From contig NZ_JBGGTQ010000002.1 in assembly GCF_041320705.1 (NCBI RefSeq), forward strand, positions 434,001 through 498,000: a DNA stretch of 64,000 nt. The letters run 5' to 3'. The position numbers and the translations under genes were made by a program. Below the pieces are notes generated by a model. It was not told where the DNA came from. It did no database searches and was given only the letters and a program-made list of their open reading frames with translations. Positions 1 to 64,000 of this stretch are shown piece after piece (the first letter of the stretch is position 1; every line of letters begins with the position of its first letter). This stretch comes from Kineococcus mangrovi (GTDB taxonomy: Bacteria > Actinomycetota > Actinomycetes > Actinomycetales > Kineococcaceae).

Positions 1-391
1 GCCACGGCAGCAGCGCGGAGTCCTGGAAGGCGACCCCCAGCTCGTGCCCGCGCTGCAGCTCACGGGTGGTCTGGCCGTTGACGAGGGCCTGACCACCCGT
101 GGGCGCCTCCAGCCCGGCGAGGATCCGCAGGATCGTCGACTTGCCGCACCCGGACGGGCCCAGCAGGGACAGGAACGCGTCCTTGCGGGTGCCCAGGTCC
201 GTCTTCTCCAGGGCGAGCACGCTCTTGCGGCCCAGGTCGAACCGCTTGGTCAACCCCTGCAGGTTGAAGCCGGTGGCCGCCTCCGGGTGGCGCCCGGGAT
301 CGGTGGTCGCGGCCAGCGGGCCGGCGACCCGGGACGTGGACACCGACGGCAGCGGCGGGGCGGCCAGGTCGGTCGGGGGTTCCTGGGACAC
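1..391 (-). CDS. ABC transporter ATP-binding protein (NMT1/sulfonate type), C-terminus cut by window edge
   Basis: This is the ATPase subunit of an ABC importer and would energise uptake of the ligand bound by the lipoprotein encoded just upstream. The visible 130 residues start at a GTG (389-391) with a low-complexity Pro/Ala leader of about 40 residues. The nucleotide-binding domain follows: the Walker A motif GPSGCGKST is clear, then LRILAGLE and, near the edge, a Q-loop (VAFQDSALLPW) typical of the SsuB/TauB/NrtD group. The signature motif and Walker B lie outside the window. The gene starts about 35 bp after the binding-protein stop, same strand, so the two are probably one operon and the permease should follow beyond the edge. 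The long leader is unusual for the family, so a later start is possible. Confidence 0.9.
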   Translation of the reverse strand, partial: MSQEPPTDLAAPPLPSVSTSRVAGPLAATTDPGRHPEAATGFNLQGLTKRFDLGRKSVLALEKTDLGTRKDAFLSLLGPSGCGKSTILRILAGLEAPTGGQALVNGQTTRELQRGHELGVAFQDSALLPW

Positions 392-426
392 GGGTCAGCC
401 TTCCGGGATCGGGACGAGGTGGAGGT

Positions 427-1560
427 TCAGCCGGTGATCAGGTCCGGGTTCTCCTCGTAGACCTCCTGCAGGAGCGACAGGTCGAACAGGTCGTCGGCCT
501 CGATGGTGGTCCCCATCTGCGAGAGGGCCTCGACGTTCTGCTCGACCAGCTCGTCGGTCATGGTGAACAGGCCGTTGGCCCTCGTGTCGTCGGAGACGAT
601 GAGCGTGTTCTGCGCCTCCGCCTCCTTGGTCTGCTCCTCCAGGTCGAGGTTCTGGTCCTTGCCGTAGGTGTTCACGGCGAGCTCGGCCGATTCCTGCGGG
701 CTGGCGACGGCGTCGGTCCAGCCGCGGATCTCGGCCACCAGGAAGGCCTTGAGGTAGTCGCGCTGGTCGTCGATGGTCGACTGCAGGACGGTGAAGGTCT
801 CGGCCACGACGGGCAGGCCGTTGTCGGCGAACCCGAGGGTGACGGGGACGATGGGCTGCCCGTCGATCTGCCGGGCGGCCAGCAGGATCGGCTCGTTGGT
901 GAGGTAGGCCATGAAGGCGTCGACCTCGCGCGAGACGACGACGGACGGGTCGTACTGCACGGGGACGATCTCGAAGGAGGACTTGTCGATCCCGTTGGCC
1001 TGGCAGAACCCGTCGAAGATCGTCTCGTTCCCGCCGGTCTGGATCCCGATCTTCTTGCCGGCCAGGTCGGCGGTGGTGCGGACGGGCTTGCCCTGCTCCA
1101 TCGAGACGAGGCAGAACGGGTTCTTCTGGAAAGTCGTCCCGATGATCTTCAGCGGTGCCTGCTCGTTGACGATCGCGGGGCCGGTCAGGGTCGGGGACGA
1201 CAGCCCGACGTGGGCCTTGCGCGAGAGGACCATGGCCTCGGCGGCCGTCCCGGCGCTGCCGCCGGCGAGGAGGTTGACGTTCGAGAACCCGGCGTCGGTG
1301 TAGTAGCCCTTGCTGTCGGCGAAGTACTCGCCCGCGAACTCGATGTTCTTGATCCACGACAGCTGGATCGTCAGCTCGCCGAGGCCGTCGGAACCACCGG
1401 AGGCCGAACCGGTCGAGGACCCGGTGTCGCCGTCACCGCAGGCCGCGAGCGAACCGAGGCCGGCCGCGCCCAGGAGGCCGAGACCGGTGCCCCGCAGGAA
1501 CGCGCGGCGCTGCAGGGCGGCGGCCAGACCGGCGGGACGCGGGCGAGGAGGGAGGTTCAT
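427..1560 (-). CDS. ABC transporter substrate-binding lipoprotein, NMT1/THI5-like
   Basis: Periplasmic-type ligand receptor of the ABC importer encoded downstream. The ATG at 1558-1560 has a GGAG about 8 nt upstream; a GTG 33 bp further out is less likely. The 377-residue product begins with a twin-arginine-like signal (RRAFLRG at residues 18-24), a Gly/Ala/Leu hydrophobic stretch and a lipobox LAAC with the lipidated Cys at about residue 41. The mature part has the NMT1 pattern: LTIQLSWIKNIEFAGEY near the N-terminus, GGSAGTAAEAMV, LAGKKIGIQTGGNE, and a second lobe around VDAFMAYLTNEP. The family binds thiamine precursors, sulfonates, nitrate or pyrimidine-like ligands; the sequence does not fix which. 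The divergent flavin monooxygenase and nearby nucleobase-type genes suggest a small N- or S-containing organic compound. Confidence 0.9.
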   Translation of the reverse strand: MNLPPRPRPAGLAAALQRRAFLRGTGLGLLGAAGLGSLAACGDGDTGSSTGSASGGSDGLGELTIQLSWIKNIEFAGEYFADSKGYYTDAGFSNVNLLAGGSAGTAAEAMVLSRKAHVGLSSPTLTGPAIVNEQAPLKIIGTTFQKNPFCLVSMEQGKPVRTTADLAGKKIGIQTGGNETIFDGFCQANGIDKSSFEIVPVQYDPSVVVSREVDAFMAYLTNEPILLAARQIDGQPIVPVTLGFADNGLPVVAETFTVLQSTIDDQRDYLKAFLVAEIRGWTDAVASPQESAELAVNTYGKDQNLDLEEQTKEAEAQNTLIVSDDTRANGLFTMTDELVEQNVEALSQMGTTIEADDLFDLSLLQEVYEENPDLITG

Positions 1561-1783
1561 GCGCGGCTCCGGGGAGTGAGAGCCCGACGTCACGTGCTGC
1601 GGACGGACGGGCGACGGGTGCGGGGGCCGCCGTCGGAGGCGGCCTGCCCAGGTACTGAAGCACCCGTGCGCGGCGCTCTCGTCACATCCGTGTGAACCCC
1701 GTGTTACGAGACCGGCCGCGTGTGACGTTCGTGTGACGTGGCCGGCGGGAGGTCACGGAACCGCGCGCGGCCGTGGTCTCATG

Positions 1784-1799
1784 TGAACCACTCGGTTCA
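1784..1799. promoter_or_regulatory. Palindromic operator candidate upstream of the flavin monooxygenase
   Basis: TGAACC-actc-GGTTCA is a perfect 6-bp inverted repeat with a 4-bp spacer, ending 17 bp before the monooxygenase start codon and just upstream of its ribosome-binding site. Size and symmetry suit a TetR-family dimer, and a TetR gene lies convergently downstream of the monooxygenase (3202-3792). The regulator assignment is inferred. Confidence 0.55.
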
Positions 1800-1816
1800 A
1801 CGGAGGGAGTTCCACC

Positions 1817-3229
1817 GTGCGCACGATGCACCTGGGGGTCTTCGAGGTGGCCGCGCCGCAGGTCGGCGGGACCCTCTCGTGGTCGCACCCCTACAGCGGT
1901 TCCGAACGGCACCGTGAGCAGCAGCACTGGATCGACGTGGCCCGGCTGCTGGAGGCGGCGGGCTTCGACTTCCTGTTCTTCGCCGACGGTTACGGCTACC
2001 CGACCATCGGTGGCGACCTGCCCGAGGTGGCCGCCCGGGGCGGGCTGAACTTCTCCGGCCTGGACCCGATGTTCCTCATCCCCACCCTCGCCCACCACAC
2101 CTCCCGGCTGGGGTTCGTCGTGACGAGTTCCACCGGGGTGGACCACCCCGTCGCCACGGCCCGCCGCTTCGCGACGCTCGACCACCTCACCGGTGGGCGC
2201 GTCGGCTGGAACGTCGTCACCGGCGCCTCGCAGGACACCGTCGCCGCGTTGTTCGGCCACGAGCGGATGACGGCCCACGACACCCGCTACGAGATCGCCC
2301 GCGAGTACGTCGACCTCTGCCTGCAGCTGTGGGAGGGCTGCTGGGAGGACGGCGCCCTCGTGGAGGACAAGGAGTCCGGCGTCTTCGCCGACCGCGACCG
2401 GCTGCACCGGGTCGAGCACGTGGGCAGGCACTTCCGCTCGTCGGGGTTCTTCACGGTGCCGCCGTCCCCGCAGCGCACGCCGGTGCTGTTCCAGGCCGGG
2501 ACCTCCACGGCCGGGCGGGAGTTCGCCGCCGGGCAGGCCGAGTGCGTTTTCCTGCAGGGCACGACCCTGCCGCACGCCGCGGCCAACGTCGCCGACATCC
2601 GCGCCCGCGCCGCCGCGCACGGCCGGGACCCGGAGTCCGTGAAGGTCCTCGTGGGGGCGACCGTGACGGTGGGCGCGACGCACGAGGAGGCGCTGGCCCG
2701 TCGCGCCGAGTTCGAGGCGATGCAGACCGACGAGGTCGCCGCCGTCATCTACGCCGGGAACACCGGGATCGACCTCACGGCCCTGGACCCCGACCGGCCC
2801 CTCTCGCAGGTGCTGGAGGGCGGCGGGGACGGCAGGGTCGGGCAGATGGGTCAGAGCAACATCGACCGGTTCCGCCGGGCGGACGGCAGCTGGCCGCTGG
2901 TGCGGGAGGTGCTGGCGGAGCTGCGGGGCCGCGGGACCCGGGGTTTCACGATCGTGGGGGACCCGGTGGAGGTGGCCGACCAGCTCGAGGAGGTCATGGA
3001 CGTCACCGGCGTCGACGGGTTCCTCCTGGAGGCGATCTTCTCCCCCGGAGACCACGCCCTGTTCTGCGACCTCGTCGTGCCCGAGCTGCGGCGGCGTGGG
3101 CGGTTGCCGGCCGAACCCGACCGCGCCCGGGGCACCGGGTCGCTGCGCGAACGCCTCGGCGCCGCCTCGCCGCGCCTGGCCGCCGACCACCCGGGCAGCG
3201 CTCACGTCCGGGTGCCCACCTCCGCGTGA
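1817..3229 (+). CDS. LLM-class FMN-dependent monooxygenase, NtaA/SnaA/DszA family
   Basis: A 470-residue bacterial-luciferase-fold monooxygenase that would use FMNH2 supplied by a partner reductase to oxidise a small organic substrate. The GTG start at 1817 is preceded by GGAGGGAG at 1802-1809. Hallmarks of the nitrilotriacetate/pristinamycin/dibenzothiophene-sulfone monooxygenase branch are present: MHLGVFEVAAPQVGGTLSW at the start, FDFLFFADGY, THLTGGRVGWNVVT-type FMN/substrate segment (here DHLTGGRVGWNVVTGAS, about residues 128-144) and PVLFQAGTSTAGREFA. Length is normal for the branch (about 440-480). No flavin reductase gene is seen nearby. It is divergent from the NMT1-type transporter, suggesting uptake plus oxidation of one compound; the substrate is unknown. 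The 3' end overlaps the convergent TetR gene by 28 bp. Confidence 0.93.
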   Translation: MRTMHLGVFEVAAPQVGGTLSWSHPYSGSERHREQQHWIDVARLLEAAGFDFLFFADGYGYPTIGGDLPEVAARGGLNFSGLDPMFLIPTLAHHTSRLGFVVTSSTGVDHPVATARRFATLDHLTGGRVGWNVVTGASQDTVAALFGHERMTAHDTRYEIAREYVDLCLQLWEGCWEDGALVEDKESGVFADRDRLHRVEHVGRHFRSSGFFTVPPSPQRTPVLFQAGTSTAGREFAAGQAECVFLQGTTLPHAAANVADIRARAAAHGRDPESVKVLVGATVTVGATHEEALARRAEFEAMQTDEVAAVIYAGNTGIDLTALDPDRPLSQVLEGGGDGRVGQMGQSNIDRFRRADGSWPLVREVLAELRGRGTRGFTIVGDPVEVADQLEEVMDVTGVDGFLLEAIFSPGDHALFCDLVVPELRRRGRLPAEPDRARGTGSLRERLGAASPRLAADHPGSAHVRVPTSA

Positions 3230-3792
3230 TCGAGGGCGCGGGCGCAGAACGCGTCCAGCGCCTGGCGTTGCACCCGTTCCACGGTGCGCAGGTCCTGGGT
3301 GAGGATGAGGGTCATCTGCAGCCCGCGCCACAGAGCCACCAGTTCCGTGGCCAGCCCCTCGGCGGCCGCGTGCGGCAGGCCCTCCCGGCGCAACCGCGCG
3401 GCCGCCGGCCGGTGCCACTCGGCGATGTCCCCCATCAGCTCGGAGTACCCGGGCTGGCGCGTGACCTGCCCGAACACCTCGAAGAACAACCGCAGGAACG
3501 GCAGGTTGCGCGGGGCGGCGATCTCGTCCCAGACGGCCTGCAGGTCCGTCCGCAGCGCCCCGGTGCCGTGCTCCAGGCCGGACCACGCGTTCTCGAACCC
3601 CGGGAAGTGGTCGCGGGCGACGGCCTGCAGGGCCTCCCCCACGAGCTGCTCGCGGCTGCCGAAGTAGTACAACAGCATCCGGTTGTTCGACCCGGCCGCG
3701 CGGGCCAGCCCGCGCAGGGTCGAGGACGTCACCCCGTGGGCGAGCAGGTGCGCGGCCACCAGGTGCAGCAACCGTTCCCGTTCGCTCACCAC
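3202..3792 (-). CDS. TetR family transcriptional regulator
   Basis: A 196-residue TetR-type repressor. The N-terminal helix-turn-helix is visible in VTSSTLRGLARAAGSNNRMLLYYFGSR (given in part: residues 20-46), with the usual LYYFGSRE-like recognition end. The remainder is an alpha-helical ligand/dimer domain. The start is a GTG-GTG pair at 3787-3792. It is convergent to, and overlaps by 28 bp, the monooxygenase gene. It likely controls the monooxygenase through the palindrome at 1784-1799 or the adenosine-deaminase-like gene that diverges from its 5' end with only 27 bp between starts. The ligand cannot be told from sequence. Confidence 0.9.
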   Translation of the reverse strand: MVSERERLLHLVAAHLLAHGVTSSTLRGLARAAGSNNRMLLYYFGSREQLVGEALQAVARDHFPGFENAWSGLEHGTGALRTDLQAVWDEIAAPRNLPFLRLFFEVFGQVTRQPGYSELMGDIAEWHRPAAARLRREGLPHAAAEGLATELVALWRGLQMTLILTQDLRTVERVQRQALDAFCARALDHAEVGTRT

Positions 3793-3819
3793 CCCAGACT
3801 AGCCACAGGAGAGAACGCC

Positions 3820-4794
3820 GTGCGCGACCTCGCGACCCTGCCCAAGGCCCACCTGCACCTGCACCTCGAAGGGGCGATGCGACCGGGGACGCTGGCGGAG
3901 TTCGCCCGCGAGGCCGGCGAGCCCGCACCCCCCGTCCGCGGCTACACGACGTTCCCCGAGTTCGTGCAGGCGTACGACGGAGCCGTCGCCTTCGTGCGCA
4001 CCCGCGACCAGCTCGCCCGCGTGATCCGCGAGGTGGTCCAGGACGCCGCGGCGTCGGGTGCGGTGTGGATCGAGGCCCAAGCCAACCCGATGTTCTACGT
4101 CCCGCAGTTCGGCACCCCCGAGGAGGTGACGGAGTTCATGGTCCGCACCGGCCGCGAGGAGGCCGACCGGCTGGGCATCGGGTTCGGGCTCATGCTCGTC
4201 GCGATCCGGAACCTGCCGCCGGCCGACGCCGAATCGCTGGCGCAGCTCGCGGCGGGTTTCGCCGGCCGCGGGGTCGTCTCCTTCGGGCTCGCCGCCGACG
4301 AGGCGCTGTTCGGCCCCGCGCCCTTCGCGCGCGCCTTCGCCCTCGCCCGGGAGGCCGGACTCGTGGCCGCCCCGCACGCCGGGGAGCTGCGCGGCCCCGA
4401 CAGCGTCCGCGAGGCGCTGGACCTGCTGGGGGCGCGGCGGATCCAGCACGGCGTCCGCGCCGTGGAGGACCGCGAGCTCGTGCGGCGGCTGGCGGACGAG
4501 GGCACCGTCCTGGACGTCTGCCCGTCCTCGAACGTCGCGCTGTGGGTCGTCCCCGAGATGGGGGCGCACCCGTTGCCGGCGTTGCTGGAGGCGGGGGTCC
4601 GGTGCTCCCTCAACGGGGACGACCCGCTGTTGTTCGGGCCCGGCCTGCTCGAGGAGTACGAGACCGCCCGGACGGCGCTGGGCCTGAGCGACGAGCAGCT
4701 CGCCGCCGTCGCGCGCGCCTCGCTGGCAGGGGCCGCCGCGCCCGCGGAGTTCGTCAGCGCGCAGCTGGCCGCGGTCGACGCCTGGCTGTCCTGA
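3820..4794 (+). CDS. Adenosine deaminase family amidohydrolase
   Basis: A 324-residue metal-dependent aminohydrolase that would deaminate adenosine or a related purine (adenine, aminodeoxyfutalosine and similar substrates are known in the family). The GTG at 3820 is preceded by AGGAGAG; the same reading frame stays open upstream but codes as an antisense shadow of the TetR gene. Motifs are complete: LPKAHLHLHLEG with the metal-binding His pair at the N-terminus, APHAGE with the zinc His and catalytic Glu, RIQHGVRA, VCPSSNVAL, and LNGDDP carrying the metal-binding Asp. Family members more often read SLNTDDP; here a Gly replaces the Thr. The last 41 bp overlap the convergent GntR gene. Context (racemase-like enzyme and NCS1 permease) suggests purine or hydantoin-type nitrogen scavenging. 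Confidence 0.9.
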   Translation: MRDLATLPKAHLHLHLEGAMRPGTLAEFAREAGEPAPPVRGYTTFPEFVQAYDGAVAFVRTRDQLARVIREVVQDAAASGAVWIEAQANPMFYVPQFGTPEEVTEFMVRTGREEADRLGIGFGLMLVAIRNLPPADAESLAQLAAGFAGRGVVSFGLAADEALFGPAPFARAFALAREAGLVAAPHAGELRGPDSVREALDLLGARRIQHGVRAVEDRELVRRLADEGTVLDVCPSSNVALWVVPEMGAHPLPALLEAGVRCSLNGDDPLLFGPGLLEEYETARTALGLSDEQLAAVARASLAGAAAPAEFVSAQLAAVDAWLS

Positions 4795-5443
4795 AACCCG
4801 CGCCCACGTCCGGGGCCGCCGGTTCGGCCCGCCCCCGCACCCTGGCCGCGAGGTGCCCGTGGTGCTCGCGAGCGGCGGCGAGGAGGCCGTCGGCGTCCCG
4901 CGCCGCGAAGGCGGCGAGCATCCGCTCGTGGTCGTCGTGCAACCGGTCCGCCTCGTCCGCGTCGAGGTCCTCCATGGGCCGGTAGGGCTCGGTGAGGTCC
5001 CAGACGCGCGCGAACACCCCGAGCAGGCGCGGCATGGCCGAGGGGCGGGTGAGCGCGTCGTGGAAGGCGCGACTCTGCCGGTGGTACCCGCGGTCGTCGC
5101 CGGCCGCGGCCGCCGCGCCCAGGGCGTCGTGCGCGGCCCGCGCCGCGGCCACGTCGTCCGGCCCCCCGGCGCTCACCGCGACCCGCAGGGCGGCCAGCTC
5201 GAGGCTGCCGCGCACCTCGACGAGCTCGGCGAGCTCGCCCGGTGCCAGGCGCGCCACGGTGTAGCCGCGGCGGGGCAGGTGGTCGACGAGCCCCTCGCCC
5301 ACGAGCGTCATGAGCGCCTCCCGGACGGGGATGCGGCTGACGTCGTGGGCCGCGGCGAGGACGTCCAGCTCCAGGACGGCACCGGGGGCCACGAGTCCGG
5401 AGACGATGTCCCGTCGGATGGCGTCCAACACCGGTCGTGTCAC
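4754..5443 (-). CDS. GntR family regulator with FCD ligand-binding domain
   Basis: A 229-residue FadR-subfamily regulator. The winged helix lies at residues 1-70 (RRDIVSGLVAPGAVL, SRIPVREALMTLVGEGLV, PRRGYTVA are classic), followed by an all-helical FCD domain with the metal-ligand-type residues in FHDALTR and HDDHERMLAAF. The C-terminus carries an Arg/Pro/Ala-rich tail of about 25 residues that the family does not need and that overlaps the deaminase gene antisense. It lies 22 bp upstream, in transcription order downstream, of the racemase-like gene on the same strand, so it may be the last gene of a permease-racemase-regulator operon and its autoregulator. Confidence 0.9.
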   Translation of the reverse strand: MTRPVLDAIRRDIVSGLVAPGAVLELDVLAAAHDVSRIPVREALMTLVGEGLVDHLPRRGYTVARLAPGELAELVEVRGSLELAALRVAVSAGGPDDVAAARAAHDALGAAAAAGDDRGYHRQSRAFHDALTRPSAMPRLLGVFARVWDLTEPYRPMEDLDADEADRLHDDHERMLAAFAARDADGLLAAAREHHGHLAARVRGRAEPAAPDVGAGFRTARRRPRPAAR

Positions 5444-5465
5444 CCCGTGATGGTGCCAGGGCCCG

Positions 5466-6185
5466 TCAACCGAAGGGCCAGCCCCGCAGCTCCTTGGGCC
5501 GCGGGGCGGCGTAGCTGCGGGCCTTCGAGGTCGACAGGCCGAGCGCCACGAGGGACTCGGCCAGCCGGGCGGCCGCCGCGACCCCGTCGACCACGGGCAC
5601 CTCGAGCTCGGCGCTCAGGGCCGCGTGCAGCCCGGACATCCCCGCGCACCCCAGGACGACGACCTCGGCCCCCTCCTCGACGAGGCGCGCGGCCTCCTCG
5701 GTGAAGGCCTTGGCCGTCAGTCCCGGATCGGTCTCGAGCTCGAGCACGGGCAGGTCCACGCTGCGCACACCGCTGCACCGCCCGGCCAGTCCGGCGAGCA
5801 GCAGCCGGTCGTGGATGGCCGGTACCGCCCGGTCCAGGCTCGTGACGACGCCGAACGTGCGCCCCAGGAGGCAGGCCGTGTGCGCGGCGGCCTCGGTGAT
5901 GTCGACGACGGGGACGGTCAGGACGTCCTGCAGCGCGTCGCGACCCACCTCCCCGAACCCCGCGTGCACGACCGCGTCGAACGGCCCGTCGTACGTCTGG
6001 ACGGCGTCCAGCACCCCGACCGCCGACAGGTGGCTCTCGTAGTTCGACTCCACCGACGCCGGCCCGAACCGGGGCGTCAGCGGGACCACCGTCGTCCCCG
6101 GCGACACCGCGGCGCGCGCCGCGGCCGCGATGACGTCGGTGACGGACCGGGTGGTGTTGACGTTGACGACGAGCAGGGTCGTCAT
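5466..6185 (-). CDS. Asp/Glu/hydantoin racemase superfamily protein, first catalytic Cys replaced by Gly
   Basis: A 239-residue member of the Asp/Glu/hydantoin racemase superfamily: VVNVNTTRSVTD at the N-terminus binds the substrate carboxylate in the family, and VVVLGCAGMSG near residue 180 holds the second catalytic Cys. Racemases use two cysteines; at the position of the first one (normally ACFGDPG) this protein reads AGFGEVG with Gly76. Arylmalonate decarboxylase, a relative, is known to have exactly this Gly/Cys arrangement, so a decarboxylase-like or isomerase-like reaction is possible and hydantoin racemization is doubtful. The ATG overlaps the stop of the NCS1 permease gene (ATGA at 6182-6185), so translation is coupled and both probably act on the same compound. 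Confidence 0.85.
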   Translation of the reverse strand: MTTLLVVNVNTTRSVTDVIAAAARAAVSPGTTVVPLTPRFGPASVESNYESHLSAVGVLDAVQTYDGPFDAVVHAGFGEVGRDALQDVLTVPVVDITEAAAHTACLLGRTFGVVTSLDRAVPAIHDRLLLAGLAGRCSGVRSVDLPVLELETDPGLTAKAFTEEAARLVEEGAEVVVLGCAGMSGLHAALSAELEVPVVDGVAAAARLAESLVALGLSTSKARSYAAPRPKELRGWPFG

Positions 6186-7690
6186 CGGACCCGGGAGGCC
6201 GTCGGAGCCTGCGTGGGGATGGAGTTCTTCAGGGCGATGTACAACCCGAACGCCAGTCCGGCCCCGATGAACCAGCTGAAGCTCGCGGCGGTGGCGTTGG
6301 TGAAGAACACCACGCAGATCGCGACGAGCGCCGCGACCGCCGTCACCCCGACCGCGACCGGGTTCCAGCCCTTGACGTAGTGGTAGGCCCCGGACGGGTC
6401 CATCGTGAACAGGTCGTCCACCCGGACCTGCTGCTTCTTCACGATGTAGTGGTCGGCGATGAGCACGCCGTAGAGGGGGCCGATGAAGGCGCCCAGGGTG
6501 TCGAGCGTGTAGTGGATCGTCTCCGGGGAGTTGTAGAGGTTCCACGGCGTGATGAGCACCGACCCGACGGCCGCGATCATCCCGCCGGTGCGCCAGCTGA
6601 TCCGCTGCGGCGCGACGTGCGAGAAGTCGAAGGCGGGGGAGACGAAGTTCGCGACGATGTTGATGCCGATGGTGGCCACCGTGAAGGTGAGGCAGCCCAG
6701 GACGGCGACGGTGATGCTGTCGAGGCGGTAGACCGTCTCCACCGGGTCGGTGATGAGTTCGCCGTAGACCGGGACGGTGGCCGAGGCCGTGACGACGCAC
6801 AGGACCGCGAAGACGAGGAAGTTCACCGGCAGGCCGAGGAAGTTCCCCTTGCGGACCGCGGCCATCGAGCGGCCGTAGCGGGCGAAGTCGCCGTAGTTCA
6901 GCATCGGCCCGGAGAAGTACGACACGACGAGCGCGACGGCCGAGACCATCACGCCGAGGGCGCCCAGCCCCGTGTGGTCGACCGACCCCAGGTTCAGCGA
7001 GACGCTGGAGAACCCGCCGGCCTCGTTGACCAGGTAGGCGGCGAGGGCGAACATCACGACGTAGACGGCGGGACCGCAGAAGTCGATGAACTTGCGGATG
7101 GCGTCCATCCCGCGCCAGAACACCAGGGCCTGCAGGACCCACATCGTCCCGAAGGCGGCCCAGCCCAGCGCGGACAGGCCGAGGAACCCGTGCTCGGTCA
7201 CCTGGGCGTACGTCGCCCAGCCGGGTTCGATCTTCAGGGCGAGCAGGACGAGCGCGTTCGAGGCGAGGAACGTCTGGATGCCGTACCAGGCGACGGCGAT
7301 GAGCCCGCGGATGACAGCGGGGACGTTGGCCCCCACGACCCCGAAGGCCACCCGGGACACGACCGGGTAGGGGACCCCCGTCTCCTGGCTGGGCCGGGCG
7401 ACGAGGTTGCACAGGACGAAGACGATGACGATGCCGACCAGGAGCGCGACCAGCACCTGCCAGGCGGCCAGGCCCAGGGCGAACAGGCTGCCCGCGGTGA
7501 CGTAGCCGCCGAGGCTGTGCACGTCGGACATCCAGAACGCGAAGAAGTTGTAGGGCTTCCAGTTCTGGTTCTTCAGCGGCGCGAGGTCGGAGTTCGTCAG
7601 ACGGGTGTGGTACCCGTCCTTGATGAGCCCCTCCCCCGCGGCGTGCGAGACGGCGCTGAGGTCCGTCCCGGTGCGGGCGACTTCGGTCAT
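6182..7690 (-). CDS. NCS1 family nucleobase/hydantoin/allantoin cation symporter
   Basis: A 502-residue permease with 12 predicted membrane segments that should import a nucleobase, allantoin or hydantoin with Na+ or H+. NCS1 hallmarks are visible: the N-terminal tail with LTNSDLAPLKNQNWKPYN and FFAFWMSDVHSLGGY in the first segment, GVPYPVVSRVAFGVVGANVPAV, and the conserved region around NYGDFARYG between helices 6 and 8. It heads an operon with the racemase-family gene (4-bp overlap) and the GntR gene. Mhp1-type hydantoin carriers and PucI-type allantoin carriers share this architecture; substrate cannot be separated by eye. Confidence 0.93.
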   Translation of the reverse strand: MTEVARTGTDLSAVSHAAGEGLIKDGYHTRLTNSDLAPLKNQNWKPYNFFAFWMSDVHSLGGYVTAGSLFALGLAAWQVLVALLVGIVIVFVLCNLVARPSQETGVPYPVVSRVAFGVVGANVPAVIRGLIAVAWYGIQTFLASNALVLLALKIEPGWATYAQVTEHGFLGLSALGWAAFGTMWVLQALVFWRGMDAIRKFIDFCGPAVYVVMFALAAYLVNEAGGFSSVSLNLGSVDHTGLGALGVMVSAVALVVSYFSGPMLNYGDFARYGRSMAAVRKGNFLGLPVNFLVFAVLCVVTASATVPVYGELITDPVETVYRLDSITVAVLGCLTFTVATIGINIVANFVSPAFDFSHVAPQRISWRTGGMIAAVGSVLITPWNLYNSPETIHYTLDTLGAFIGPLYGVLIADHYIVKKQQVRVDDLFTMDPSGAYHYVKGWNPVAVGVTAVAALVAICVVFFTNATAASFSWFIGAGLAFGLYIALKNSIPTQAPTASRVR

Positions 7691-7845
7691 GGCGGCTCCT
7701 GCTCCTCGTGCCTGCCGGGGACACCGGCGAGGGCCGGTGCGCCGACCACGCTAGGCACCTCAGGTTTCACGGTTGTTTCCCCGGCGATATATCTGACGTG
7801 GCCCCGGGTGTCGCGCCCGACCCGGCGCGAGTAGGTTCGGCGACC

Positions 7846-8490
7846 ATGCGGATCACGCACTACGGCCACTCGTGCCTGCTCGTGGAGACCGGCGCCGCCC
7901 GGGTGCTGCTCGACCCGGGCACGTTCAGCCACGGCTTCGAGGAGCTCGAGGGTCTCGACGCCGTCGTCGTCACCCACTCCCACCCCGACCACGTCGACGT
8001 CGAACGGCTGCCGGCGCTGCTGGAGGCCAACGACGGGGCCGTGCTGCGCGCCGAACCGGCCACCGCCACCTCCCTCACGGAGTCCGGCATCGAGGTGGCC
8101 CCCCTGCACGCGGGCGAGTCGGTCGAGGTGGCGGGAGTGCGCATCACCGGTGCCGGCGGACGGCACGCCGTCATCCACGCCGACGTCCCGCGCATCGGCA
8201 ACGTCGGCGTCCTCCTCGCGACCGAGGGCGAGCCGACGCTGTTCCACCCGGGCGACTCCTACGAGGCCGTGCCCGCGGGCGTCGACGTCCTGGCCGTGCC
8301 GCTCAGCGCACCGTGGGCGGCTCTGAAGGAGACGGTCGACTTCGTCCGCGCCGTCGGGGCCTCGGCGGGTCTCGTCATCCACGACGGGCTGCTGGCCGCC
8401 CCCGGCCGGGCGGTCTACGGCAACCAGGTGCGGGCCCTCGGCGGGCTCGACGTGCGCGAGAGCGAGGGGACGACCCCGCTGGAGTTCTAG
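7846..8490 (+). CDS. MBL-fold metal-dependent hydrolase (UlaG-like)
   Basis: A 214-residue metallo-beta-lactamase-fold hydrolase. The metal-binding motif HSHPDHVD sits near residue 45, with further ligands expected at the GRHAVIH and HPGDSY segments and the conserved end HDGLLA. The protein starts MRITHYGHSCLLVE, typical of the UlaG/YtnP-like group that includes L-ascorbate-6-phosphate lactonases and many uncharacterised hydrolases. No strong Shine-Dalgarno is visible before the ATG. It is divergent from the NCS1 operon over a 155-bp intergenic region. Substrate is unknown. Confidence 0.88.
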   Translation: MRITHYGHSCLLVETGAARVLLDPGTFSHGFEELEGLDAVVVTHSHPDHVDVERLPALLEANDGAVLRAEPATATSLTESGIEVAPLHAGESVEVAGVRITGAGGRHAVIHADVPRIGNVGVLLATEGEPTLFHPGDSYEAVPAGVDVLAVPLSAPWAALKETVDFVRAVGASAGLVIHDGLLAAPGRAVYGNQVRALGGLDVRESEGTTPLEF

Positions 8491-8942
8491 TGCTGCAGCA
8501 CGTCGGGCAGCACGTGGCGCAGCCGTGGCCACCCGCCGGTCGCGGTCCGGTCCCGCAGCCACCGCCGTCGGGTGACCCCCGGACAGCCGGAGCGTTCGGC
8601 CGGCACCCGGCCCCGGGTGCGGCCGGTGACCACGACGCGGTCGATGCCGACTCCTGGACGCTCCCGGACCCGCAGCGGGACGAGCCGCGAGGCACGGATC
8701 CAGCACGGTCACCCGGGCGCCACGTGACCAGGTCGTCGGCCACGACGGGGCCCTCCGTCAGGGCACCACGAACGCGCTCCCAGACCTTCACAGCGTGTTC
8801 CACGGCACTTCTCGCCGATGAGGCGGACCCGCCACCTGCTTCCTGCCACGACCTGCGCCCTCGCCGCCCTGGGCACCAGACCCCCTCCGCAGCGACGGAC
8901 ACGATCGCGACCGGTGGTTCGCCGACCCGCGAGAGATCGGGG
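8491..8942. other. Gene-free stretch, possibly a decayed gene
   Basis: No intact gene is convincing here. On the minus strand two short stretches look protein-like but sit in different frames: one from about 8808 down to 8710 (reads VEHAVKVWERVRG, then DDLVTWRPGD) and one from about 8690 down to 8491 ending VLPDVLQH and a stop. This would suit a frameshifted remnant, but no family was recognised. Nothing else is seen. Confidence 0.3.
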
Positions 8943-9818
8943 CTAGGCGTCGACGCCCGACACGGTGACGGCCGTGTCCACCAGCCGGCGGACGCCCGCA
9001 GCCGTCCCGTGACCGGGCCAGGCGAGGACGACCGTGAGCGGAGCGGCGTCCATCACGGTGACGACGCCGACACCGCGGCCGACACCGTCGACGAGCGTCG
9101 GGGCGGACCGCGCGCAGGACCGCGGGACGATGGCGGCCGTCCGCCCCAGGGCGACGAGCTGCGCCAGTTGGACCTGGTCCCGCACGAGGGGTCCCGGCCC
9201 GTGCGGGACGGTGCCGTCCGGGCTCCGCCAGCGGGGCGGGGGCAGGTCCGGCAGGGCGGCGACCTCCGCCAGGGTCACCGCCTCCCGCGCGGTGAGCGGG
9301 TGCCGGGCCGGCAGCAAGGCCACGAGATCCTCGGAACCGACGACGACGTGGTCCAGGCCGGCCGCCCCGTCGAGCGGCAGGTGCAGCAGGGCGACGTCGG
9401 CCCGCCCGTCCCGCAACGCCGGTTCGGAATCGCCGAACTCCGTCAGCAGCAGGTCGACCGGGGACGCCCCCGCCGTGGCCGCGTGCGCGTCGAGCAGCCT
9501 GCCGAGCAGCTCCGTCGCCACCCCGGCCTTGACCGCCAGGACGACCGCACCCGGGCGTTCGACGGCACGGCGGGTGCGGCGTTCCGCGGCGTCGACCGCG
9601 TCGAGGGCCGCGCGCGACTCGCGCAGGAACACCTCCCCGGGCGTCGTGAGCTCGACCCCCCGCGGGGTCCGCACCAGCAGGTCGGCCCCGAGGCGGCGTT
9701 CCATGAGCTGCAGCGCGCGGGACAACGGCGGTTGGGCGATCCCGAGGCGCTGCGCCGCACGACCGATGTTGCCCTCCTCGGCCACGGCGACGAAGTAACG
9801 CATCTCCCGTTCCTCCAC
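8943..9818 (-). CDS. LysR family transcriptional regulator
   Basis: A 291-residue LysR regulator. The helix-turn-helix is in residues 1-65 (MRYFVAVAEEGNIGRAAQRL, PPLSRALQLMERRLGADL). The C-terminal co-inducer domain includes the recognisable RDGRADVALLHLP and VALGRTAAIVPRS. A GTG at 9816-9818 is preferred because it precedes the conserved EMRYFVAVAEEG by four residues; a longer in-frame start only adds a low-complexity leader. It is divergent from the SDR gene with about 100 bp between them, the standard LysR arrangement, so the SDR is its likely target. Confidence 0.92.
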   Translation of the reverse strand: MEEREMRYFVAVAEEGNIGRAAQRLGIAQPPLSRALQLMERRLGADLLVRTPRGVELTTPGEVFLRESRAALDAVDAAERRTRRAVERPGAVVLAVKAGVATELLGRLLDAHAATAGASPVDLLLTEFGDSEPALRDGRADVALLHLPLDGAAGLDHVVVGSEDLVALLPARHPLTAREAVTLAEVAALPDLPPPRWRSPDGTVPHGPGPLVRDQVQLAQLVALGRTAAIVPRSCARSAPTLVDGVGRGVGVVTVMDAAPLTVVLAWPGHGTAAGVRRLVDTAVTVSGVDA

Positions 9819-9917
9819 GTCGCGCAGCGTACGTCCGCACCGTCCATACCCGGCGGGTGCGCCCGGGCACCCGATCGGTGTTGGACGCCCGGACCGCGGC
9901 CCGGTGACGATCACCGC

Positions 9918-10631
9918 ATGACACGTGGGACGGCGCTCGTGACGGGCGCGAACAAGGGCATCGGTCGCGAGACGGCTGCGGCGCTCGGCCGGGCAGGTTT
10001 CCGGGTGGGGGTGGGTTCGCGCGACCCCGGCCTCGGCGCCGAGGCCGTCGACCAGCTGCGGGGCGAGGGGATCGACGCGTTCCTCGTCCCGCTCGACGTG
10101 TCGGACGACGCGAGCGTCACTGCTGCAGCGGCGGGCTGGACGGGTGGGCTGGACGTCCTGGTGAACAACGCCGGGACCTCCGCGGGAGCGTTGGAACGGC
10201 CGAGCGCGACGTCCGTGGAACGGGTGCGGACGGTCTTCGAGACCAACGTCATCGGCGTGCTGCGGGCGACGAACGCGTTCCTCCCCCTGCTGCTGCGGTC
10301 CGCGGCCCCCCGCGTCGTCAACGTCACCTCGAGCATGGGTTCACTGACCCTGCAGCACGACGAGCTGCCGGGCTCGGGGCCGGTGGACGGGGCCTACGGG
10401 CCCTCGAAGACCGCCCTCAACGCCCTGACGCTGCAGTACGCCCGCGAGCTGGCCAGGACCCCGGTCCTCGTCAACGCGGTGTGCCCCGGGTACACGGCCA
10501 CCGAGTTCACCGGGTTCTCCGGGGCCCGCACCCCCGCACAGGCCGCGGCGGTGGTCGTGCGCCTGGCGACCGTCGGCCACGACGGCCCCCGCGGCGGGTT
10601 CTTCGACGAGTCCGGCGCCCTGCCCTGGTGA
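9918..10631 (+). CDS. SDR family NAD(P)-dependent oxidoreductase
   Basis: A 237-residue classical short-chain dehydrogenase/reductase. The cofactor motif TGANKGIGRE is at residues 9-18, NNAG follows DVLV, and the catalytic Tyr-x-x-x-Lys appears as YGPSK after the catalytic Ser in NVTSSMGS. The GANKGIG form and the C-terminal PGYTATEFTGF segment resemble carbonyl-reductase-type SDRs. ATG at 9918. It is divergent from and probably controlled by the LysR gene. The substrate is unknown. Confidence 0.93.
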   Translation: MTRGTALVTGANKGIGRETAAALGRAGFRVGVGSRDPGLGAEAVDQLRGEGIDAFLVPLDVSDDASVTAAAAGWTGGLDVLVNNAGTSAGALERPSATSVERVRTVFETNVIGVLRATNAFLPLLLRSAAPRVVNVTSSMGSLTLQHDELPGSGPVDGAYGPSKTALNALTLQYARELARTPVLVNAVCPGYTATEFTGFSGARTPAQAAAVVVRLATVGHDGPRGGFFDESGALPW

Positions 10632-10809
10632 GGGTCGGGCGCCGAGCGCGGTGAGCAGTTCCCGGGGGTCGAGGACGACGCCGACGCGGGCGGTGCCGGC
10701 CGGGCCGACGTGCATCCGGTCCACGACCGGGAACGGCTCGATGCCCGGCAGCCGGGTCCGCACCGAGAACCAGGTGACGGCCTCGTCCCCGCTGTTCGAG
10801 GTCCGGGTG
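10632..10809 (-). pseudogene. Fragment of a SnoaL/NTF2-like protein (C-terminal part)
   Basis: About 55 codons on the minus strand with clean GC-rich third positions read SGDEAVTWFSVRTRLPG, then FPVVDRMHVGPAGTARV and VVLDPRELLTALG. This is the C-terminal strand pattern of SnoaL-like/NTF2-fold proteins (a conserved DPR-x-LL end). The N-terminal half is missing: upstream the frame runs into the neighbouring LysR fragment, and no proper stop follows before it enters the SDR gene antisense. The identification is from pattern recognition. Confidence 0.55.
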
Positions 10810-10847
10810 GTCGAGGCGGACGCGCAGACCCTGCTGACCCGGCTGCG

Positions 10848-11096
10848 GTGCGGCGGGCCCGGGCGGAGGTGGAGGCGAACCCGCCCCTCCTGCTCGCGGC
10901 GCTGGCCCGCGAGGGGCACGGGGTGGCGGTGGTCCCGCCCTCCGCCACGGCGCTCGTCGAGGGCGTGCGCGCGCTGCGGATCGTCCGCCCCACCCCGGCC
11001 GGCCGGGTCGGCGTGGTGCGGCGCCGGTCCGACCCCTCCCCCGCCCTGCGGGCGTTCACCGCGCCGGTCCGCGGTACCCACCCCTGGTCGAGGGGC
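10848..11096 (+). pseudogene. Fragment of a LysR regulator (C-terminal end)
   Basis: Frame from 10848 reads RARAEVEANPPLLLAALARE, then GHGVAVVPPSATALVEGVR and GVVRRRSDPSPALRAF, which is the end of a LysR co-inducer domain. There is no helix-turn-helix in front and no stop at the natural end; the frame runs on into the aminotransferase gene. Together with the opposite-strand SnoaL-like fragment it marks a deletion scar between 10632 and 11096. Confidence 0.6.
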
Positions 11097-11118
11097 TCCC
11101 GGGCGGCAGGATGTCCCG

Positions 11119-11991
11119 GTGCTGACCAGCCCCGCCCTGTTCCTCGCCGAGATCCGCCCCGGCGGCGCCACGACGTTCGCCCAGGTCGACCCGTCGGCCC
11201 CGCACGTGCGGGTCGACGACCTCGGGGTGACGCGCGGGGACGGGATCTTCGAGTCGGTGGCCGTCGTCGACGGGAACCCGCAGAGCCTGCGGCACCACCT
11301 GGACCGGTTCGCCCGCTCCGCCGCGCTGCTGGACCTGCCGGCACCGGACACCGCCGTCTGGGCGCGGGCCGTCGCGGACGCCGCCGCGGCGCACCCGCCG
11401 GCCCCGGAACTGCTGGCCAAGCTCGTCCTGACCCGCGGCGTGGAGGGCGGGGACGCACCGACCGGGTGGGTGCACGTGTTCCCGGCCCACGACTACGGCT
11501 CCCAGCGGACGGCCGGGATCGACGTGCTGGTGCTGGAACGCGCCTACCCCAGCGACGTCGTGACGCGGGCGCCGTGGCTGCTGCAGGGGGCCAAGACGTT
11601 GTCGTACGCCCTGAACACCGCCTCGCTGCGGTACGCCCGGGCGCACGGCGCGGACGACGTGGTGTTCGTCTCCGCCGGCGGTGACGTCCTGGAGGGCCCG
11701 AACTCGACCGTCCTCGCCCGGTTCGCCGACCGGTGGGTCACCCCGCCCCCCGAGCTCGGGATCCTCGACGGCACCACGGTCGGGCGGGCGTTCGCCTGGG
11801 CCGCGGACCGGGGCGACGGGACGGAGGTCGCGCGCCTGCGCGTGGACGACCTCCGCGTCGCCGACGCGGTGTGGCTGCTGTCCAGCGGCCGGCAGTCCGC
11901 TCCCGTCCGCAGCCTCGACGGTGTGCCGCGACCGACCGACGCCGCCCTGCAGGCCGAGCTGCTGCACCACCTGCTCACCGTCCACGACTGA
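11119..11991 (+). CDS. Class IV PLP-dependent aminotransferase / aminodeoxychorismate lyase-like
   Basis: A 290-residue fold-type-IV PLP enzyme, related to aminodeoxychorismate lyase (PabC), D-amino-acid and branched-chain aminotransferases. Visible features: DLGVTRGDGIFES near residue 35, the PLP-lysine region GAKTLSYALNTASLRYAR (Lys at about 155), DVVFVSAGGDVLEGPNSTV binding the cofactor phosphate, and ILDGTTVGRAF. Start GTG at 11119, so the gene begins just after the LysR fragment. Annotated relatives are often called aminodeoxychorismate lyase; no pabA or pabB lies beside it, so the folate role is tentative. Confidence 0.85.
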   Translation: MLTSPALFLAEIRPGGATTFAQVDPSAPHVRVDDLGVTRGDGIFESVAVVDGNPQSLRHHLDRFARSAALLDLPAPDTAVWARAVADAAAAHPPAPELLAKLVLTRGVEGGDAPTGWVHVFPAHDYGSQRTAGIDVLVLERAYPSDVVTRAPWLLQGAKTLSYALNTASLRYARAHGADDVVFVSAGGDVLEGPNSTVLARFADRWVTPPPELGILDGTTVGRAFAWAADRGDGTEVARLRVDDLRVADAVWLLSSGRQSAPVRSLDGVPRPTDAALQAELLHHLLTVHD

Positions 11992-12054
11992 CGCCGGCGG
12001 GCGGGGGGCTCCGGCGCAGGGCTCCGGCGCCGATCCTTGCCTCCCGCCGAACAT

Positions 12055-12087
12055 CAGTGTTCCGCACTGTCAGGTTTACTGTTACCT
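12055..12087. promoter_or_regulatory. Operator candidates upstream of an MFS exporter
   Basis: Two small dyads lie 40-70 bp before the MFS start: CAGTG-ttccg-CACTG at 12055-12069 (perfect 5-bp arms) and AGGT-ttactgtt-ACCT at 12072-12087. This is the only AT-rich patch between the two genes, so it probably holds the promoter. The regulator is not in the neighbourhood. Confidence 0.4.
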
Positions 12088-12125
12088 TCACCGTCGTCCG
12101 GCACCCTTCGACGTGGAAGGTCCCC

Positions 12126-13811
12126 ATGGCAGACACCGCGGTCCCCTCCGACAGCAGCACCGGCACCTACCGCCTCACCCCCCGCACCCTCGTCGCCGCC
12201 GCCGGCGGCATCTTCGTCGCCCAGGTGGCGCTGGCGATGCCCGCCGTGCTCAACGGCCTGTTCCAGCAGGACCTCGGCACGAGCGCGTCCCAGCTGACCT
12301 GGATCTCCGACGCGTACTTCGTGCCCGTCGCGCTGTTCACGCTCGCCTTCGGCGTGCTGGGCGACCTGCACGGCCGCCGCCGGCTGCTGCTGGCCGGCGC
12401 CGCGGTGCTCGCCGTCGGCGAGGTCGTCGGCATGCTCACCCCGACCACCGGCGACCAGGGCCTGCGCGTGGGCTGGCTGCTCACCGGCCAGGTGCTCTGC
12501 GGTCTCGGCGCCGCGGCGATCATGCCGACGTCGCTGGCCATGGTGGCCGCCGGCACCCACACCGCCCGGGAACGCAGCCGTGCGATCGGGGTGTGGGCCG
12601 CGGCCCTGGCGACGGGCAGTTTCGTCTCCCCCGTCGTCGGCGGGTTCCTCGCGCAGTTCACCTTCCGGGGTTCGGCGACCGGCAGCTGGCGGTGGGCGTT
12701 CCTGGCCGCGGCCGTCCTCGCCGTCGTGAGCCTCGTCCTGACCGCGCTGCTCGCGGAGGAGTCGAGCTCGCCCGAGGGGCGGTCGATGGACTGGCCGGGG
12801 CAGGCCGCGATCTCCGTCGCCCTGTTCTGCCTGCTGTTCGGGACCATCCAGGGTTCCTCGATCGGCTGGGGCAGCCCCCTCGTGGTCGGCCCCTACGTCG
12901 TGTCCGTCGCCGCGTTCGCGGCCTTCGTCCGCATCGAGCGCCGGTCGCCGTCGCCGCTGGTGCGGCTCGACCTGTTCGCCGGGCGGAGCTTCTCGCTGAC
13001 CGCGGTGGCGACCGTCGTCGGCATGTTCGGGTACCTGGGCTGCGCCTACACCTCGAGCATCCGGCTCTCGGCCATCCAGGGCTTCTCACCCCTGACGACG
13101 TCCGTCGTCTTCGTGCTGCTCAACGGTTCGACCCTCGTCCTCGCCCGTCCGGTCTCCCAGCTCATGGAACGCTGGGGGGCGCGCTGGACCATGGTGACCG
13201 GGTTCGGGCTCATGGCCGTCGGCTGCTTCTGGGCGGCCGCGGTCCCGGCGTCGACGATGTCCGTCGCGCTCATCGCCGTACCGGTGGCGGTCGTGGGCCT
13301 CGGGTTCGCCCTCGCCCTCAACGCCGTCTCCGCCGCCGCCGTCGACGCCGCCCCGCCGCACCTGGCCGGGATGGCCGGTGGCACCGCCAGCCTGCTGCGC
13401 GACTTCGGGTTCACCCTCGGCCCGGCGGTCATCGGGTCCATCGCCCTGTCCCGCGCCGCGGACACCATCGCCACCCGGCTCGCCTCGGACGACTCGCTGC
13501 GCCGGGCCCTGGACACCTTCGCCGCCGCGCCCGCCGGCGCCTCGGGCGAGCAGCGCGCCGCCCTCGAGGAAGCCGTCGGCGCCGTCGAGTCCGGGCCGCT
13601 GGGCGCGAACGCCGTCCCGGGCTCGATCGTGGTCGACGGGAACACCGTCCCGTTCAACCCGCTCAAGGACGTGGCCTTCGCGGCCCTCGACCAGGCCTAC
13701 TCGTTCGGCTACGTCGTGTGCGGGGTCGCGACCCTCGTCGCCGCGGTGATCGCCGTCCTCGCCGTCAGCACCCGCACCGAACCCGCCGAGCCGCTCCAGC
13801 CCGCCCGGTGA
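12126..13811 (+). CDS. MFS transporter, DHA2 (EmrB/QacA) drug-exporter type
   Basis: A 561-residue major-facilitator protein with the 14-helix drug:H+ antiporter-2 pattern. Motif A reads GVLGDLHGRRRLLLAG after helix 2 (family: GxLaDrxGrkxxl) and the antiporter motif C region follows in ATGSFVSPVVGGFL. A hydrophilic loop of about 80 residues lies between the last two helices (DTFAAAPAGASGEQ to VPFNPLKD), usual in DHA2 proteins. ATG at 12126. Likely exports toxic amphiphiles or antibiotics; substrate unknown. It faces the flavoprotein gene over a shared terminator hairpin. Confidence 0.9.
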   Translation: MADTAVPSDSSTGTYRLTPRTLVAAAGGIFVAQVALAMPAVLNGLFQQDLGTSASQLTWISDAYFVPVALFTLAFGVLGDLHGRRRLLLAGAAVLAVGEVVGMLTPTTGDQGLRVGWLLTGQVLCGLGAAAIMPTSLAMVAAGTHTARERSRAIGVWAAALATGSFVSPVVGGFLAQFTFRGSATGSWRWAFLAAAVLAVVSLVLTALLAEESSSPEGRSMDWPGQAAISVALFCLLFGTIQGSSIGWGSPLVVGPYVVSVAAFAAFVRIERRSPSPLVRLDLFAGRSFSLTAVATVVGMFGYLGCAYTSSIRLSAIQGFSPLTTSVVFVLLNGSTLVLARPVSQLMERWGARWTMVTGFGLMAVGCFWAAAVPASTMSVALIAVPVAVVGLGFALALNAVSAAAVDAAPPHLAGMAGGTASLLRDFGFTLGPAVIGSIALSRAADTIATRLASDDSLRRALDTFAAAPAGASGEQRAALEEAVGAVESGPLGANAVPGSIVVDGNTVPFNPLKDVAFAALDQAYSFGYVVCGVATLVAAVIAVLAVSTRTEPAEPLQPAR

Positions 13812-13836
13812 CGGACGTCCCGTCACCACGGCCGGC

Positions 13837-13888
13837 GGGGGCGGGTCCGCCGGCCGGCTGGCAGCCCTGGCCGGCGGACCCTGCCCCC
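13837..13888. terminator. Bidirectional hairpin terminator between convergent genes
   Basis: GGGGGCGGGTCCGCCGGCC at 13837-13855 pairs with the segment at 13869-13888 (one bulged T), giving a stem of 19 pairs and a 13-nt loop between the MFS stop (13811) and the flavoprotein stop (13903). There is no long U-tract, as is common in actinobacteria. Confidence 0.75.
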
Positions 13889-13902
13889 GGGGGGACCGGT
13901 GG

Positions 13903-15351
13903 CTACAGCCCGTAGGTCTCCAGCAACCGCAGCCACACCTCGCTGACCGTCGGGTAGCTCGGGACGGCGTGCCACAACCGCTCCAGCGGGACCTCGCCGA
14001 CGACCGCCACCGTCGCGGCGTGCAGGAGCTCGGCGACGTCCTGGCCGACGAACGTCACGCCGACGACCACCCGGCGCTGCTCGTCGACGACCATCCGCGC
14101 CCTGCCGGTGTAGCCGTCGGCCACGAGGGAGGCGCCGGCGACGTTCCCGAGGTCGTAGTCGACGACCGCCACGTCCATCCCGGCCTCGCGCGCCTGCGCG
14201 GCGGTCAGCCCGACCTGGGCGACCTCGGGGTCGCTGAACACCACCTGCGGGACGGCGTGGTGGTCGGCCGTCGCCGTGTACTTCGACCAGGCCGGCGTCT
14301 GGACGGGGCCGGCGGCGCGGGCCGCGATGACGTCGCCGGTGACGCGGGCGGCGTACTTGCCCTGGTGGGTGAGCTTGGCGCGCCCGGAGACGTCACCGGT
14401 GGCGTACAGCCAGGACCCCTCGACGCCCGCGACGAGACCGGTGTCGTCGACCTGCAGGGACCCGCCGTCCTCGAGCCCGACGGTCTCCAGCCCGATGCCG
14501 GAGGTCGCGGGCCGCCGGCCGGTCGCGACGAGGAACTCGTCGGCCTCGAGGACCGAGGAGTCGGACAGCTCCACGCGCACCGACCCGTCGCGGGTGAGGC
14601 GGGTGGGCGAGACCCCGAGCCGCACGTCGACGCCGTCGGCGCGCAGGGCCTCGGCGACGAGCTCGCCCGCGAAGTCCTCCTGACCACCCAGCAGCCCGCT
14701 GCGCGCGAGCAGCGTGACGGTCGAGCCGAGGCGGGCCCACGCCTGCGCGAGCTCCACCCCGACGACGCCCCCGCCGAGGACGACGAGCCGGCCGGGCACC
14801 TCGCGCGCGCTCGTGGCCTCCCGCGACGTCCACGGCGAGGCGTCGGCCAGCCCCGTCACGTCCGGCAGCACGGGCACCGACCCGGTCGCGAGGACGACGG
14901 CCTGCCGCGCGGTGAGGACGGTCCTCGCCCCGTCGGTCCCGGTGACCTCGACGCGGCGCGGCCCGGTCAGCCGGCCCTCCCCGCGCAGCAGCGTCAGCCC
15001 CGCCGAGTCCAGCCACTGCGCCTGCGAGGAGTCGTCCCAGCCGCTGGTGAACGACGTGCGGCGTTCGAGCACCCGCGCCGCGTCCAGGCCGCCGGTGACG
15101 GCCTGGGCCGCACCGGGCAACCGCCGGGCGGCGGCCAGGGCGTGCCCGGACCGCAGCAGCGCCTTGCTGGGCATGCACGCCCAGTACGAGCACTCGCCCC
15201 CGACGAGCTCCTTCTCGACGACCACCACGTCCAGCCCCGCGCGGCCCGCGCGGTCGGCGACGTTCTCGCCCACCGGCCCCGCCCCGAGGACGACGACGTC
15301 GACCTCCCGCGCCTGCACGCCCTGCTGCGTCCCGTCCTGTTCGTCTGCCAC
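13903..15351 (-). CDS. FAD-dependent pyridine-nucleotide disulfide oxidoreductase (class I)
   Basis: A 482-residue flavoprotein of the lipoamide dehydrogenase/mercuric reductase/glutathione reductase class. FAD motif VLGAGPVGENVADRA near residue 23; redox-active disulfide CSYWACMPSK with the normal CX4C spacing; NAD(P) motif VLGGGVVGVELAQAW; second FAD site LYATGDVSG; C-terminal dimer interface with the catalytic His/Glu pair in HAVPSYPTVSE. The CSYWAC sequence differs from the usual CLNVGC/CVNVGC of the characterised enzymes, so substrate is unclear. Alone in its operon; convergent with the MFS gene. Confidence 0.9.
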   Translation of the reverse strand: MADEQDGTQQGVQAREVDVVVLGAGPVGENVADRAGRAGLDVVVVEKELVGGECSYWACMPSKALLRSGHALAAARRLPGAAQAVTGGLDAARVLERRTSFTSGWDDSSQAQWLDSAGLTLLRGEGRLTGPRRVEVTGTDGARTVLTARQAVVLATGSVPVLPDVTGLADASPWTSREATSAREVPGRLVVLGGGVVGVELAQAWARLGSTVTLLARSGLLGGQEDFAGELVAEALRADGVDVRLGVSPTRLTRDGSVRVELSDSSVLEADEFLVATGRRPATSGIGLETVGLEDGGSLQVDDTGLVAGVEGSWLYATGDVSGRAKLTHQGKYAARVTGDVIAARAAGPVQTPAWSKYTATADHHAVPQVVFSDPEVAQVGLTAAQAREAGMDVAVVDYDLGNVAGASLVADGYTGRARMVVDEQRRVVVGVTFVGQDVAELLHAATVAVVGEVPLERLWHAVPSYPTVSEVWLRLLETYGL

Positions 15352-15416
15352 GCCCCGGACGCTACGGCCAGGAACGCGGTGGGGCGAGGGGGGCGGGGGT
15401 GTGGTGTGATCGACGC

Positions 15417-16568
15417 GTGGGTCGACGCACGGTGGAGTTCAACGCCTCTCCCCGCCCGACGCTGGGCGTGGAGTGGGAGATGGTGCTGGTGGACCGCCGC
15501 TCGCGCGACGTCGCGTCCCGCGCCGCGGAGGTCCTGGAGGCGGTGGAGCGGGAGGAGTCCGCGACCGGGCCGCGGGTGACCAAGGAACTGCTCCGGAACA
15601 CCCTCGAGGTCGTGACCGGGGTCTGCGACACCGTCGCCGAGGTCACCGACGACCTGCGGCAGACCCTCGGCGCCGTCCGCCGCGTCACCGACCCGCTGGG
15701 CCTGGACCTGATGTGCTCGGGCACCCACCCCTTCGCGCGCTGGGACGAGCAGCTCGTCACCCCGGACGAGCGGTACGCCGAGCTGCTGGAACGCACGCAG
15801 TGGTGGGGACGGCAGATGCTCATCTGGGGCGTGCACGTCCACGTCGGCGTGAACTCGGTCCACAAGGTGCTGCCGATCCTCAACACCCTGCTGAACCACT
15901 ACCCGCACCTGCAGGCGCTCTCGGCGAGTTCGCCCTATTGGACGGGTTTCGACACCGGCTACGCCAGCAACCGGGCGCAGGTGTTCCAGCAGCTGCCGAC
16001 GGCCGGTCTGCCGTTCCAGTTCGGGGCCTGGGGGGAGTTCGAGCAGTACGTCGACGACATGCTCGTCACGGGCGTCATCGACGGCCTGTCCGACGTGCGC
16101 TGGGACATCCGCCCCTCCCCCCACCTCGGCACGATCGAGGTCCGGGTGTGCGACGGGACCCCGACGCTGCGGGAGCTGCGCGGTCTGGTCGCCTTCGTCC
16201 ACGCCCTCGTGGTGCACCTCGACGACCGGCTCGAAGCCGGGGAGCAGCTGCCGACCATGCCGCCGTGGCACGTCCAGGAGAACAAGTGGCGCGCCGCGCG
16301 CTACGGCCTGGACGCCGAGGTCATCGTCGACGCCGCCGGCCGCGAACGCCTCGTCACCGACGACCTCGACGACTGGCTGAACCGCCTCGAACCCGTCGCC
16401 CGCCGCCTGGACTGCGCCGACGAGCTGGCCCTCGTGGCGGAGATCCCCCGGCGGGGCGCGAGCTACCAGCGCCAGCGCGCGACGTACGAGGCCGCCTGCG
16501 CCCGGGGTGCGGACAAACCCCTCTGCGACGTGGTCGACTCCCTCGTCGCGGAACTGCGCGAGGTCTGA
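15417..16568 (+). CDS. Carboxylate-amine ligase, YbdK/GCS2 glutamate-cysteine ligase family
   Basis: A 383-residue ATP-grasp-like ligase of the GCS2 family, which joins an amino group to a gamma- or alpha-carboxylate. Family signature: FNASPRPTLGVEWEMVLVD with the ATP/metal Glu residues, TKELLRNTLEVVTG, CSGTHPFARW, and WGVHVHVGV followed by SASSPYWTGFDTGYASNR. The GTG at 15417 is chosen to lie close to the conserved start; an in-frame GTG at 15399 adds six residues. YbdK-type proteins have only weak gamma-glutamylcysteine activity in vitro, and the host probably makes mycothiol, so the physiological product is unknown. Promoter must overlap the divergent flavoprotein 5' end (65 bp between starts). 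Confidence 0.88.
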   Translation: MGRRTVEFNASPRPTLGVEWEMVLVDRRSRDVASRAAEVLEAVEREESATGPRVTKELLRNTLEVVTGVCDTVAEVTDDLRQTLGAVRRVTDPLGLDLMCSGTHPFARWDEQLVTPDERYAELLERTQWWGRQMLIWGVHVHVGVNSVHKVLPILNTLLNHYPHLQALSASSPYWTGFDTGYASNRAQVFQQLPTAGLPFQFGAWGEFEQYVDDMLVTGVIDGLSDVRWDIRPSPHLGTIEVRVCDGTPTLRELRGLVAFVHALVVHLDDRLEAGEQLPTMPPWHVQENKWRAARYGLDAEVIVDAAGRERLVTDDLDDWLNRLEPVARRLDCADELALVAEIPRRGASYQRQRATYEAACARGADKPLCDVVDSLVAELREV

Positions 16569-16600
16569 CCCGGCCGGGTCGAGCCGGCGGGGACCGGTGA

Positions 16601-17716
16601 TCAGGCCAGGGCGTCCTGCACCGTGGTGCTCGCCAACCCGTGCGCCGTGGCGACCTCGGGGCTGACGAGGTCGCCCGCGTGGGTCGACAGCCCGTGGGCG
16701 AGGGCGGCGTCGGCGGCGAGCGCGGCCCGCCAGCCGGAGTTCGCCAGCTTCACGACGTAGGGCAGGGTCGCGTTCGTCAAGGCGTACGTCGAGGTGTGCG
16801 GGACGGCACCGGGCATGTTCGCGACGCAGTAGAACACCGACCCGTGGACGGTGAACGTCGGGTCGTCGTGCGTGGTGGGCCGGGAGTCCTCGAAGCAGCC
16901 GCCCTGGTCGATGGCGATGTCGACGAGGACCGACCCCGGCCGCATCTGCGCGACGAGCTCGTTGCCGACGAGCTTGGGCGCGCGAGCGCCCGGGACGAGG
17001 ACGGCACCGATGACGAGGTCGGCGCTGCGGACGGCGCGCTGGAGCTCGTAGGAGTTCGAGACGATGGTGCGCACCGCACCGCCGAACCGGGCGTCGACCT
17101 CCCGCAGCTTGGGGATCGACAGGTCCAGGACGGTCACCTCGGCGCCCATGCCGAGCGCGATCTGGGCGGCGTTCTGCCCCGAGACACCGGCCCCGACGAC
17201 GACGACGTCGGCGCCGCGGACGCCGGGGACGCCCCCCATGAGGACCCCGCGACCACCGGCGGCGCGCATCAGGGAGTAGGCGCCGACCTGCGGGGCCAGG
17301 CGACCGGCGACCTCGCTCATGGGGGCCAGCAGCGGCAGCGAACGGTCGGGCAGCTGGACGGTCTCGTACGCGATGGCCGTCGTGCCGGAGGCCAGGAGGG
17401 CGTCGGTGCACTCGCGGGAGGCGGCGAGGTGCAGGTACGTGAACAGGACCTGGTCCCGGCGCAGGCGGTGGTGCTCGGAGGCGATCGGTTCCTTCACCTT
17501 GAGCAGCAGGTCGGCGGCACCCCACACCTCCTCGACGTCGTCGACGACCTTGGCGCCGGCGGCCTCGTACTCGGCGTCGGGCAGCGCGCTCCCGGTGCCG
17601 GCGCCCGCCTGGACGAGGACCTCGTGCCCGTGCCCGACGAGCTCGTGCACGCCGGCCGGGGTCAGGGCGACGCGGTACTCGCGGTTCTTCACCTCGGTGG
17701 GGACGCCGATGCGCAT
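16601..17716 (-). CDS. ald: Alanine dehydrogenase
   Basis: A 371-residue NAD-dependent alanine dehydrogenase (L-alanine to pyruvate and ammonia, reversible). It begins [20 protein letters not shown], has the substrate Lys in LLLKVKEP (about 75) and catalytic His in LHLAAS (about 96), and the NAD-binding [20 protein letters not shown]. Length is exactly that of the family. A clear GAGGAG lies before the ATG at 17714-17716. It is divergent from an Lrp/AsnC regulator gene 100 bp away, the arrangement seen for ald and aldR in mycobacteria, so alanine-responsive control is likely. Confidence 0.97.
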
Positions 17717-17816
17717 GGTGCTCACTCCTCGTGGACGCGGGCCATCTCCGTCCAGCGTGAACACGGTTCGAGACCAGGGCAAGGAGATCGCAGGAGATTC
17801 GTGCCAAGCTGGCTGC
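17717..17816. promoter_or_regulatory. ald/Lrp divergent promoter region
   Basis: This 100-bp divergent intergenic region contains GAAC-acg-GTTC (17759-17769) and a direct repeat of GGAGAT about 12 bp apart near 17781-17800. Lrp-type regulators usually bind several degenerate dyads in such a region. The exact sites are not resolved. Confidence 0.4.
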
Positions 17817-18326
17817 GTGGAAGATCCTTCGCCGGAGACCTCGGGTGGTCCGGTCCAGCCGAAGAAGCTGCGCCGGGTCGTGGACCCCGTCGACCGGGAG
17901 ATCCTGCACGTCCTGGCCGAGGACGCCCGCACCACCAACGCCGCGCTCGCCCAGCGCGTCGGCATCGCGGCCTCGACGTGCCTGCTGCGGGTGCGCGCCC
18001 TGCGCGAGTCGGGGGTCATCCGGGGTTTCCACGCGGACGTGGACCCGGCCGCCCTCGGCCTGGACCTGCAGGCGATGATCGCCGTCAAGCTCGCGGGCCA
18101 CGCCCGCGGCAGCATGGGCCCGTTCGTGGCGCGGATGCGGCGGCAGCCGGAGGTGCTCGACGTGTACTTCGTCGCCGGTGCGGACGACTACCTGCTGCAC
18201 GTGGCCGTCGAGAGCACCGCGGCGCTGCGCGACTTCGTCGCCGAGCACCTGTCCCGCGACCCCGACGTCGGCCTCACCGAGACGAGCCTGATCTTCGAGC
18301 ACACCCGCGCCGCCGGCCGCTCCTGA
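17817..18326 (+). CDS. Lrp/AsnC family regulator, probable regulator of ald
   Basis: A 169-residue feast/famine regulator. Helix-turn-helix: DREILHVLAEDARTTNAALA then AASTCLLRVRALRESGVI; RAM ligand domain afterwards with GSMGPFVARMRRQPEVLDVY and the conserved GADDYLLHV. The GTG at 17817 gives an N-terminal extension of about 22 residues before the HTH, longer than E. coli Lrp. Being divergent from ald, it most likely binds the intergenic region and responds to alanine or another amino acid, as mycobacterial AldR does. Confidence 0.92.
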   Translation: MEDPSPETSGGPVQPKKLRRVVDPVDREILHVLAEDARTTNAALAQRVGIAASTCLLRVRALRESGVIRGFHADVDPAALGLDLQAMIAVKLAGHARGSMGPFVARMRRQPEVLDVYFVAGADDYLLHVAVESTAALRDFVAEHLSRDPDVGLTETSLIFEHTRAAGRS

Positions 18327-18350
18327 CGCCTCCGCCTCCGCGGCGTCCCG

Positions 18351-18998
18351 TCAGGGGGGGCTGACGACGCAGGACGTCGCGCCGGGGGGCGGCAGGGGGG
18401 CTCCCACGAGGGGGCCGGGCGCGCCCTCGGGCGGGCAGACGGCGTCGACGACGAGCAGGCCGTAGCGGCGCCAGGCCTCGGGCGACTCCTCCCGCGTCCG
18501 GTCGGCGATGGAGCCGATCATGGAGGTGACGGCCGGGACGTCGTCGCCGGTGAACCCTTCCCGCACGGCGTTCTCGGCCCGGGCGCGGTCGACGATGCCG
18601 TCGACGAGGTGCTGCAGGGTGGCGCGCAGGTCGGCGGTCTCGGTGGTGTGCGGGGCGGCGCGCAGGACGGCGCTCGACAGCGCGCGGTCGCTCGCCCGCA
18701 GCTCCATGGCCCCGAGCAGGTAGTCGCGCAGCGCGTCGCGGCCCGTGGGCCGGCGGCCGGCGGTCTCGGCGAGATCGACGAGGGCCTCGAACTTGTCGGC
18801 GAGCAGACCCGCGAGCAGCGCGTCCTTGTCGGGGAAGCGCCGGTAGACGGTGCCGACCCCCACCCCGGCGGCCTCGGCCACGTCGTGCAGCGTCACGTCG
18901 AGCCCGCGCTCGGCGAACAGGCGGCGGGCGGCGTCGACGACGAGGGCGCGGTTGCGGACGGCGTCGGCGCGCAACGGGCGGACGGCGGTCGTGCTCAC
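18351..18998 (-). CDS. TetR family repressor of the adjacent MFS exporter
   Basis: A 215-residue TetR repressor. HTH: NRALVVDAARRLFAERGLDV, DVAEAAGVGVGTVYRRFPDK. The C-terminal domain has the SbtR-type helical pattern seen in many actinobacterial efflux repressors. The GTG at 18996-18998 (VSTTAVRPLRAD) is preferred; an in-frame TTG at 19026-19028 would place the start inside the operator. It is divergent from the DHA2 exporter gene, and two matching operators occupy the space between. Confidence 0.92.
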   Translation of the reverse strand: MSTTAVRPLRADAVRNRALVVDAARRLFAERGLDVTLHDVAEAAGVGVGTVYRRFPDKDALLAGLLADKFEALVDLAETAGRRPTGRDALRDYLLGAMELRASDRALSSAVLRAAPHTTETADLRATLQHLVDGIVDRARAENAVREGFTGDDVPAVTSMIGSIADRTREESPEAWRRYGLLVVDAVCPPEGAPGPLVGAPLPPPGATSCVVSPP

Positions 18999-19026
18999 GA
19001 CGTCCAGGGTACGCCGGACCGGGAAC

Positions 19027-19049
19027 AAGTGGACGCACGGTGTCCGTTT
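19027..19049. promoter_or_regulatory. TetR operator copy 1
   Basis: AAGTGGACGCACGGTGTCCGTTT-type site (positions given; core GGACgcacggtGTCC at 19031-19045). It matches the second site at 19066-19088 at 20 of 23 positions. Both are inverted repeats, as expected for a TetR dimer. Confidence 0.75.
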
Positions 19050-19065
19050 GTGTGTACGCTACTGG

Positions 19066-19088
19066 AAGTGGACGCACCGCGTCCGCTT
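19066..19088. promoter_or_regulatory. TetR operator copy 2
   Basis: Second copy, core GGACGC-acc-GCGTCC at 19070-19084, a perfect 6-bp inverted repeat. Centres of the two copies are 39 bp apart. It lies 47 bp before the exporter start codon, so binding would block its transcription; copy 1 overlaps the 5' side of the repressor gene. Confidence 0.75.
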
Positions 19089-19134
19089 CGGTCGGCTCGA
19101 TCCACCCGCCGGCACCTCGACCCCTGGAGGACCC

Positions 19135-20658
19135 GTGAGCTCCGCCCCCTCCGCCCGGCCCGCCCCGGCCGCCGCAGCACCGGCACCTCCCGCAGCGACC
19201 CGCCACCCCCAGCACCGCGCCGCGCGCGAGCACCGCTGGCTGGTGCTGGCGGTCATCGGCATCGCCCAGCTCGCCGTCGTGCTCGACGCGACGATCGTCA
19301 ACATCGCCCTCCCCTCGGCGCAGCAGCAGCTGGGTTTCGCCGACGACCAGCGGCAGTGGATCGTCACCGCCTACTCCCTCGCGTTCGGGTCCCTGCTGCT
19401 GCTCGGCGGCCGCCTCGGCGACCTGTTCGGGCGCAAGAACCTGTTCGTCGTCGGGCTCGTCGGGTTCGCGGCGGCCTCCGTCGTCGGCGGGCTGGCCCAG
19501 GACTTCTCCCAGCTCGTCGCGGCCCGGGCCCTGCAGGGCGTCTTCGGCGCGCTCCTGGCCCCCTCCGCCCTCGCGCTGCTCACCACGACGTTCACCGAAC
19601 CGGCCGAACGCGCCCGCGCCTTCGGGGTGTTCGGCGCCATCGCGGGGTCCGGCGCGGCGACGGGCGTGCTGCTCGGGGGCGTGCTGACGGAGTACACCTC
19701 GTGGCGCTGGTGCCTGTACGTGAACGTCGTGTTCGCCGTCCTCGGCGTCGCCGGGGCTGCGCTGTTCATGCCGAACCCGGCCCGCGGCCCCCGTCCGCGC
19801 CTGGACCTCGTCGGGACCGCCACCATCACGCTGGGCCTCGTCGGCATCGTCTACGGGTTCTCCTCCGCCGAGACCGACGGCTGGTCGGACCCCGTGACCA
19901 TCGCCTCGCTGGCGGCCGGTGCCGTGCTCGTCGCCCTGTTCGTCCTCGTCGAGTCGCGGGTGTCGCACCCGCTGCTGCCCCTGCGGGTCGTCCGCGACCG
20001 CGACCGCGGCGGCGCCCTCACCGCGATCGGCCTCGTCGGCGTCGCGATGTTCGGGATCTTCCTGTTCCTGACCTACTACCTCACCCAGACCCTGGGTTTC
20101 TCCTCCCTCGAGACCGGGTTGTCGTTCCTGCCCATGCCGCTGTCGATCATGGCCGCGGCCACGCAGATCACCCCGCGCCTGCTGCCGCGGGTGGGGCCGA
20201 AGGTGCTGCTGCGCAGCGGGGGTCTGGTGGCCGCGACCGGGATCCTGCTGTTCCTGCGCACCGACGTCGACAGCACCTGGGCCGGCACCGTCCTGCCCGC
20301 TCTCGTCGTGACCGGCCTGGGCATGGGACTGACGATCTCCTCGGCCATGAACACCGCCACGAGCGGGGTGGCGCGCGAGGACGCCGGCGCGGCGAGCGCG
20401 AGCGTCAACACGTTCCAGCAGATCGGCGGCTCGATCGGCACCGCGCTGCTGTCCACGGTGTTCGCGAGTTCCATGCGCAACGCCGGGGGGACCCCCGCCG
20501 ACGCCGTGCTGCACGGGTACCACGTCGCGTTCGCCGGTGGCGCCCTCGCGGTGCTGCTCGTCGCCGTGGTCTCGGCGACCCTCGTCAACCGGCACTCCGT
20601 GCGGCAGGCGCGCCTGGCCGGGTTCGCCGCGGTCCCCGCGCCCGGCACCGCGCACTGA
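19135..20658 (+). CDS. MFS transporter, DHA2 (EmrB/QacA) family
   Basis: A 507-residue 14-helix drug exporter. The first helix has the DHA2 hallmark LAVVLDATIVNIALPSAQ, motif A reads GGRLGDLFGRKNLFVVGL, and motif C lies in FGAIAGSGAATGVLLGGVL. GTG at 19135 is preceded by GGAGG at 19126-19130. A 45-residue Ala/Pro-rich cytoplasmic leader precedes helix 1. Transcription should be controlled by the divergent TetR through two operators. Substrate unknown. Confidence 0.94.
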   Translation: MSSAPSARPAPAAAAPAPPAATRHPQHRAAREHRWLVLAVIGIAQLAVVLDATIVNIALPSAQQQLGFADDQRQWIVTAYSLAFGSLLLLGGRLGDLFGRKNLFVVGLVGFAAASVVGGLAQDFSQLVAARALQGVFGALLAPSALALLTTTFTEPAERARAFGVFGAIAGSGAATGVLLGGVLTEYTSWRWCLYVNVVFAVLGVAGAALFMPNPARGPRPRLDLVGTATITLGLVGIVYGFSSAETDGWSDPVTIASLAAGAVLVALFVLVESRVSHPLLPLRVVRDRDRGGALTAIGLVGVAMFGIFLFLTYYLTQTLGFSSLETGLSFLPMPLSIMAAATQITPRLLPRVGPKVLLRSGGLVAATGILLFLRTDVDSTWAGTVLPALVVTGLGMGLTISSAMNTATSGVAREDAGAASASVNTFQQIGGSIGTALLSTVFASSMRNAGGTPADAVLHGYHVAFAGGALAVLLVAVVSATLVNRHSVRQARLAGFAAVPAPGTAH

Positions 20659-20692
20659 CACCTGCGCCGAGGTGCCCCGGCCGGAGAACTCC

Positions 20693-21634
20693 TCAGGACC
20701 CCGCGGCGAGGATCCGGTCGACGTCGTCGAGGACACGGCGCCCGCCGAGCGGCCCGACCCCGGAGACCCAGTACGAGGTGTCGACGACGTGCACCGCGCC
20801 GAACGCGGCCGGGTTCCCCGCGACGAGGGCCGGCACGGCGGCGGGGTCGTCCAGGGACCCCGGGTCGGCCGGGACGAACAGGTGGTCGGCCGCGGCGTCG
20901 GGAACGCGCTCGGCGGACAGGTCCACCTGGATCCCGCCGTCCCAGTCGCGTTCGGGCAGGCGCAGCCCGGCGCACTCCAGCGCGCTGCCGGCGAACGAGG
21001 TCGGGCCGTAGAGGCTGAACGTGCCGCCGTCCCGGGGGCGCAGCAGGTTCGCCGTCACCGTCCCGTCGAGGTCGTGCTCCCGCGCCACCTCGGCGCAGCG
21101 GTCCTGGAAGCCGTCGAGCAGTTCCGCGGCGCGGTCGGCCTGCCCGAGGGCCTGCCCCACGAGGCGGACGTTGTCCTGCCAGGGGTCGGACTGCGAGGCC
21201 ATGAACACGGTGGGGGCGATGCGGCTCAGCGCGTCGTAGAGCCGGCCGTGCCGGGTCTCGGTGCCCAGCACGAGGTCCGGGCGCAGCGCCGCGATGGCTT
21301 CCAGGTCCGGTTCCGGGACGGTGCCGACGGACCGCACCGCGTCGCCGACGCCCAGGTAGGCGGGCACCCCCGTGACGTTGCTCGCCACGGCCGCCCCCAC
21401 GGGTGTCGTCCCCAGCGCGACGGCGGTGTCGAGCTGGACGGGTTCGAGGACCACGACGCGCTGCGGCGCGGCCGGGACGCGCGTCTGCCCGCGCGCGTGC
21501 TCGACGACCCGTTCTGCGGCCGCCGTGCCGGTGCCGGGAGCGGGGGCGGTCGTCGACGCCGAGCACCCCGCGAGGAGCAGGGCGGCGGACAGCGCGAGGG
21601 CGGACAGGGCGGGGGAAGGACCAGATCGACGCAC
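20693..21634 (-). CDS. Iron-siderophore ABC transporter substrate-binding lipoprotein
   Basis: A 313-residue class III periplasmic-binding lipoprotein (FepB/FhuD/FecB type). Signal peptide with lipobox LLAGCS, Cys at about residue 24. The mature domain has the family pattern: RVVVLEPVQLDTAVALGTTPVG, LEAIAALRPDLVLGTE, and the connecting long helix. GTG start at 21632-21634. A DtxR/IdeR-like box sits 7 bp upstream, so iron repression is expected. No permease or ATPase gene is adjacent; the protein must share components encoded elsewhere. Confidence 0.92.
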   Translation of the reverse strand: MRRSGPSPALSALALSAALLLAGCSASTTAPAPGTGTAAAERVVEHARGQTRVPAAPQRVVVLEPVQLDTAVALGTTPVGAAVASNVTGVPAYLGVGDAVRSVGTVPEPDLEAIAALRPDLVLGTETRHGRLYDALSRIAPTVFMASQSDPWQDNVRLVGQALGQADRAAELLDGFQDRCAEVAREHDLDGTVTANLLRPRDGGTFSLYGPTSFAGSALECAGLRLPERDWDGGIQVDLSAERVPDAAADHLFVPADPGSLDDPAAVPALVAGNPAAFGAVHVVDTSYWVSGVGPLGGRRVLDDVDRILAAGS

Positions 21635-21640
21635 GGCCGG

Positions 21641-21659
21641 TGAGCCTAGCCTGACCTAA
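21641..21659 (-). promoter_or_regulatory. Iron box (DtxR/IdeR-type operator)
   Basis: Read on the minus strand the 19-mer is TTAGGTCAGGCTAGGCTCA; it matches the consensus TTAGGTTAGGCTAACCTAA at 15 of 19 positions. It ends 7 bp before the binding-protein GTG. The box therefore overlaps the promoter of a very short-leader or leaderless transcript. Confidence 0.8.
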
Positions 21660-21662
21660 CCA

Positions 21663-22358
21663 TCAGGAGAACGCGCGGGCCACCACCGGCAGGACGGCGG
21701 TCATCGCGAGGGCGTTGAGGACCATCGCCGCGCTGGACCAGCCCCCCGCCGCGTCGGACTCGGCCAGCGCCCGCGACGTCCCGATCCCGTGCGAGACCAC
21801 GCCGATCGCGAACCCCCGGGCCCGGGGGTCGCGGACCCGCACCCGGTCCAGCAGCCACGGTCCGACCGTCGCGCCGAGCACCCCCGAGACGAGGGTGAGC
21901 ACGACGGCCAGGGTGGTGTTCGCCCCGATCGTCACCCCCAGGGTCAGCGCCACCGGGGTCGTCACCGACCGCGGCAGCGTCGTCAGGACGAGGTCGTCCG
22001 GCGCCCCGCACAGCTCCAGGGCGGCCACCGTGACGGCCACGCTGACCGCCCCGGTCGTGCAGAGGGTGAGGAGCACGGCGCCGCGGTCGGCGAGCAGCGC
22101 CCGCCCCGAGCGCAGCAGCGGCAGGGCGAGGGCCACCGTGGCGGGCCCGAGCAGGAGGGTGAGCACCGAGACCGACGCCAGGTACTCCTCGTAGCCGATC
22201 CCCAGGACCTCCAGCGCGACCGCCACCAGCACCATCGCCACCAGCACCGGCGCGAGCAGCGCGGGCCGCCCCAGCCGCCGGTGCAGCTCCCCCGCCCCGA
22301 GGTAGGCGACGAGGGTGAGGAACAGGCCGAAACCGGGGGCGTGCACGACCGCGCTCAC
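21663..22358 (-). CDS. LrgB/CidB family membrane protein
   Basis: A 231-residue integral membrane protein with about 7 helices. The family core is clear: LGPATVALALPLL, SVTTPVALTLG, and the C-terminal SHGIGTSRALAES. LrgB/CidB partners act with LrgA/CidA; in Bacillus and Staphylococcus they affect murein hydrolase export and pyruvate transport. The GTG at 22356-22358 overlaps the lrgA stop (GTGA), so translation is coupled. Confidence 0.92.
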   Translation of the reverse strand: MSAVVHAPGFGLFLTLVAYLGAGELHRRLGRPALLAPVLVAMVLVAVALEVLGIGYEEYLASVSVLTLLLGPATVALALPLLRSGRALLADRGAVLLTLCTTGAVSVAVTVAALELCGAPDDLVLTTLPRSVTTPVALTLGVTIGANTTLAVVLTLVSGVLGATVGPWLLDRVRVRDPRARGFAIGVVSHGIGTSRALAESDAAGGWSSAAMVLNALAMTAVLPVVARAFS

Positions 22359-22765
22359 GCCGACGCCCTGCGGCGCAGCAACGCCTGCAGGACGGTCCCC
22401 GCGACGACGAGCCCCGCCGCGAAGGACCCGACGACGGCCAGCAGCAGCGGCCCGGCGTTCTGCACGAGGGTGGACAGCTGCGTCAACGCGCCCACCCCGG
22501 GCGGCACGAAGAGCAGTTGCAGGTGCTTCAGCAGCGGCGCCCCCGCGGGTTCGGCGCGCACCGCGACCCCGCGCCACCGCGCCCCGAGCACCAGGAGGGC
22601 CGCGAGGCCGACGACGGCACCCGGGACGGGCAGGCCGGTGAGGTCGACGAGCAGGGTGCCGGCCAGTTGCAGGCCCAGGAGGAGGGCCAGACCGGCCAGG
22701 ACGGCCGGGACGTGACCGGCCCAGCCGTGGACCGGCGCCGGCTGCGGTGTCGAGTTCCCGGGCAC
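22355..22765 (-). CDS. LrgA/CidA family membrane protein
   Basis: A 136-residue protein with four hydrophobic segments: the family pattern LLGLQLAGTLLVDLTGLPVPG, GAVVGLAALLVL, and LLFVPPGVGALTQ is present. It is the holin-like partner of LrgB and immediately precedes it with a 4-bp overlap. GTG at 22763-22765. An N-terminal cytoplasmic leader of about 18 residues is slightly longer than in Firmicutes. Confidence 0.92.
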   Translation of the reverse strand: MPGNSTPQPAPVHGWAGHVPAVLAGLALLLGLQLAGTLLVDLTGLPVPGAVVGLAALLVLGARWRGVAVRAEPAGAPLLKHLQLLFVPPGVGALTQLSTLVQNAGPLLLAVVGSFAAGLVVAGTVLQALLRRRASA

Positions 22766-22805
22766 CGGCCCAGGGTGCCAGCCGCCGCCGCGGCCGGCGC
22801 ACGGC

Positions 22806-23105
22806 TCAGCGCGCGCGCTCCCGCTCGAGCAGGTCCAGCAGCGCCGGCGGGACGAGCGCCCGCCGCACCTGCCGGCCGCCCTCGGCGACGAGGGTCAGCG
22901 GGCAGTCGACGCCGAGGCGCTGCACCTCGGCCGCGACCGAGCGCGGGAGGACCTCCCCCGGCGTCAGCGCGAACAGCTGGTCGCGGCGCCCGCGCGGCAA
23001 CCGGTCCCACCACGTGAGCAGGGTCGCGGCGACCGTGTCGAGCTCGCCGAACCCGGCCCCGGGTGCGGGGGCGGGGGACCAGGGTTCGGGGGCCGGCAGC
23101 GACAT
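22806..23105 (-). CDS. Conserved hypothetical protein, 99 residues
   Basis: Small soluble protein, not recognised. Residues 20-99 look like a compact helical domain: LDTVAATLLTWWDRLPRGRR, LFALTPGEVLPRSVAAEV, then QRLGVDC and RRALVPPALLDLLERERAR. There is no signal peptide or membrane segment. ATG at 23103-23105 with a GGAGGAC-like region upstream is weak; an earlier in-frame start adds only low-complexity Arg/Pro sequence. It is 40 bp upstream of lrgA, same strand, so could be co-transcribed with lrgAB. Confidence 0.6.
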   Translation of the reverse strand: MSLPAPEPWSPAPAPGAGFGELDTVAATLLTWWDRLPRGRRDQLFALTPGEVLPRSVAAEVQRLGVDCPLTLVAEGGRQVRRALVPPALLDLLERERAR

Positions 23106-23201
23106 GCGCGGAAGTGTCCTCCCCCGCAGCGCCGACCGCCTCCCGGCCCTCGGCCGTCCGGGTGGTGGCTCCCGGGGGACGGCGGCGCAGCACCCCCTGA
23201 C

Positions 23202-23236
23202 CCGCACGGCGGCGTGCGGACCCCGCCGGCGGGGTC
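23202..23236. terminator. Double hairpin terminator after purC
   Basis: Two hairpins lie back to back: CCGCACG-gcgg-CGTGCGG (23202-23219) and GACCCCG-ccgg-CGGGGTC (23219-23236), the latter reaching into the purC stop codon on the minus strand. Both stems are perfect 7-mers. They should end the purDC transcript. Confidence 0.65.
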
Positions 23237-24125
23237 AGCCGGTGAACGAGCGCCCGGTGAGGCGTTCGTACGCCTCCACGTAGCGCGACCGCGTCCTCTC
23301 GACGACGTCGGCGGGCAGTTCCGGCGGCACCTCGGCCCCGGCGCGGTCCCACCCCGACGCCGGTGACGTCAGCCAGTCGCGCACGAACTGCTTGTCGAAG
23401 CTGGGCTGGGCACGGCCCGGTTCCCACGTCTCGGCGGGCCAGAACCGCGAGGAGTCCGGCGTCAGGACCTCGTCGCCGAGCACCGTCACCCCGTCGGCGC
23501 GACCGAACTCCAGCTTGGTGTCGGCCAGGACGATCCCGCGGTCGCGGGCGATCGACTCGGCCCGCCGGTACACCGCGAGGGTGAGCTCGCGCAGCCCGGC
23601 CGCGGCGTCGGCGCCGACGGTCGCCGCGACCTGCTCGAACGTGACGTTCTCGTCGTGCTCGCCCAGCTCGGCCTTCGTGGCCGGGGTGAACACCGGCTCG
23701 TCCAGCCGCGAACCGTCGACGAGGCCGGGGGGCAGCGGCACCCCGCACACCGAGGAGCTGCGGCGGTACTCCACGAGGCCGGACCCCGTCAGGTACCCCC
23801 GGGCGACGCACTCGACGGGGAACATCTCCAGCCGCCGGCAGACCATCGCCCGGCCCGCCACGGCGGCCGGGACGTCGGTGGAGACGACGTGGTGCGGCAC
23901 GAGGTCGGTCAGCTGCTCGAACCACCACAGCGACAGGGCGGTCAGCACCTTGCCCTTGTCGGGGATCGGGGTGGGCAGGACGTGGTCGTAGGCGGAGATC
24001 CGGTCGCTGGCGACGACGAGGACCGTCCCGTCCCCGGCCCGGTCCGAACCCTCCGCCGGTTCGTACAGGTCGCGGACCTTCCCGGAGTAGCGGTGGGTCC
24101 AGCCCGCCAGCTCCACGGCGTTCAC
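23235..24125 (-). CDS. purC: Phosphoribosylaminoimidazole-succinocarboxamide synthase
   Basis: Purine biosynthesis enzyme that condenses CAIR with aspartate using ATP to give SAICAR. 296 residues, normal for the longer actinobacterial/fungal form. Signatures: HRYSGKVRDLYE at the N-terminus, DRISAYDHVLPTPIPDKGKVL, MFPVECVARGYLTGSG, LADTKLEFG, and DKQFVRDWL. The GTG at 24123-24125 overlaps the purD stop (GTGA), so purD and purC are translationally coupled. Confidence 0.97.
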   Translation of the reverse strand: MNAVELAGWTHRYSGKVRDLYEPAEGSDRAGDGTVLVVASDRISAYDHVLPTPIPDKGKVLTALSLWWFEQLTDLVPHHVVSTDVPAAVAGRAMVCRRLEMFPVECVARGYLTGSGLVEYRRSSSVCGVPLPPGLVDGSRLDEPVFTPATKAELGEHDENVTFEQVAATVGADAAAGLRELTLAVYRRAESIARDRGIVLADTKLEFGRADGVTVLGDEVLTPDSSRFWPAETWEPGRAQPSFDKQFVRDWLTSPASGWDRAGAEVPPELPADVVERTRSRYVEAYERLTGRSFTG

Positions 24126-25402
24126 GCCCCCACCCCCGGCACGGTCCCGTTCGCCGCGGCCAGGGCGATGTCGCGGCGGAACCGGCCGCCGTCGAGGTCG
24201 AGCAGCTCGACGGCCTCGTAGGCGCTGGCGCGGGCGGCGTGCAGGTCGGCGCCGGTCCCCACGACCGACAGCACCCGGCCACCGGAACTCACGACGCCCG
24301 TCCCGTCGGCGGCGGGGGAGGTCCCGGCGTGCAGGACGGCGGCCCCGCCGACGGCCTCGGCGGCGTCCAGGCCGCGCACCGTGCCGCCGGTGACGGGCGC
24401 CTCGGGGTAGCCGGGGGCGGCGAGGACGACGGTGACGGCCGACTCCTCGCGCCAGCGCAGGTCGGGCTGGGTGTCGAGGGTGCCGGTGGCGCAGGCGTGC
24501 AGGACGGTGCCCAGCGGCGTGGCCAGCCGGGCCAGGACGACCTGCGTCTCGGGGTCGCCGAAACGGGCGTTGAACTCGATGACGCGGGTGCCGCGCGAGG
24601 TCAGCGCGAGCCCGCAGTACAGGACGCCGGAGAACGGGGTGCCGCGGCGGGCCATCTCCACGACGACGGGCCGGGCGATGCGCTCGACGACCTCCTCGGC
24701 CAGACCGGCGGGCGCCCACGGCAGCGGGCAGTAGGCCCCCATGCCGCCGGTGTTCGGGCCCCGGTCCCCGTCGAGGGCGCGCTTGAAGTCCTGCGCCGGG
24801 GCCAGCGCGACCACCGAGGTGCCGTCGGTGAGGCAGAAGACGCTGACCTCCGGGCCGTCGAGGAACTCCTCCACGACGACGGGCCCGTGCGCCAGGCACG
24901 CCCGGGCGTGCTCGAGCGCGGCCTCGCGGTCGGAGGTGACGACGACGCCCTTGCCCGCGGCCAGGCCGTCGTCCTTGACGACGTGCGGGGCGCCGAACGC
25001 GTCGAGGGCGGCGGCGACCTCCTCCAGCGTCGTGCACAGGTGCGCCATCGCCGTCGGCACCCCGGCCGCGGCCATCACCTCCTTGGCGAAGGCCTTGGAG
25101 CCCTCCAGCCGGGCCGCCTGCGCCGACGGCCCGAAGACCGGGACCCCGGCGGCGCGGACCGCGTCGGCGACCCCGGCCACCAGCGGGGCCTCCGGCCCCA
25201 CGACGACGAGGTCGGCCCCGAGCCGGAGCGCGAGCGCCGCGACGGCGTCGGGGTCGGTCGCGTCGAGGGGTTCGACGGGGGCGACGAGCGCGGTGCCGGC
25301 GTTGCCCGGCGCCGCGACGACGCGGTCGACCCCCGGGTCGTCGAGCAGGGCGCGGACGAGGGCGTGCTCACGGGCACCGGAGCCGATGACGAGGACCTCC
25401 AC
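24122..25402 (-). CDS. purD: Phosphoribosylamine-glycine ligase
   Basis: GAR synthetase, step two of purine synthesis (phosphoribosylamine + glycine + ATP). 426 residues with an ATP-grasp fold: VLVIGSGAREHALVRAL, APGNAGTA, VVGPEAPLVAGVAD, VVKDDGLAAGKGV, the GPNTGGMGAY motif and IEFNARFGDPETQVVL. A GTG at 25402 directly precedes the conserved EVLVIGSG; another in-frame GTG at 25408 is equally close. It is first in the purDC operon and divergent from the FUSC gene. Confidence 0.97.
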   Translation of the reverse strand: MEVLVIGSGAREHALVRALLDDPGVDRVVAAPGNAGTALVAPVEPLDATDPDAVAALALRLGADLVVVGPEAPLVAGVADAVRAAGVPVFGPSAQAARLEGSKAFAKEVMAAAGVPTAMAHLCTTLEEVAAALDAFGAPHVVKDDGLAAGKGVVVTSDREAALEHARACLAHGPVVVEEFLDGPEVSVFCLTDGTSVVALAPAQDFKRALDGDRGPNTGGMGAYCPLPWAPAGLAEEVVERIARPVVVEMARRGTPFSGVLYCGLALTSRGTRVIEFNARFGDPETQVVLARLATPLGTVLHACATGTLDTQPDLRWREESAVTVVLAAPGYPEAPVTGGTVRGLDAAEAVGGAAVLHAGTSPAADGTGVVSSGGRVLSVVGTGADLHAARASAYEAVELLDLDGGRFRRDIALAAANGTVPGVGA

Positions 25403-25474
25403 GGGCACCGAGGGTAGAGGCTGCGCGTGGTGCTCCCCGCCGCACGGGCGTGGCGGGTGCGGCAGGATCGGGCC

Positions 25475-26566
25475 GTGCCCCGCACGATCCCCTTCGCGCT
25501 CAGCGCCCGCCGCCGGGTCCGCACGGGCTGGCAGCGCTGGCAGGGCTCGTGGTGGCAGATCATGCAGTGCGGTCTGGGGGCCGGTGTCGCCTGGCTCCTG
25601 GCGCGGGCGCTGTGGGACCAGAGCTACCCCGTCTTCGCGTGCGTCGCCGTCGTCGTCTGCCTCGGCGTGCAGAACAACCAGCGGTTGCGGCGGGTCGGCG
25701 AGCTGGGCGTCGGGGTGACCATCGGGGTCGTCTTCGGCACGCTCATCGTGCACCTGATCGGTCGCGGTCCCCTGCAGATCACCGGGATCGTGGTGGCCGC
25801 CATGTTCGTCGCCCGGTTCCTGGACTCCGGGATCCTGCTCGTCAACCAGGCGGCGCTGCAGGCGTGCTTCATCGTGGCCTACCCGCCGACGCCGGGCAGC
25901 ACGGGCGGGGCCCGGTGGCTGGACGCCATGACCGGTGTCGTCGTCGCCCTCGCGGTGGCCGCCCTGCTGCCGCCGGACCCGCGGCGGGACGTGCGCGGTC
26001 GTTCGCGCGCCTACGCCGGGCAGCTGGCCGACCTGCTCGAGGACGCGGCCGGGGCCCTGCGGGAGCGGGACGCGACCGCGGCCGAGCAGGTGCTGTCCCG
26101 CGCGCGCGGGACGCAGACCGAGCTCGACGGCTGGTCGCAGTCGGTCACGGCCGGCTGGGAGGTGCACCGGTTGTCCCCGCTGCGACGCCGGGGGCGCGTC
26201 GAGATCGTCCAGCAGCGCAAGCTGCAGGCCGGGATGGACCGCGCGACCCGCAACCTGCGCGTGGCGCTGCGCCGCGTGAGCACGGCCCTGGAGTACGACG
26301 AGCAGCTGCCGGACTCCCTCGCGGGGGCGCTGGAGCAGCTCGCGGCCGCGGTGCGCTCGACGGGTCAGCCGCCCTACCCGGGCGAGACGCTGCCGCCGTC
26401 GGTGGCGGGTCTGCAGGAGCTGGCGGTGACCCTGGGACCCCGGACGCTGGGGGCGCAGTCGCTGTCGGCGACGGTGGTGGTGGCGCAGCTGCGGTCGACG
26501 GTGGTGGACCTGCTGCAGGCGCAGGGCGTGGGGGCGGCCGAGGCGCACCGCCTCCTGCCGCACTGA
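25475..26566 (+). CDS. FUSC/aromatic acid exporter-like membrane protein
   Basis: A 363-residue protein with about 5-6 membrane helices in residues 30-165 (WQIMQCGLGAGVAWLLARAL, FACVAVVVCLGVQNN, and two further pairs) and a long cytoplasmic helical C-terminal half. The QNN and ALQACF-x-VAYPP segments and the helical tail match the FUSC/ArAE group, whose members export aromatic acids or remain uncharacterised. GTG at 25475. Divergent from purD by about 70 bp. No ligand can be named. Confidence 0.82.
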   Translation: MPRTIPFALSARRRVRTGWQRWQGSWWQIMQCGLGAGVAWLLARALWDQSYPVFACVAVVVCLGVQNNQRLRRVGELGVGVTIGVVFGTLIVHLIGRGPLQITGIVVAAMFVARFLDSGILLVNQAALQACFIVAYPPTPGSTGGARWLDAMTGVVVALAVAALLPPDPRRDVRGRSRAYAGQLADLLEDAAGALRERDATAAEQVLSRARGTQTELDGWSQSVTAGWEVHRLSPLRRRGRVEIVQQRKLQAGMDRATRNLRVALRRVSTALEYDEQLPDSLAGALEQLAAAVRSTGQPPYPGETLPPSVAGLQELAVTLGPRTLGAQSLSATVVVAQLRSTVVDLLQAQGVGAAEAHRLLPH

Positions 26567-26593
26567 CCGGCGCGGTCGGGGATGATGGGGACC

Positions 26594-27073
26594 ATGAACG
26601 CTCCCGCCGCGCACTCCCCCGCTGCGATCGAAGCCAGGCACCCCGTCGAGGCCGGTGGACCGGTCTGCGGGTACGCCCGCGCGATCGCCGTCCTCGTCCT
26701 GGCCCTGGGGGTCCTCGGCGCCGTCCCGGGGATCACGTCGAACTACTCGCAGATGGGTTTCTACTACTCCGAGGCCGACCTGTTCGGGCTGTTCCGCACC
26801 TCGGCCGTCGTCATCGGCCTGCAGGTCCTGTTCGGCCTCACGGTCCTGGCCTTCTCGGGGTCGCCGCGCCAGGCGCACAAGGTCGTCACCTGGGTCGCGC
26901 TGGCCTACCTGTCCGCGGGGCTGGGCGGGGCCGGTCTCGTGGTGAACGCCTCGCGCACCGACCTGCCCGTCAACGTGGCGAGCAACTGGCTGCACCTGGG
27001 CCTGTTCGTCGTGATCCTGGCCGGTGCGTGGCGGACGCGGCGCAAGCACGTCGAGGAGCTGGGCGTCTTCTGA
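26594..27073 (+). CDS. DUF4383-type small membrane protein
   Basis: A 159-residue protein with four membrane helices, fitting DUF4383: ARAIAVLVLALGVLGAVPG, DLFGLFRTSAVVIGLQVLFG, VTWVALAYLSAGLGGAG and the conserved ASNWLHLGLFVVILAGAW. In-frame ATGs at 26582, 26585 and 26594 compete; 26594 is preferred because GATGATGGGG just upstream could be a minus-10 element of a near-leaderless transcript. Function unknown. Confidence 0.75.
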   Translation: MNAPAAHSPAAIEARHPVEAGGPVCGYARAIAVLVLALGVLGAVPGITSNYSQMGFYYSEADLFGLFRTSAVVIGLQVLFGLTVLAFSGSPRQAHKVVTWVALAYLSAGLGGAGLVVNASRTDLPVNVASNWLHLGLFVVILAGAWRTRRKHVEELGVF

Positions 27074-27771
27074 GCCCCGTCCCCCGGTTCGACGCGGTCG
27101 TCCTCGACCTCGACGGCACGCTGTTCGACCACCGCGGCGCCTCGCGCGCCGCGGTGGACGACTGGGTCCGGGCGAGCGGCCTGGCCCCGGCGCCGCACCT
27201 GCACGCCGCCTGGCACGACGCCGAGGACCGCCACCACCGCGCCTGGCGCGACGGCCTGGTGTCCCACGAGGAGCACCGCCGCCGCCGGCTGCGGGAGTTC
27301 CTGCCCCTGCTGGGCCGCCCGGTCGGCGACGACGCCGCCCTGGACCTGGAGTTCCACGAGGAGTACCTCGCGCGGTACCGCCTGCACTGGAGCGGGTTCG
27401 ACGACGTCGAGGACGCCCTGAGCGCCGTCGCGGCGGCCGGTCTGCGCCTCGCCCTCTTGACCAACGGCGTGCCCGAGCAGCAGCACGCCAAGCTCGCGGC
27501 CCTCGGCCTGGCCGGCCGGGTCGGTCCCGTGCTGACCGCGGGTGAGCTGGGTCTGGCCAAACCCCGAGCCGAGGTGTTCCACGCCGCGTGCGCGGCCGTC
27601 GGCGCCGACCCCGCCCGCACGCTGCACGTCGGCGACGACCACCCCGTCGACGTGGTCGGGGCCCGCGCGGCGGGGTTGCGGGCCGTGCACCTGGACCGGC
27701 ACGGCGAGGGGCCGGTGGGCGAGCCGGAGCGGATCGCGTCGCTGCGCGAGCTGGCGGCGCTGCTGCGGTGA
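27028..27771 (+). CDS. HAD superfamily hydrolase (phosphatase-like)
   Basis: A haloacid-dehalogenase-type phosphatase of about 233-247 residues. Motif I is DAVVLDLDGTLFDHRG, motif II LALLTNG, motif III Lys in LGLAKPRAEVF, motif IV HVGDDHPVDVVGAR. The start is uncertain: the conserved domain begins at about 27082 and the only ATG/GTG/TTG in frame is the GTG at 27028, which overlaps the DUF4383 gene by 46 bp. A CTG at 27070, overlapping the preceding stop as CTGA, is a plausible alternative. Substrate unknown. Confidence 0.88.
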   Translation: MADAAQARRGAGRLLSPVPRFDAVVLDLDGTLFDHRGASRAAVDDWVRASGLAPAPHLHAAWHDAEDRHHRAWRDGLVSHEEHRRRRLREFLPLLGRPVGDDAALDLEFHEEYLARYRLHWSGFDDVEDALSAVAAAGLRLALLTNGVPEQQHAKLAALGLAGRVGPVLTAGELGLAKPRAEVFHAACAAVGADPARTLHVGDDHPVDVVGARAAGLRAVHLDRHGEGPVGEPERIASLRELAALLR

Positions 27772-27825
27772 CGAGGCGCGGGGGTCGGCCGTGCCGGCCG
27801 TGCCGGTCTTGCCGGCCTTCCCGGC

Positions 27826-28683
27826 TCACAGCGGCAGGTCGTGGTAGTCCTCCGTCTGCACCAGCGTGAAACCCACCGACGTGTACAGCCCGAGGGCGCG
27901 GTCGTTGTCGACCGCGACCTCCAGGTGCACCGACGTCGCCCCGTCGGCGAAGAACCGCCGGCTCACCCGGCGCAGCACGTCCCGGCCGATCCCGCGCCCC
28001 TGGGAACCCGGCGCGACCGCGAACCCGTAGACCCCGCCGGAACTGCCGTCCCGCTGCCGCCGCACCGTCCCGACGACGGCACCGTCGTGCTCGACGACCA
28101 GCGTCCCGCCCCCGGCCAGCCCCGCCCGCAGGTGGGTGGGTGCCTGCCCGAACGCCGCGGTGAGGAGTTCTGCGAGCACGTCGAGGTCGCCGGCCGTCGC
28201 CGGGCGCAGCGTCGTCCGCGGGTCCTCGTCACCGGGCGGGGGCGGTGCGTCCAGGCGCAGCGCGTGCTCGGAGTGCTCCACCGGGGCGCCGCGGCGCCGG
28301 GCCAGGCGGTGCCCCGCCGCGCTGGGACGAGGGACGATGAGCAACGCCCGGGTGAAACCGCGGTCGCGGCAGACCGGCACGGCCGCGTCCAGCAGGGCCG
28401 TACCGATCCCCCGGCCCCGCGCGGCGGGGTCGACCATCCCCACCAGTTCGACGGTGCGCCCGTCCCAGGAGTCGAACCCGACGTAGCCGACGACCCGCCC
28501 GCCCTGCTGCGGGTCGGACCACAGCAGGTCCGTCGTGGGCCCGGCGCCGGGGTCGGTCGAACGGGCGCGCAGCTGCTCCCACTCGATCTTCAGGCGGCCG
28601 CCGTCGGCGGCGACGACGCGGCGCTCCAGGTCGGCGACGGCGCGCAGGTCGTCGTCGGACAGGTGGGTCCGGGGGTGCAGCAC
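27826..28683 (-). CDS. Tandem GNAT acetyltransferase (MshD-like architecture)
   Basis: A 285-residue protein with two GNAT domains. The N-terminal one has the acetyl-CoA loop in GMVDPAARGRGIGTALLD (residues about 80-97), the C-terminal one in GFAVAPGSQGRGIGRDVLRR (about 215-235), ending LEVAVDNDRALGLYTSVGF. Mycothiol synthase MshD is built the same way and is about this size, but the sequence lacks enough recognisable MshD signatures to assign it. GTG at 28681-28683. Confidence 0.85.
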   Translation of the reverse strand: MLHPRTHLSDDDLRAVADLERRVVAADGGRLKIEWEQLRARSTDPGAGPTTDLLWSDPQQGGRVVGYVGFDSWDGRTVELVGMVDPAARGRGIGTALLDAAVPVCRDRGFTRALLIVPRPSAAGHRLARRRGAPVEHSEHALRLDAPPPPGDEDPRTTLRPATAGDLDVLAELLTAAFGQAPTHLRAGLAGGGTLVVEHDGAVVGTVRRQRDGSSGGVYGFAVAPGSQGRGIGRDVLRRVSRRFFADGATSVHLEVAVDNDRALGLYTSVGFTLVQTEDYHDLPL

Positions 28684-28801
28684 CTGGCCAGTCGACCGGC
28701 GAGCACCCCTCGTGGTCAACGGCTTTGCGCCCCGGCGCCGCGTCCACAGCGCCCGGGAAGCGGCTCGCCCCCACCGGGCGCGTTCCCTACCATCGACGGC
28801 G

Positions 28802-29476
28802 ATGGAGAGCGAACCCACCGTCCTGTCCCGCCGGGGCGAGACGATCACCCTGGACGCCGAGCACGTCGGCGACGTGCACCGGCACAGCGCCTTCTCCCTG
28901 TGGGACGACGCCGACGCCCCCGAGGACCCCGACCCCCGCACCCAGGTGCGGGCCGCCGGCGAGCCCGTCCCGGTGCGGCGCGCGGACCTCGACGACGTGA
29001 CCCGGGCCGAGACCGAGGCGCTGACGACGCTGGCGGGTGCCGTGGACCACGCGTGCCTGGAGCGGTTGCTGCCGCAGGCGGAGGTGGAGGACGTCGCCCC
29101 CGGGGCGTTCGCGGACTGGCTCGTCACGGTGGTGCAGGCGGTGAGCGAGGCGACGGCCGGGGTGCACAGCCCCTCGGCCTACCTGGACGCGGAACTGCGC
29201 CGGTACGCCGGGCTGCGCCTCATCGGTGGCCGTCGCCGCACGGTCGACGCGCAGTGGTGCGAGGCGGACGTCCACTTCACCTCCCGGCGCGAACGTCCCT
29301 GGTACGCGGTCGTCGCGGACGAGCAGCTCGTGGGTCTGCGCGGGTACCTGCAGGTGAGCTTGACGTCCGTGGACTTCGGCACCGAGGAGTTCCTCACGGC
29401 GTCGGCGGTGTTCGGGTACTCCCCGCGGATCAGCCTGCACCCGGGCCGCGTGCGGATCGCCCGCGTCCGCGCCTGA
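28802..29476 (+). CDS. Hypothetical protein, 224 residues
   Basis: Not recognised. Soluble, acidic, no signal peptide. The first 65 residues are Asp/Pro-rich; residues 70-224 look like a folded domain ending in beta strands (GGRRRTVDAQWCEADVHFT, QLVGLRGYLQVSLTSVDFG, SLHPGRVRIARVRA). ATG at 28802 in the small gap behind the divergent GNAT gene (118 bp between starts). Codon usage matches its neighbours, so it is very likely expressed. Confidence 0.6.
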   Translation: MESEPTVLSRRGETITLDAEHVGDVHRHSAFSLWDDADAPEDPDPRTQVRAAGEPVPVRRADLDDVTRAETEALTTLAGAVDHACLERLLPQAEVEDVAPGAFADWLVTVVQAVSEATAGVHSPSAYLDAELRRYAGLRLIGGRRRTVDAQWCEADVHFTSRRERPWYAVVADEQLVGLRGYLQVSLTSVDFGTEEFLTASAVFGYSPRISLHPGRVRIARVRA

Positions 29477-29522
29477 ACCACCGCCGGGACCCGCGGGCCC
29501 GGCGGTTCCGCCACCCGCCAGA

Positions 29523-29541
29523 GTTGGTTAGCCTGTCCTCA
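29523..29541 (+). promoter_or_regulatory. Possible degenerate iron box before siderophore-interacting protein
   Basis: GTTGGTTAGCCTGTCCTCA matches the iron-box consensus at about 13 of 19 positions and lies 21 bp before the ATG of a siderophore-interacting reductase. Function fits; the match alone is weak. Confidence 0.4.
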
Positions 29542-29562
29542 TACCGATCGAGGGGTTGTGGG

Positions 29563-30561
29563 ATGAGCACGGTGACGGACGAGCAGGCGGACGGGCGCGC
29601 GGACGGCGCGCGGGTCGAGCGCCGGGAGGCCGCGCGGGCCTCGTACACCCTGTTCCGGGTCCGGGTCGCAGCGGTCGAACGCCTCAGCACCAGTTTCGTC
29701 CGGCTGACGATGACCTCGCCGGACCTGGCGCGCTTCGGCGCCGGGGGGTACGACCAGCGCTTCAAGGTCCTCCTCCCCACCCACCCCGTCGAGGACCACG
29801 AGCTGCCCGCGGACGACTGGTACACGTGGTGGCGCGAGCTGCCCGAGGACACCCGGCCCGTCATGCGGACCTACACGGTGCGCGCCTTCCGGCCCGCGAC
29901 GGCGACCGCGGACGCGCAGATCGACGTGGACTTCGTCCTGCACGGGGTCGGGGACGGGGTGGGTCACGCGGGTCCGGCGTCGCGGTGGGCCGCGGGCGCG
30001 GCCGTGGGCGACGAGGTCGTCCTCGTCGGGCCGGACGCGCCCGGGACGGGACGGATGTGGGGGGTGGAGTGGGCCCCGCCCGCCGGGGCCCGGACGCTGC
30101 TGCTGGCCGGTGACGAGACGGCGGTCCCGGCCGTCGCGGCCGTGCTGGAGCAGCTGCCGGCCGGGGTCAAGGTGACGGCGCTGCTGGAGGTCCCGGACGC
30201 CGGCGACCTGCTCGACCTGCGCTGCGCCGCCGACCTCACCGTGGAGTGGTTGCCCCGCAACGGGGTGCACGCCCACGGCGAGCTGCTGCAGCAGCGCGTC
30301 CACGAGGTCGCCACGTCCCTGGTCGACGAGGTCCGGGCCCAGGACGGGGCGGAGGAGGCCGGGGAGGACGAGGACGGGATCCTCTGGGACGTCCCCGAGA
30401 CCGCCGAGGCCGCGGGCCCGGGGTGCCTGTACGCGTGGTTGGCCGGGGAGTCCGGTGTCGTCAAGGCGCTGCGGCGACACCTCGTCCGCGAGGTCGGGGT
30501 GCCGCGGTCCTCGGTGGCCTTCATGGGGTACTGGCGCGCGGGGCGCGCCGAGGGTGAGTGA
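29563..30561 (+). CDS. Siderophore-interacting protein (ferric-siderophore reductase), first copy
   Basis: A 332-residue FAD-containing ViuB/YqjH-type reductase that releases iron from imported siderophores. N-terminal FAD domain includes VRLTMTSPDLARF and the RTYTVRAF FAD motif (TRPVMRTYTVRAF); the NAD(P)H domain has LLLAGDETAVPAVAAVLEQL and ends AFMGYWRAGRAEGE, the family C-terminus. An acidic insert of about 30 residues (QDGAEEAGEDEDGILWD) sits before the last helices and is not needed by smaller members. ATG at 29563. The second copy starts 11 bp after its stop. Confidence 0.93.
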   Translation: MSTVTDEQADGRADGARVERREAARASYTLFRVRVAAVERLSTSFVRLTMTSPDLARFGAGGYDQRFKVLLPTHPVEDHELPADDWYTWWRELPEDTRPVMRTYTVRAFRPATATADAQIDVDFVLHGVGDGVGHAGPASRWAAGAAVGDEVVLVGPDAPGTGRMWGVEWAPPAGARTLLLAGDETAVPAVAAVLEQLPAGVKVTALLEVPDAGDLLDLRCAADLTVEWLPRNGVHAHGELLQQRVHEVATSLVDEVRAQDGAEEAGEDEDGILWDVPETAEAAGPGCLYAWLAGESGVVKALRRHLVREVGVPRSSVAFMGYWRAGRAEGE

Positions 30562-30571
30562 GGAGCAGACC

Positions 30572-31423
30572 GTGCAGAACCCCTCCGAGCGCGAGGCCGG
30601 ACGGCCCAGCGGTGGTCGCCGGCAACGACGCGGTGTCGTCCAGCGCGTCGAGCAGCTGACCCCCGAGATGGTCCGCGTCGTCCTCGGCGGTGACGACCTC
30701 GCCGACTTCGGTGTCGAGCAGGCCGACTCCTACGTCAAGCTCGTCTTCCCCCTCCCCGGCATCACCTACCCCGAACCGTTCGACGTGGCCGCGGTCCGCG
30801 CGGAACGCCCGCGCGAGGAGTGGCCCGCGCAGCGCACCTACACGGTCCGCGCGGTCTCCGGGGGCGAGGTGACGATCGACTTCGTCGTCCACGGCGACGA
30901 GGGGATCGCCGGGCCCTGGGCCGCCGCCGCCCAGCCCGGGGACGGGGTGTGGCTCACGGGGCCGGGCGGGGCGTACACGCCGTCGGCCGACGCACCGTGG
31001 CACCTGCTGGTCGGCGACGCGAGCGCCCTGCCGGCGATCTCCGCGTCGCTGGAACGGGTCCCGGCGGGGGCGACCGCGGTCGCCGTCGTCGAGGTGCACT
31101 CCCCCGCCGAGGAACTGCCGCTGACCTGCCCGGGTGACCTGCGCCTGCACTGGGTCCACCGCGCCGCGCCGGACCCCGAGGCGCTCGTGGGGTTCCTGCG
31201 CGGCCTCGACCTGCCCGCGGGAGCGCCGCACGCCTTCGTCCACGGCGAGGCCGACACCGTCCGCGCCGTGCGGCGGTGGGCGCGCACCGACCTCGGGGTG
31301 ACACGTGAACTGCTGTCCGCCTCCGGGTACTGGCGGCGGGGCCGGACCGAGGACGGGTGGCGCGCCGAGAAGCGCGACTGGGTCGCCGCGACCGAGACGG
31401 ACGACGCGGGCGCGGGCGTGTGA
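30572..31423 (+). CDS. Siderophore-interacting protein, second copy
   Basis: A 283-residue paralogue of the preceding gene: VVLGGDDLADFG, QRTYTVRAVSGG (FAD site), VVHGDEGIAGPWA, HLLVGDASALPAISASLERV (nucleotide domain) and the SASGYWRRGRTEDGWRAEK end. AGGAG at 30561-30565 sits 7 nt before the GTG at 30572, which is preferred over the GTG at 30554 that would overlap the first gene. The pair forms one operon; two enzymes may serve different siderophores. Confidence 0.93.
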   Translation: MQNPSEREAGRPSGGRRQRRGVVQRVEQLTPEMVRVVLGGDDLADFGVEQADSYVKLVFPLPGITYPEPFDVAAVRAERPREEWPAQRTYTVRAVSGGEVTIDFVVHGDEGIAGPWAAAAQPGDGVWLTGPGGAYTPSADAPWHLLVGDASALPAISASLERVPAGATAVAVVEVHSPAEELPLTCPGDLRLHWVHRAAPDPEALVGFLRGLDLPAGAPHAFVHGEADTVRAVRRWARTDLGVTRELLSASGYWRRGRTEDGWRAEKRDWVAATETDDAGAGV

Positions 31424-31435
31424 CCGGGGGCGACC

Positions 31436-31620
31436 GGTAGCAGGGCCGCCGCTTCAGCCGGCGCAGGACGGTGGTCGCGGTAGCCAGGTCGGTGGAGGAC
31501 CGCACGACCGCTCCGCCGCGCTCGGTGGTGCGGCGCAGCGCGCCGAACCCCTCGAACCAGGCGTGGGTGCGCTCCACCGGTCACCGCTCGCCGACCTGGA
31601 GCGGGGCCTCGCCGGACGGG
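31436..31620 (-). pseudogene. IS5-type transposase remnant (C-terminal end)
   Basis: The minus strand reads GEAPLQVGER, a stop, then PVERTHAWFEGFGALRRTTE and LATATTVLRRLKRR. This is the end of an IS5-group DDE transposase, where the family reads V-ERTHAWL-x-FGALRR; the stop (TGA at 31581-31583) replaces the TGG expected in GERWPVERTHAW. No terminal repeats or N-terminal half were found between 31424 and 31786, and the rest of this 363-bp gap shows nothing else. Confidence 0.75.
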
Positions 31621-31786
31621 GCGTTTCGCGCCGCGTTCGCCGGGTCCGCCGGTGGTGGTGCAGCGCAGAGAACTCCACCATCACCGGGGCCCGTGTCCGC
31701 GCCGGCTCGTGACACGCCGGCCCCTCCAGTCGCCGGGTGCTGACCCGTCGTGACACACCTGCTGCCGGTCGCTCTACCCTCCGGGG

Positions 31787-32248
31787 ATGACCGACGGCCG
31801 TCCCCCCCTTCCCCCCTTCGACCGCGACGCGGCCCTGGCCAAGGTGCAGGCCGCCGAGGACGCGTGGAACTCGCGGGACCCGCAGCGGGTGTCGCTGGCG
31901 TACACACCGGACTCGGTGTGGCGCAACCGGGACGAGTTCCTAACGGGCCGGGACGAGATCGTCGCCTTCCTCACCCGGAAGTGGGAGCGGGAACTCGACT
32001 ACGTCCTGCGCAAGGCGTTGTGGGCGTTCACCGACGACCGCATCGCCGTCCGGTTCCAGTACGAGTGGCACGACGCCGACGGGCAGTGGTTCCGCAGCCA
32101 CGGCAACGAGCTGTGGGAGTTCGCCCCCGACGGCCTCATGCGCCGCCGGGAAGCCAGCGTCAACGACGTCGCCATCGCCGAGGGCGGGCGCCGGTTCTCC
32201 GGCCCGCGCACGGACGCCGAGCGGAGCGAGGACCTGCCGCTGCGCTGA
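31787..32248 (+). CDS. Nuclear transport factor 2-like protein, DUF1348 family
   Basis: A 153-residue NTF2-fold protein. DUF1348 members show [22 protein letters not shown]-type starts (residues about 17-38, here clear), [21 protein letters not shown], and [22 protein letters not shown]. The fold binds small hydrophobic ligands or acts as an isomerase/cyclase; function of this family is not established. ATG at 31787. Stands alone between the IS remnant and a convergent gene 6 bp away. Confidence 0.85.
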
Positions 32249-32254
32249 CGGGGT

Positions 32255-33196
32255 TCACGCGCGCAGCAGCGCCTCGCACACCTCGACGAGCGCGGCGCGC
32301 AGCGGGTCGGCCCGCTGCGCGAACCCGCGCTGGGCGCGGGCGTACTCCGCCTTGCCCTCGGCCGTCTCGATCGCGACCGGGGTCAGGCCCGTCGAGGACA
32401 CGTCGTACGGCGAGGCCCGCATGTCCAGGACGCGCACGTCCCGGGCGAGTTCGAAGCAGTCCAGCAGCAGTTCCCCCGGCACGGCCGGGGACAGCTTCAT
32501 CGCCCACCGGTACAGGTCCATCGTCGCGTGCAGGCAGCCCGGCTGCTCCTGCGCCGCCTGGTCCGACCGCGTGGGCTGCAGCTCGTTGAGCGGCACGGCG
32601 GTGGGGGTGAAGAACCGGAACGCGTCGTGGTGGCTGCAGCGGATGCGGTGCGACTCCACGACCGCGTCGGTGCCCGCGTGGCCCAGGCGAAGCGGCAGGC
32701 CGGCGTGGCGCACCTCCTCGGGCCGGGCGCGGTGCACCATCGCCCACTCGTGCAGCCCGAAGCAGGCCAGCTGCGGCGACCGGCCGCGGGTGGCGACGAG
32801 CACGTCGCGGGCGAGCTGGACGGTGGCCCGCCGCCGCGCCCCCAGACCGGCCGCGTCGACCCGCACCCCGCCGGGGACGGCGACGTAGTTCGCCCAGTCG
32901 GCGCGTTCGTCGGCCCCGGCGAGGACGACGCCGACGCCGGGGTGCCAGCGCAGCAGCTTGCCGGGGGCCCAGGAGTAGTAGGTGTAGAGGAAGTCCTCCA
33001 CGGGGTGCGCCTCGCCGCGGGCGCGACGGGCGGCCGCGTCCCCGGTCAGCGCGGCAGCCCGGTCGGCGTGCCGGCGCTCGCGCTCGCGCCAGTGCGCGGG
33101 GCTCAGGAGGCTGACGGGGTCCGCGGGCCCGTCGACGTCGCCGGTCCCCCGCACGCCCCGGCCGTCGAGCACGACATCCGCTTCCACCGGGTCCAC
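32255..33196 (-). CDS. Conserved actinobacterial protein (homologues often labelled 3-methyladenine DNA glycosylase)
   Basis: A 313-residue soluble protein with the pattern AHWRERERRHADRAAALT, EAHPVEDFLYTYYSWAPGKL, RWHPGVGVVL, CSHHDAFRFFTPTAVPLN, HATMDLYRWAMKLSPAVPGE and LLDCFELARDVRVLDMRASPYDV. I recall this family in actinobacterial genomes under the name 3-methyladenine DNA glycosylase, but see no glycosylase motif and would not rely on the name. Conserved His, Cys and Asp residues suggest a metal site. Start GTG at 33196 or 33187. A 14-bp tandem repeat lies directly upstream. Confidence 0.65.
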   Translation of the reverse strand: MDPVEADVVLDGRGVRGTGDVDGPADPVSLLSPAHWRERERRHADRAAALTGDAAARRARGEAHPVEDFLYTYYSWAPGKLLRWHPGVGVVLAGADERADWANYVAVPGGVRVDAAGLGARRRATVQLARDVLVATRGRSPQLACFGLHEWAMVHRARPEEVRHAGLPLRLGHAGTDAVVESHRIRCSHHDAFRFFTPTAVPLNELQPTRSDQAAQEQPGCLHATMDLYRWAMKLSPAVPGELLLDCFELARDVRVLDMRASPYDVSSTGLTPVAIETAEGKAEYARAQRGFAQRADPLRAALVEVCEALLRA

Positions 33197-33216
33197 CGTA
33201 CCGAGGGCCGCCGGCG

Positions 33217-33272
33217 CCCCGCACCCCTCGCCCCGCACCCCTCGTCCCGCACCCCTCGTCCCGCACCCCTCG
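33217..33272. repeat. Tandem repeat, 14 bp x 4
   Basis: Unit YCCCGCACCCCTCG occurs four times without gaps (33217-33230, 33231-33244, 33245-33258, 33259-33272); only the first base varies (C, C, T, T). It lies 20 bp upstream of the minus-strand gene and about 130 bp before the MFS gene. A unit of this kind could vary in number between strains. Confidence 0.9.
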
Positions 33273-33400
33273 TCCCGGGCTCGCGGCGGGGTGACCGATG
33301 CTGACCCGAGGCCCCCGGGCCTCGGCGCTCCCGCCCGTGCGCCGCCCGACGCGCGGAAGGACCACCCGAGCTGAGCACCGAACCCCCCGACCGTCCCGCG

Positions 33401-34759
33401 GTGCGACCGGGCCCGGTCCTGGCCGCGCTGCTGGCCGCGACGTTCATGGCCACGGTCGACACCTCGATCGTCAACGTCGCCCTGCCCACGCTCGCCCGCG
33501 ACCTCGACGCCTCCGCCTCGGACACCGTCTGGGTGACGACCGCGTTCCTGCTCGCGGCCGGCTGCTGCATCCCCGCGACGGCCGCGCTGGGCGACCGGGT
33601 CGGACGCCGCCGGTTGTTCCTGCTCGGCGTGCCGCTGTTCACGCTCGCCTCCGTCGCGTGCGCGGCGGCCCCGACGTTGGAGCTGCTCATCGCGGCGCGC
33701 GTCGTGCAGGGCACGGCGTCCTCGCTCGTGCTGGCCGTCCCCATCCCCGTGTTCCGGCGGGTGGTCCCCCCCGAGCGCCTGGGCAGCGTGCTGGGGCTGA
33801 ACGCCATGACCGTGGCCCTGGGCACCTCGGCGGGCCCGGCGCTCGGCGGTCTCCTGCTGAGCGTGGCTCCCTGGCCGTGGCTGTTCCTCGTCAACGTGCC
33901 CGTCGGCGCGGTGGCGACGTTCCTGGGGTGGCGGTTCCTGCCGAGCGCGCCCGGCCGCGGGACGCGCTTCGACCTGCGCGGGTCGCTGCTCGTGGCCGCG
34001 GCCATCGCCGCGTTCCTGCTGGGGGTGCGGGGCCTGGGGGCCGCCTCGACGCTGCCGCTGTCGATCGCGCTGCTGCTCGTGGCGCTCGTGCTCGCCGCGC
34101 TGTTCGTGCGCGCCGAGCGCGCGACCGCGGAACCGGTGATCCCCCCGGGGCTGTTCACCCGGCCGTTCTCCCTGGCCGTCGTCACCGCGTCGTGCTCGTT
34201 CTTCGGCCAGGCGACCGCGTTCGTGGCGCTGCCGTTCCTGTTCCAGGTCTCCCTGGGCGACAGCGCGCTGCGGTCGGCGCTGCTGTTCACGCCGTGGCCG
34301 GCGGTCATCGTCGTGGTGGCGCCGCTGGCGGGCCGGGCGGCCGACCGGGTCTCCCCCACCCTGCTGGCGTTCGCCGGGCTCAGCGTGCTGGCCGGGGGTC
34401 TGGTCTCCCTCGCCCTGCTGCCCCCCGACGCCTCGACCCTCGACGTGCTCGTCCGGACCGGGGTCTGCGGGCTGGGGTTCGCCGTGTTCCAGTCCCCCAA
34501 CAACCGGGACATGATGTCCGCGGCGCCGCTGCGGCACGCCGCCTCCGCCGCCGGGGTCCTGAACCTCAACCGGACGGTCTCGCAGTCCACCGGGTCCGGC
34601 GCCGTGAGCGTGGTGTTCGTCGCGACCGGCCTCGCCGCGGGGTCGGCCGCCTCGCACGCCGACGCCGTGACGAGCGTGCTGCTCCTCGGCGCCGGGGTCG
34701 TGGCCGTCGGGGCCGTGCTGGCGGCGCTGCGCTCGCGACCGACCGGCCCCCGGGTCTGA
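33401..34759 (+). CDS. MFS transporter, DHA2 family
   Basis: A 452-residue drug-exporter-type MFS protein. DHA2 helix 1 reads MATVDTSIVNVALPTLARDL; motif A GDRVGRRRLFLLGVPL; motif C in LGTSAGPALGGLLL. It is shorter than the other two exporters here, with about 12-14 helices. GTG at 33401 lacks a Shine-Dalgarno; the same frame is open back to a CTG at 33371 behind AAGGACCACC, which could be the true start. Substrate unknown. Confidence 0.9.
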   Translation: MRPGPVLAALLAATFMATVDTSIVNVALPTLARDLDASASDTVWVTTAFLLAAGCCIPATAALGDRVGRRRLFLLGVPLFTLASVACAAAPTLELLIAARVVQGTASSLVLAVPIPVFRRVVPPERLGSVLGLNAMTVALGTSAGPALGGLLLSVAPWPWLFLVNVPVGAVATFLGWRFLPSAPGRGTRFDLRGSLLVAAAIAAFLLGVRGLGAASTLPLSIALLLVALVLAALFVRAERATAEPVIPPGLFTRPFSLAVVTASCSFFGQATAFVALPFLFQVSLGDSALRSALLFTPWPAVIVVVAPLAGRAADRVSPTLLAFAGLSVLAGGLVSLALLPPDASTLDVLVRTGVCGLGFAVFQSPNNRDMMSAAPLRHAASAAGVLNLNRTVSQSTGSGAVSVVFVATGLAAGSAASHADAVTSVLLLGAGVVAVGAVLAALRSRPTGPRV

Positions 34760-34788
34760 CCCCGTGGGCCGGCCCGGGCGCCGGGGCG

Positions 34789-36381
34789 TCAGACCGTGAA
34801 GGCCGCCACCAGCCGGTTCAGGTCGGCCGCGACGTGCGACACCTCCCCCGCCGTGGTCGCGGTGTGACCGGCGCTGGCGGTGGTCTGCTCGGCCGCCGCG
34901 GCGATCCCGCCGACGGCGGACGCGATCTGCCGGCTGCCCGCGGACACCTCGGTGACGTTGCGCACCATCTCGGCCGTCGTGGCCGACTGCTCCTCCACCG
35001 CGGCCGCGATGGTGGACTGCAGGCCGTCGATGCGGGCGATGACCTCGCCGATCTGCCCGATGGCCTCGGCCGCGGCGTGCGCGTCGGCCTGGGTCGCCGC
35101 CACGCGGGTGGTGATGTCCTCGGTCGCCCGGGCGGTCTGCTGGGCCAGCTCCTTGACCTCCCCGGCCACGACGGCGAACCCCTTGCCCATCTCCCCGGCC
35201 CGGGCGGCCTCGATGGTGGCGTTCAGAGCCAGCAGGTTGGTCTGCTCGGCGATCGTGGTGATGAGCTTGACGACGTCGCCGATCTCCCGGCTCGAGGCGG
35301 ACAGCCGGCCCAGCGTGGCGTGGGCGGTGTCGGCGGTGACCACGGCCGAGGCGGCCACGGCCGAGGCGTCGGCGGTCGAGGTGGCGATCTCGCGGATCGC
35401 CGCGCTCATCTGCTCCCCGGCAGCCGCCACGGTGGTGATGTTGGTCGAGATCTCCTCGGTGGCGTCGGCGACCTGCGTGGACTGCCCGGCCGCCTGCTGC
35501 GCGCCGGAGGACAGGTGCGTGGCGACCGCCGTCAGCTCCTCCGAGGACGACGACAGCGTCGCGGCGTTGGCGCTGACCTCGCGCATCAGCCCGGCCAGCC
35601 GCTCGACGGAGGTGTTGGTGGCCTGGGCCATCTGTCCCAGCTCGCACGTCGAGAGCACCCGGACGCGCTGGTCCAGGCGCCCCTCGGCCAGGCCCTTGAT
35701 GACCGGCACCACGAGCGAGAGCGGCACGGCGATGCTCTTGCCCAGCAGCACCGCGATGCCCGCCGCGAGCAGCAGCGCGGCCGCGCTCAGACCGATGAGG
35801 AGCGCCAGGGCCTGGTGGTAGGCCCGCTCGCCGGCGTCGGCGCTCGCCGCGCCCGCGGCCGCCTCGCCGTCGACCAGGGTCGCCAGGTCGGCGGAGACCG
35901 CGTCGCTCAGCGGGACGGTGGTCGTGGGGCGGGCGGCGGTGAACCCGGCGGTGTCACCGGCCAGCGCGAACCGCGAGAGCGTTTCGCGCGCCGAGCGCCA
36001 GGCCGCCAGGTGCTCCTCGAAGGCCGACCGCTGCGCGGCGGTGGAGCCGGGGCCGGAGGCGAGGTAGGCCTGCCACGCCTCGTCCACGACGCGGTCGTCG
36101 GCGGCGGTCTGCTCCTGCACCTGCGCCCGCGCGGCGTCGTCGGCGGCCAGGGCCAGGTCGGGCAGGTCCTTGTTGGACTGCTTGAACGCGGTGCCCACCC
36201 GGCCCAGGGCGTTGGCCGAGGCCACGGTCGAGGAGTGCATGTCGTGCAGGCGGTGCTGCGCGCCGCCCAGCTGCACCGCACCGATCGCACCGACGGCCAC
36301 GAGGAGCACGCAGACGACGGCGAAGCCGCTCAGCATCCGGGGGACGATGCGCATGTCGCAGAAGAACCTGACCAGGGGCAT
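34789..36381 (-). CDS. Methyl-accepting chemotaxis protein
   Basis: A 530-residue chemoreceptor. Helix 1 (residues 14-38), an extracellular four-helix-bundle sensor (about 40-190), helix 2 (about 192-215), HAMP, then the signalling hairpin with the near-invariant tip [19 protein letters not shown]. The C-terminus ends [11 protein letters not shown] with no CheR/CheB pentapeptide tether. ATG at 36379-36381; GCCGATTT lies 7 nt upstream on the same strand (36389-36396), resembling a sigma-28 minus-10. A second, closely similar receptor is at 60848. Ligand unknown. Confidence 0.95.
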
Positions 36382-36388
36382 GTTCTAG

Positions 36389-36396
36389 AAATCGGC
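36389..36396 (-). promoter_or_regulatory. Possible sigma-28 minus-10 element before the chemoreceptor
   Basis: Minus strand GCCGATTT matches the sigma-28/WhiG minus-10 GCCGATAA at 6 of 8 positions, 7 nt before the ATG. The second chemoreceptor has GCCGATAC 6 nt before its start. No convincing minus-35 is visible for this copy. Confidence 0.45.
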
Positions 36397-36498
36397 AACC
36401 GGCGCCCGGACCTTCGCCCACCGGGGGGGGCCGAACGGAGAACGGTTCGACGACCGCCCCCGTCCCGGGCGGTCCGGCACGTCCGCTACAGATGGGGC

Positions 36499-37866
36499 AT
36501 GGGGCAGGACCGAGCACGACCGTGGCTGCGCAGCACCTCCACCGGGTACCGGAGACCGCCGGTCCGCGCGGTGCAGGAGGCCGGGCAGGGTCCCGAGGGC
36601 CTCGTCGGGTTCGTGCTGGCCGCCGTGCTGGTCGGGGCCCTGACGGGCCTGACGGCCGCCACGTTCCGCCTCGCCCTGACCGGGGCGGGTGGCTGGCGCG
36701 ACCGGCTCACCGACCTGGCCCGCGGTCACGGCGCCCTGGGCCTGCTGCTGCTCGTCGGCGGCGGGGCGGTGTGCACCGCCGCCGCCGCAGCCCTCGTGCG
36801 CCGGGTCGAACCGCACGCCGAGGGCAGCGGCATCCCCCACGTGGAGGCCGTCGTCGAGGGGCGTGCCGGGCCCGGGCGGTTCCGCATCCTGCCCGTGAAG
36901 TACGCCGGGGGGCTGCTGGCCATCGGCGGCGGCGGACTGGCCCTGGGCCGCGAAGGGCCCTCCGTGCAGATGGGCAGCTCGGTGGCCGTCCTCGTGTCCT
37001 CGGTCCTGCGGCGCTCGCGGGCCGACCTGCGGCTGCTGGTGGCCGCCGGTGCCGCGGCGGGGCTGGCCACCGCCTTCAACGCGCCCATCGCGGGGGGCGT
37101 GTTCGTCCTGGAGGAACTGCTGAAGTCCTTCCACCCGCGGGCCACGATCGCCACCCTCGTCGCCTCCGCCTCCGGCTTCGCGGTCGCCGCCCCGCTGGTG
37201 GGGGCGGCGCCCGACTTCCACGTCCCGCCCCTGGCGGACCCGCGGCTGTCCGGTGCCCCGTGGGTGCTGGCCGTGGGGGTGCTCACGGGCCTGCTCGGCG
37301 TCCTCTACAACCGCGCCGTCCTGACCGGCCTGCACCACGTCGACACGAGCCGCCGGCCCGCCGAGGTCCGGGCCGCGGTGATCGGCGCCGTCGTCGGCGT
37401 GGTCGCGTGGTGCGGGCCGCAGCTCGTCGGCGGCGGGGACGAGCTCACGCAGCAGGCCCTGCTGGGGCAGGGTGCCGTGCCCGTCCTGCTCGGGGTGCTG
37501 GCGCTGCGGTTCGCCCTCGGCGTGCTGTCCTACGCCGCCCTGACGCCGGGCGGGCTGTTCGCGCCCATGCTCGTGCTGGGGTCGCAGTGCGGCCTCGTCG
37601 TCGGCCTGGTGGCGGTCCAGGTGGCGCCGGGCAGCGCCCCCGAACCGGCGGCGCTCGCCCTCGTCGGGCTGGCCGCGTTCTTCACCGCCACCGTCCACGC
37701 CCCCGTCACCGGCCTCGTGCTCGCGACCGAGCTGACCGGCAGCACCAACCAGCTGTTCCCCATGCTCGGCGCCTGCGCCGTCGCGATGCTGGTGGCGGTC
37801 GTCCTGCGGTCCCGGCCGATCTACGACCTGCTCACCGACCGGGCCACGGCGCGCGCGGTGGCCTGA
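36499..37866 (+). CDS. ClC-family chloride/proton antiporter
   Basis: A 455-residue ClC protein. The ion-binding signatures are all visible: GSGIPHVEAVV, the gating glutamate in GREGPSVQMG, GGLFAPMLVLG, and a Tyr in RPIYDLL at the position of the central Tyr. The FNAPIAGGVFVLEELLKSF segment keeps the internal glutamate that marks H+ antiporters rather than channels. About 12-14 membrane segments. ATG at 36499. Likely used in acid or anion homeostasis. Divergent from the chemoreceptor gene, with 117 bp between starts. Confidence 0.95.
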   Translation: MGQDRARPWLRSTSTGYRRPPVRAVQEAGQGPEGLVGFVLAAVLVGALTGLTAATFRLALTGAGGWRDRLTDLARGHGALGLLLLVGGGAVCTAAAAALVRRVEPHAEGSGIPHVEAVVEGRAGPGRFRILPVKYAGGLLAIGGGGLALGREGPSVQMGSSVAVLVSSVLRRSRADLRLLVAAGAAAGLATAFNAPIAGGVFVLEELLKSFHPRATIATLVASASGFAVAAPLVGAAPDFHVPPLADPRLSGAPWVLAVGVLTGLLGVLYNRAVLTGLHHVDTSRRPAEVRAAVIGAVVGVVAWCGPQLVGGGDELTQQALLGQGAVPVLLGVLALRFALGVLSYAALTPGGLFAPMLVLGSQCGLVVGLVAVQVAPGSAPEPAALALVGLAAFFTATVHAPVTGLVLATELTGSTNQLFPMLGACAVAMLVAVVLRSRPIYDLLTDRATARAVA

Positions 37867-37894
37867 CCGGGCACGCCGGGCGCAGGGGGTCCGC

Positions 37895-37930
37895 GTCGCG
37901 GGTCACGTCGCGGGTCGCGTCGCGGGTCAC
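37895..37930. repeat. Tandem repeat, 12 bp x 3
   Basis: GTCGCGGGTCRC occurs three times in a row (37895-37906, 37907-37918, 37919-37930); one base alternates A, G, A. The last copy contains the stop codon of the minus-strand AI-2E-family gene, so unit gain or loss here could happen without harm to the protein. Confidence 0.85.
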
Positions 37931-39138
37931 TCGGGCGAGACGGGCTCCCGCTCCGGGACGGGCAGCGGGTCGGCCCGCCACCGCCGGGGCCGGCGCAGCC
38001 GCACCCCGCGGGGGTTGCCGGCGATGATCGGCAGCAGCCAGTGCGCGGAGCGGTCCGCGTCCACCATGACGGCCCGGACGAACAGGCTCAGCGGCACTGC
38101 GAGCAGCGCCCCCACCGCCCCGAGGGCGAAGCCCCACACCACGACGGACAGGAACGTCAGCGTCGTCGACAACCCGACGGCGCCCCCGACGATGCTGGGC
38201 TGGACCAGCCCCTGGATGACGACGTTGAGGACGGTGTAGGCGACCACCACCGCCAGGGCGTTCTCCGGCCCGTTCGCCAGCAGCGCCAGGAGCGCCGGCG
38301 GCGCCAGCCCGAGGAAGAACCCGATGTTCGCGACGTAGTTCGTCAGGAAGGACCACAGCCCCCACAGCAGCGGCAGCGGGACCGCGAGCCAGGACAGGAC
38401 GCCCACGTCGAGGACGGCCACGACGGCGCCGAAGACGGTCGAGACGACGATGAAGCGCCGGGTGCCGGCCGCGAACCCGACGAGGGCCGAGACGATGTCG
38501 GGGTGCGTCCACGTCGCCTGGGCCAGCAGGCGCGGGAACACCGCCGCGTCCAGGGCGAGGAAGAACATGAGGAACAGCAGGAAACCCAGGGTGGACAGAC
38601 CGGACCCGACCTGCATGAGGGCCGTCTCGGCCAGCCCCACGACGCGGCCGGTGTCCACCGAGGCCAGGGCCTGGGAGATCTGGGACTGACCGATGCCCAC
38701 CTGCTGGAGCAGGCGCAGACCGTCGATCTGCAGCTGCGCGAACCGCGGGGCGTAGCCGGGCAGGGTGGCGGCCAGCTGGTAGACCGACCAGGCGGCTGCC
38801 GCCCCGGCTCCCAGGAGGACCCCGTACAGCAGCAGCAGGACCACGACGTGGCCGACCCAGCCGGGCAGCCACCGCACGCGCTGCAACCGCGTCCGCACGG
38901 GGTGCACCACGACCACCAGGACGAGGGCCAGCACCACCGGCCCCAGGACGCTCGCGAACGCCCGCAGGCCCGCGACGACCGCGACGATCGCCGCCAGGCC
39001 CACGAGCAGCGTGACTCCGCGGGGCCAGCGGGTCGGCCCCGCGCGTCCCGACAGGTCCACCACGTGCTCTGGAACGCTCATCGACGACCCCGCTCCCCAC
39101 GGCACCCCGGAGTCCGCCGGCGGCGGTTCCGCGACCAT
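37927..39138 (-). CDS. AI-2E family transporter (TqsA/PerM-like)
   Basis: A 403-residue integral membrane protein with about 8 helices, in the order usual for the family: two N-terminal helix pairs (LRAFASVLGPVVLALVLVVV, VVLLLLYGVLLGAG), a soluble region, then FLLFLMFFLALDA, and the conserved ANIGFFLGLAPPALLALL, VVIQGLVQPSIVGGAVGLS and VVWGFALGAVGALLAVPLSL. The family exports autoinducer-2 or small solutes in some bacteria; many members act in ion extrusion. ATG at 39138; a later ATG at 39081 (MSVPEHVVDLSG) with a GGGGAG upstream is also good. No quorum-sensing gene is nearby. Confidence 0.92.
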   Translation of the reverse strand: MVAEPPPADSGVPWGAGSSMSVPEHVVDLSGRAGPTRWPRGVTLLVGLAAIVAVVAGLRAFASVLGPVVLALVLVVVVHPVRTRLQRVRWLPGWVGHVVVLLLLYGVLLGAGAAAAWSVYQLAATLPGYAPRFAQLQIDGLRLLQQVGIGQSQISQALASVDTGRVVGLAETALMQVGSGLSTLGFLLFLMFFLALDAAVFPRLLAQATWTHPDIVSALVGFAAGTRRFIVVSTVFGAVVAVLDVGVLSWLAVPLPLLWGLWSFLTNYVANIGFFLGLAPPALLALLANGPENALAVVVAYTVLNVVIQGLVQPSIVGGAVGLSTTLTFLSVVVWGFALGAVGALLAVPLSLFVRAVMVDADRSAHWLLPIIAGNPRGVRLRRPRRWRADPLPVPEREPVSPE

Positions 39139-39187
39139 GGTGCCGTCGCCGGACCGCGGCGCACCCCCGTTGGCGGGGTGAGCGGGG

Positions 39188-40318
39188 TCAGACGTCGATC
39201 TCGACGTCCCCCAGCGGCCGGCTGCAGCAGATGAGCACCTTGCCCGCGGCGATCTCGCGGGGCCGGATGCCGCCGTTGTGCTGCATGTCCACCTCCCCGG
39301 ACAGCAGCACCGTCTTGCAGGTGCCGCACATCCCCTGGCTGCACGAGCTCGGCGGCGACACGCCGGCCCGGAACGCGGCGTCGAGGATGAACTCGCCGGG
39401 GGCGCAGGGGAAGGTGCGGCCCGACTTCGCCATCGAGACCGTGAACGTGTCCGTCTCGGCCGGGGAGGGGACCTCCGCGGTGAACGACTCCATCCCGACC
39501 GGGTCGGTCTCGACGAGGGCCGCCTTCGGCAGCGACTCGAACACGTAGGTCTCCTCGTGGTGGTGGGTGAGGTCGAACCCCACCTCGCCGAGGATGTCCC
39601 GGACCGAGGCCATGTAGCCCTCGGGCCCGCAGACGAACACCTCCCGCTCGCCCAGGTCGGGGGCGATCTCCTGCAGCACCTCGCGGGTCAGCCGCCCCTT
39701 CCACCCCCACCACTCCTGACCGGGACTGTCGTGGCTGCACACCTGCACGACGTTCACCGTCGGGAACTGGGTGGGCATCCCGAGCAGCTCGGGCCGGAAG
39801 ATGATGTCGGCCGGGCTGTGCGCGGAGTGGACGAACACCACGTCGACGTCGGAGCCGAGGTCGACGAGCGTGCGGGCCATCGACATCAGCGGGGTGACCC
39901 CCGAGCCCGCGGACAGGAACAGGTACTTGTTCGCCGGGTGGTGGACCATGCTGAACGCCCCCAGCGGGGGGGCCGCCGTGACGCGGTCCCCCACGGCCAG
40001 GTTGTCGTGCAGCCAGTTCGAGACGAGCCCACCGGGTTTGCGCTTGACCGTGATCGCCAGCCGGTGCGGCCGGGTCGGCGGGGAGGAGATCGTGTACGAG
40101 CGCTCCACGTGCCGGCCGTCGAGGTCCAGGTGCAGGGTGATGAACTGACCCGGGTCGAAGTGGAAGACGTGGGGGCCGGCGGGCTCGAACCAGAACGTCT
40201 TGACGTCGTGGGTGATCTCGCGGACGCCGCCGCAGACCAGCTCGGCGAGGTCGACGTCATCGCCCCAGGCCGTGATCTCCCCGGGGTGCGGGACGCCCTG
40301 GGTGTCCGTGATCGTCAC
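39188..40318 (-). CDS. Ferredoxin reductase-like hybrid (FAD/NAD domain plus 2Fe-2S), GbcB-type
   Basis: Electron-transfer partner of the Rieske oxygenase encoded immediately upstream. 376 residues: FAD domain (HVERSYTISSPPTRPHRLAI), NAD domain (YLFLSAGSGVTPLMSMARTL, VFVCGPEGYMASVRDIL) and a C-terminal plant-type ferredoxin with CSQGMCGTC and the fourth Cys in LICCSRP. This order (reductase then ferredoxin) is that of GbcB/CntB-like proteins, which feed Rieske oxygenases acting on betaine, choline-like or carnitine substrates. GTG at 40318 overlaps the oxygenase stop (GTGA), so the subunits are translationally coupled. Confidence 0.93.
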   Translation of the reverse strand: MTITDTQGVPHPGEITAWGDDVDLAELVCGGVREITHDVKTFWFEPAGPHVFHFDPGQFITLHLDLDGRHVERSYTISSPPTRPHRLAITVKRKPGGLVSNWLHDNLAVGDRVTAAPPLGAFSMVHHPANKYLFLSAGSGVTPLMSMARTLVDLGSDVDVVFVHSAHSPADIIFRPELLGMPTQFPTVNVVQVCSHDSPGQEWWGWKGRLTREVLQEIAPDLGEREVFVCGPEGYMASVRDILGEVGFDLTHHHEETYVFESLPKAALVETDPVGMESFTAEVPSPAETDTFTVSMAKSGRTFPCAPGEFILDAAFRAGVSPPSSCSQGMCGTCKTVLLSGEVDMQHNGGIRPREIAAGKVLICCSRPLGDVEIDV

Positions 40319-41598
40319 GCGATCGCCTCGCGCAGCCGCGTCACGTACCAGTTCACGAAGGCCTCGACGTCGTCCTCCACCATCGAGTACGGACCGGGGA
40401 CGTACCCGGGGTTGGTGCACCCCACCTGGGTCCCGGCCACCAGGGCCCGGTCCTGGTCGTTCGTCGCCCGCCACACCATCGTCAGGGCGTCGAGGTCGTA
40501 GTCGACGCCCTCGACCGCGTCCGGGTGCACCAGCCACGTCGTGCGCAGCGTGCTCGTCCCCGTCGAGGTCGGCAGCACGGAGAACACCACGGCGTGGTCG
40601 GACAGCAGGTGGAACCACGAGTTCGGCTGCATGTGCAGCGAGAGGTCCCCGAACGCGGCGTCCTTGACCGACCCCAGGAGCTTGGAGCACACCGCACCCC
40701 CGTTGGGGGCGAAGGACTTGCCCTCCCCGTCCAGCGGGAGGTGGGAGAGCTGGAACCCGACCTGACGGGTGTCCAGCTCGCGGTGGTCGCGCACCGGCAG
40801 GCCGTGGTCGGCCCGCACCTTGGCCAGCGCGTCACCGGCCTTGACGTAGCGGTCGTACAGCGGCTTCAGACGCGGCGTGATGTCCTCGGCCTCGTAGGCG
40901 AAGAGCGGGAAGTAGGCGGTGATGAGCTCCGGGTGCCCGTCGCAGTGGTAGCACTCGCGGTTGTTCTCCATGACGAGCTTCCAGTTGCCGGCCTCGGGCA
41001 GGTCGTACGTCACGGCGACCTTGGCCTTGTCGAGCTCGTAGGGGCGCAGGTGCGGCTCGATCACCTCGGCCACCGCGTCGAAGTCCTCGGGGGCGTCCTG
41101 GGCGAGGCAGATGAAGACCAGACCGGCGAGGTTGCGCACGTGCACCGAGCGCAGCGAGAAGCACGACTTGTCGAACGTCGGGGGCTGGGACTCGGCGAAC
41201 ATCAGCTTGCCGTCCACCCCGTAGGTCCACCGGTGGTAGGGGCACACGATGTTCCCGACGGAGCCCTGCCGCTCCGGCAGCAACCGGGAACCGCGGTGGC
41301 GGCACACGTTGTGGAACGCCTGCACCTGCTCGTCGTCGTCGCGGACGAGGATCACCGACCAGGCACCGACCTCGACCGTCACGAAGTCCCCGGGCTCGGG
41401 GATCTCGGCCGCCGCCGCCACGAAGATCCAGTTCTGCCCGAAGACGACGTCCAGGTCGCGTTCGTACACCTCCTGCGAGGTGTAGAAGGGCGCTTCCAGG
41501 CTCTGGCCCGGCACGCGCCGGCGCACCAGGTCGTCGACGTCCTCCCGGACTTCCCGGGCCTGGTGGGGACCGCCGGGGGCGACGGTGTGAGCGGTCAT
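40315..41598 (-). CDS. Rieske-type oxygenase alpha subunit, GbcA/betaine demethylase-like
   Basis: A 427-residue aromatic-ring-hydroxylating-type monooxygenase. The Rieske centre is CRHRGSRLLPERQGS to CPYH; the mononuclear iron ligands lie in ENNRECYHCDGHPELI and the later Asp. With a reductase of GbcB type and a BCCT carrier beside it, the best reading is demethylation of glycine betaine to dimethylglycine; stachydrine, carnitine or choline oxygenases are close alternatives. ATG at 41596-41598. Two IclR-like palindromes lie 42-77 bp upstream, so substrate-controlled transcription is likely. Confidence 0.9.
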   Translation of the reverse strand: MTAHTVAPGGPHQAREVREDVDDLVRRRVPGQSLEAPFYTSQEVYERDLDVVFGQNWIFVAAAAEIPEPGDFVTVEVGAWSVILVRDDDEQVQAFHNVCRHRGSRLLPERQGSVGNIVCPYHRWTYGVDGKLMFAESQPPTFDKSCFSLRSVHVRNLAGLVFICLAQDAPEDFDAVAEVIEPHLRPYELDKAKVAVTYDLPEAGNWKLVMENNRECYHCDGHPELITAYFPLFAYEAEDITPRLKPLYDRYVKAGDALAKVRADHGLPVRDHRELDTRQVGFQLSHLPLDGEGKSFAPNGGAVCSKLLGSVKDAAFGDLSLHMQPNSWFHLLSDHAVVFSVLPTSTGTSTLRTTWLVHPDAVEGVDYDLDALTMVWRATNDQDRALVAGTQVGCTNPGYVPGPYSMVEDDVEAFVNWYVTRLREAIA

Positions 41599-41639
41599 GC
41601 TGCGCTCCCTCTCGGGGGGGGGGTGATCGTGGGCGGGGT

Positions 41640-41675
41640 GTTCCGCATCACGGAACCGGTGCCTCATCGCGGAAC
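41640..41675. promoter_or_regulatory. Two IclR-like operators before the Rieske oxygenase
   Basis: GTTCCG-catca-CGGAAC at 41640-41656 is a perfect 17-bp dyad; GTGCCT-catcg-CGGAAC at 41659-41675 is an imperfect second copy 19 bp away. They fit an IclR-family dimer pair. The same GTTSCG-N5-CGSAAC layout recurs at 43570-43586, and an IclR gene lies at 45597-46370. Confidence 0.7.
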
Positions 41676-41861
41676 GAGTCTGGAACCCCGGGGAAGGCCG
41701 TGTCAAGCACGACGCGAACCGTGGTTCCGGGACGAGCGGATCGGCTGGAACCGACGCTCCCCCAAAGGGTTGCGCCGCCGCGCCGGACCCGTTGGGAGAC
41801 GGCGCGACGACCCGCGCCACGCCGCGGGGCGCGGGGCGGGTCGTCGTGGTCGGAGGGGTCC

Positions 41862-43496
41862 TCAGTCGTCGACGGGCACCTCCAGGGCCTCCCGCCGCGT
41901 CACCCGCAGGCCCTCGACGGTGGCGGGCGGTTCCACCACCTCCACCCGCACCGGGCCGGCGCTCACCGGGCGCATCAGGCGGTCGGAGCGGATGTCCCTG
42001 GTGATGGCCACGCAGAGGGCGACCATCACGACGAGGAACGGCGTCGCCGCGATGATCGTGACGTTCTGCAGGGCCTGCAGCCCGCCGGCGTACAGCAGCA
42101 CCACGGCCACCGCACCGGTCAGGACACCCCACAGCGCGGTGAGCCAGCGCCGGGGCTCGTCGTCGCCGTGGCTGGACAGGGACGCCATGACGATGCTGGC
42201 GGCGTCCGCGCCCGAGACGAAGAAGATGGCCACGAGCGCGACGACCAGGACGGAGGTCACCCCCGCCCAGGGGAACTGGGCCAGCAGCGTGAACATCTGG
42301 GTGTTCTGGTCCGGGCTGGCCAGGACGTCCAGCGCGCCGGTGAGCTGCTCGTGGATGGCGGTGCCCCCGAAGACGGAGAACCACAGCAGGGAGACGACCG
42401 TCGGGATGAGCATGACGCCGACGACGAACTCGCGGATGGTCCGCCCGCGGGAGATCTTGGCCAGGAAGGCGCCGACGAAGGGCGTCCAGGAGATCCACCA
42501 CGCCCAGTAGAAGATGGTCCAGCCGGACAGCCACTCACCCCCGCCGTAGGCCCCGGTGCGCACGGACATCTCCGGCAGGGAGGCCAGGTAGTTCCCGGCC
42601 GCGTTCGGGATGAGGTCGAGGATGAAGATGGTCGGCCCCACGACGAACAGGAACAGCAGGAGCAGGCCCGCGAGGACCATGTTCGTGTTCGACAGGATCT
42701 TCACACCGCGCTCGATGCCGCTGATCGCCGACACGACGAAGCACAGGGTGAGCACCGCGATGATGCCGACCTGCCAGGCGGTGCCGCTGCCGGCACCGAA
42801 CACCCGCGACAACCCGCCGTTGATCTGCGCGGCCCCCAGCCCGAGGCTCACCGCCGACCCGAAGATGGTCGCGAAGATCGCCAGCACGTCGATGGCCCGG
42901 GCCGCGCCGGCCCCGCGGGGGCCGCGCAGCAGGGGCGCGAACGCCGCGGAGAAGCCCCCCGAGCGGCCCTTGCGGTAGCTGGAGTAGGCCAGCGCCAGAC
43001 CGACCACCGCGTAGATCGCCCAGGGGTGCAGACCCCAGTGGAACAGGGCGTAGTCCATGGCCTCGCCCGCGGCCGCGTCGGTGCCGGGCTCGATGCCCGC
43101 CTCCGGCGGGGTCATGAGGTGGGTCACCGGTTCGGTCACGCCGTAGAACATCAGGCCGATGCCCATGCCGGCCGAGAACATCATGGCGATCCAGGACGCC
43201 CGGGAGTGCTCGGGCCGCTCGTCGTCGGCCCCGAGGCGGATGCGGCCGACCCGGCTGAAGGCCAGGACGAGGGCGAAGACCACGAAACCGGTCGCCCCGA
43301 GGACGAACGCCCACCCGAGGTTGGTGGTGATCCAGGACAACGCCGTGCCGGTGCTCGCGAACAGCCGGTCGGGGAAGGCGACCCCGACCACCAGGAGCAC
43401 CGCCACGACCGCCAGGGACACGACCAGCACGGGGACGTCCAGCGGCCGTCCCCGTCTGCTCTCCACACGCTCTTCGTCGATCTCTTCGTGGATCAC
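41862..43496 (-). CDS. BCCT family betaine/carnitine/choline transporter
   Basis: A 544-residue Na+ or H+ coupled carrier of quaternary ammonium compounds with 12 helices. Family hallmarks: FSAGMGIGLMFYGVTEPVTH, the long Trp-rich motif around FYWAWWISWTPFVGAF with ISRGRTIREFV, and FVSGADAASIVMASL. GTG at 43494-43496 has GAGGACC upstream; an in-frame GTG at 43466 is a shorter option. C-terminal tail of about 55 residues, as in osmoregulated members. Its place before the Rieske oxygenase genes suggests it supplies betaine for catabolism. Confidence 0.94.
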   Translation of the reverse strand: MIHEEIDEERVESRRGRPLDVPVLVVSLAVVAVLLVVGVAFPDRLFASTGTALSWITTNLGWAFVLGATGFVVFALVLAFSRVGRIRLGADDERPEHSRASWIAMMFSAGMGIGLMFYGVTEPVTHLMTPPEAGIEPGTDAAAGEAMDYALFHWGLHPWAIYAVVGLALAYSSYRKGRSGGFSAAFAPLLRGPRGAGAARAIDVLAIFATIFGSAVSLGLGAAQINGGLSRVFGAGSGTAWQVGIIAVLTLCFVVSAISGIERGVKILSNTNMVLAGLLLLFLFVVGPTIFILDLIPNAAGNYLASLPEMSVRTGAYGGGEWLSGWTIFYWAWWISWTPFVGAFLAKISRGRTIREFVVGVMLIPTVVSLLWFSVFGGTAIHEQLTGALDVLASPDQNTQMFTLLAQFPWAGVTSVLVVALVAIFFVSGADAASIVMASLSSHGDDEPRRWLTALWGVLTGAVAVVLLYAGGLQALQNVTIIAATPFLVVMVALCVAITRDIRSDRLMRPVSAGPVRVEVVEPPATVEGLRVTRREALEVPVDD

Positions 43497-43569
43497 GAGA
43501 GGTCCTCTCCGGAAAAGGGTGCCCAGCACCCGGCAAGTGGGAGTGACGCCAGGGCAACGTAGTGCGGCT

Positions 43570-43586
43570 GTTGCGCTGTGCGCAAC
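43570..43586. promoter_or_regulatory. IclR-like operator between BCCT and Rieske ferredoxin genes
   Basis: GTTGCGCTGTGCGCAAC, a perfect 7-bp inverted repeat with a TGT centre, lies 74 bp upstream of the BCCT start and 135 bp upstream of the ferredoxin gene. Spacing and outer bases match the sites at 41640-41675. Confidence 0.65.
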
Positions 43587-43720
43587 GAGTTCACGAGAAC
43601 GCAACACACCGGGAACACCGGCGGAACACCCGGCGACCGCGGCAGCCGTCCCTGCTGCGCGTCGCGCGCAGCCCGGTGGCAGCATCCGGGGGAGGCCGGA
43701 CCGGAGGAGGACGAGGGACG

Positions 43721-44059
43721 ATGACTGCCAGGACGCGGGTCGTGGTGTGCGCGACGACGGACCTGCCCCCGGGGGAGGTGGTGCGCGTGGACCGCGCCGA
43801 GCTGGCCGCAGCGGTGTCCGTGTTCAACGTCGACGGCGAGCTCTTCGCCATCGACGACACGTGCACCCACGCCGACGAGTCGCTGGCCGAGGGCTGGGTC
43901 GAGGACTGCGCCGTCGAGTGCCCCCGGCACGCCTCCGCCTTCGACCTGCGCACCGGCGTGCCGTCGAGCCCGCCGGCCCTCACCCCGGTCCGGACGCACC
44001 TGGTCGAGGTCGTCGACGGTCAGGTCGTCGTGGAGGTGGGGACACCCCGGCCGGCGTGA
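43721..44059 (+). CDS. Rieske 2Fe-2S ferredoxin
   Basis: A 112-residue soluble Rieske ferredoxin. Cluster ligands are CTH in FAIDDTCTHADESLAEG and CPRH in CAVECPRHASAFDLRTG; the C-terminus VVDGQVVVEV is typical. It resembles ferredoxin subunits of non-haem oxygenases and NirD-like proteins. ATG at 43721 after an ACGAGGGACG ribosome-binding region. It is divergent from the BCCT gene and shares the intergenic operator, so it may be an extra electron carrier of the betaine pathway, though GbcA-type enzymes normally need only the GbcB reductase. Confidence 0.92.
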   Translation: MTARTRVVVCATTDLPPGEVVRVDRAELAAAVSVFNVDGELFAIDDTCTHADESLAEGWVEDCAVECPRHASAFDLRTGVPSSPPALTPVRTHLVEVVDGQVVVEVGTPRPA

Positions 44060-44140
44060 GGACGGCGCCGCCGCGCGGACGTGAGCGGGCATGACACCTC
44101 CGACGGAGCGGACGAGCGGGTGCGGCACTCGGTACCTCAA

Positions 44141-44152
44141 CTGATATACCAG
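44141..44152. promoter_or_regulatory. GntR-type operator candidate (degenerate) before nhaA
   Basis: CTGATATACCAG, a near-perfect dyad (one arm mismatch), resembles CTGGTGTACCAG found directly before the GntR gene at 46446-46457. Both are of the TGGTNNACCA type used by FCD-domain GntR proteins. Confidence 0.45.
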
Positions 44153-44279
44153 TGGCAAGACTACGAACGCCCGTGCACACCGTCAAGGGGGCGCCGGTAG
44201 CCTCGACCCCGGTGTACCGGGAAGTCTGGTCGGCGGTCTCCCCGGCGACCCTTCCCGCTGTCGATCCCGGAAGGCCGCC

Positions 44280-45581
44280 GTGTCCAACTCCTCTCGCCCC
44301 GTCTTCTCCCGCGGCTCCTGGCCCGAGGCCCAGCGCATCGCCGAGGTGCTCCGCAGGGAGACCGTCGGCGGCGCGCTGCTCGTCGTCGGCACCGTCGTGG
44401 CGCTCGTGTGGGCCAACTCGCCCTTCTCCGACGCCTACGCCGGGCTGCGGGACACGGTGGTCGGGCCGCACGCGCTGCACCTGGACCTGACGCTCGGGGA
44501 GTGGGCGGCCGACGGGCTGCTGGCCATCTTCTTCTTCATCGCCGGCCTCGAGCTCAAGCGCGAGTTCGTCGCCGGTGACCTGCGCGACCCGCGCCGGGCG
44601 ATGGTGCCCGTGCTGGCCGCCGTCGGCGGGATGGCCGTCCCGGCGGTCGTGTTCACCCTCGTCAACCTCGGCGGCGGGGACGCCGTGCGCGGCTGGGCGA
44701 TCCCCACCGCCACCGACATCGCCTTCGCGGTCGCCGTGCTGGCCGTCATCAGCACGCACCTGCCGACGGCCCTGCGGACCTTCCTGCTCACCCTCGCCGT
44801 CGTCGACGACCTGCTGGCCATCACGATCATCGCCATCTTCTACACCGACCAGCTCTCGCTCCCGCCGCTGCTCGGCGCCCTGGCCGTCATCGCCGTGTTC
44901 GGCGTGCTGGTCCAGCGCCGGGTGCGCACGTGGTGGCTGCTCATCCCGCTGGCGGTCGTCGCCTGGGCGCTCATGCACGCCTCGGGCGTGCACGCCACGG
45001 TCGCCGGCGTCCTCCTGGGCTTCACCGTCCCCGTCATCCGCTCCCGGGCCGCCGGCGGACCCGACGCCGGACCCGGCCTGGCCGAGCACTTCGAGCACCG
45101 CTGGCGTCCCCTCTCGGCCGGGTTCGCGGTACCGGTCTTCGCCTTCTTCTCCGCCGGTGTCACCGTCGGCGGCTTCTCGGGCCTGGTGGACTCCCTGCAC
45201 GACCGCGTGGCCCTGGGCATCGTGGCCGGGCTCGTGGTGGGCAAGACCGTCGGCATCCTCGGGTCGACCGCCCTGGTGAGCCGCTTCACCAACGCCCGGC
45301 TCGACGGCTCGCTGTCGTGGTGGGACGTCTTCGGCGCCTCCCTGCTGGGCGGCATCGGGTTCACCGTCTCGCTGCTGATCGGCGAGCTGGCCTTCGGCGC
45401 CGGCAGCGTGCGCGACGAGCACGTCAAGGTGGGCGTCCTCACCGGCTCGCTGCTCGCGGCCGCGCTGGCCACCGTCGTCCTGCGCCTGCGCAACCGCACC
45501 TACCGCAAGCTGTACGAGCAGGAGCAGCTCGACGACGACGGCGACGGCATCCCGGACGTCTACCAGCGCTTCAACGACTGA
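44280..45581 (+). CDS. nhaA: Na+/H+ antiporter NhaA
   Basis: A 433-residue antiporter exchanging Na+ for H+ at the membrane. The two ion-binding aspartates are in [17 protein letters not shown], the essential Lys in [13 protein letters not shown], and [18 protein letters not shown] and [16 protein letters not shown] are family signatures. The C-terminus carries an acidic tail ([14 protein letters not shown]) of the calcium-binding-loop style (DDDGDGIPD), unusual for NhaA and possibly regulatory. GTG at 44280. Convergent with the IclR gene, 15 bp apart. Confidence 0.96.
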
Positions 45582-45596
45582 CCCGCCGGAGGGCCC

Positions 45597-46370
45597 TCAG
45601 GCGCGCCAGCCGAGCGCTGCCGAGGCCTGCTCGGCGGCCGCCACCACGGCCGCGGTGACCTCCCCGAGCCGGTCGGCCGTGAGGCGGTAGGACGGCCCGG
45701 ACACGCTGATCGCGGCCACGACCTCACCGTCGGGCCCGCGCACGGGGGCGGCGACGGCGTTCAAGCCCACTTCGAGCTCCTCGCTCGTCGCGGCGGAACC
45801 GTCGACGGCGATCTTGTCGAGAGCCTCCTCGAGGTCCCGGCGGCGCGTCGTGGTCGCCGCGGTGAAGCGGCGCAGCCGCCCGGCGGTCCCCGCGGCCCGC
45901 ACCGGCGGGCAGAACGCCATGAGGACCTTGCCGCTGGCGGTGGCGTGCAGCGGGGTGCGCTCCCCGATCCAGTTGTGCGCCACCACCGACGAGGAGCCAC
46001 GGACCTGGTCGACGTTGAGCGCCGAGTCGCCGTCGGCGAGGGCGACGTTCACCGTCTCCCCCGTCGTGACGGCGAGCTCCTCGCAGGCCGGGCGGGCACG
46101 GCGGGTGACATCGAGCCGGTCGGCCACCGCCCCGGCCAGCCGGACGACGGCCATGCCGAGGCGGTACTTGCCCCGGTCGCCGACCTGCTCGACCAGCCCG
46201 CGGGACTCGAGGGCGGTGACCAGGCGGAAGGCCGTCGACTTGTGGACCTCGAGCCGTTGCGCGATCTCGGTCACGCCCCCCTCGCCGAGCTCGGCCAGGA
46301 CCTCCAGGACCGTCACCGCCCGGTCGACCGACTGCACCGGGGAGGTGCGGGAGTCGCGGGTCTCGCTCAT
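45597..46370 (-). CDS. IclR family transcriptional regulator
   Basis: A 257-residue IclR protein. Winged-helix: SVDRAVTVLEVLAELGEGGV, EVHKSTAFRLVTALESRGLV; effector domain with TPLHATASGKVLMAFCP and the conserved SGPSYRLTADRL end. It is the best candidate to bind the GTTSCG-N5-CGSAAC sites in the betaine-type cluster 2-5 kb away. ATG at 46368-46370; divergent from the GntR gene over 107 bp that contain two dyads. Confidence 0.93.
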   Translation of the reverse strand: MSETRDSRTSPVQSVDRAVTVLEVLAELGEGGVTEIAQRLEVHKSTAFRLVTALESRGLVEQVGDRGKYRLGMAVVRLAGAVADRLDVTRRARPACEELAVTTGETVNVALADGDSALNVDQVRGSSSVVAHNWIGERTPLHATASGKVLMAFCPPVRAAGTAGRLRRFTAATTTRRRDLEEALDKIAVDGSAATSEELEVGLNAVAAPVRGPDGEVVAAISVSGPSYRLTADRLGEVTAAVVAAAEQASAALGWRA

Positions 46371-46412
46371 GGCGCCATCGTCGCAAAGACCTGCCCGCGC
46401 GGTGCCGGGCGG

Positions 46413-46428
46413 GTGAGGCCCACCTCAC
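46413..46428. promoter_or_regulatory. Dyad in the IclR/GntR intergenic region
   Basis: GTGAGG-ccca-CCTCAC, a perfect 6-bp inverted repeat about 43 bp upstream of the IclR ATG. Could be an operator or a small hairpin in the IclR leader. Confidence 0.4.
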
Positions 46429-46445
46429 GGACGTCTGCCCTCGGA

Positions 46446-46457
46446 CTGGTGTACCAG
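46446..46457. promoter_or_regulatory. GntR-type operator before the GntR gene
   Basis: CTGG-TGTA-CCAG: a dyad with 5-bp arms (CTGGT/ACCAG) 20 bp before the GntR GTG, so autoregulation is likely. A close relative is at 44141-44152. Confidence 0.6.
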
Positions 46458-46477
46458 ACGTCGCGTAGGCTGGGCCC

Positions 46478-47158
46478 GTGAGCGCGCTGACGACCCAGGA
46501 AGCTGCCACCACACCGCCGTCGCTGGCGGACGTGGCCTACGAACGTCTGCGGGACCGGCTGGTCGTGCTCGACATCCGCCCCGGTGAACCCCTCAACGAC
46601 GACCTGCTGGCCAAGGAGTTCGGCGTCGGGCGCACCCCCGTCCGCGAAGCCCTCAAACGTCTGGAGGTGGACCGCCTCGTCGTCGCCTACCCCCGGCGCG
46701 GGACCTTCGCCACGACCGTCGACATGACCGACCTGGGGTACATCTCCGAGGTGCGCCGGGCCCTGGAACCGGTGGCCGCGGCCGCCGCCGCCCGCCGGGC
46801 CGGCCTCGCGGAGCGCGAGGAGATGCGGACCCTGGCCCGCACCGTGGCGGCCCTGCGCACCGCCGCCGACGGCGGGGACCTGACCCGGCGCGAACTCATG
46901 CGCCACGACGTCGAGGTGCACCGCAGCATCTACCGGCACAGCCAGAACCCGTACCTGGAGGACGTCCTCGTCCGGCTCGACAACCTCGCCACCCGCATCT
47001 GGTGCCTCGTGCTGGACCGCCTGCCCACCTTCGCCGGTCACGTCGGGGAGCACGTCGCCCTGCTCGAGGCCATCGTCGCGGGCGACGCCGACCTCGCCGC
47101 CGACCTCGCCCGGGCCCACGTCACGGGCTTCGAGGAGTCCGTGCGCCAGGTCCTGTGA
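46478..47158 (+). CDS. GntR family regulator with FCD domain
   Basis: A 226-residue FadR-subfamily regulator. HTH: YERLRDRLVVLDIRPGEPLN, GVGRTPVREALKRLEVDRLV, YPRRGTFATTV; FCD domain with HDVEVHRSIYRHSQNPYL and GEHVALLEAIVAGDADLA, which hold metal/ligand residues. GTG at 46478. Likely acts on its own promoter and perhaps on the nhaA upstream region through TGGTNNACCA-type sites. Ligand unknown; FCD proteins usually bind carboxylates. Confidence 0.93.
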   Translation: MSALTTQEAATTPPSLADVAYERLRDRLVVLDIRPGEPLNDDLLAKEFGVGRTPVREALKRLEVDRLVVAYPRRGTFATTVDMTDLGYISEVRRALEPVAAAAAARRAGLAEREEMRTLARTVAALRTAADGGDLTRRELMRHDVEVHRSIYRHSQNPYLEDVLVRLDNLATRIWCLVLDRLPTFAGHVGEHVALLEAIVAGDADLAADLARAHVTGFEESVRQVL

Positions 47159-47253
47159 CGGTGCCCGGAGCCGCGCCCGCCGGGCCCGGTGCCCAGGTGT
47201 CCTCCCACGCGGTGGGCACATTGCCTGCCGGTGAGGGCGGGCGATGCGTCAGG

Positions 47254-47730
47254 ATGTCGTCCGTGCGCCGCCTCGACTCCATCGATGCCCGGATCCTCCT
47301 CGCGCTGGACGAGGACCCCCGCGCGACCGTGCTGGGCCTGTCGCGCCTGCTCGGCCTGGCCCGCGGCACCGTCCAGGCCCACCTGGAACGGCTGGAGTCC
47401 GACGGCGTGCTGCACCGGTTCTCGCGGCGGCTGGCACCCGCGGCCCTCGGGTTCTCGGTCTCCGCCTTCGTCATGATCGAGATCCACCAGGGCCAGCAGG
47501 AGGACACCCTGCAGCGGCTGCGCGAGACCCCCGAGGTGCTCGAGGTGCACGGCATCACCGGCGACGGCGACCTCATGTGCCGCATCGTGGCCCGCGACGC
47601 CGACGACCTGTACCGCGTCGGCCAGGAGGTCCTGTCCATCCCCGGGGTCGTCCGGACGCGGACGTCCCTGGCCATGCGCGAACTGGTCCCCTACCGGGTC
47701 GACCCCCTGCTCAGCGACCTCGCCGACTGA
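47254..47730 (+). CDS. Lrp/AsnC family transcriptional regulator
   Basis: A 158-residue Lrp/AsnC regulator: RLDSIDARILLALDEDPRAT, GLARGTVQAHLERLESDGVL (HTH), then the RAM domain with TPEVLEVHGITGDGDLMCRI. ATG at 47254 (MSSVRRLD). It follows the GntR gene by 95 bp on the same strand but the gap contains no obvious coupling. Target unknown; no divergent amino-acid gene adjoins it. Confidence 0.92.
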   Translation: MSSVRRLDSIDARILLALDEDPRATVLGLSRLLGLARGTVQAHLERLESDGVLHRFSRRLAPAALGFSVSAFVMIEIHQGQQEDTLQRLRETPEVLEVHGITGDGDLMCRIVARDADDLYRVGQEVLSIPGVVRTRTSLAMRELVPYRVDPLLSDLAD

Positions 47731-47793
47731 CGCTCCCGCCACCGCGCCCCCGGCGGGACGGTCACCCTCGACGGGTACGGCAGAATCGGGCAC

Positions 47794-49032
47794 GTGTTGC
47801 GCTGGCTGACCTCAGGTGAATCGCACGGCCCCGCGCTGGCGGGCATCCTCGAAGGCCTCCCCGCCGGGGTCGAGGTCGACGGCGCGCAGATCCGCCGGGC
47901 CCTCGCCCGTCGCCGCCTCGGCCACGGCCGCGGGGCCCGGATGAACTTCGAGCAGGACGAGCTCGAGGTCATCGGCGGCGTCCGGCACGGGCGCACCCAG
48001 GGCGGGCCGATCGCCCTGCGCATCGGCAACAGCGAGTGGCCCCGCTGGCAGGAGGTCATGGCCGCCGACCCGGCCGACGCCGACGGCCGCCGCTACGACG
48101 AGCCCGGCCGCATCCCCGCCCGCGGGCGCGCGGCGGCGCTGACCCGCCCGCGCCCCGGGCACGCGGACCTGACCGGCATGCAGAAGTACGGCTTCCCCGA
48201 CGCCCGCCCCGTCCTCGAGCGCGCCTCGGCCCGCGAGACCGCGACGCGCGTCGCGCTCGGCGAGGTGGCCCGCGCCTTCCTGGCCCAGACGGTCGGCGCC
48301 GAGGTGATCTCGCACGTCGTGTCCATCGGCACCCAGGCGGTCCCCGAGGGCACCGTCCCGGCCCGCGGGCAGCGCGACGCGATCGACGCCGACCCGGTCC
48401 GCTGCGCCGACCCGGGGGCCAGCGCCCGGATGGTCGCCGAGATCGACACCGCCCACGGCGAGGGCGACACCCTCGGCGGCGTGGTCGAGGTCGTCGTGCA
48501 CGACCTGCCGCCGGGTCTGGGGTCCTACGTGCACTGGGACCGCAAGCTCGACGCGCGCCTGGCCGCGGCCCTCATGGGCATCCAGGCCATCAAGGGCGTC
48601 GAGGTCGGCGACGGTTTCGAGACCGCCCGCCGCCGCGGTTCGGCGGCCCACGACGAGATCGAGCGCGTCGACGGCGGCGAGGGCACCGACGGTTTCACCG
48701 TCCGCCGGCGCACCGACCGCGCGGGCGGCCTGGAGGGCGGCATGACGAACGGTGAGGTCCTGCGGGTCCGGGCCGCCATGAAACCCATCTCGACGGTCCC
48801 GCGCGCCCTCGACACCGTGGACACCGCCTCCGGCGGCGCGGCCCAGGCGATCGCGCAGCGTTCGGACGTGTGCGCGGTCCCGGCCGCGGGGGTGGTGGCC
48901 GAGGCCATGGTCGCGCTCGTGCTGGCCGACGCCGTCGTGGAGAAGTTCGGCGGCGACAACGTCGAGCAGGTCCGCGCGAACGTCCGCAGCTACCTCGACT
49001 CCCTCCCGGTCAAGGTCGCCCCGACCTCCTGA
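47794..49032 (+). CDS. aroC: Chorismate synthase
   Basis: Last step of the shikimate pathway: EPSP to chorismate, FMN-dependent without net redox change. 412 residues. Signatures: [54 protein letters not shown], and [20 protein letters not shown] with [16 protein letters not shown] at 47794 immediately followed by TTG, either could serve. In many actinobacteria aroC is followed by aroK and aroB; here a convergent cardiolipin-synthase-type gene follows, so that cluster is broken or lies elsewhere. Confidence 0.97.
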
Positions 49033-49065
49033 GGAGCCGGTCCCCCGCCGGTCCTCCGCCGGTCC

Positions 49066-50520
49066 TCACTGCAGCGCGGCGGTCAGGCGCATGACGTTGT
49101 CGAGGTAGCGCTGCCGGTACGGGCGGCGCGACCACTCCTGCGACGTCAGTTCGACCGACCGCGCGCGGTAGTCGTCGACGACCGCGGCGAGGTCGGCGAC
49201 GAACTGCGGTTCGAGGCCGAGCAGGGAGACCTCGTGGTCGAGGTTGAACGAGCGGATGTCCATGTTGCTGGACCCGATGACGGCCCGTTCGCCGTCCACG
49301 ACGAGCACCTTGGCGTGCAGGACGGCGGGCGCGGGCAGCCGGTGGATGCGCACCCCGGCGCGCAGCAGCGCGGAGTAGTACGACCGCTGCGCGTGGTGGA
49401 CCATGAACTGGTCGGCCTTCTCCGAGACGAACAGCTCCACCCGGACCCCGCGGTAGGACGCCGTCGTGATGGCCTGCTCCAGACCCTCGTCGGGGACGAA
49501 GTAGGGGCTGACGATCGACACCGTCCGCGTCGCGGCGTGGATGAGCGCGCAGAACATCCGCAGGTTCGGCTCCGTCGGGTAGCCCGGCCCCGAGGGGACC
49601 ACCTGGAACGCCCCGCTGGAACCGCCGGGTGCGCTCTCCTCGACCGCGGAGGCCACCTCGGTGAGGACCTCGCTGGTCTCGGCGTACCAGTCGGTCGCGA
49701 ACACCTCCTCCACCGACTGCACGACCGCGCCGGTGAGCTCGACGTTGAGGTCGACCCAGCGCCGGCCCGCGCGGACGTGCCGGGGTTTGAGGTAACCGGG
49801 GTCGACGAGGTTCTGCGACCCCACGAACGCGGTGCGCCGGTCCACCACGACGAGCTTGCGGTGGTTGCGCAGGTCCGGCCGGCGCCAGCGGCGGCGCAGC
49901 GGGTCGATGGGCATCGTGCGGTGCCACTCGACCCCGTCGGCGCTCAGCCGCTCGTTCATCCGCGCGTGCCCGGGGTACCCGCGCGCGCCGAGGTGGTCGT
50001 AGAGGAACCGCACGCGCACGCCCCGCGCCACCGCGCGGCGCAGCGCGTCGAAGAAGGGTTCCGTCGTCGGGTCCAGCGCGGCGACGTAGAACTCGACGTG
50101 CACGGTGCGCTCGGCGCGGTCGACGGCCCGGACGAGGGCGGGCACGAACTCGTCCTCGGCCAGCAGCCTCCGGTGGTCCCCCACGACGCACGGCAGGTAC
50201 GTCAACCGGCGGTTCAGCTCCAGCAGGGTGCGCAGGTGCTCGTCGACGACGACGCCCTCGGGCACGGCCGGCAGGTCCACGACGCTGTCGGCGATGACCT
50301 GGTTCGCCAGCTGCTGCACGTGGTGTCGTCGCCCCGTGACGTGGGGGCTGCCCAGGAGCAGGAACAGCGGCAGCCCGACGACGGGCAGGAAGAGGATGAG
50401 CAGGAGCCAGGCCGAGGACGACCCCGGCCGCCGGTCCTCCGGCACCGTGCCGATGGCCCACACCTTCACGGCGTAGTCGACGACGACGAGCAGCTCGCTG
50501 AGGAGCGCGACCCAGCTCAC
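49066..50520 (-). CDS. Cardiolipin synthase (phospholipase D type)
   Basis: A 484-residue membrane enzyme that would join phosphatidylglycerol units to cardiolipin. Two N-terminal helices (LLSELLVVVDYAVKVWAIG, WLLLILFLPVVGLPLFLLLG), then two PLD catalytic motifs: NHRKLVVVDRRTAFVGSQN and LHAKVLVVDGERAVIGSSN, each with the HxK-x4-D pattern. GTG at 50518-50520 begins 7 bp after the TetR stop, so it is the second gene of a TetR-cls operon. That links phospholipid composition to the divergent MMPL transporter. Confidence 0.93.
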   Translation of the reverse strand: MSWVALLSELLVVVDYAVKVWAIGTVPEDRRPGSSSAWLLLILFLPVVGLPLFLLLGSPHVTGRRHHVQQLANQVIADSVVDLPAVPEGVVVDEHLRTLLELNRRLTYLPCVVGDHRRLLAEDEFVPALVRAVDRAERTVHVEFYVAALDPTTEPFFDALRRAVARGVRVRFLYDHLGARGYPGHARMNERLSADGVEWHRTMPIDPLRRRWRRPDLRNHRKLVVVDRRTAFVGSQNLVDPGYLKPRHVRAGRRWVDLNVELTGAVVQSVEEVFATDWYAETSEVLTEVASAVEESAPGGSSGAFQVVPSGPGYPTEPNLRMFCALIHAATRTVSIVSPYFVPDEGLEQAITTASYRGVRVELFVSEKADQFMVHHAQRSYYSALLRAGVRIHRLPAPAVLHAKVLVVDGERAVIGSSNMDIRSFNLDHEVSLLGLEPQFVADLAAVVDDYRARSVELTSQEWSRRPYRQRYLDNVMRLTAALQ

Positions 50521-50527
50521 CGCCGGC

Positions 50528-51112
50528 TCACGCGCGCGACCCCCTGCGCGGCAGCAGGGACCGGCGACCCGTCTCCAGCAGCATCCGGCGCAGGTCCTCG
50601 TCGGGGATGTCCCGGCAGGACGCGTCGCCGAGCGGGCCGACGAGGCCGGACAGGAAGAACACGACCGCGACGCGGCGCTCGGCGTCGGCGTCGGGACCGG
50701 CGAGGAGTTCCCGCATCCGGTCCCCGATCTCGCGCATCCGGGGGTAGTTCTCCTGCAGGTGCGCGATGACCGGGTCGACCGCGGCGACCACGTACAGGCG
50801 CCGGACGTCGACGATGAGGTCGACGAGGCCTTCGAGCAGGACCTCCACCTGGGCTCGGCGACCGCGCCGGGCGCGCGCCGCCTCGAGGACTTCGAACAGG
50901 CGGTCGATGAACGGGGCCACGACACCGACGACGAGGTCGTCCTTCGTCCGGTAGTGGTAGTAGACGGCCGCCTTCGTGACCCCGACCTCGTCGGCGATCA
51001 TCTGCAGCGACGTCCCGCTGACCCCGTGCTCGGTGAACAGCCGCAGCGCGGCCTCGTGCAGGCGCTGACGCCCCGGCCCGGCGGACCGGGCCTCACCGGC
51101 CGTCCTCGTCAT
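50528..51112 (-). CDS. TetR family transcriptional regulator
   Basis: A 194-residue TetR regulator. HTH: QRLHEAALRLFTEHGVSGTS, MIADEVGVTKAAVYYHYRTK; C-terminal ligand domain ends with DEDLRRMLLETGRRSLL. ATG at 51110-51112 with GGAG just upstream (an earlier in-frame GTG only adds a basic leader). It is divergent from the MMPL fusion gene, and CTAG-centred dyads occupy the intergenic region, so it should repress both its own operon (with the cls gene) and the transporter. Confidence 0.92.
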   Translation of the reverse strand: MTRTAGEARSAGPGRQRLHEAALRLFTEHGVSGTSLQMIADEVGVTKAAVYYHYRTKDDLVVGVVAPFIDRLFEVLEAARARRGRRAQVEVLLEGLVDLIVDVRRLYVVAAVDPVIAHLQENYPRMREIGDRMRELLAGPDADAERRVAVVFFLSGLVGPLGDASCRDIPDEDLRRMLLETGRRSLLPRRGSRA

Positions 51113-51212
51113 GGGTCTCCTCGCTCGCGCGTGCGGGCCGCGTGGGAGCACTGTACCCAGGGCCCCGGTGAACACCCGCGCTACGACTTCCGGCGGATGC
51201 CGGACCACCCCT

Positions 51213-51282
51213 GGACTAGCCGATCGACTAGCACCGAAACGTTGGCGACCGGCGGGGCGCCGGGGTACCGTCGACTAGCCGA
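51213..51282. promoter_or_regulatory. TetR operators between the TetR and MMPL genes
   Basis: CTAGCCGATCGACTAG at 51216-51231 is a 16-bp dyad (14 of 16 positions symmetric). The decamer CGACTAGCCG or a close variant occurs at 51213-51222, 51225-51234 and 51272-51281, a direct array in the MMPL promoter region. Confidence 0.65.
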
Positions 51283-51364
51283 ACAGCAAGTTCCCTCGTC
51301 GCCGCCGGAGCCGACGGACCTCTCGACGCCCCCTCCCCCGTCGCCCTGCGAAGGAGCCCGCCCG

Positions 51365-54300
51365 ATGGCCACGCTGCTCTACCGACTCGGGCGGTTCAGC
51401 GCCCGGCGCCACTGGCTGGTGCTGGCCACCTGGGCCGTGATCGTGGCCGCGCTGGCGAGCCTGGCGTTCGGCCTGAAGCAGACGGCGGCGCAGGACACCA
51501 GCTTCTCGATCCCGGGCACCCAGGCCAGCGACGGTCTGGACCTGCTGGAGGAGAAGTTCTCGGCCGGGGCGAACAACGCCACCGCGACGGTCGTGTTCCA
51601 GGCCCCGCAGGGCGAGACGCTCACCGCCGCGAACGCGACCGTCGTCCAGGACGTGCTGAACGACGTCCGCGGCCTGGACGGGATCGCGTCGGTGAGCGAC
51701 CCGTTCGCCCAGCAGCAGCCGATGGTGTCGCAGGACGGGCGCATCGCCGCCGCCACGGTCACGTTCGACGGCACCGTGGGCGACGTCACCAGCGCGCAGG
51801 CCGACGCGCTCGAGAACGCCGCCGACCGGACGGTGGACGGGGTCCGCGTCGAGGTCACCTCCCAGGTGCAGCGCACCGAGGCCGGTCACACGAGCGAGGC
51901 CATCGGGGTCGCCGTCGCCGCCCTCGTCCTGGTCCTGACCTACGGCTCGCTCGCGGCGGCGGGGGCGAACCTGCTGACCGCCGGGCTCGGGGTCGGCGCG
52001 GGGTACCTCGGCATCATGGCCCTCGGCAAGGTCGTCTCGCTGTCCACGACGACGCCCGCCCTCGCCGGGATGCTCGGCCTGGCCGTCGGCATCGACTACG
52101 CCCTGTTCGTCTTCGCCCGCACCCGCACCGAGCTGCGGCGCGGGGAGGAGCTGGACCGGGCCATCGCCAAGGCCACCGGGACCGCGGGCACGGCGGTCGT
52201 CTTCGCCGGCACCACCGTCGTCATCGCCCTCGTCGGGCTGTCGGTCGTCAACATCCCCTTCCTCACCCAGATGGGTCTGGCCGCCGCCGCGACGGTCGCC
52301 GTCGCCGTGCTCGTCGCCCTCACCGCCGTCCCCGCCTTCCTCAAGGTCCTCGGCCTGCGCGTGCTGCCGAAGAAGGAACGCGGCCGCGACCGCGCCGGGC
52401 TGCGGGCCGTCGCCGACAGCGACGACCACGCCACCACGGACCTCGCCGGCCCAGGGTTCCTCGGCCGGTGGGCACGCGGGGTCACGGCCCACCCCGTGGT
52501 CGCCCTCCTGCTCGCCGTCCTGGCCGTCGGGGCGATCGCGATCCCGGTCGCCTCGATGCGCACCGCGCTGCCCTCGGCCGAGAACGCCGACCCGGCCACG
52601 TCGCAGCGCCAGGCGTACGACCTGCTCGTCGAGGGCTTCGGGCCGGGCTCGCAGGCCACGCTCGTCGTCCTGGTGAACGGCACCGACCCCGCCGACGTCG
52701 CCGCCGCGGCCGGGCAGGTGGCGGGCGAGGTGCAGGGCCTGCCGGACGTGGCCGCGGTCACCCCCGCGCTCCCCTCCCAGGACGGCACCGCGCAGCTCAT
52801 CACCGTCGTCCCCGCCTCCGGTCCGACCGACGAGCGCACGAGCGACCTGGTCCGCGCCATCAGGTCCGCGACGTCCGACACGGCCGGCGCGGAGGTCCTG
52901 GTCACCGGTCAGACGGCCCTCGACATCGACGTGACGGACGCCCTCAACGACGCCCTGCCCGTCTACATCGCCATCATCGTCGTGCTCGCGCTGTTCCTGC
53001 TGATCATGCTGTTCCGGTCGCTGGCGGTGCCGCTGCTGGCGACGGTCGGGTTCCTGCTGTCCCTCGGCGCCTCGCTCGGCTCGGTCGTGGCGATCTACCA
53101 GTGGGGCTGGCTGTCCGACGTCTTCCAGGTCGCCCAGCCCGGTCCGCTGCTGAGCTTCATGCCCGTCCTCGTCGTCGGGATCCTCTTCGGGCTCGCGATG
53201 GACTACCAGATGTTCCTCGTCTCGGCGATCCACGAGCAGCACGCCCACGGCCGCAGCCCGAAGGACGCGGTGCTGGCGGGGTTCCGCCGGTCGGCGCCCG
53301 TCGTCGTGGCGGCCGCGCTCATCATGTCCGGCGTCTTCGTCGGGTTCGCCACCAGCGGGGACCAGGTCATCGGCTCGATCGGCATGGCGCTGACGGTCGG
53401 GGTCCTCGCCGACGCCCTCGTCGTGCGCATGGTCATCATGCCCGCCGCCCTCACCCTCCTGGGCCGGGCCGCGTGGTGGATGCCGCGCTGGATGGGCCGG
53501 CTGGTGCCGAACGTGGACGCCGAGGGACGCGGGCTGGAAGCCCTGCTGGCCCGTGAGGGTGGGCAGGGCACCCCGGCAGCCCCCGCCGCGACGTCCGCCG
53601 AGGTCCCCGCCCCGCGCGAGGAGCGCCGCCACCCCGAGGGCACCCCCGACGGACCGCCGGCGGGCCTGCCCGCCGAGCAGCGCGTCGAGCGCGTCCTGGG
53701 CGACCTGCCGCTGGGCGTGGTGGGTCTCGTGACCGACTCCACCGGGCGCCCCCTGGAAGGTGCCGCGCTCACCGTCACCGACCACTCCGGACGGCAGCTG
53801 GCGCGGGCGTCGGCCGACGAGGTCGGGTTCTTCTGCCTGCCGCTGGAAGCCGGCGGGACGTTCGTCCTCATCGTCGCCGCGGCCGACGCCCGGCCCGTCG
53901 CGCACCTCGTCCCCGTCGCGGGCAGGGCCGTGCGCCACGACGTGCGCCTCGTCGGCAGCGCGGCCCTGCACGGGGTGCTGCGCAGCGCGGACGGTCCGGT
54001 CGCCGGGGCGGTGCTGACGCTGCTGGACGTCCAGGGCGCCGTCGTCGCCACCACCCGGACCGACGAGGAGGGCGCCTACCGCATCGCCGACCTCGTCGCC
54101 GGCAGCTACGTCCTCAGCGTGCTGTCGTCGGCGTTCCGGCCCGTCGCTCAGAACCTCGCGGTCGACCACGGCCGCGACGTCGAGCTCGACGTGACCCTGA
54201 GCGCCGGGGGTCGCCTCGTGGGGACGGTGGACACCGAGGACGGCACGCCCGTCGCCGAGGCGTCCGTCACGGTCGTCGACGAGAGCGGTGCGGTGGTGGA

Positions 54301-54490
54301 CACCGCCACGACCGACGTCGACGGCACCTTCGCCTTCGACGACCTCACCCGCGGGCGGTACACCCTCACCGCGGCCGGCTTCCCGCCGGTGGCCACGCCG
54401 GTCGAGGTCCCCGACGGGAGCCACCGGGAGGTCGAGGTGCGGCTGGGGCAGGCCGCCCAGCACGACCCCGACGAGGTCACCCGCCCCTGA
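51365..54490 (+). CDS. MMPL-family transporter fused to three C-terminal carboxypeptidase-regulatory-like domains
   Basis: A 1041-residue RND-superfamily transporter. Residues 1-710 carry two sets of six helices in the MMPL pattern: GRFSARRHWLVLATWAVIV, large extracellular loop, GMLGLAVGIDYALFVFARTR (GxxxDY proton-relay motif) and, in the second half, VGILFGLAMDYQMFLVSAIH. A linker of about 65 residues rich in Pro/Ala/Glu follows. Residues about 783-1035 are three consecutive beta-sandwich repeats of 78-84 residues, each with the pattern G-x-V-x-D-x2-G-x-P (LVTDSTGRPLEGAALTVTD; LRSADGPVAGAVLTLLD; TVDTEDGTPVAEASVTVVD) and a DEEGAYRI-like turn. Transporters of this family move lipids or drugs. 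ATG at 51365. Regulated by the divergent TetR. Confidence 0.92.
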   Translation: MATLLYRLGRFSARRHWLVLATWAVIVAALASLAFGLKQTAAQDTSFSIPGTQASDGLDLLEEKFSAGANNATATVVFQAPQGETLTAANATVVQDVLNDVRGLDGIASVSDPFAQQQPMVSQDGRIAAATVTFDGTVGDVTSAQADALENAADRTVDGVRVEVTSQVQRTEAGHTSEAIGVAVAALVLVLTYGSLAAAGANLLTAGLGVGAGYLGIMALGKVVSLSTTTPALAGMLGLAVGIDYALFVFARTRTELRRGEELDRAIAKATGTAGTAVVFAGTTVVIALVGLSVVNIPFLTQMGLAAAATVAVAVLVALTAVPAFLKVLGLRVLPKKERGRDRAGLRAVADSDDHATTDLAGPGFLGRWARGVTAHPVVALLLAVLAVGAIAIPVASMRTALPSAENADPATSQRQAYDLLVEGFGPGSQATLVVLVNGTDPADVAAAAGQVAGEVQGLPDVAAVTPALPSQDGTAQLITVVPASGPTDERTSDLVRAIRSATSDTAGAEVLVTGQTALDIDVTDALNDALPVYIAIIVVLALFLLIMLFRSLAVPLLATVGFLLSLGASLGSVVAIYQWGWLSDVFQVAQPGPLLSFMPVLVVGILFGLAMDYQMFLVSAIHEQHAHGRSPKDAVLAGFRRSAPVVVAAALIMSGVFVGFATSGDQVIGSIGMALTVGVLADALVVRMVIMPAALTLLGRAAWWMPRWMGRLVPNVDAEGRGLEALLAREGGQGTPAAPAATSAEVPAPREERRHPEGTPDGPPAGLPAEQRVERVLGDLPLGVVGLVTDSTGRPLEGAALTVTDHSGRQLARASADEVGFFCLPLEAGGTFVLIVAAADARPVAHLVPVAGRAVRHDVRLVGSAALHGVLRSADGPVAGAVLTLLDVQGAVVATTRTDEEGAYRIADLVAGSYVLSVLSSAFRPVAQNLAVDHGRDVELDVTLSAGGRLVGTVDTEDGTPVAEASVTVVDESGAVVDTATTDVDGTFAFDDLTRGRYTLTAAGFPPVATPVEVPDGSHREVEVRLGQAAQHDPDEVTRP

Positions 54491-54831
54491 GCGCGGTGGC
54501 CCCGCGCCGCCGCGGACGAGGTGCCGGGACCCCGGACCCCGTCGAACGGGTGATCGACGCCCACCGCGACGGCGCACGAACCCCGTGGTCGTGTCTCACG
54601 ACACCGGTGGCAGTTCCGCACCACGACACCGGTGACGCTCCCAGCGGTCCTGGAGGTGACGCCTCCCGGCCCTCGAGACGTCAGCGGTTCGCACGTGCTG
54701 CCTCGACGTCACGGTCGCGGACGTCATGGTCGTGTCGATGGCCGCGCTGTCGCGCTCATGTCGATGGCCGCGCTGTCGCGCTCATGCCGATCTGCGGATG
54801 GTCGACGTGCCAGCGACCAAGCCGAGCTGTA
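54491..54831. other. Gene-free region at the border of the accessory island
   Basis: No credible gene. GC content and codon bias fall off after 54490. It contains a 26-bp tandem duplication (54735-54786) and GACGTCACGGTC-like segments near 54704 that resemble the dispersed repeat found further right. Confidence 0.5.
54735..54786. repeat. Perfect tandem duplication, 26 bp x 2
   Basis: The 26-bp unit beginning TCGATGGCCGCGCTGTCGCG occurs at 54735-54760 and again, without change, at 54761-54786. Identity suggests a recent slippage event. Confidence 0.95.
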
Positions 54832-55137
54832 TCAGCGAAGGAGGCGTAGCCGATGCAGACGAACGAGCACGAGCATCGTCGCCGCACCCGAGGCGACGAC
54901 AGCAGTCACCAGCCACCGCCACGCACCCCAAGGACCACTGCCCCCATCGGTCGCATCAGCCAATTCGATGCTCTGGACCAGCCAGCGTCCTGCGGCCACC
55001 ACCGCCACGGTCCACAGCACCAGGCCCAGCGGTGACCATCGATGCGTCTTCACCATCAGCGCCACAGGGGCCGTCAGAGCGACCAGAGCAACAGCCATCG
55101 GCGCCAGGCCGGTCAAGACCTCCCACAGGACCACCAA
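54832..55137 (-). CDS. Small membrane protein, hypothetical
   Basis: About 101 residues, start TTG at 55135-55137 or GTG at 55132-55134. Three hydrophobic segments: LTGLAPMAVALVALTAPVAL, PLGLVLWTVAVVAAGRWL and WLVTAVVASGAATMLVLVRL, ending with a basic HRLRLLR tail. Not recognised. It lies in the island with weaker third-position GC than core genes. No Shine-Dalgarno is evident, so expression is not certain. Confidence 0.45.
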   Translation of the reverse strand: MVVLWEVLTGLAPMAVALVALTAPVALMVKTHRWSPLGLVLWTVAVVAAGRWLVQSIELADATDGGSGPWGAWRWLVTAVVASGAATMLVLVRLHRLRLLR

Positions 55138-55220
55138 GGCAGCATGGCGAACGAGTAGGTCGTCCGGACCCCTTCAGCAGGACGAGCACAACATCCACCA
55201 CTGCCGTCGAGGCCGGCTAA

Positions 55221-55250
55221 CGACCTCACGATCATCCCGCCGTCCGCGCG
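55221..55250. repeat. Dispersed island repeat, copy A
   Basis: CTCACGATCATCCCGCCGTC with flanks. Differs by one base from the core TCACGGTCATCCCGC shared by the other copies. It lies in the gap between the small membrane-protein gene and the PIN toxin gene. Confidence 0.55.
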
Positions 55251-55320
55251 AACCCCAGCACCTCGGGGAAGCGCGCCGTTGCTCCTGACCGTGGCGCCCT
55301 CGCCGCGAGCTCTCCGCGAC

Positions 55321-55833
55321 TCAGCCGGCGCGGTAGTCGTAGGTGTTCGACTCCATGCGCTCTGACACCTGGATCACGAACTGGTCCGTCGTCACGAGCG
55401 TGTCGTGTCGGGCTCCAGCGGTGGCCATGGCGATGCGGTCGCCGAGCGAGAGTCGCCCGACCTTGCGGCCCGCATCGAGCTCGGCCTGCCGAGCGCCCTT
55501 CTCCGCATGGAGGACCTCCGCGATGTGCGCGGCCTCTGCGAGGCCGAACGGGACGATGCGGATCCCCGCACTGCTCAGGTCGTCGCCGACGCTGCGGGCT
55601 TCTTCGTCCAGTCCGAACTTCCGACTGAGGACCGTCGCGACCTCGACCACGGTGGGGACCGCGACGTTGACGCTGGTCACGTCGACGGTCGCGAACACGT
55701 CGTCGATGCGAGCGCGACTGTCAGACGTCTCCTGCGCGTCCGGATCGAGCCAGGACAAGACGGCGCACGCGTCGAGCAGCAGCGGTGTTCCCAGCGGGGA
55801 GCTGGCGATGACGGCGTGAGGGTCCTCGCTCAC
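55321..55833 (-). CDS. PIN-domain toxin of a type II toxin-antitoxin pair
   Basis: A 170-residue VapC-like ribonuclease. The acidic active-site residues can be placed: Asp21 in PLLLDACAVLSWL, Glu64 in VPTVVEVATVL, Asp132 in LSLGDRIAMATA and Asp150 in LVTTDQF. It is 30-40 residues longer than typical VapC, with extra N-terminal and central sequence. The GTG at 55831-55833 overlaps the antitoxin stop (GTGA), the usual coupling. Expected target is a tRNA or rRNA site; not predictable here. Confidence 0.85.
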   Translation of the reverse strand: MSEDPHAVIASSPLGTPLLLDACAVLSWLDPDAQETSDSRARIDDVFATVDVTSVNVAVPTVVEVATVLSRKFGLDEEARSVGDDLSSAGIRIVPFGLAEAAHIAEVLHAEKGARQAELDAGRKVGRLSLGDRIAMATAGARHDTLVTTDQFVIQVSERMESNTYDYRAG

Positions 55834-56096
55834 TCGACGCCCTTCTCGGCGAGGGCATCCGTTTCTTCACCGTGGTACTCGGCCCACGCCTGCTGGGCGG
55901 ACACGCCGCCACCCTTGCGTCGGTACTTCGCACGAACACGGGCCTGCATGGCGGCGCGGGTCTCGAAGACGATGCGGCCAGGACCTTCGGCGTGCGGGAT
56001 CAGTTCGGAGCCCTCGGTGATACCTGCCGCAGCGAGGACCTCTGCGGGCACGACTGTTCGCCGCTTGGAGTCGATCTTCAGTGCCTGCACGCTCAT
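55830..56096 (-). CDS. AbrB/SpoVT-type antitoxin
   Basis: An 88-residue antitoxin upstream of the PIN toxin. The N-terminal swapped-hairpin DNA-binding domain reads VQALKIDSKRRTVVPAEVLA and AAGITEGSELIPHAEGPGRI; the C-terminal part (AKYRRKGGGVSAQQAWAEYH) would wrap the toxin. ATG at 56094-56096. Autorepression of the operon is expected from the family; the promoter lies in the repeat-bearing gap to the right. Confidence 0.82.
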   Translation of the reverse strand: MSVQALKIDSKRRTVVPAEVLAAAGITEGSELIPHAEGPGRIVFETRAAMQARVRAKYRRKGGGVSAQQAWAEYHGEETDALAEKGVE

Positions 56097-56194
56097 GAAC
56101 CCACCATACGCCCGTTGGTGGGACGCTTCCTAGATCGTCCCACTTGATGCGGTCGCTCGCGTCGCCGTTTCACCCCGGCAGCGACAAGACCAGG

Positions 56195-56285
56195 CATCTT
56201 CACGGTCATCCCGCGGTGCGCGCGGCGCACGGTCATCGCGCGGTGCGCGTGATCGCCAGCGGCCGGCGACGTCACGCACATCGCG
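56195..56285. repeat. Dispersed island repeat, copy B (two tandem units)
   Basis: TTCACGGTCATCCCGCGGTG at 56199-56218 is followed 27 bp later by GCACGGTCATCGCGCGGTGC and then ATCGCCAGCGGCC and CGACGTCAC, which recur together in copy F. This is the longest copy. The 313-bp gap (56097-56409) holds this and the promoter of the next gene, nothing else. Confidence 0.6.
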
Positions 56286-56409
56286 AGAGGCGGAAGGTCG
56301 CCAACCGTGACGGCCCCTCGGCCACGGGGCCCCGAGCCGTACCAGCACAACCTCCGATCCACCGCTACTCGTTCTTGACCGATCGTTCATTCATAGTCAA
56401 GATGGGGCT

Positions 56410-56865
56410 GTGGCCCGACCCCGTGCTTTCGACGTACCCGCCGCGATCACCGCCGCCGGCGAGGTCTTCGCGCGCCTGGGCTACTCAGCTACCTCCATCG
56501 ACGACCTGGTCAACGCCCTGGGCCTGCATCGCGGCAGCCTCTACCAGGCCTTCGGCAGCAAACGCGGCCTCTTCCTGGCCGCGCTGCACCAGGCGGTGCA
56601 CGACGAACTCCCCCAAGCCGGCGCCAACGTCGCCGCCCATCCCGACACCTGCGCCAAGGAGCTGATCGAAGGACCCGCCCTCGACCTCCTCCTCGTGGGC
56701 GCACTAGAACTCGCCCCCAGCGACGCAGAAATCCGCGACCTCGTCGCCACCGCGTGCACCGACCTCGACCAGCACTTCACCCCTCGCGACGGCCCCCCGG
56801 CCGCGGAGTTGCTGGGTCGGCGCCTGCTGCGACGAGCTCAGCTCGACTCTTTCGTCCCCCACTGA
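56410..56865 (+). CDS. TetR/AcrR family regulator
   Basis: A 151-residue TetR-type regulator, short for the family (usual 185-220) but with an intact HTH: RAFDVPAAITAAGEVFARLG, SIDDLVNALGLHRGSLYQAF, GSKRGLFLAAL. The C-terminal domain is truncated or minimal and ends LGRRLLRRAQLDSFVPH. GTG at 56410; TTGACC at 56375-56380 could be the minus-35 of a leaderless transcript. It is followed after 30 bp by a small unknown gene, likely co-transcribed. Confidence 0.88.
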   Translation: MARPRAFDVPAAITAAGEVFARLGYSATSIDDLVNALGLHRGSLYQAFGSKRGLFLAALHQAVHDELPQAGANVAAHPDTCAKELIEGPALDLLLVGALELAPSDAEIRDLVATACTDLDQHFTPRDGPPAAELLGRRLLRRAQLDSFVPH

Positions 56866-56895
56866 CCTGACCCGTCACACCTGAAAGGCCACGCC

Positions 56896-57267
56896 ATGGC
56901 TCGCGTCCAGATCGCCGGCGACCACCTCCGCGTCCAACTGCGCGGCATGAGCAAGGTGTGGGCCATGAAGTCACGCCTGGAGATCCCCTTGACCAGCGTG
57001 CGCGGCGCGACCATCGACCCCGACGTCGTGCGCGAACCCAAGGGCGTGAGGTCCCCCGGTCTGCACATCCCCGGGGTCGCCGCCGTCGGCACCTTCCACC
57101 ACCACGGGGAGAAGACCCTCTGGGAGACCTACCGGGGTACTCGCACCATCGTCATCCAGCTCACCGGCCAGTCCTACGACCGCATCGCCGTCGAGGTGCC
57201 GAACCCGCGCGAAGCAGTGGAGCTCATCAACGGCTCGTTGCCGCGCAGACCGGCGGGGTCGCGGTAG
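56896..57267 (+). CDS. Conserved small protein, PH-like fold suspected
   Basis: A 123-residue soluble protein: ARVQIAGDHLRVQLRGMSKV, SRLEIPLTSVRGATIDPDVV, HIPGVAAVGTFHHHGEKTLW, TRTIVIQLTGQSYDRIAVEV, PNPREAVELI. The run of beta strands followed by a final helix and the 'x-W-x-x-x-x-x-L-x-I-P-L-x-x-I-x' start recall bacterial PH-like domain proteins. Function unknown. ATG at 56896 after CTGAAAGGCC. Paired with the TetR gene upstream. Confidence 0.7.
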   Translation: MARVQIAGDHLRVQLRGMSKVWAMKSRLEIPLTSVRGATIDPDVVREPKGVRSPGLHIPGVAAVGTFHHHGEKTLWETYRGTRTIVIQLTGQSYDRIAVEVPNPREAVELINGSLPRRPAGSR

Positions 57268-57310
57268 ACGCACCCGTCGACCACCTTCCCGATCCCCGGC
57301 AACCGCCGAA

Positions 57311-57340
57311 GCACGTCGCGGTCATCCCGCGGTGCGCGGG
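57311..57340. repeat. Dispersed island repeat, copy C
   Basis: TCGCGGTCATCCCGCGGTGC, one mismatch to the shared core (positions 57315-57334), in the gap behind the PH-like gene. Confidence 0.55.
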
Positions 57341-57451
57341 CTGTAGGCGCAGCCAGCGGCGTCGCCGTCCGGACTCCCGTCACGACGCGACTACACGTGA
57401 AGCAGCACAAGAGCTGCCTCGGCTCGATGACAGCCGTCGGCCTCCGCGAGC

Positions 57452-57621
57452 TGCGGGCAACTGGCCGCGGCGGTCGTCGCGGTGGGCCGGCAACCGCGCG
57501 CTCGAACGATGGACCTGCTCATCGCCGCCACGGCCCACGCGCACGGCGCTCGGCTCTGCACCCGCAAGGCCGCAAACCTCGAAGACGCGGACCAGTTCGT
57601 CGAGGTCGGCTCCGTCTGGCG
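57452..57621 (+). pseudogene. Remnant of a PIN-domain toxin (C-terminal part)
   Basis: The frame from 57452 reads GQLAAAVVAVGRQPRARTMD, LLIAATAHAHGARLCTRKAA and NLEDADQFVEVGSV. This is the last third of a VapC toxin (family: GR-x-PR-x-R-x-x-DLLIAATA-x-x-x-x-x-LYTRN). The N-terminal half with the first active-site Asp is absent, and no antitoxin precedes it. The remainder of 57268-57692 holds repeat copy C and nothing else. Confidence 0.7.
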
Positions 57622-57692
57622 AACCCGGGCCCGGGAGCACGACGACCTCGCGCTCGTCCCGCTCCGCCCCGTGTTCTCAACCCGAGGTCTGC

Positions 57693-58976
57693 TCAGGGGG
57701 TCAGCCGGTGCAGGTCTCGCGGGAACAGCGTGCTGCGGCGGACGTTGTCCAGACCGGCCAGTCGCGCCACCCACCGCTCCAGCCCCAGCGCGAACCCGCC
57801 GTGCGGCGGCATGCCGCGGGCGAAGGTGTCCAGGTAGGCGCCGTAGTCGCCCGGGTCCTGCCCGCGGGCGGTGAGGGCGGTGACGTAGTCGCCGTGTTCG
57901 TGCAGGCGCTGACCGCCGGTCACCAGCTCCAGGCCCCGGAAGAGCAGGTCGAAGGAGTTCGTCCACCGCGGGTCGTCGGGCTGAGGGTGGGTGTAGAACG
58001 GCCGCTTGAGCGCGGGGTAACCCTCCACGGCCAGGAAGTCGCTGCCGTGCTCGCGCAGCGCCCACCGGCTCAGCTCCCGTTCGTGCTCCGGTGCGAGGTC
58101 CGGCTCGTCCGGGTCGGCGCCGACCAGGTGCAACGCGTCCTGGAAGTGGATGAGGGGGATCTGCTCCGGCACCACCGGCACCTCGACCCCCGCCCGCGAG
58201 CAGGCGTCCTCGTGTTCAGCGACGGCGACGACCATCCCCGCCAGCACCTCGCGCAGCACGGCCAGGACGTCGCGGTGGTCAGCGATGAAGCCCAGTTCCA
58301 CGTCGAGGGAGGTGTACTGGGCCAGGTGGCGGACGGTGTCGTGCGGCTCGGCGCGGAAGACCGGCCCGGTCTCGTAGACCCGCTCGAAGACCCCGACCAG
58401 CATCTGCTTGTAGAACTGCGGGGACTGGGCCAGGTGGGCGGGGCGGCCGAAGTAGTCCACGGCGAACACGTTCGCACCGGACTCGGTGGCGGTGGCGGTG
58501 AACTTCGGGGTGGCGACCTCGGTGAAACCGGCCGCGTCCAAGGTGGCGCGGAAGCCGCGCAAGGACGCCGCGGCCAGTTCCCAGACCGCTCGTCGTTCCT
58601 GGTGGCGCCAGGTGAGGGAGGCGTGGTCCAGCAGCGTCGGCAACGCGGCGTCCAGGTGCGGGCGCCACAGTTCCACCGGCGCGCCGACGGCGGGTGCGCT
58701 GAGGGCGGTGATGACGGGGTCGATGACCTCCACCCCGTCGGGTGCCTTGGCGTTGGCGGTGGCGGTCCCGGTGACGCGGACGACGGTTTCCTCGGGCAGG
58801 CCGTCGAGGGCTGCCCGAACTGCTTGGTCGCTCACGACGACCTGGGACAGGCCGCTGCGGTCGCGCAGGACGAGGAAGGTCACCGCGGCCAGGCGCCGGC
58901 GGCGGTGGATCCAGCCTTCGAGCTGGACGGGTTCGCCGACGTGCTCGGCGAGGGTGGTGTTCAGCGTGCGTCTCAC
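57693..58976 (-). CDS. Archaeal-type aspartate-tRNA(Asn/Asp) ligase (AspRS2)
   Basis: A 427-residue class IIb aminoacyl-tRNA synthetase. N-terminal anticodon-binding OB fold (EPVQLEGWIHRRRRLAAVTF); catalytic core with QSPQFYKQMLVGVFERVYE, motif 2 in ETGPVFRAEPHDTVRHLAQY, and motif 3 in GFALGLERWVARLAGLDNVR. It lacks the GAD insertion of bacterial AspRS and is the short archaeal type, which is usually non-discriminating and charges both tRNA-Asp and tRNA-Asn. GTG at 58974-58976 has GGAGG 5 nt upstream. Being in the accessory island suggests an acquired second AspRS. Confidence 0.9.
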   Translation of the reverse strand: MRRTLNTTLAEHVGEPVQLEGWIHRRRRLAAVTFLVLRDRSGLSQVVVSDQAVRAALDGLPEETVVRVTGTATANAKAPDGVEVIDPVITALSAPAVGAPVELWRPHLDAALPTLLDHASLTWRHQERRAVWELAAASLRGFRATLDAAGFTEVATPKFTATATESGANVFAVDYFGRPAHLAQSPQFYKQMLVGVFERVYETGPVFRAEPHDTVRHLAQYTSLDVELGFIADHRDVLAVLREVLAGMVVAVAEHEDACSRAGVEVPVVPEQIPLIHFQDALHLVGADPDEPDLAPEHERELSRWALREHGSDFLAVEGYPALKRPFYTHPQPDDPRWTNSFDLLFRGLELVTGGQRLHEHGDYVTALTARGQDPGDYGAYLDTFARGMPPHGGFALGLERWVARLAGLDNVRRSTLFPRDLHRLTP

Positions 58977-59212
58977 GATCACCTCCGAGTGGTTCTGACC
59001 CCGGAGGTGTGGGCGATCGGGTTGCTCGCGGTGCCACCACACCTTCACCGGTCCGCAGCGGACCGGCCTCGTCGGTCCGATGTCGGGGACCACCCGTCGC
59101 GGCTCGGGGGTCGTCACACCCCGTCAACGCCGCCCCGCCACTGCAGGGACGAGGCTGCGGTCCCGTCGAGACCGGACGTCACGGCATCCGCGGGGCGCAC
59201 CCGGACCGCAGG

Positions 59213-59240
59213 GCGACTTCACGGTCATCCCGCGGTGGGC
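59213..59240. repeat. Dispersed island repeat, copy D
   Basis: CTTCACGGTCATCCCGCGGT, exact to the 15-bp core, immediately after the stop side of the NUDIX gene. A related GACGTCACGGCATCCGCGG lies 40 bp further left. Confidence 0.6.
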
Positions 59241-59246
59241 GGTTGG

Positions 59247-59642
59247 TCAGGCGGCCAGCAGGCCGTCCTGCACCAGCCGAGGGAGCAGCACGTCACGCAA
59301 CGCGGGGGCCAGGACGTCGGGGGCTCGCAGGCCCGCGCTGGTGATCCAGCGCGAGTCGGCCAGCTCAGCGGCCAGCCGAGGGGGCGCGGCCAGCCGGCAG
59401 CGGTAGACCGTCATCCGCATCGGCACACCCTCCAACGCCGCCGGTGCCTGCACCACCAGGTACGGCTGGACGTCGACGGGAGTGGTCGACAGCTCCTCCG
59501 ACAGCTCACGGGCGAGGGTCTGCTCCTGCGGTTCCCCGGCGTCGGGTTTGCCGCCGGGGAGGTAGAAGACGTGGGGCGCGACGGTCTTGCTGACCGTCAG
59601 CAACCGCCGGTCGACCAGGACAGCGGCGGCGACGACTTCCAT
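59247..59642 (-). CDS. NUDIX hydrolase
   Basis: A 131-residue NUDIX pyrophosphohydrolase. The box is GGKPDAGEPQEQTLAREL then SEELS (pattern GX5EX7REUXEE, with Ser instead of the final Gly position group). EVVAAAVLVDRRLLTVSKT begins the domain and FYLPGG leads into the box. ATG at 59640-59642; a GTG six bases upstream is possible. MutT-like house-cleaning or nucleotide-sugar hydrolysis are both possible. Single gene between repeat copies D and E. Confidence 0.87.
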   Translation of the reverse strand: MEVVAAAVLVDRRLLTVSKTVAPHVFYLPGGKPDAGEPQEQTLARELSEELSTTPVDVQPYLVVQAPAALEGVPMRMTVYRCRLAAPPRLAAELADSRWITSAGLRAPDVLAPALRDVLLPRLVQDGLLAA

Positions 59643-59680
59643 GACCACGACGGGCAGGGTAGGGGGCCGCCGTTCGACGG

Positions 59681-59720
59681 CCGACGTCACGGTCATCCCG
59701 CTGTCGTGGACGTCGATGAC
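59681..59720. repeat. Dispersed island repeat, copy E
   Basis: GACGTCACGGTCATCCCGCT at 59683-59702 (exact core), followed by GTGGACGTCGATGACC, a possible partial second unit. It lies between the NUDIX start and the PIN toxin end. Confidence 0.6.
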
Positions 59721-59724
59721 CGGT

Positions 59725-60099
59725 TCACAGGAGTCGGACGTCGTAGTACCCGAAGCGTCGGTCGACGCTGAGCAGTCGCAGCCCGCGCCGGGCGGCCTGC
59801 GCGATGAGCATCCGGTCGAAGGGGTCGTCGTGGTGACGCGGCAGGGCACCGGCGACCAGGCCGTCGTCCACGGTGACCGGCAACTCGCTGAAGCCCTGCT
59901 GCTGCAACTCCTCACGCAGGCCGTCCGGCACGGTCAGCTTGCCCAGCGCAGCCTTGATCGACATCTCCCACGCCGACGCCGCGGAGACGAACACCCCGTT
60001 CTCGCCGTCGGCCACGGCGGCTCGCATGCGCTCGGGCAGGCGTTCGTCATCGCTCAACCACCACAGCAGGACGTGGGTGTCGAGCAGCAGAGCCGTCAC
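59725..60099 (-). CDS. PIN-domain toxin (VapC-like), second TA pair
   Basis: A 124-residue PIN ribonuclease with all four acidic residues: Asp7 in ALLLDTHVLLWWL, Glu45 in SAASAWEMSIK, Asp95 in DPFDRMLIAQA and Asp113 in LLSVDRRF. The THVLLWWL-type start and the KLTVPDGL segment belong to the VapC group paired with Phd-type antitoxins. GTG at 60097-60099 overlaps the antitoxin stop (GTGA). Confidence 0.92.
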   Translation of the reverse strand: MTALLLDTHVLLWWLSDDERLPERMRAAVADGENGVFVSAASAWEMSIKAALGKLTVPDGLREELQQQGFSELPVTVDDGLVAGALPRHHDDPFDRMLIAQAARRGLRLLSVDRRFGYYDVRLL

Positions 60100-60347
60100 A
60101 GGTGCGGCTCGACGGCGCCGTCGCCGAAGGCGGCCACCAGTTCCCCGGAGGGGTCGTCGAAGTCGTCGGCGATGTCCACTCGCCCCTTCCACGCCCCGGG
60201 ACGGCGCGTTCCGTGCGAGCGGGCGGGCACCAGGCGGGCCACGGGCTTGCCGGAGCGGGCGATCACCACGTCCTCTCCCCGTTCGACCGCTTCGAGCAGT
60301 CGGGACAGGTGCGTCTTCGCCTCGTGCACGTTCACCGTCTGCGTCAC
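60096..60347 (-). CDS. Phd/YefM-type antitoxin
   Basis: An 83-residue antitoxin: TVNVHEAKTHLSRLLEAVER, GEDVVIARSGKPVARLVPAR is the classic Phd/YefM DNA-binding half; the rest (GRVDIADDFDDPSGELVAAF) would neutralise the toxin. GTG at 60345-60347. A duplicated palindrome lies 13 bp upstream and is the likely autoregulatory operator. Confidence 0.93.
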   Translation of the reverse strand: MTQTVNVHEAKTHLSRLLEAVERGEDVVIARSGKPVARLVPARSHGTRRPGAWKGRVDIADDFDDPSGELVAAFGDGAVEPHL

Positions 60348-60360
60348 GGTTCCACGGTAG

Positions 60361-60380
60361 GGACTAAGTCGGACTAAGTC
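60361..60380. promoter_or_regulatory. TA operator: duplicated palindrome
   Basis: GGACTAAGTC occurs twice in direct succession; each holds the perfect dyad GACT-a-AGTC. It lies 13 bp before the antitoxin start, so two antitoxin dimers could bind side by side over the promoter. Confidence 0.75.
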
Positions 60381-60393
60381 CACGCGGGGAGCG

Positions 60394-60430
60394 GAATCGC
60401 CAGCGGCCACGACGTCACGATCGTCTCGCT
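60394..60430. repeat. Dispersed island repeat, copy F
   Basis: AATCGCCAGCGGCCACGACG then TCACGATCGTCTCGCTG. Shares ATCGCCAGCGGCC and CGACGTCACG with copy B in the same order. It is the right-most copy found. Confidence 0.5.
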
Positions 60431-60833
60431 GACCAGGACGTCACCCGGCCCCTGGCTCGGCTCCGCGGCGGACCGTCGCACAGGGCCGCGAACCCGCGCT
60501 GACGAGGAGCTCGTGGACAGGTTCCTCGAACCCGTCTCACCGTCGCGCAGCGACCCGAAGCCGCCCCACTCGGGGCGGTCCTCACCTCCTGCGCCGAGCA
60601 CGGCACCTCCCGCGAGTCCTCCTCCCCGCTGCGCCAGCAGGCCCGGCGGCGGTGCCAGAACCCCGGTCCCGGCGCCCGGCGCGACGAGGCTGACCGAGGA
60701 CGTCGAGGACCAGACCGCCGCGGTCCGCGAGTGCGTCACCCCCAGCTCCCGGCCGACCACTCCCGCTACGCCGACGACGGCACCGTGTCGAACCCCGCCT
60801 CCGCCGGCCGAGCTCAACACCGGTCCCGGTGCT
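60431..60833. other. Gene-free region before the second chemoreceptor
   Basis: About 400 bp with no recognisable gene. Open frames here are Pro/Arg/Ser-rich and look like noise. A second GGACGTCACC segment at 60436 may be a repeat fragment. The right end carries the chemoreceptor promoter. Confidence 0.5.
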
Positions 60834-60841
60834 GCCGATAC
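60834..60841 (+). promoter_or_regulatory. Possible sigma-28 minus-10 before the second chemoreceptor
   Basis: GCCGATAC matches GCCGATAA at 7 of 8 positions and ends 6 nt before the GTG. CTCAA about 16 bp upstream resembles the sigma-D minus-35 CTAAA. If real, the transcript is leaderless. Confidence 0.5.
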
Positions 60842-60847
60842 GTCTGC

Positions 60848-62434
60848 GTGCTGAACCGCCTGCGGGACCTCAAGATCACCACCAAGCTCGCCACCGGCTT
60901 CGGCATCGTCTGCCTGCTGCTGGCCACGGTGCTCGGGCTGGGGCTGGTCAAACTGGCCTCGTCCCAGGCCACCGTCACCTCGCTCAGCCAGGTCGTCGTC
61001 CCCGGCGTGCAGAGCATCGGCACCGTCAAGTACGCCTTCGCCCAGTCCCGCCTGGACCTGACCTCCGCCGCCCTGACCACCGACGCGGCTGCCACCACCA
61101 CCGCCGTGCAGGCCATCACCGCCGACGACGCCGTGCTGGACGCGGCGTGGGAGACGTACCTGGCCACCCACCCGGTCTCCACCAAGGCTGACCGTGACAC
61201 CTTCGCCGCCGACCTGACCCGTTTCCGCACCGCCCGCCAGCAGCTCGTCACCGCCGCCCAGGCGAACGACCAGGCCGGCTTCATCAGCGCCCGCGACAGC
61301 ACCATCGTTCCCCTGGCCACCGAGTTGAACACCGTCCTGGACCGCATCCAGAAGGCCGAGACCGACAACGCCGCCGTCACCGGGGCCGCCGGCGCGGCTG
61401 GCTACCGCACGGCTCGGGCGATCCTGCTCGGCCTGGGCATCGCGGCTCTGGTCATCGCCGTGGTCGTGGCGGTCGCGGTGGCCCGGTCGATCACCCGCCC
61501 GCTGGCGGCCACGGTCCGCGTCGTGCAGGGCCTGGCCCAGGGCCGGCTGGACCAGCGTGTCGGCACCACCAGCCGCGACGAGGTCGGTCAGCTGGCGACC
61601 GCGGTGGACACCACCATGGACCACCTGCACCAGACCATGACGCGCATCCACGCCACCGCCGCCACCTTGGCCGCGGCCAGCGGCGACCTGTCCACCGTGG
61701 CCACCCAGTTGTCCTCGGGTGCGCAGGAGTCCGCCGTGCAGTCGCAGGTGGTCTCGGCCGCGACCGAGCAGATCAGCGCCAACATCGGCACCGTGGCTGC
61801 CGCCGGGGAGCAGATGTCCGCGGCCATCCGTGAGATCGCCACCTCCACCGCCGACGCCTCGGCCACCGCGGCGACCGCCGTGGACGCGGCCTCCGGCGCC
61901 GGGCACACCCTGGAGCGGCTGTCCACCTCCAGCCGGGAGATCGGCGACGTCGTCAAGCTCATCACCTCCATCGCCGAGCAGACCAACCTGCTGGCCCTGA
62001 ACGCCACCATCGAGGCCGCCCGCGCCGGGGAGATGGGCAAGGGGTTCGCCGTCGTCGCCGGGGAGGTCAAGGAACTGGCCCAGCAGACCGCCCGGGCGAC
62101 CGAGGAGATCGTCGCCAAGGTCGCGGCCACCCAGACCGACGCCACCGAGGCCGCCGGGGCCATCACCCAGATCGCCGAGGTCATCGCCCGCATCGACGGC
62201 CTGCAGTCCACCATCGCGGCCGCGGTGGAGGAGCAGTCGGCCACGACGGCCGAGATGGTCCGCAACGTCACCGAGGTCTCCACCGGCAGCAACGAGATCG
62301 CCACGAACATCTCCGGCATCGCCGCCGCCGCCGATCGGACCACCAGCGGCGCCAGCCGGACCGCCGCCACCGCCGGGGAGGTCACCCGCGCCGCCGGCGA
62401 GCTCAACGAGTTGGTGGCCACCTTCCGGCTGTGA
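60848..62434 (+). CDS. Methyl-accepting chemotaxis protein
   Basis: A 528-residue chemoreceptor, paralogue of the one at 34789-36381. Helix 1 ([19 protein letters not shown]), four-helix-bundle extracellular domain, helix 2 ([20 protein letters not shown]), HAMP, then the signalling hairpin with [19 protein letters not shown]. The GTG at 60848 ([14 protein letters not shown]) is chosen because it matches the paralogue's length and has a sigma-28-like element just upstream. The signalling halves are nearly identical in protein; the sensor halves diverge, so they sense different ligands. No pentapeptide tether. Confidence 0.94.
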
Positions 62435-62530
62435 CACCCGTCTCGGCAGGTGCGCGGATTCGCCCTCCGCGATCCGGTGAAAGACGCCGGACGCGCTACA
62501 GCCACCCGCCGCACCGCCCGACAGGTCATC

Positions 62531-64000
62531 GTGACTCCTGCTCCGTCCACGCGCCCCGCCGCGGCCGGTGTACCGGTGAAGGTGACGACCGAGGTGACGG
62601 CTGAGGTGGCGGCCGAGGTGGCCGCCGGGGCGGAGCCGTGGCGCCTCCCGGGTCGGTCCCGCCTGCCCGAGCCGGTGTGGCGGGTCCGTCACCGCTGGGT
62701 GACCACGGTCCTGCTGGTCCACCTGCCGGTGCTGCTGGGCTGGGCCGTCGCCCACCACGCCTCCACCGACACCCTCCTCACGCTGTGCGCCCCCGCCGCG
62801 CTGTACCTGGCCGCCGCGATGGAGACCCTCAGCCGCGGCCGGCTGCCGCTGCCGCCGGTGCTGGCCTCGTGCGCCGCGGCGGCGGGCTTGATGGCCTGCT
62901 CCTCGTTCCTGGTCGCCGTCTCCGGCGGCTACATCGAGGCCCACTTCCACTTCTTCGTGATGATCCCCGTCGTCGCCCTCTACGAGGACTGGGCCCCGTT
63001 CGCCGTCGCCGCCGCCATCGTGCTGCTCGAACACGGTGTCGTCGGCACGCTGTGGCCGCACAAGGTCTACGGTCACGCCGCCCTGCACGGGGAGCACCCC
63101 TGGCTCTTCGCGGCCATCCACGCCGGGTTCGTCGTCGCCGCCTGCCTGGGCTCGCTGACCGCCTGGACGCTCAGCGAGCGCGCCCGCACCGCCCAGCAGC
63201 GCCTCCTGCGTCAGCTGCACCACCGCACCCGCCACGACGACCTCACCGGCCTGGCCAACCGCACCGGTCTGAGCGAGGCCCTCGACGCCGCCCTGACCGC
63301 CGCCCAGGCCACCGGCACGCCGGTCTCGGTCCTGGTGATGGACCTGGACCACTTCAAGACGGTCAACGACACCCTCGGCCACTCCGCCGGGGACGACCTC
63401 CTGCGCGAGGTCGCGGCCCGCGCCACCGCCTCCCTCACCGAGACGTTGACCGGAGCCCTGACGGAATCCCTCAGCGGGACGACCAGCCCCGACGCGCTCA
63501 CGGTGCGCCTGGGCGGCGACGAGTTCGCCGTCCTGCTCCCGGGTCTGGACGCCGGCCGGGCCCTGCAGCTGGCGCAGCACCTGCGCCGCGGCATCGGCCG
63601 CGCCACCACCTTGCTGGGCACCACGGTCAGCACCTCGGTCAGCATCGGCGTGGCCAGTCGCTGCGTGCCCCCCGCCCCCCACCAGCCGGGCACCGACCAG
63701 CCCGCGGTCAGCGCTGCCGACGAGCGCGCCGCGATGGCCGAACAGCTGCTGCGCGAGGCGGACGTCGCGATGTACGTGGCCAAGACCTCCGGCAGCGGCA
63801 CCAGCCTGTACGACCCCACCCACGACCAGCACACCACCGAACGCCTGGCCGCCTTGAACGACTTCCAGCAGGCCCTGGACTCCGACGCCGCTCTCGCCCA
63901 GCAGCCAGGTGGACGTCCGGGCGGGGGGCCCGGTCCCCGGCCCGGGCAGGAGGACGACCGGCAGATCGTCGTCCACCTCCAGCCCAAGGTGTCGGTCAGC
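62531..64000 (+). CDS. Membrane-bound GGDEF(-EAL) cyclic-di-GMP enzyme, 3' end cut by window
   Basis: 490 codons are open to the window edge. A cytoplasmic leader of about 55 residues with Val/Glu/Ala repeats precedes about six membrane helices (residues 57-220). One segment reads SGGYIEAHFHFFVMIPVVAL followed by YEDW, with further His in LLEHGVVG and IHAGF, a His-rich sensor type seen in other actinobacterial GGDEF proteins. The GGDEF domain (about 235-430) starts RHDDLTGLANRTGL, has MDLDHFKTVNDTLGHSAGD and the intact active-site LGGDEF. At the edge RQIVVHLQPKVSVS is the start of an EAL phosphodiesterase domain. GTG at 62531, no Shine-Dalgarno. It may control motility together with the adjacent chemoreceptor. 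Confidence 0.9.
   Translation, partial: MTPAPSTRPAAAGVPVKVTTEVTAEVAAEVAAGAEPWRLPGRSRLPEPVWRVRHRWVTTVLLVHLPVLLGWAVAHHASTDTLLTLCAPAALYLAAAMETLSRGRLPLPPVLASCAAAAGLMACSSFLVAVSGGYIEAHFHFFVMIPVVALYEDWAPFAVAAAIVLLEHGVVGTLWPHKVYGHAALHGEHPWLFAAIHAGFVVAACLGSLTAWTLSERARTAQQRLLRQLHHRTRHDDLTGLANRTGLSEALDAALTAAQATGTPVSVLVMDLDHFKTVNDTLGHSAGDDLLREVAARATASLTETLTGALTESLSGTTSPDALTVRLGGDEFAVLLPGLDAGRALQLAQHLRRGIGRATTLLGTTVSTSVSIGVASRCVPPAPHQPGTDQPAVSAADERAAMAEQLLREADVAMYVAKTSGSGTSLYDPTHDQHTTERLAALNDFQQALDSDAALAQQPGGRPGGGPGPRPGQEDDRQIVVHLQPKVSVS

Follow-up and report, generated by a model that had tools for sequence, protein, structure and literature searches.

The proton relay of MmpL3, which belongs to the MMPL family of the RND superfamily, is made up of two Asp-Tyr pairs, and MmpL3-type tails are not known to be built of transthyretin-like domains. 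The regulatory domains of carboxypeptidases D, N and M, like the N-terminal extension of SusC, are extracytoplasmic. Regarding gene order, the closest studied arrangement to the locus described here appears to be FarR/FarE of Staphylococcus aureus, in which a TetR-family regulator is encoded divergently from an MMPL/RND exporter that confers fatty-acid resistance, and FarR is also required for the expression of farE (excerpts of PMC10019231). The likeness considered here is one of gene arrangement, and a difference is that no tail on the exporter is mentioned in those excerpts. SusC represents a transporter with one carboxypeptidase-regulatory-type domain (excerpts of PMC8286568), and the YceI proteins include BcnA, a secreted bacterial lipocalin (excerpts of PMC7565204). 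In the latter source, the YceI and carboxypeptidase regulatory terms belong to different proteins, and a YceI gene located beside sulfonamide-degradation genes comes with no tail in the excerpts of PMC6868719. In the open-access PubMed Central literature searched, we found no description of an MMPL- or MFS-tail fusion, or of its link with YceI proteins carrying the same repeat. MMPL and DHA2 transporters, TetR regulators and the PF13620 domain are each known; what those papers were not found to describe is the tail common to both transporter types and its link to repeat-YceI proteins.

An MMPL exporter with three C-terminal beta-sandwich domains

The window analysed is a 64-kb stretch of DNA, and the coordinates given here are positions within it. 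At 49066–54490 an MMPL gene diverges from a tetR-cls operon (Table 1), just as had been read from the sequence originally. The 1041-aa product matched PF03176 (MMPL) in 2 stretches with 311.5 bits (cut-off 20.5, E 7.7e-93), and CarboxypepD_reg (PF13620) in 3 stretches with 116.4 bits (cut-off 32.3, E 7.5e-34). TetR_N was recognised by Pfam in the tetR product (56 bits, cut-off 24), and both PLDc_2 and PLDc exceeded their cut-offs in the product of cls; the latter missed the threshold of TIGR04265, the NCBIfam equivalog for bacterial cardiolipin synthase, with 286.7 vs 290 bits.

Table 1. Features of the tetR-cls/MMPL locus, with positions in the 64-kb window.
Feature	Position	Strand	Remarks
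cls, PLD-superfamily, cardiolipin-synthase-like, 484 aa, GTG start	49066..50520	-	Second gene of the tetR operon
tetR, TetR-family regulator, 194 aa	50528..51112	-	TetR_N E 3.5e-15; divergent from the MMPL gene
O1, operator-like, ACTAGCCGATCGACTAGC	51215..51232		2 mismatches to consensus; imperfect palindrome, 7/9 pairs; 5' of the MMPL promoter-like region
Promoter-like TTGGCG-18-TACCGT of the MMPL gene, tentative	51242..51271	+	Alignment of 10 regions
O2, operator-like, ACTAGCCGAACAGCAAGT	51274..51291		3 mismatches to consensus; 6/9 pairs; directly 3' of the -10-like element
MMPL exporter with C-terminal triple domain	51365..54490	+	ATG 51365, stop 54490; 1041 aa
MMPL core, residues 1-725	51365..53539	+	Asp244-Tyr245 and Asp613-Tyr614 aligned to the MmpL3 pairs
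Tail domain R1, residues ~781-861	53705..53947	+	PF13620, structure, fold match; limits hand-set
Tail domain R2, residues ~862-946	53948..54202	+	PF13620, structure, fold match; limits hand-set
Tail domain R3, residues ~947-1027	54203..54445	+	PF13620, structure, fold match; limits hand-set

The core resembles MmpL3 in that its residues 26–716 align with the structure 7nvh and both Asp-Tyr pairs (D244-Y245 and D613-Y614) are kept, but it falls far under the MmpL3 equivalog cut-off (191 vs 1400 bits). The full-length AlphaFold2 model, built on 28 aligned sequences, has a mean pLDDT of 69.3 and is weak in its membrane part, in which 12 membrane helices (one of them broken) were assigned by hand, in agreement with the 12-helix core originally predicted. 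Over tail residues 781–1030, the ten-residue blocks of the same model reach a pLDDT of 71–93, and three successive beta-sandwiches are formed between residues ~784 and 1027. Structure prediction of this region had been proposed together with the claim that the exporter ends in three beta-sandwich repeats; the tail modelled alone gave a pLDDT of 91.6, and Pfam, the model and the fold matches all bear the claim out.

When the individual domains were compared with known structures, R1 superposed on the carboxypeptidase D domains 5aq0 (Z 13.0, 1.2 Å over 79 residues) and 1qmu (Z 13.2, 1.3 Å over 80 residues). The best fold matches of R2 and R3 were other domains of the beta-sandwich class (3is0, Z 12.6, and 3e8v, Z 13.6, respectively), and R3 superposed on the SusC extension 9hfj with 2.1 Å over 78. 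As modelled, the tail domains appear to adopt a transthyretin-like fold. These superpositions of R1 and R3 represent the likeness to the carboxypeptidase D/N/M regulatory domains and to the SusC N-terminal extension; unlike in those proteins, the domains occur here three in a row and are predicted to be cytoplasmic. Pilin and SdrD-type proteins also occur among the fold matches of the tail, and the CnaB and SdrD B-type domains, which are related beta-sandwiches, match its sequence weakly. However, the 266-residue tail, which is acidic in composition and has one Cys, contains no Lys and thus cannot form a CnaB-type Lys-Asn isopeptide bond, so that a pilin-like CnaB identity was ruled out. Glycine, proline, alanine or hydrophobic residues occupy 48 of the 70 positions that are conserved in at least 85% of 31 tails.

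Conservation of the locus and of its intergenic region

A search that took in 59 relatives, our own genome included, returned, among the matches listed, full-length matches to the fused MMPL in genomes of the same genus only. The intact fused gene is present in 9 of the 11 genomes of the genus, so the fusion is not unique to this genome. G004, a draft of 1060 contigs, has the MMPL core and the tail split between two frames of a 5.7-kb contig, whereas no fused gene was found in G002. The original prediction called for a survey of the tetR-cls/MMPL-fusion neighbourhood, and its two halves fared differently: tetR is divergent from the MMPL gene in all ten loci compared, but cls adjoins tetR in 4/10 (our own, G006, G007 and G001). 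A cls gene with 72% identity is located on another contig in G003, and another copy, with 48–52% identity, was matched in 11/11 genomes (a partial match in G007). With six of the ten loci lacking cls at tetR and another copy present anyway, cls was ruled out as a constant partner; it is accessory, an optional passenger of the tetR operon. For the same reasons, the idea that phospholipids are made and exported under a common switch is not supported as the core feature of this locus.

An operator consensus, ACTAGCCGATCGGCTAGT, was derived by aligning the ten tetR-MMPL intergenic regions, where it appears as a repeated near-palindrome. Two sites with up to 3 mismatches are present in the window vs 0.01 expected from window shuffles, an expectation that flatters the pattern because the consensus came from the same loci. 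Such a site exists in 8/10 intergenic regions, and all ten have one when 4 mismatches are allowed; at the latter threshold two extra sites lie outside the ten regions, one of which precedes the second of two tandem MMPL copies in G003 (L075:11460, 2 mismatches). Across the whole genome, there are 3 operator sites with up to 3 mismatches, two of them at the tetR-MMPL region, against 2 for the reversed control pattern. A search for palindromes only (18-mers with at least 8/9 pairs) gave none in the tetR-MMPL intergenic region of the window vs 37 window-wide. In the other nine loci, it matched the operator-like site in L071, L073 and L076, another sequence in L072, L074, L075 and again L071, and nothing in L070, L077 and L078. 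Since the palindrome search by itself does not single this region out, the case for operators rests on conservation within the genus.

The two operator-like sites flank a conserved TTGGCG-18-TACCGT element, and a strict scan for sigma-70 promoters and terminators between 51100 and 51380 gave nothing. Closer to the MMPL start there is a second conserved element, similar to GTCGCCACCGGTGCCGAC, with no more than 2 mismatches in 8/10 regions. The common operators that had been proposed between tetR(-cls) and the MMPL gene thus have candidates that are conserved in the genus, and a shared regulation is suggested by the conservation of the region across loci; a local regulator probably acts on both the tetR and the MMPL genes.

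The tail on MFS exporters and the YceI gene behind them

The same genome encodes two more homologues of the tail, 44% identical to it, and each of them ends an MFS protein and consists of three CarboxypepD_reg (PF13620) domains. These carriers differ from the exporter of the locus in belonging to another transporter superfamily and, for one type, in usually having a YceI gene behind. The MFS3-type protein exceeds the DHA2 cut-off (245.5 vs 230.2 bits); DHA2 is also the best match of the MFS6-type protein, but this one remains under the cut-off with 159.9 bits.

A single-protein search of genome contigs gave 6 loci (4 in Pseudonocardia and 2 distant). With a profile made from 31 tails (E ≤ 1e-25, scoring no more than a few top candidates in each genome), matches were obtained for 15 of 396 genomes sampled from the phylum, 16 of 297 from the order and 54 of 394 from the class; these samples overlap and each includes our own genome. 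We examined 112 loci with 115 tail-bearing frames, a part of all the places listed. By the rule of the script, 99 of these frames match MFS, 10 match MMPL and 6 match neither. The MFS frames comprise 87 whose nearest reference is MFS3, with an identity of at least 50% in 36 of them, and 12 nearest to MFS6, and the MMPL frames are the nine of the genus, including that of the window, plus L179. Among the six remaining frames, L103, L182, L185 and L188 look soluble, L185 being truncated by the end of its contig; L178 was judged by eye to encode an MFS protein, its match extending beyond the frame start, and L078 is the G004 copy, by eye an MMPL broken in the draft. The three-repeat length is kept in most of the tail matches. 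The tail is therefore mainly a module of MFS exporters, with MMPL proteins as a minority carrier, a point that the original prediction missed.

The trees were rooted at their midpoints. In one of 55 tails, those carried by MMPLs of the genus cluster together (support 97/93) beside the MFS tails of the genus and one tail from another family; in a tree with other rows, the support for this cluster falls to 77/54. A single group (100/100) is also formed by the fused MMPLs of the genus when the cores are compared, and their nearest neighbours are untailed MMPLs. The protein of L179, which comes from another family, has three CarboxypepD_reg domains and an MMPL core 26% identical to that of the window, and its branches are very long. 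A single origin for L179 and the tailed MMPLs of the genus was rejected neither by the tail tree (p-AU 0.143) nor by the core tree (p-AU 0.123); an independent capture of the tail by L179 seems likely. As the tails outside the genus are nearly all on MFS proteins, the simplest story would be a transfer from MFS to MMPL in the lineage of the genus.

For each tailed exporter, a YceI match was sought in the next 1.5 kb downstream and on its strand. One is present for 31 of the 36 tailed MFS proteins with 50% identity or more to the MFS3 reference, 5 of the 51 less similar MFS3-class frames, none of the 12 MFS6-type exporters and none of the 9 tailed MMPL loci with enough downstream sequence. YceI is thus not an obligatory local partner, given its absence at 9/9 MMPL, 46/51 less similar and 12/12 MFS6 loci. 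The three partner YceI proteins scanned by Pfam have one CarboxypepD_reg and one YceI domain each, and in those read the repeat is at the N-terminus. No signal peptide was visible by eye in 8 repeat-YceI proteins, whose starts, near the repeat, were chosen by eye. With the start so chosen, the YceI frame overlaps the end of the MFS gene in our own genome and in one Pseudonocardia contig. A comparison of the tail repeats for the one closest to the YceI repeat gave no clear answer. The linkage at 31/36 loci, together with the three-repeat length being kept, suggests a specific partner, and it is the best clue to the role of the tail.

Membrane side and possible roles of the tail

From the alignment of the core to MmpL3 and the topology of the latter, the tail should begin in the cytoplasm. 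Near the membrane, Lys and Arg are richer in the loops assigned to the inside, where the helix ends of the model were placed manually. In addition, 12 of 21 untailed MMPL rows extend 193–243 residues past the core (one gene counted twice), and in the 8 of these that were inspected the junction resembles that of the fused exporter. A profile of the post-core regions of these 8 proteins finds ABC ATPases, which are cytoplasmic domains, with a best E of 2.9e-06 across ~55 positions, and Pfam by itself gave one weak ABC_tran match among the 8, below the cut-off. An ABC-ATPase-like remnant at the position of the tail in several related MMPLs indicates that the tail should be cytoplasmic as well. 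As judged from these sequence comparisons and from the 12 helices of the model, the cytoplasmic location originally predicted for the tail is well supported. It is very improbable that the tail is extracellular, as in pilins and surface adhesins, and reached through an odd number of crossings: the alignment over residues 26–716, the 12 helices, the positive-inside pattern and the ABC-like regions of the relatives all speak against it, and so do the repeat-YceI proteins read, which have no visible signal peptide, and the absence of Lys, which precludes a CnaB-type isopeptide bond. This is set against the fact that the first-listed multi-domain fold matches are Gram-positive surface proteins and that two relatives, SusC for the domain and BcnA for YceI, lie outside the cytoplasm (excerpts of PMC8286568 and PMC7565204).

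The reading that we favour, with moderate confidence, is that the exporter is under TetR control, uses protons to move a lipophilic compound and has in its tail a portable cytoplasmic module for docking and hand-over. TetR would repress its own operon and the exporter through the two sites around the exporter promoter; the binding of a ligand, which is probably either the substrate or some lipophilic stress compound, would free both promoters, the MMPL exporter would then be made, and it would move the lipophilic compound with the proton gradient. The ligand-release and proton-driven steps are proposed from what is known of these families and from the operator-like sites found. Repression as the sign of this regulation is tentative, since FarR is needed for the expression of farE. 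The tail may dock cytoplasmic carriers or partners, gather exporters, or both, and soluble carriers, for example the repeat-YceI protein whose gene adjoins one MFS class, could pass lipophilic cargo on to it. Against this reading stand the lack of a YceI gene at the tailed MMPL loci and the fact that BcnA, the known YceI lipocalin, is secreted. We put forward the recruitment of cytoplasmic carriers or partners, or the clustering of pumps, as a tentative proposal. A broader form of this idea, to which we give rather little credence, is a general actinobacterial exporter adaptor, in which the tails of MFS and MMPL proteins would dock YceI-type lipid carriers and unrelated pumps would be loaded from the inside; MMPL exporters would then perhaps have captured the tail twice independently. 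The readings weighed in this section overlap, and the confidence given to each does not add up to unity.

A possible, if somewhat doubtful, alternative is that the tail serves as a spacer, either structural or for oligomerisation, that stabilises or clusters the exporter in the membrane, with no role in cargo or carrier handling. Its presence on transporters of two superfamilies, the prevalence of Gly, Pro, Ala and hydrophobic residues at its conserved positions, the unrelated region that takes its place in other MMPLs and the absence of a YceI gene beside most of the tail loci examined would agree with a spacer. However, a YceI gene with the same repeat at most loci of one MFS type suggests a specific partner, and a kept three-repeat length also argues against a mere spacer. 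We consider it unlikely that the tail is instead a cytoplasmic, transthyretin-like domain that binds the substrate itself, without a carrier protein. The same tail occurs on exporters of different superfamilies, whose substrates are expected to differ, and the conserved residues show no obvious pocket (a weak test); on the other side are the predicted fold, the acidic composition and the lack of a partner gene at most loci. Also improbable, and slightly more so, is the membrane-lipid module of the original prediction, in which TetR would switch cardiolipin synthesis and lipid export together. The 7-base gap between tetR and cls, the operator region common with the MMPL gene and the gene order kept in G006, G007 and G001 fit such a module, as does the release of membrane phospholipid promoted by high FarE expression in S. 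aureus (excerpts of PMC10019231), but cls is missing beside tetR in most loci and every genome of the genus has a match to the other copy.

If the docking and hand-over module that we favour exists, it would have consequences beyond this locus. Work on MMPL exporters and work on MFS exporters treat them as distinct machines, and a common inward-facing tail would imply a common step of loading or clustering; it would also give the actinobacterial genes for tailed MFS proteins and the repeat-YceI genes beside them one joint, testable function. For biochemistry, the tail is a soluble module with a confident model. As many of its carriers are large-genome actinobacteria (a genus of 6–11 Mb, perhaps Streptomyces), it may bear on the export of lipophilic compounds by antibiotic producers.

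The tetR–MMPL intergenic region

Besides the operator-like sites, the intergenic region contains a second conserved near-palindrome, which resembles GTCGCCACCGGTGCCGAC. When the ten tetR–MMPL regions were inspected, this element was present with at most two mismatches in eight of them.

Features of the intergenic region and of loci carrying the triple tail
Feature	Position	Genome	Arrangement
Near-palindrome, GTCGCCACCGGTGCCGAC-like	51298-51315		between operator-like sites and MMPL start
Second MMPL copy	L075:11460-13508	G003	tandem, after fused copy
MFS-tail and MMPL-tail genes	L077:2287-9112	G009	adjacent, convergent
Distant MMPL-tail fusion	L179:525-3950		
Soluble-looking protein with CarboxypepD_reg repeats, apparently without transporter	L103:1441-2244		
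Same	L182:3100-4770		
Same	L188:2607-3560		

Tail-bearing loci elsewhere

The tandem MMPL copy of G003, a genome of the same genus, is preceded by an operator-like site with two mismatches. In the distant fusion from another family (L179), the Asp-Tyr pairs were read by eye as Asn-Tyr and Asp-Phe, and its proton relay may be altered because of these replacements. Regarding the tails apparently lacking a transporter, an MFS match lies on the opposite strand, about 2 kb from the soluble-looking protein of L188. Tandem pairs of tail-bearing MFS genes were observed in L186 and L187 (two genomes, one family).

Untailed MMPL relatives

The C-terminal region (about 200 residues) of the MMPL exporters of L091, L022, L023, L025, L026, L027, L031 and L034, from other families of the same order, resembles a degenerate ABC-ATPase domain. 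A profile of these regions matched ABC ATPases at E 2.9e-06, and the resemblance was weak when they were compared with Pfam. A fusion of MMPL with an ABC remnant is itself unusual.

Other neighbouring frames

By eye, a ClpX-like frame adjoins the lipocalin-like YceI gene of the own genome (L006:1757-3134). Within the window, two small neighbouring frames on the minus strand (55321-56096) were also recognized by eye, one resembling a PIN-domain toxin, the other an antitoxin of the AbrB type, as was a second TetR-like frame (56410-56865, plus strand).
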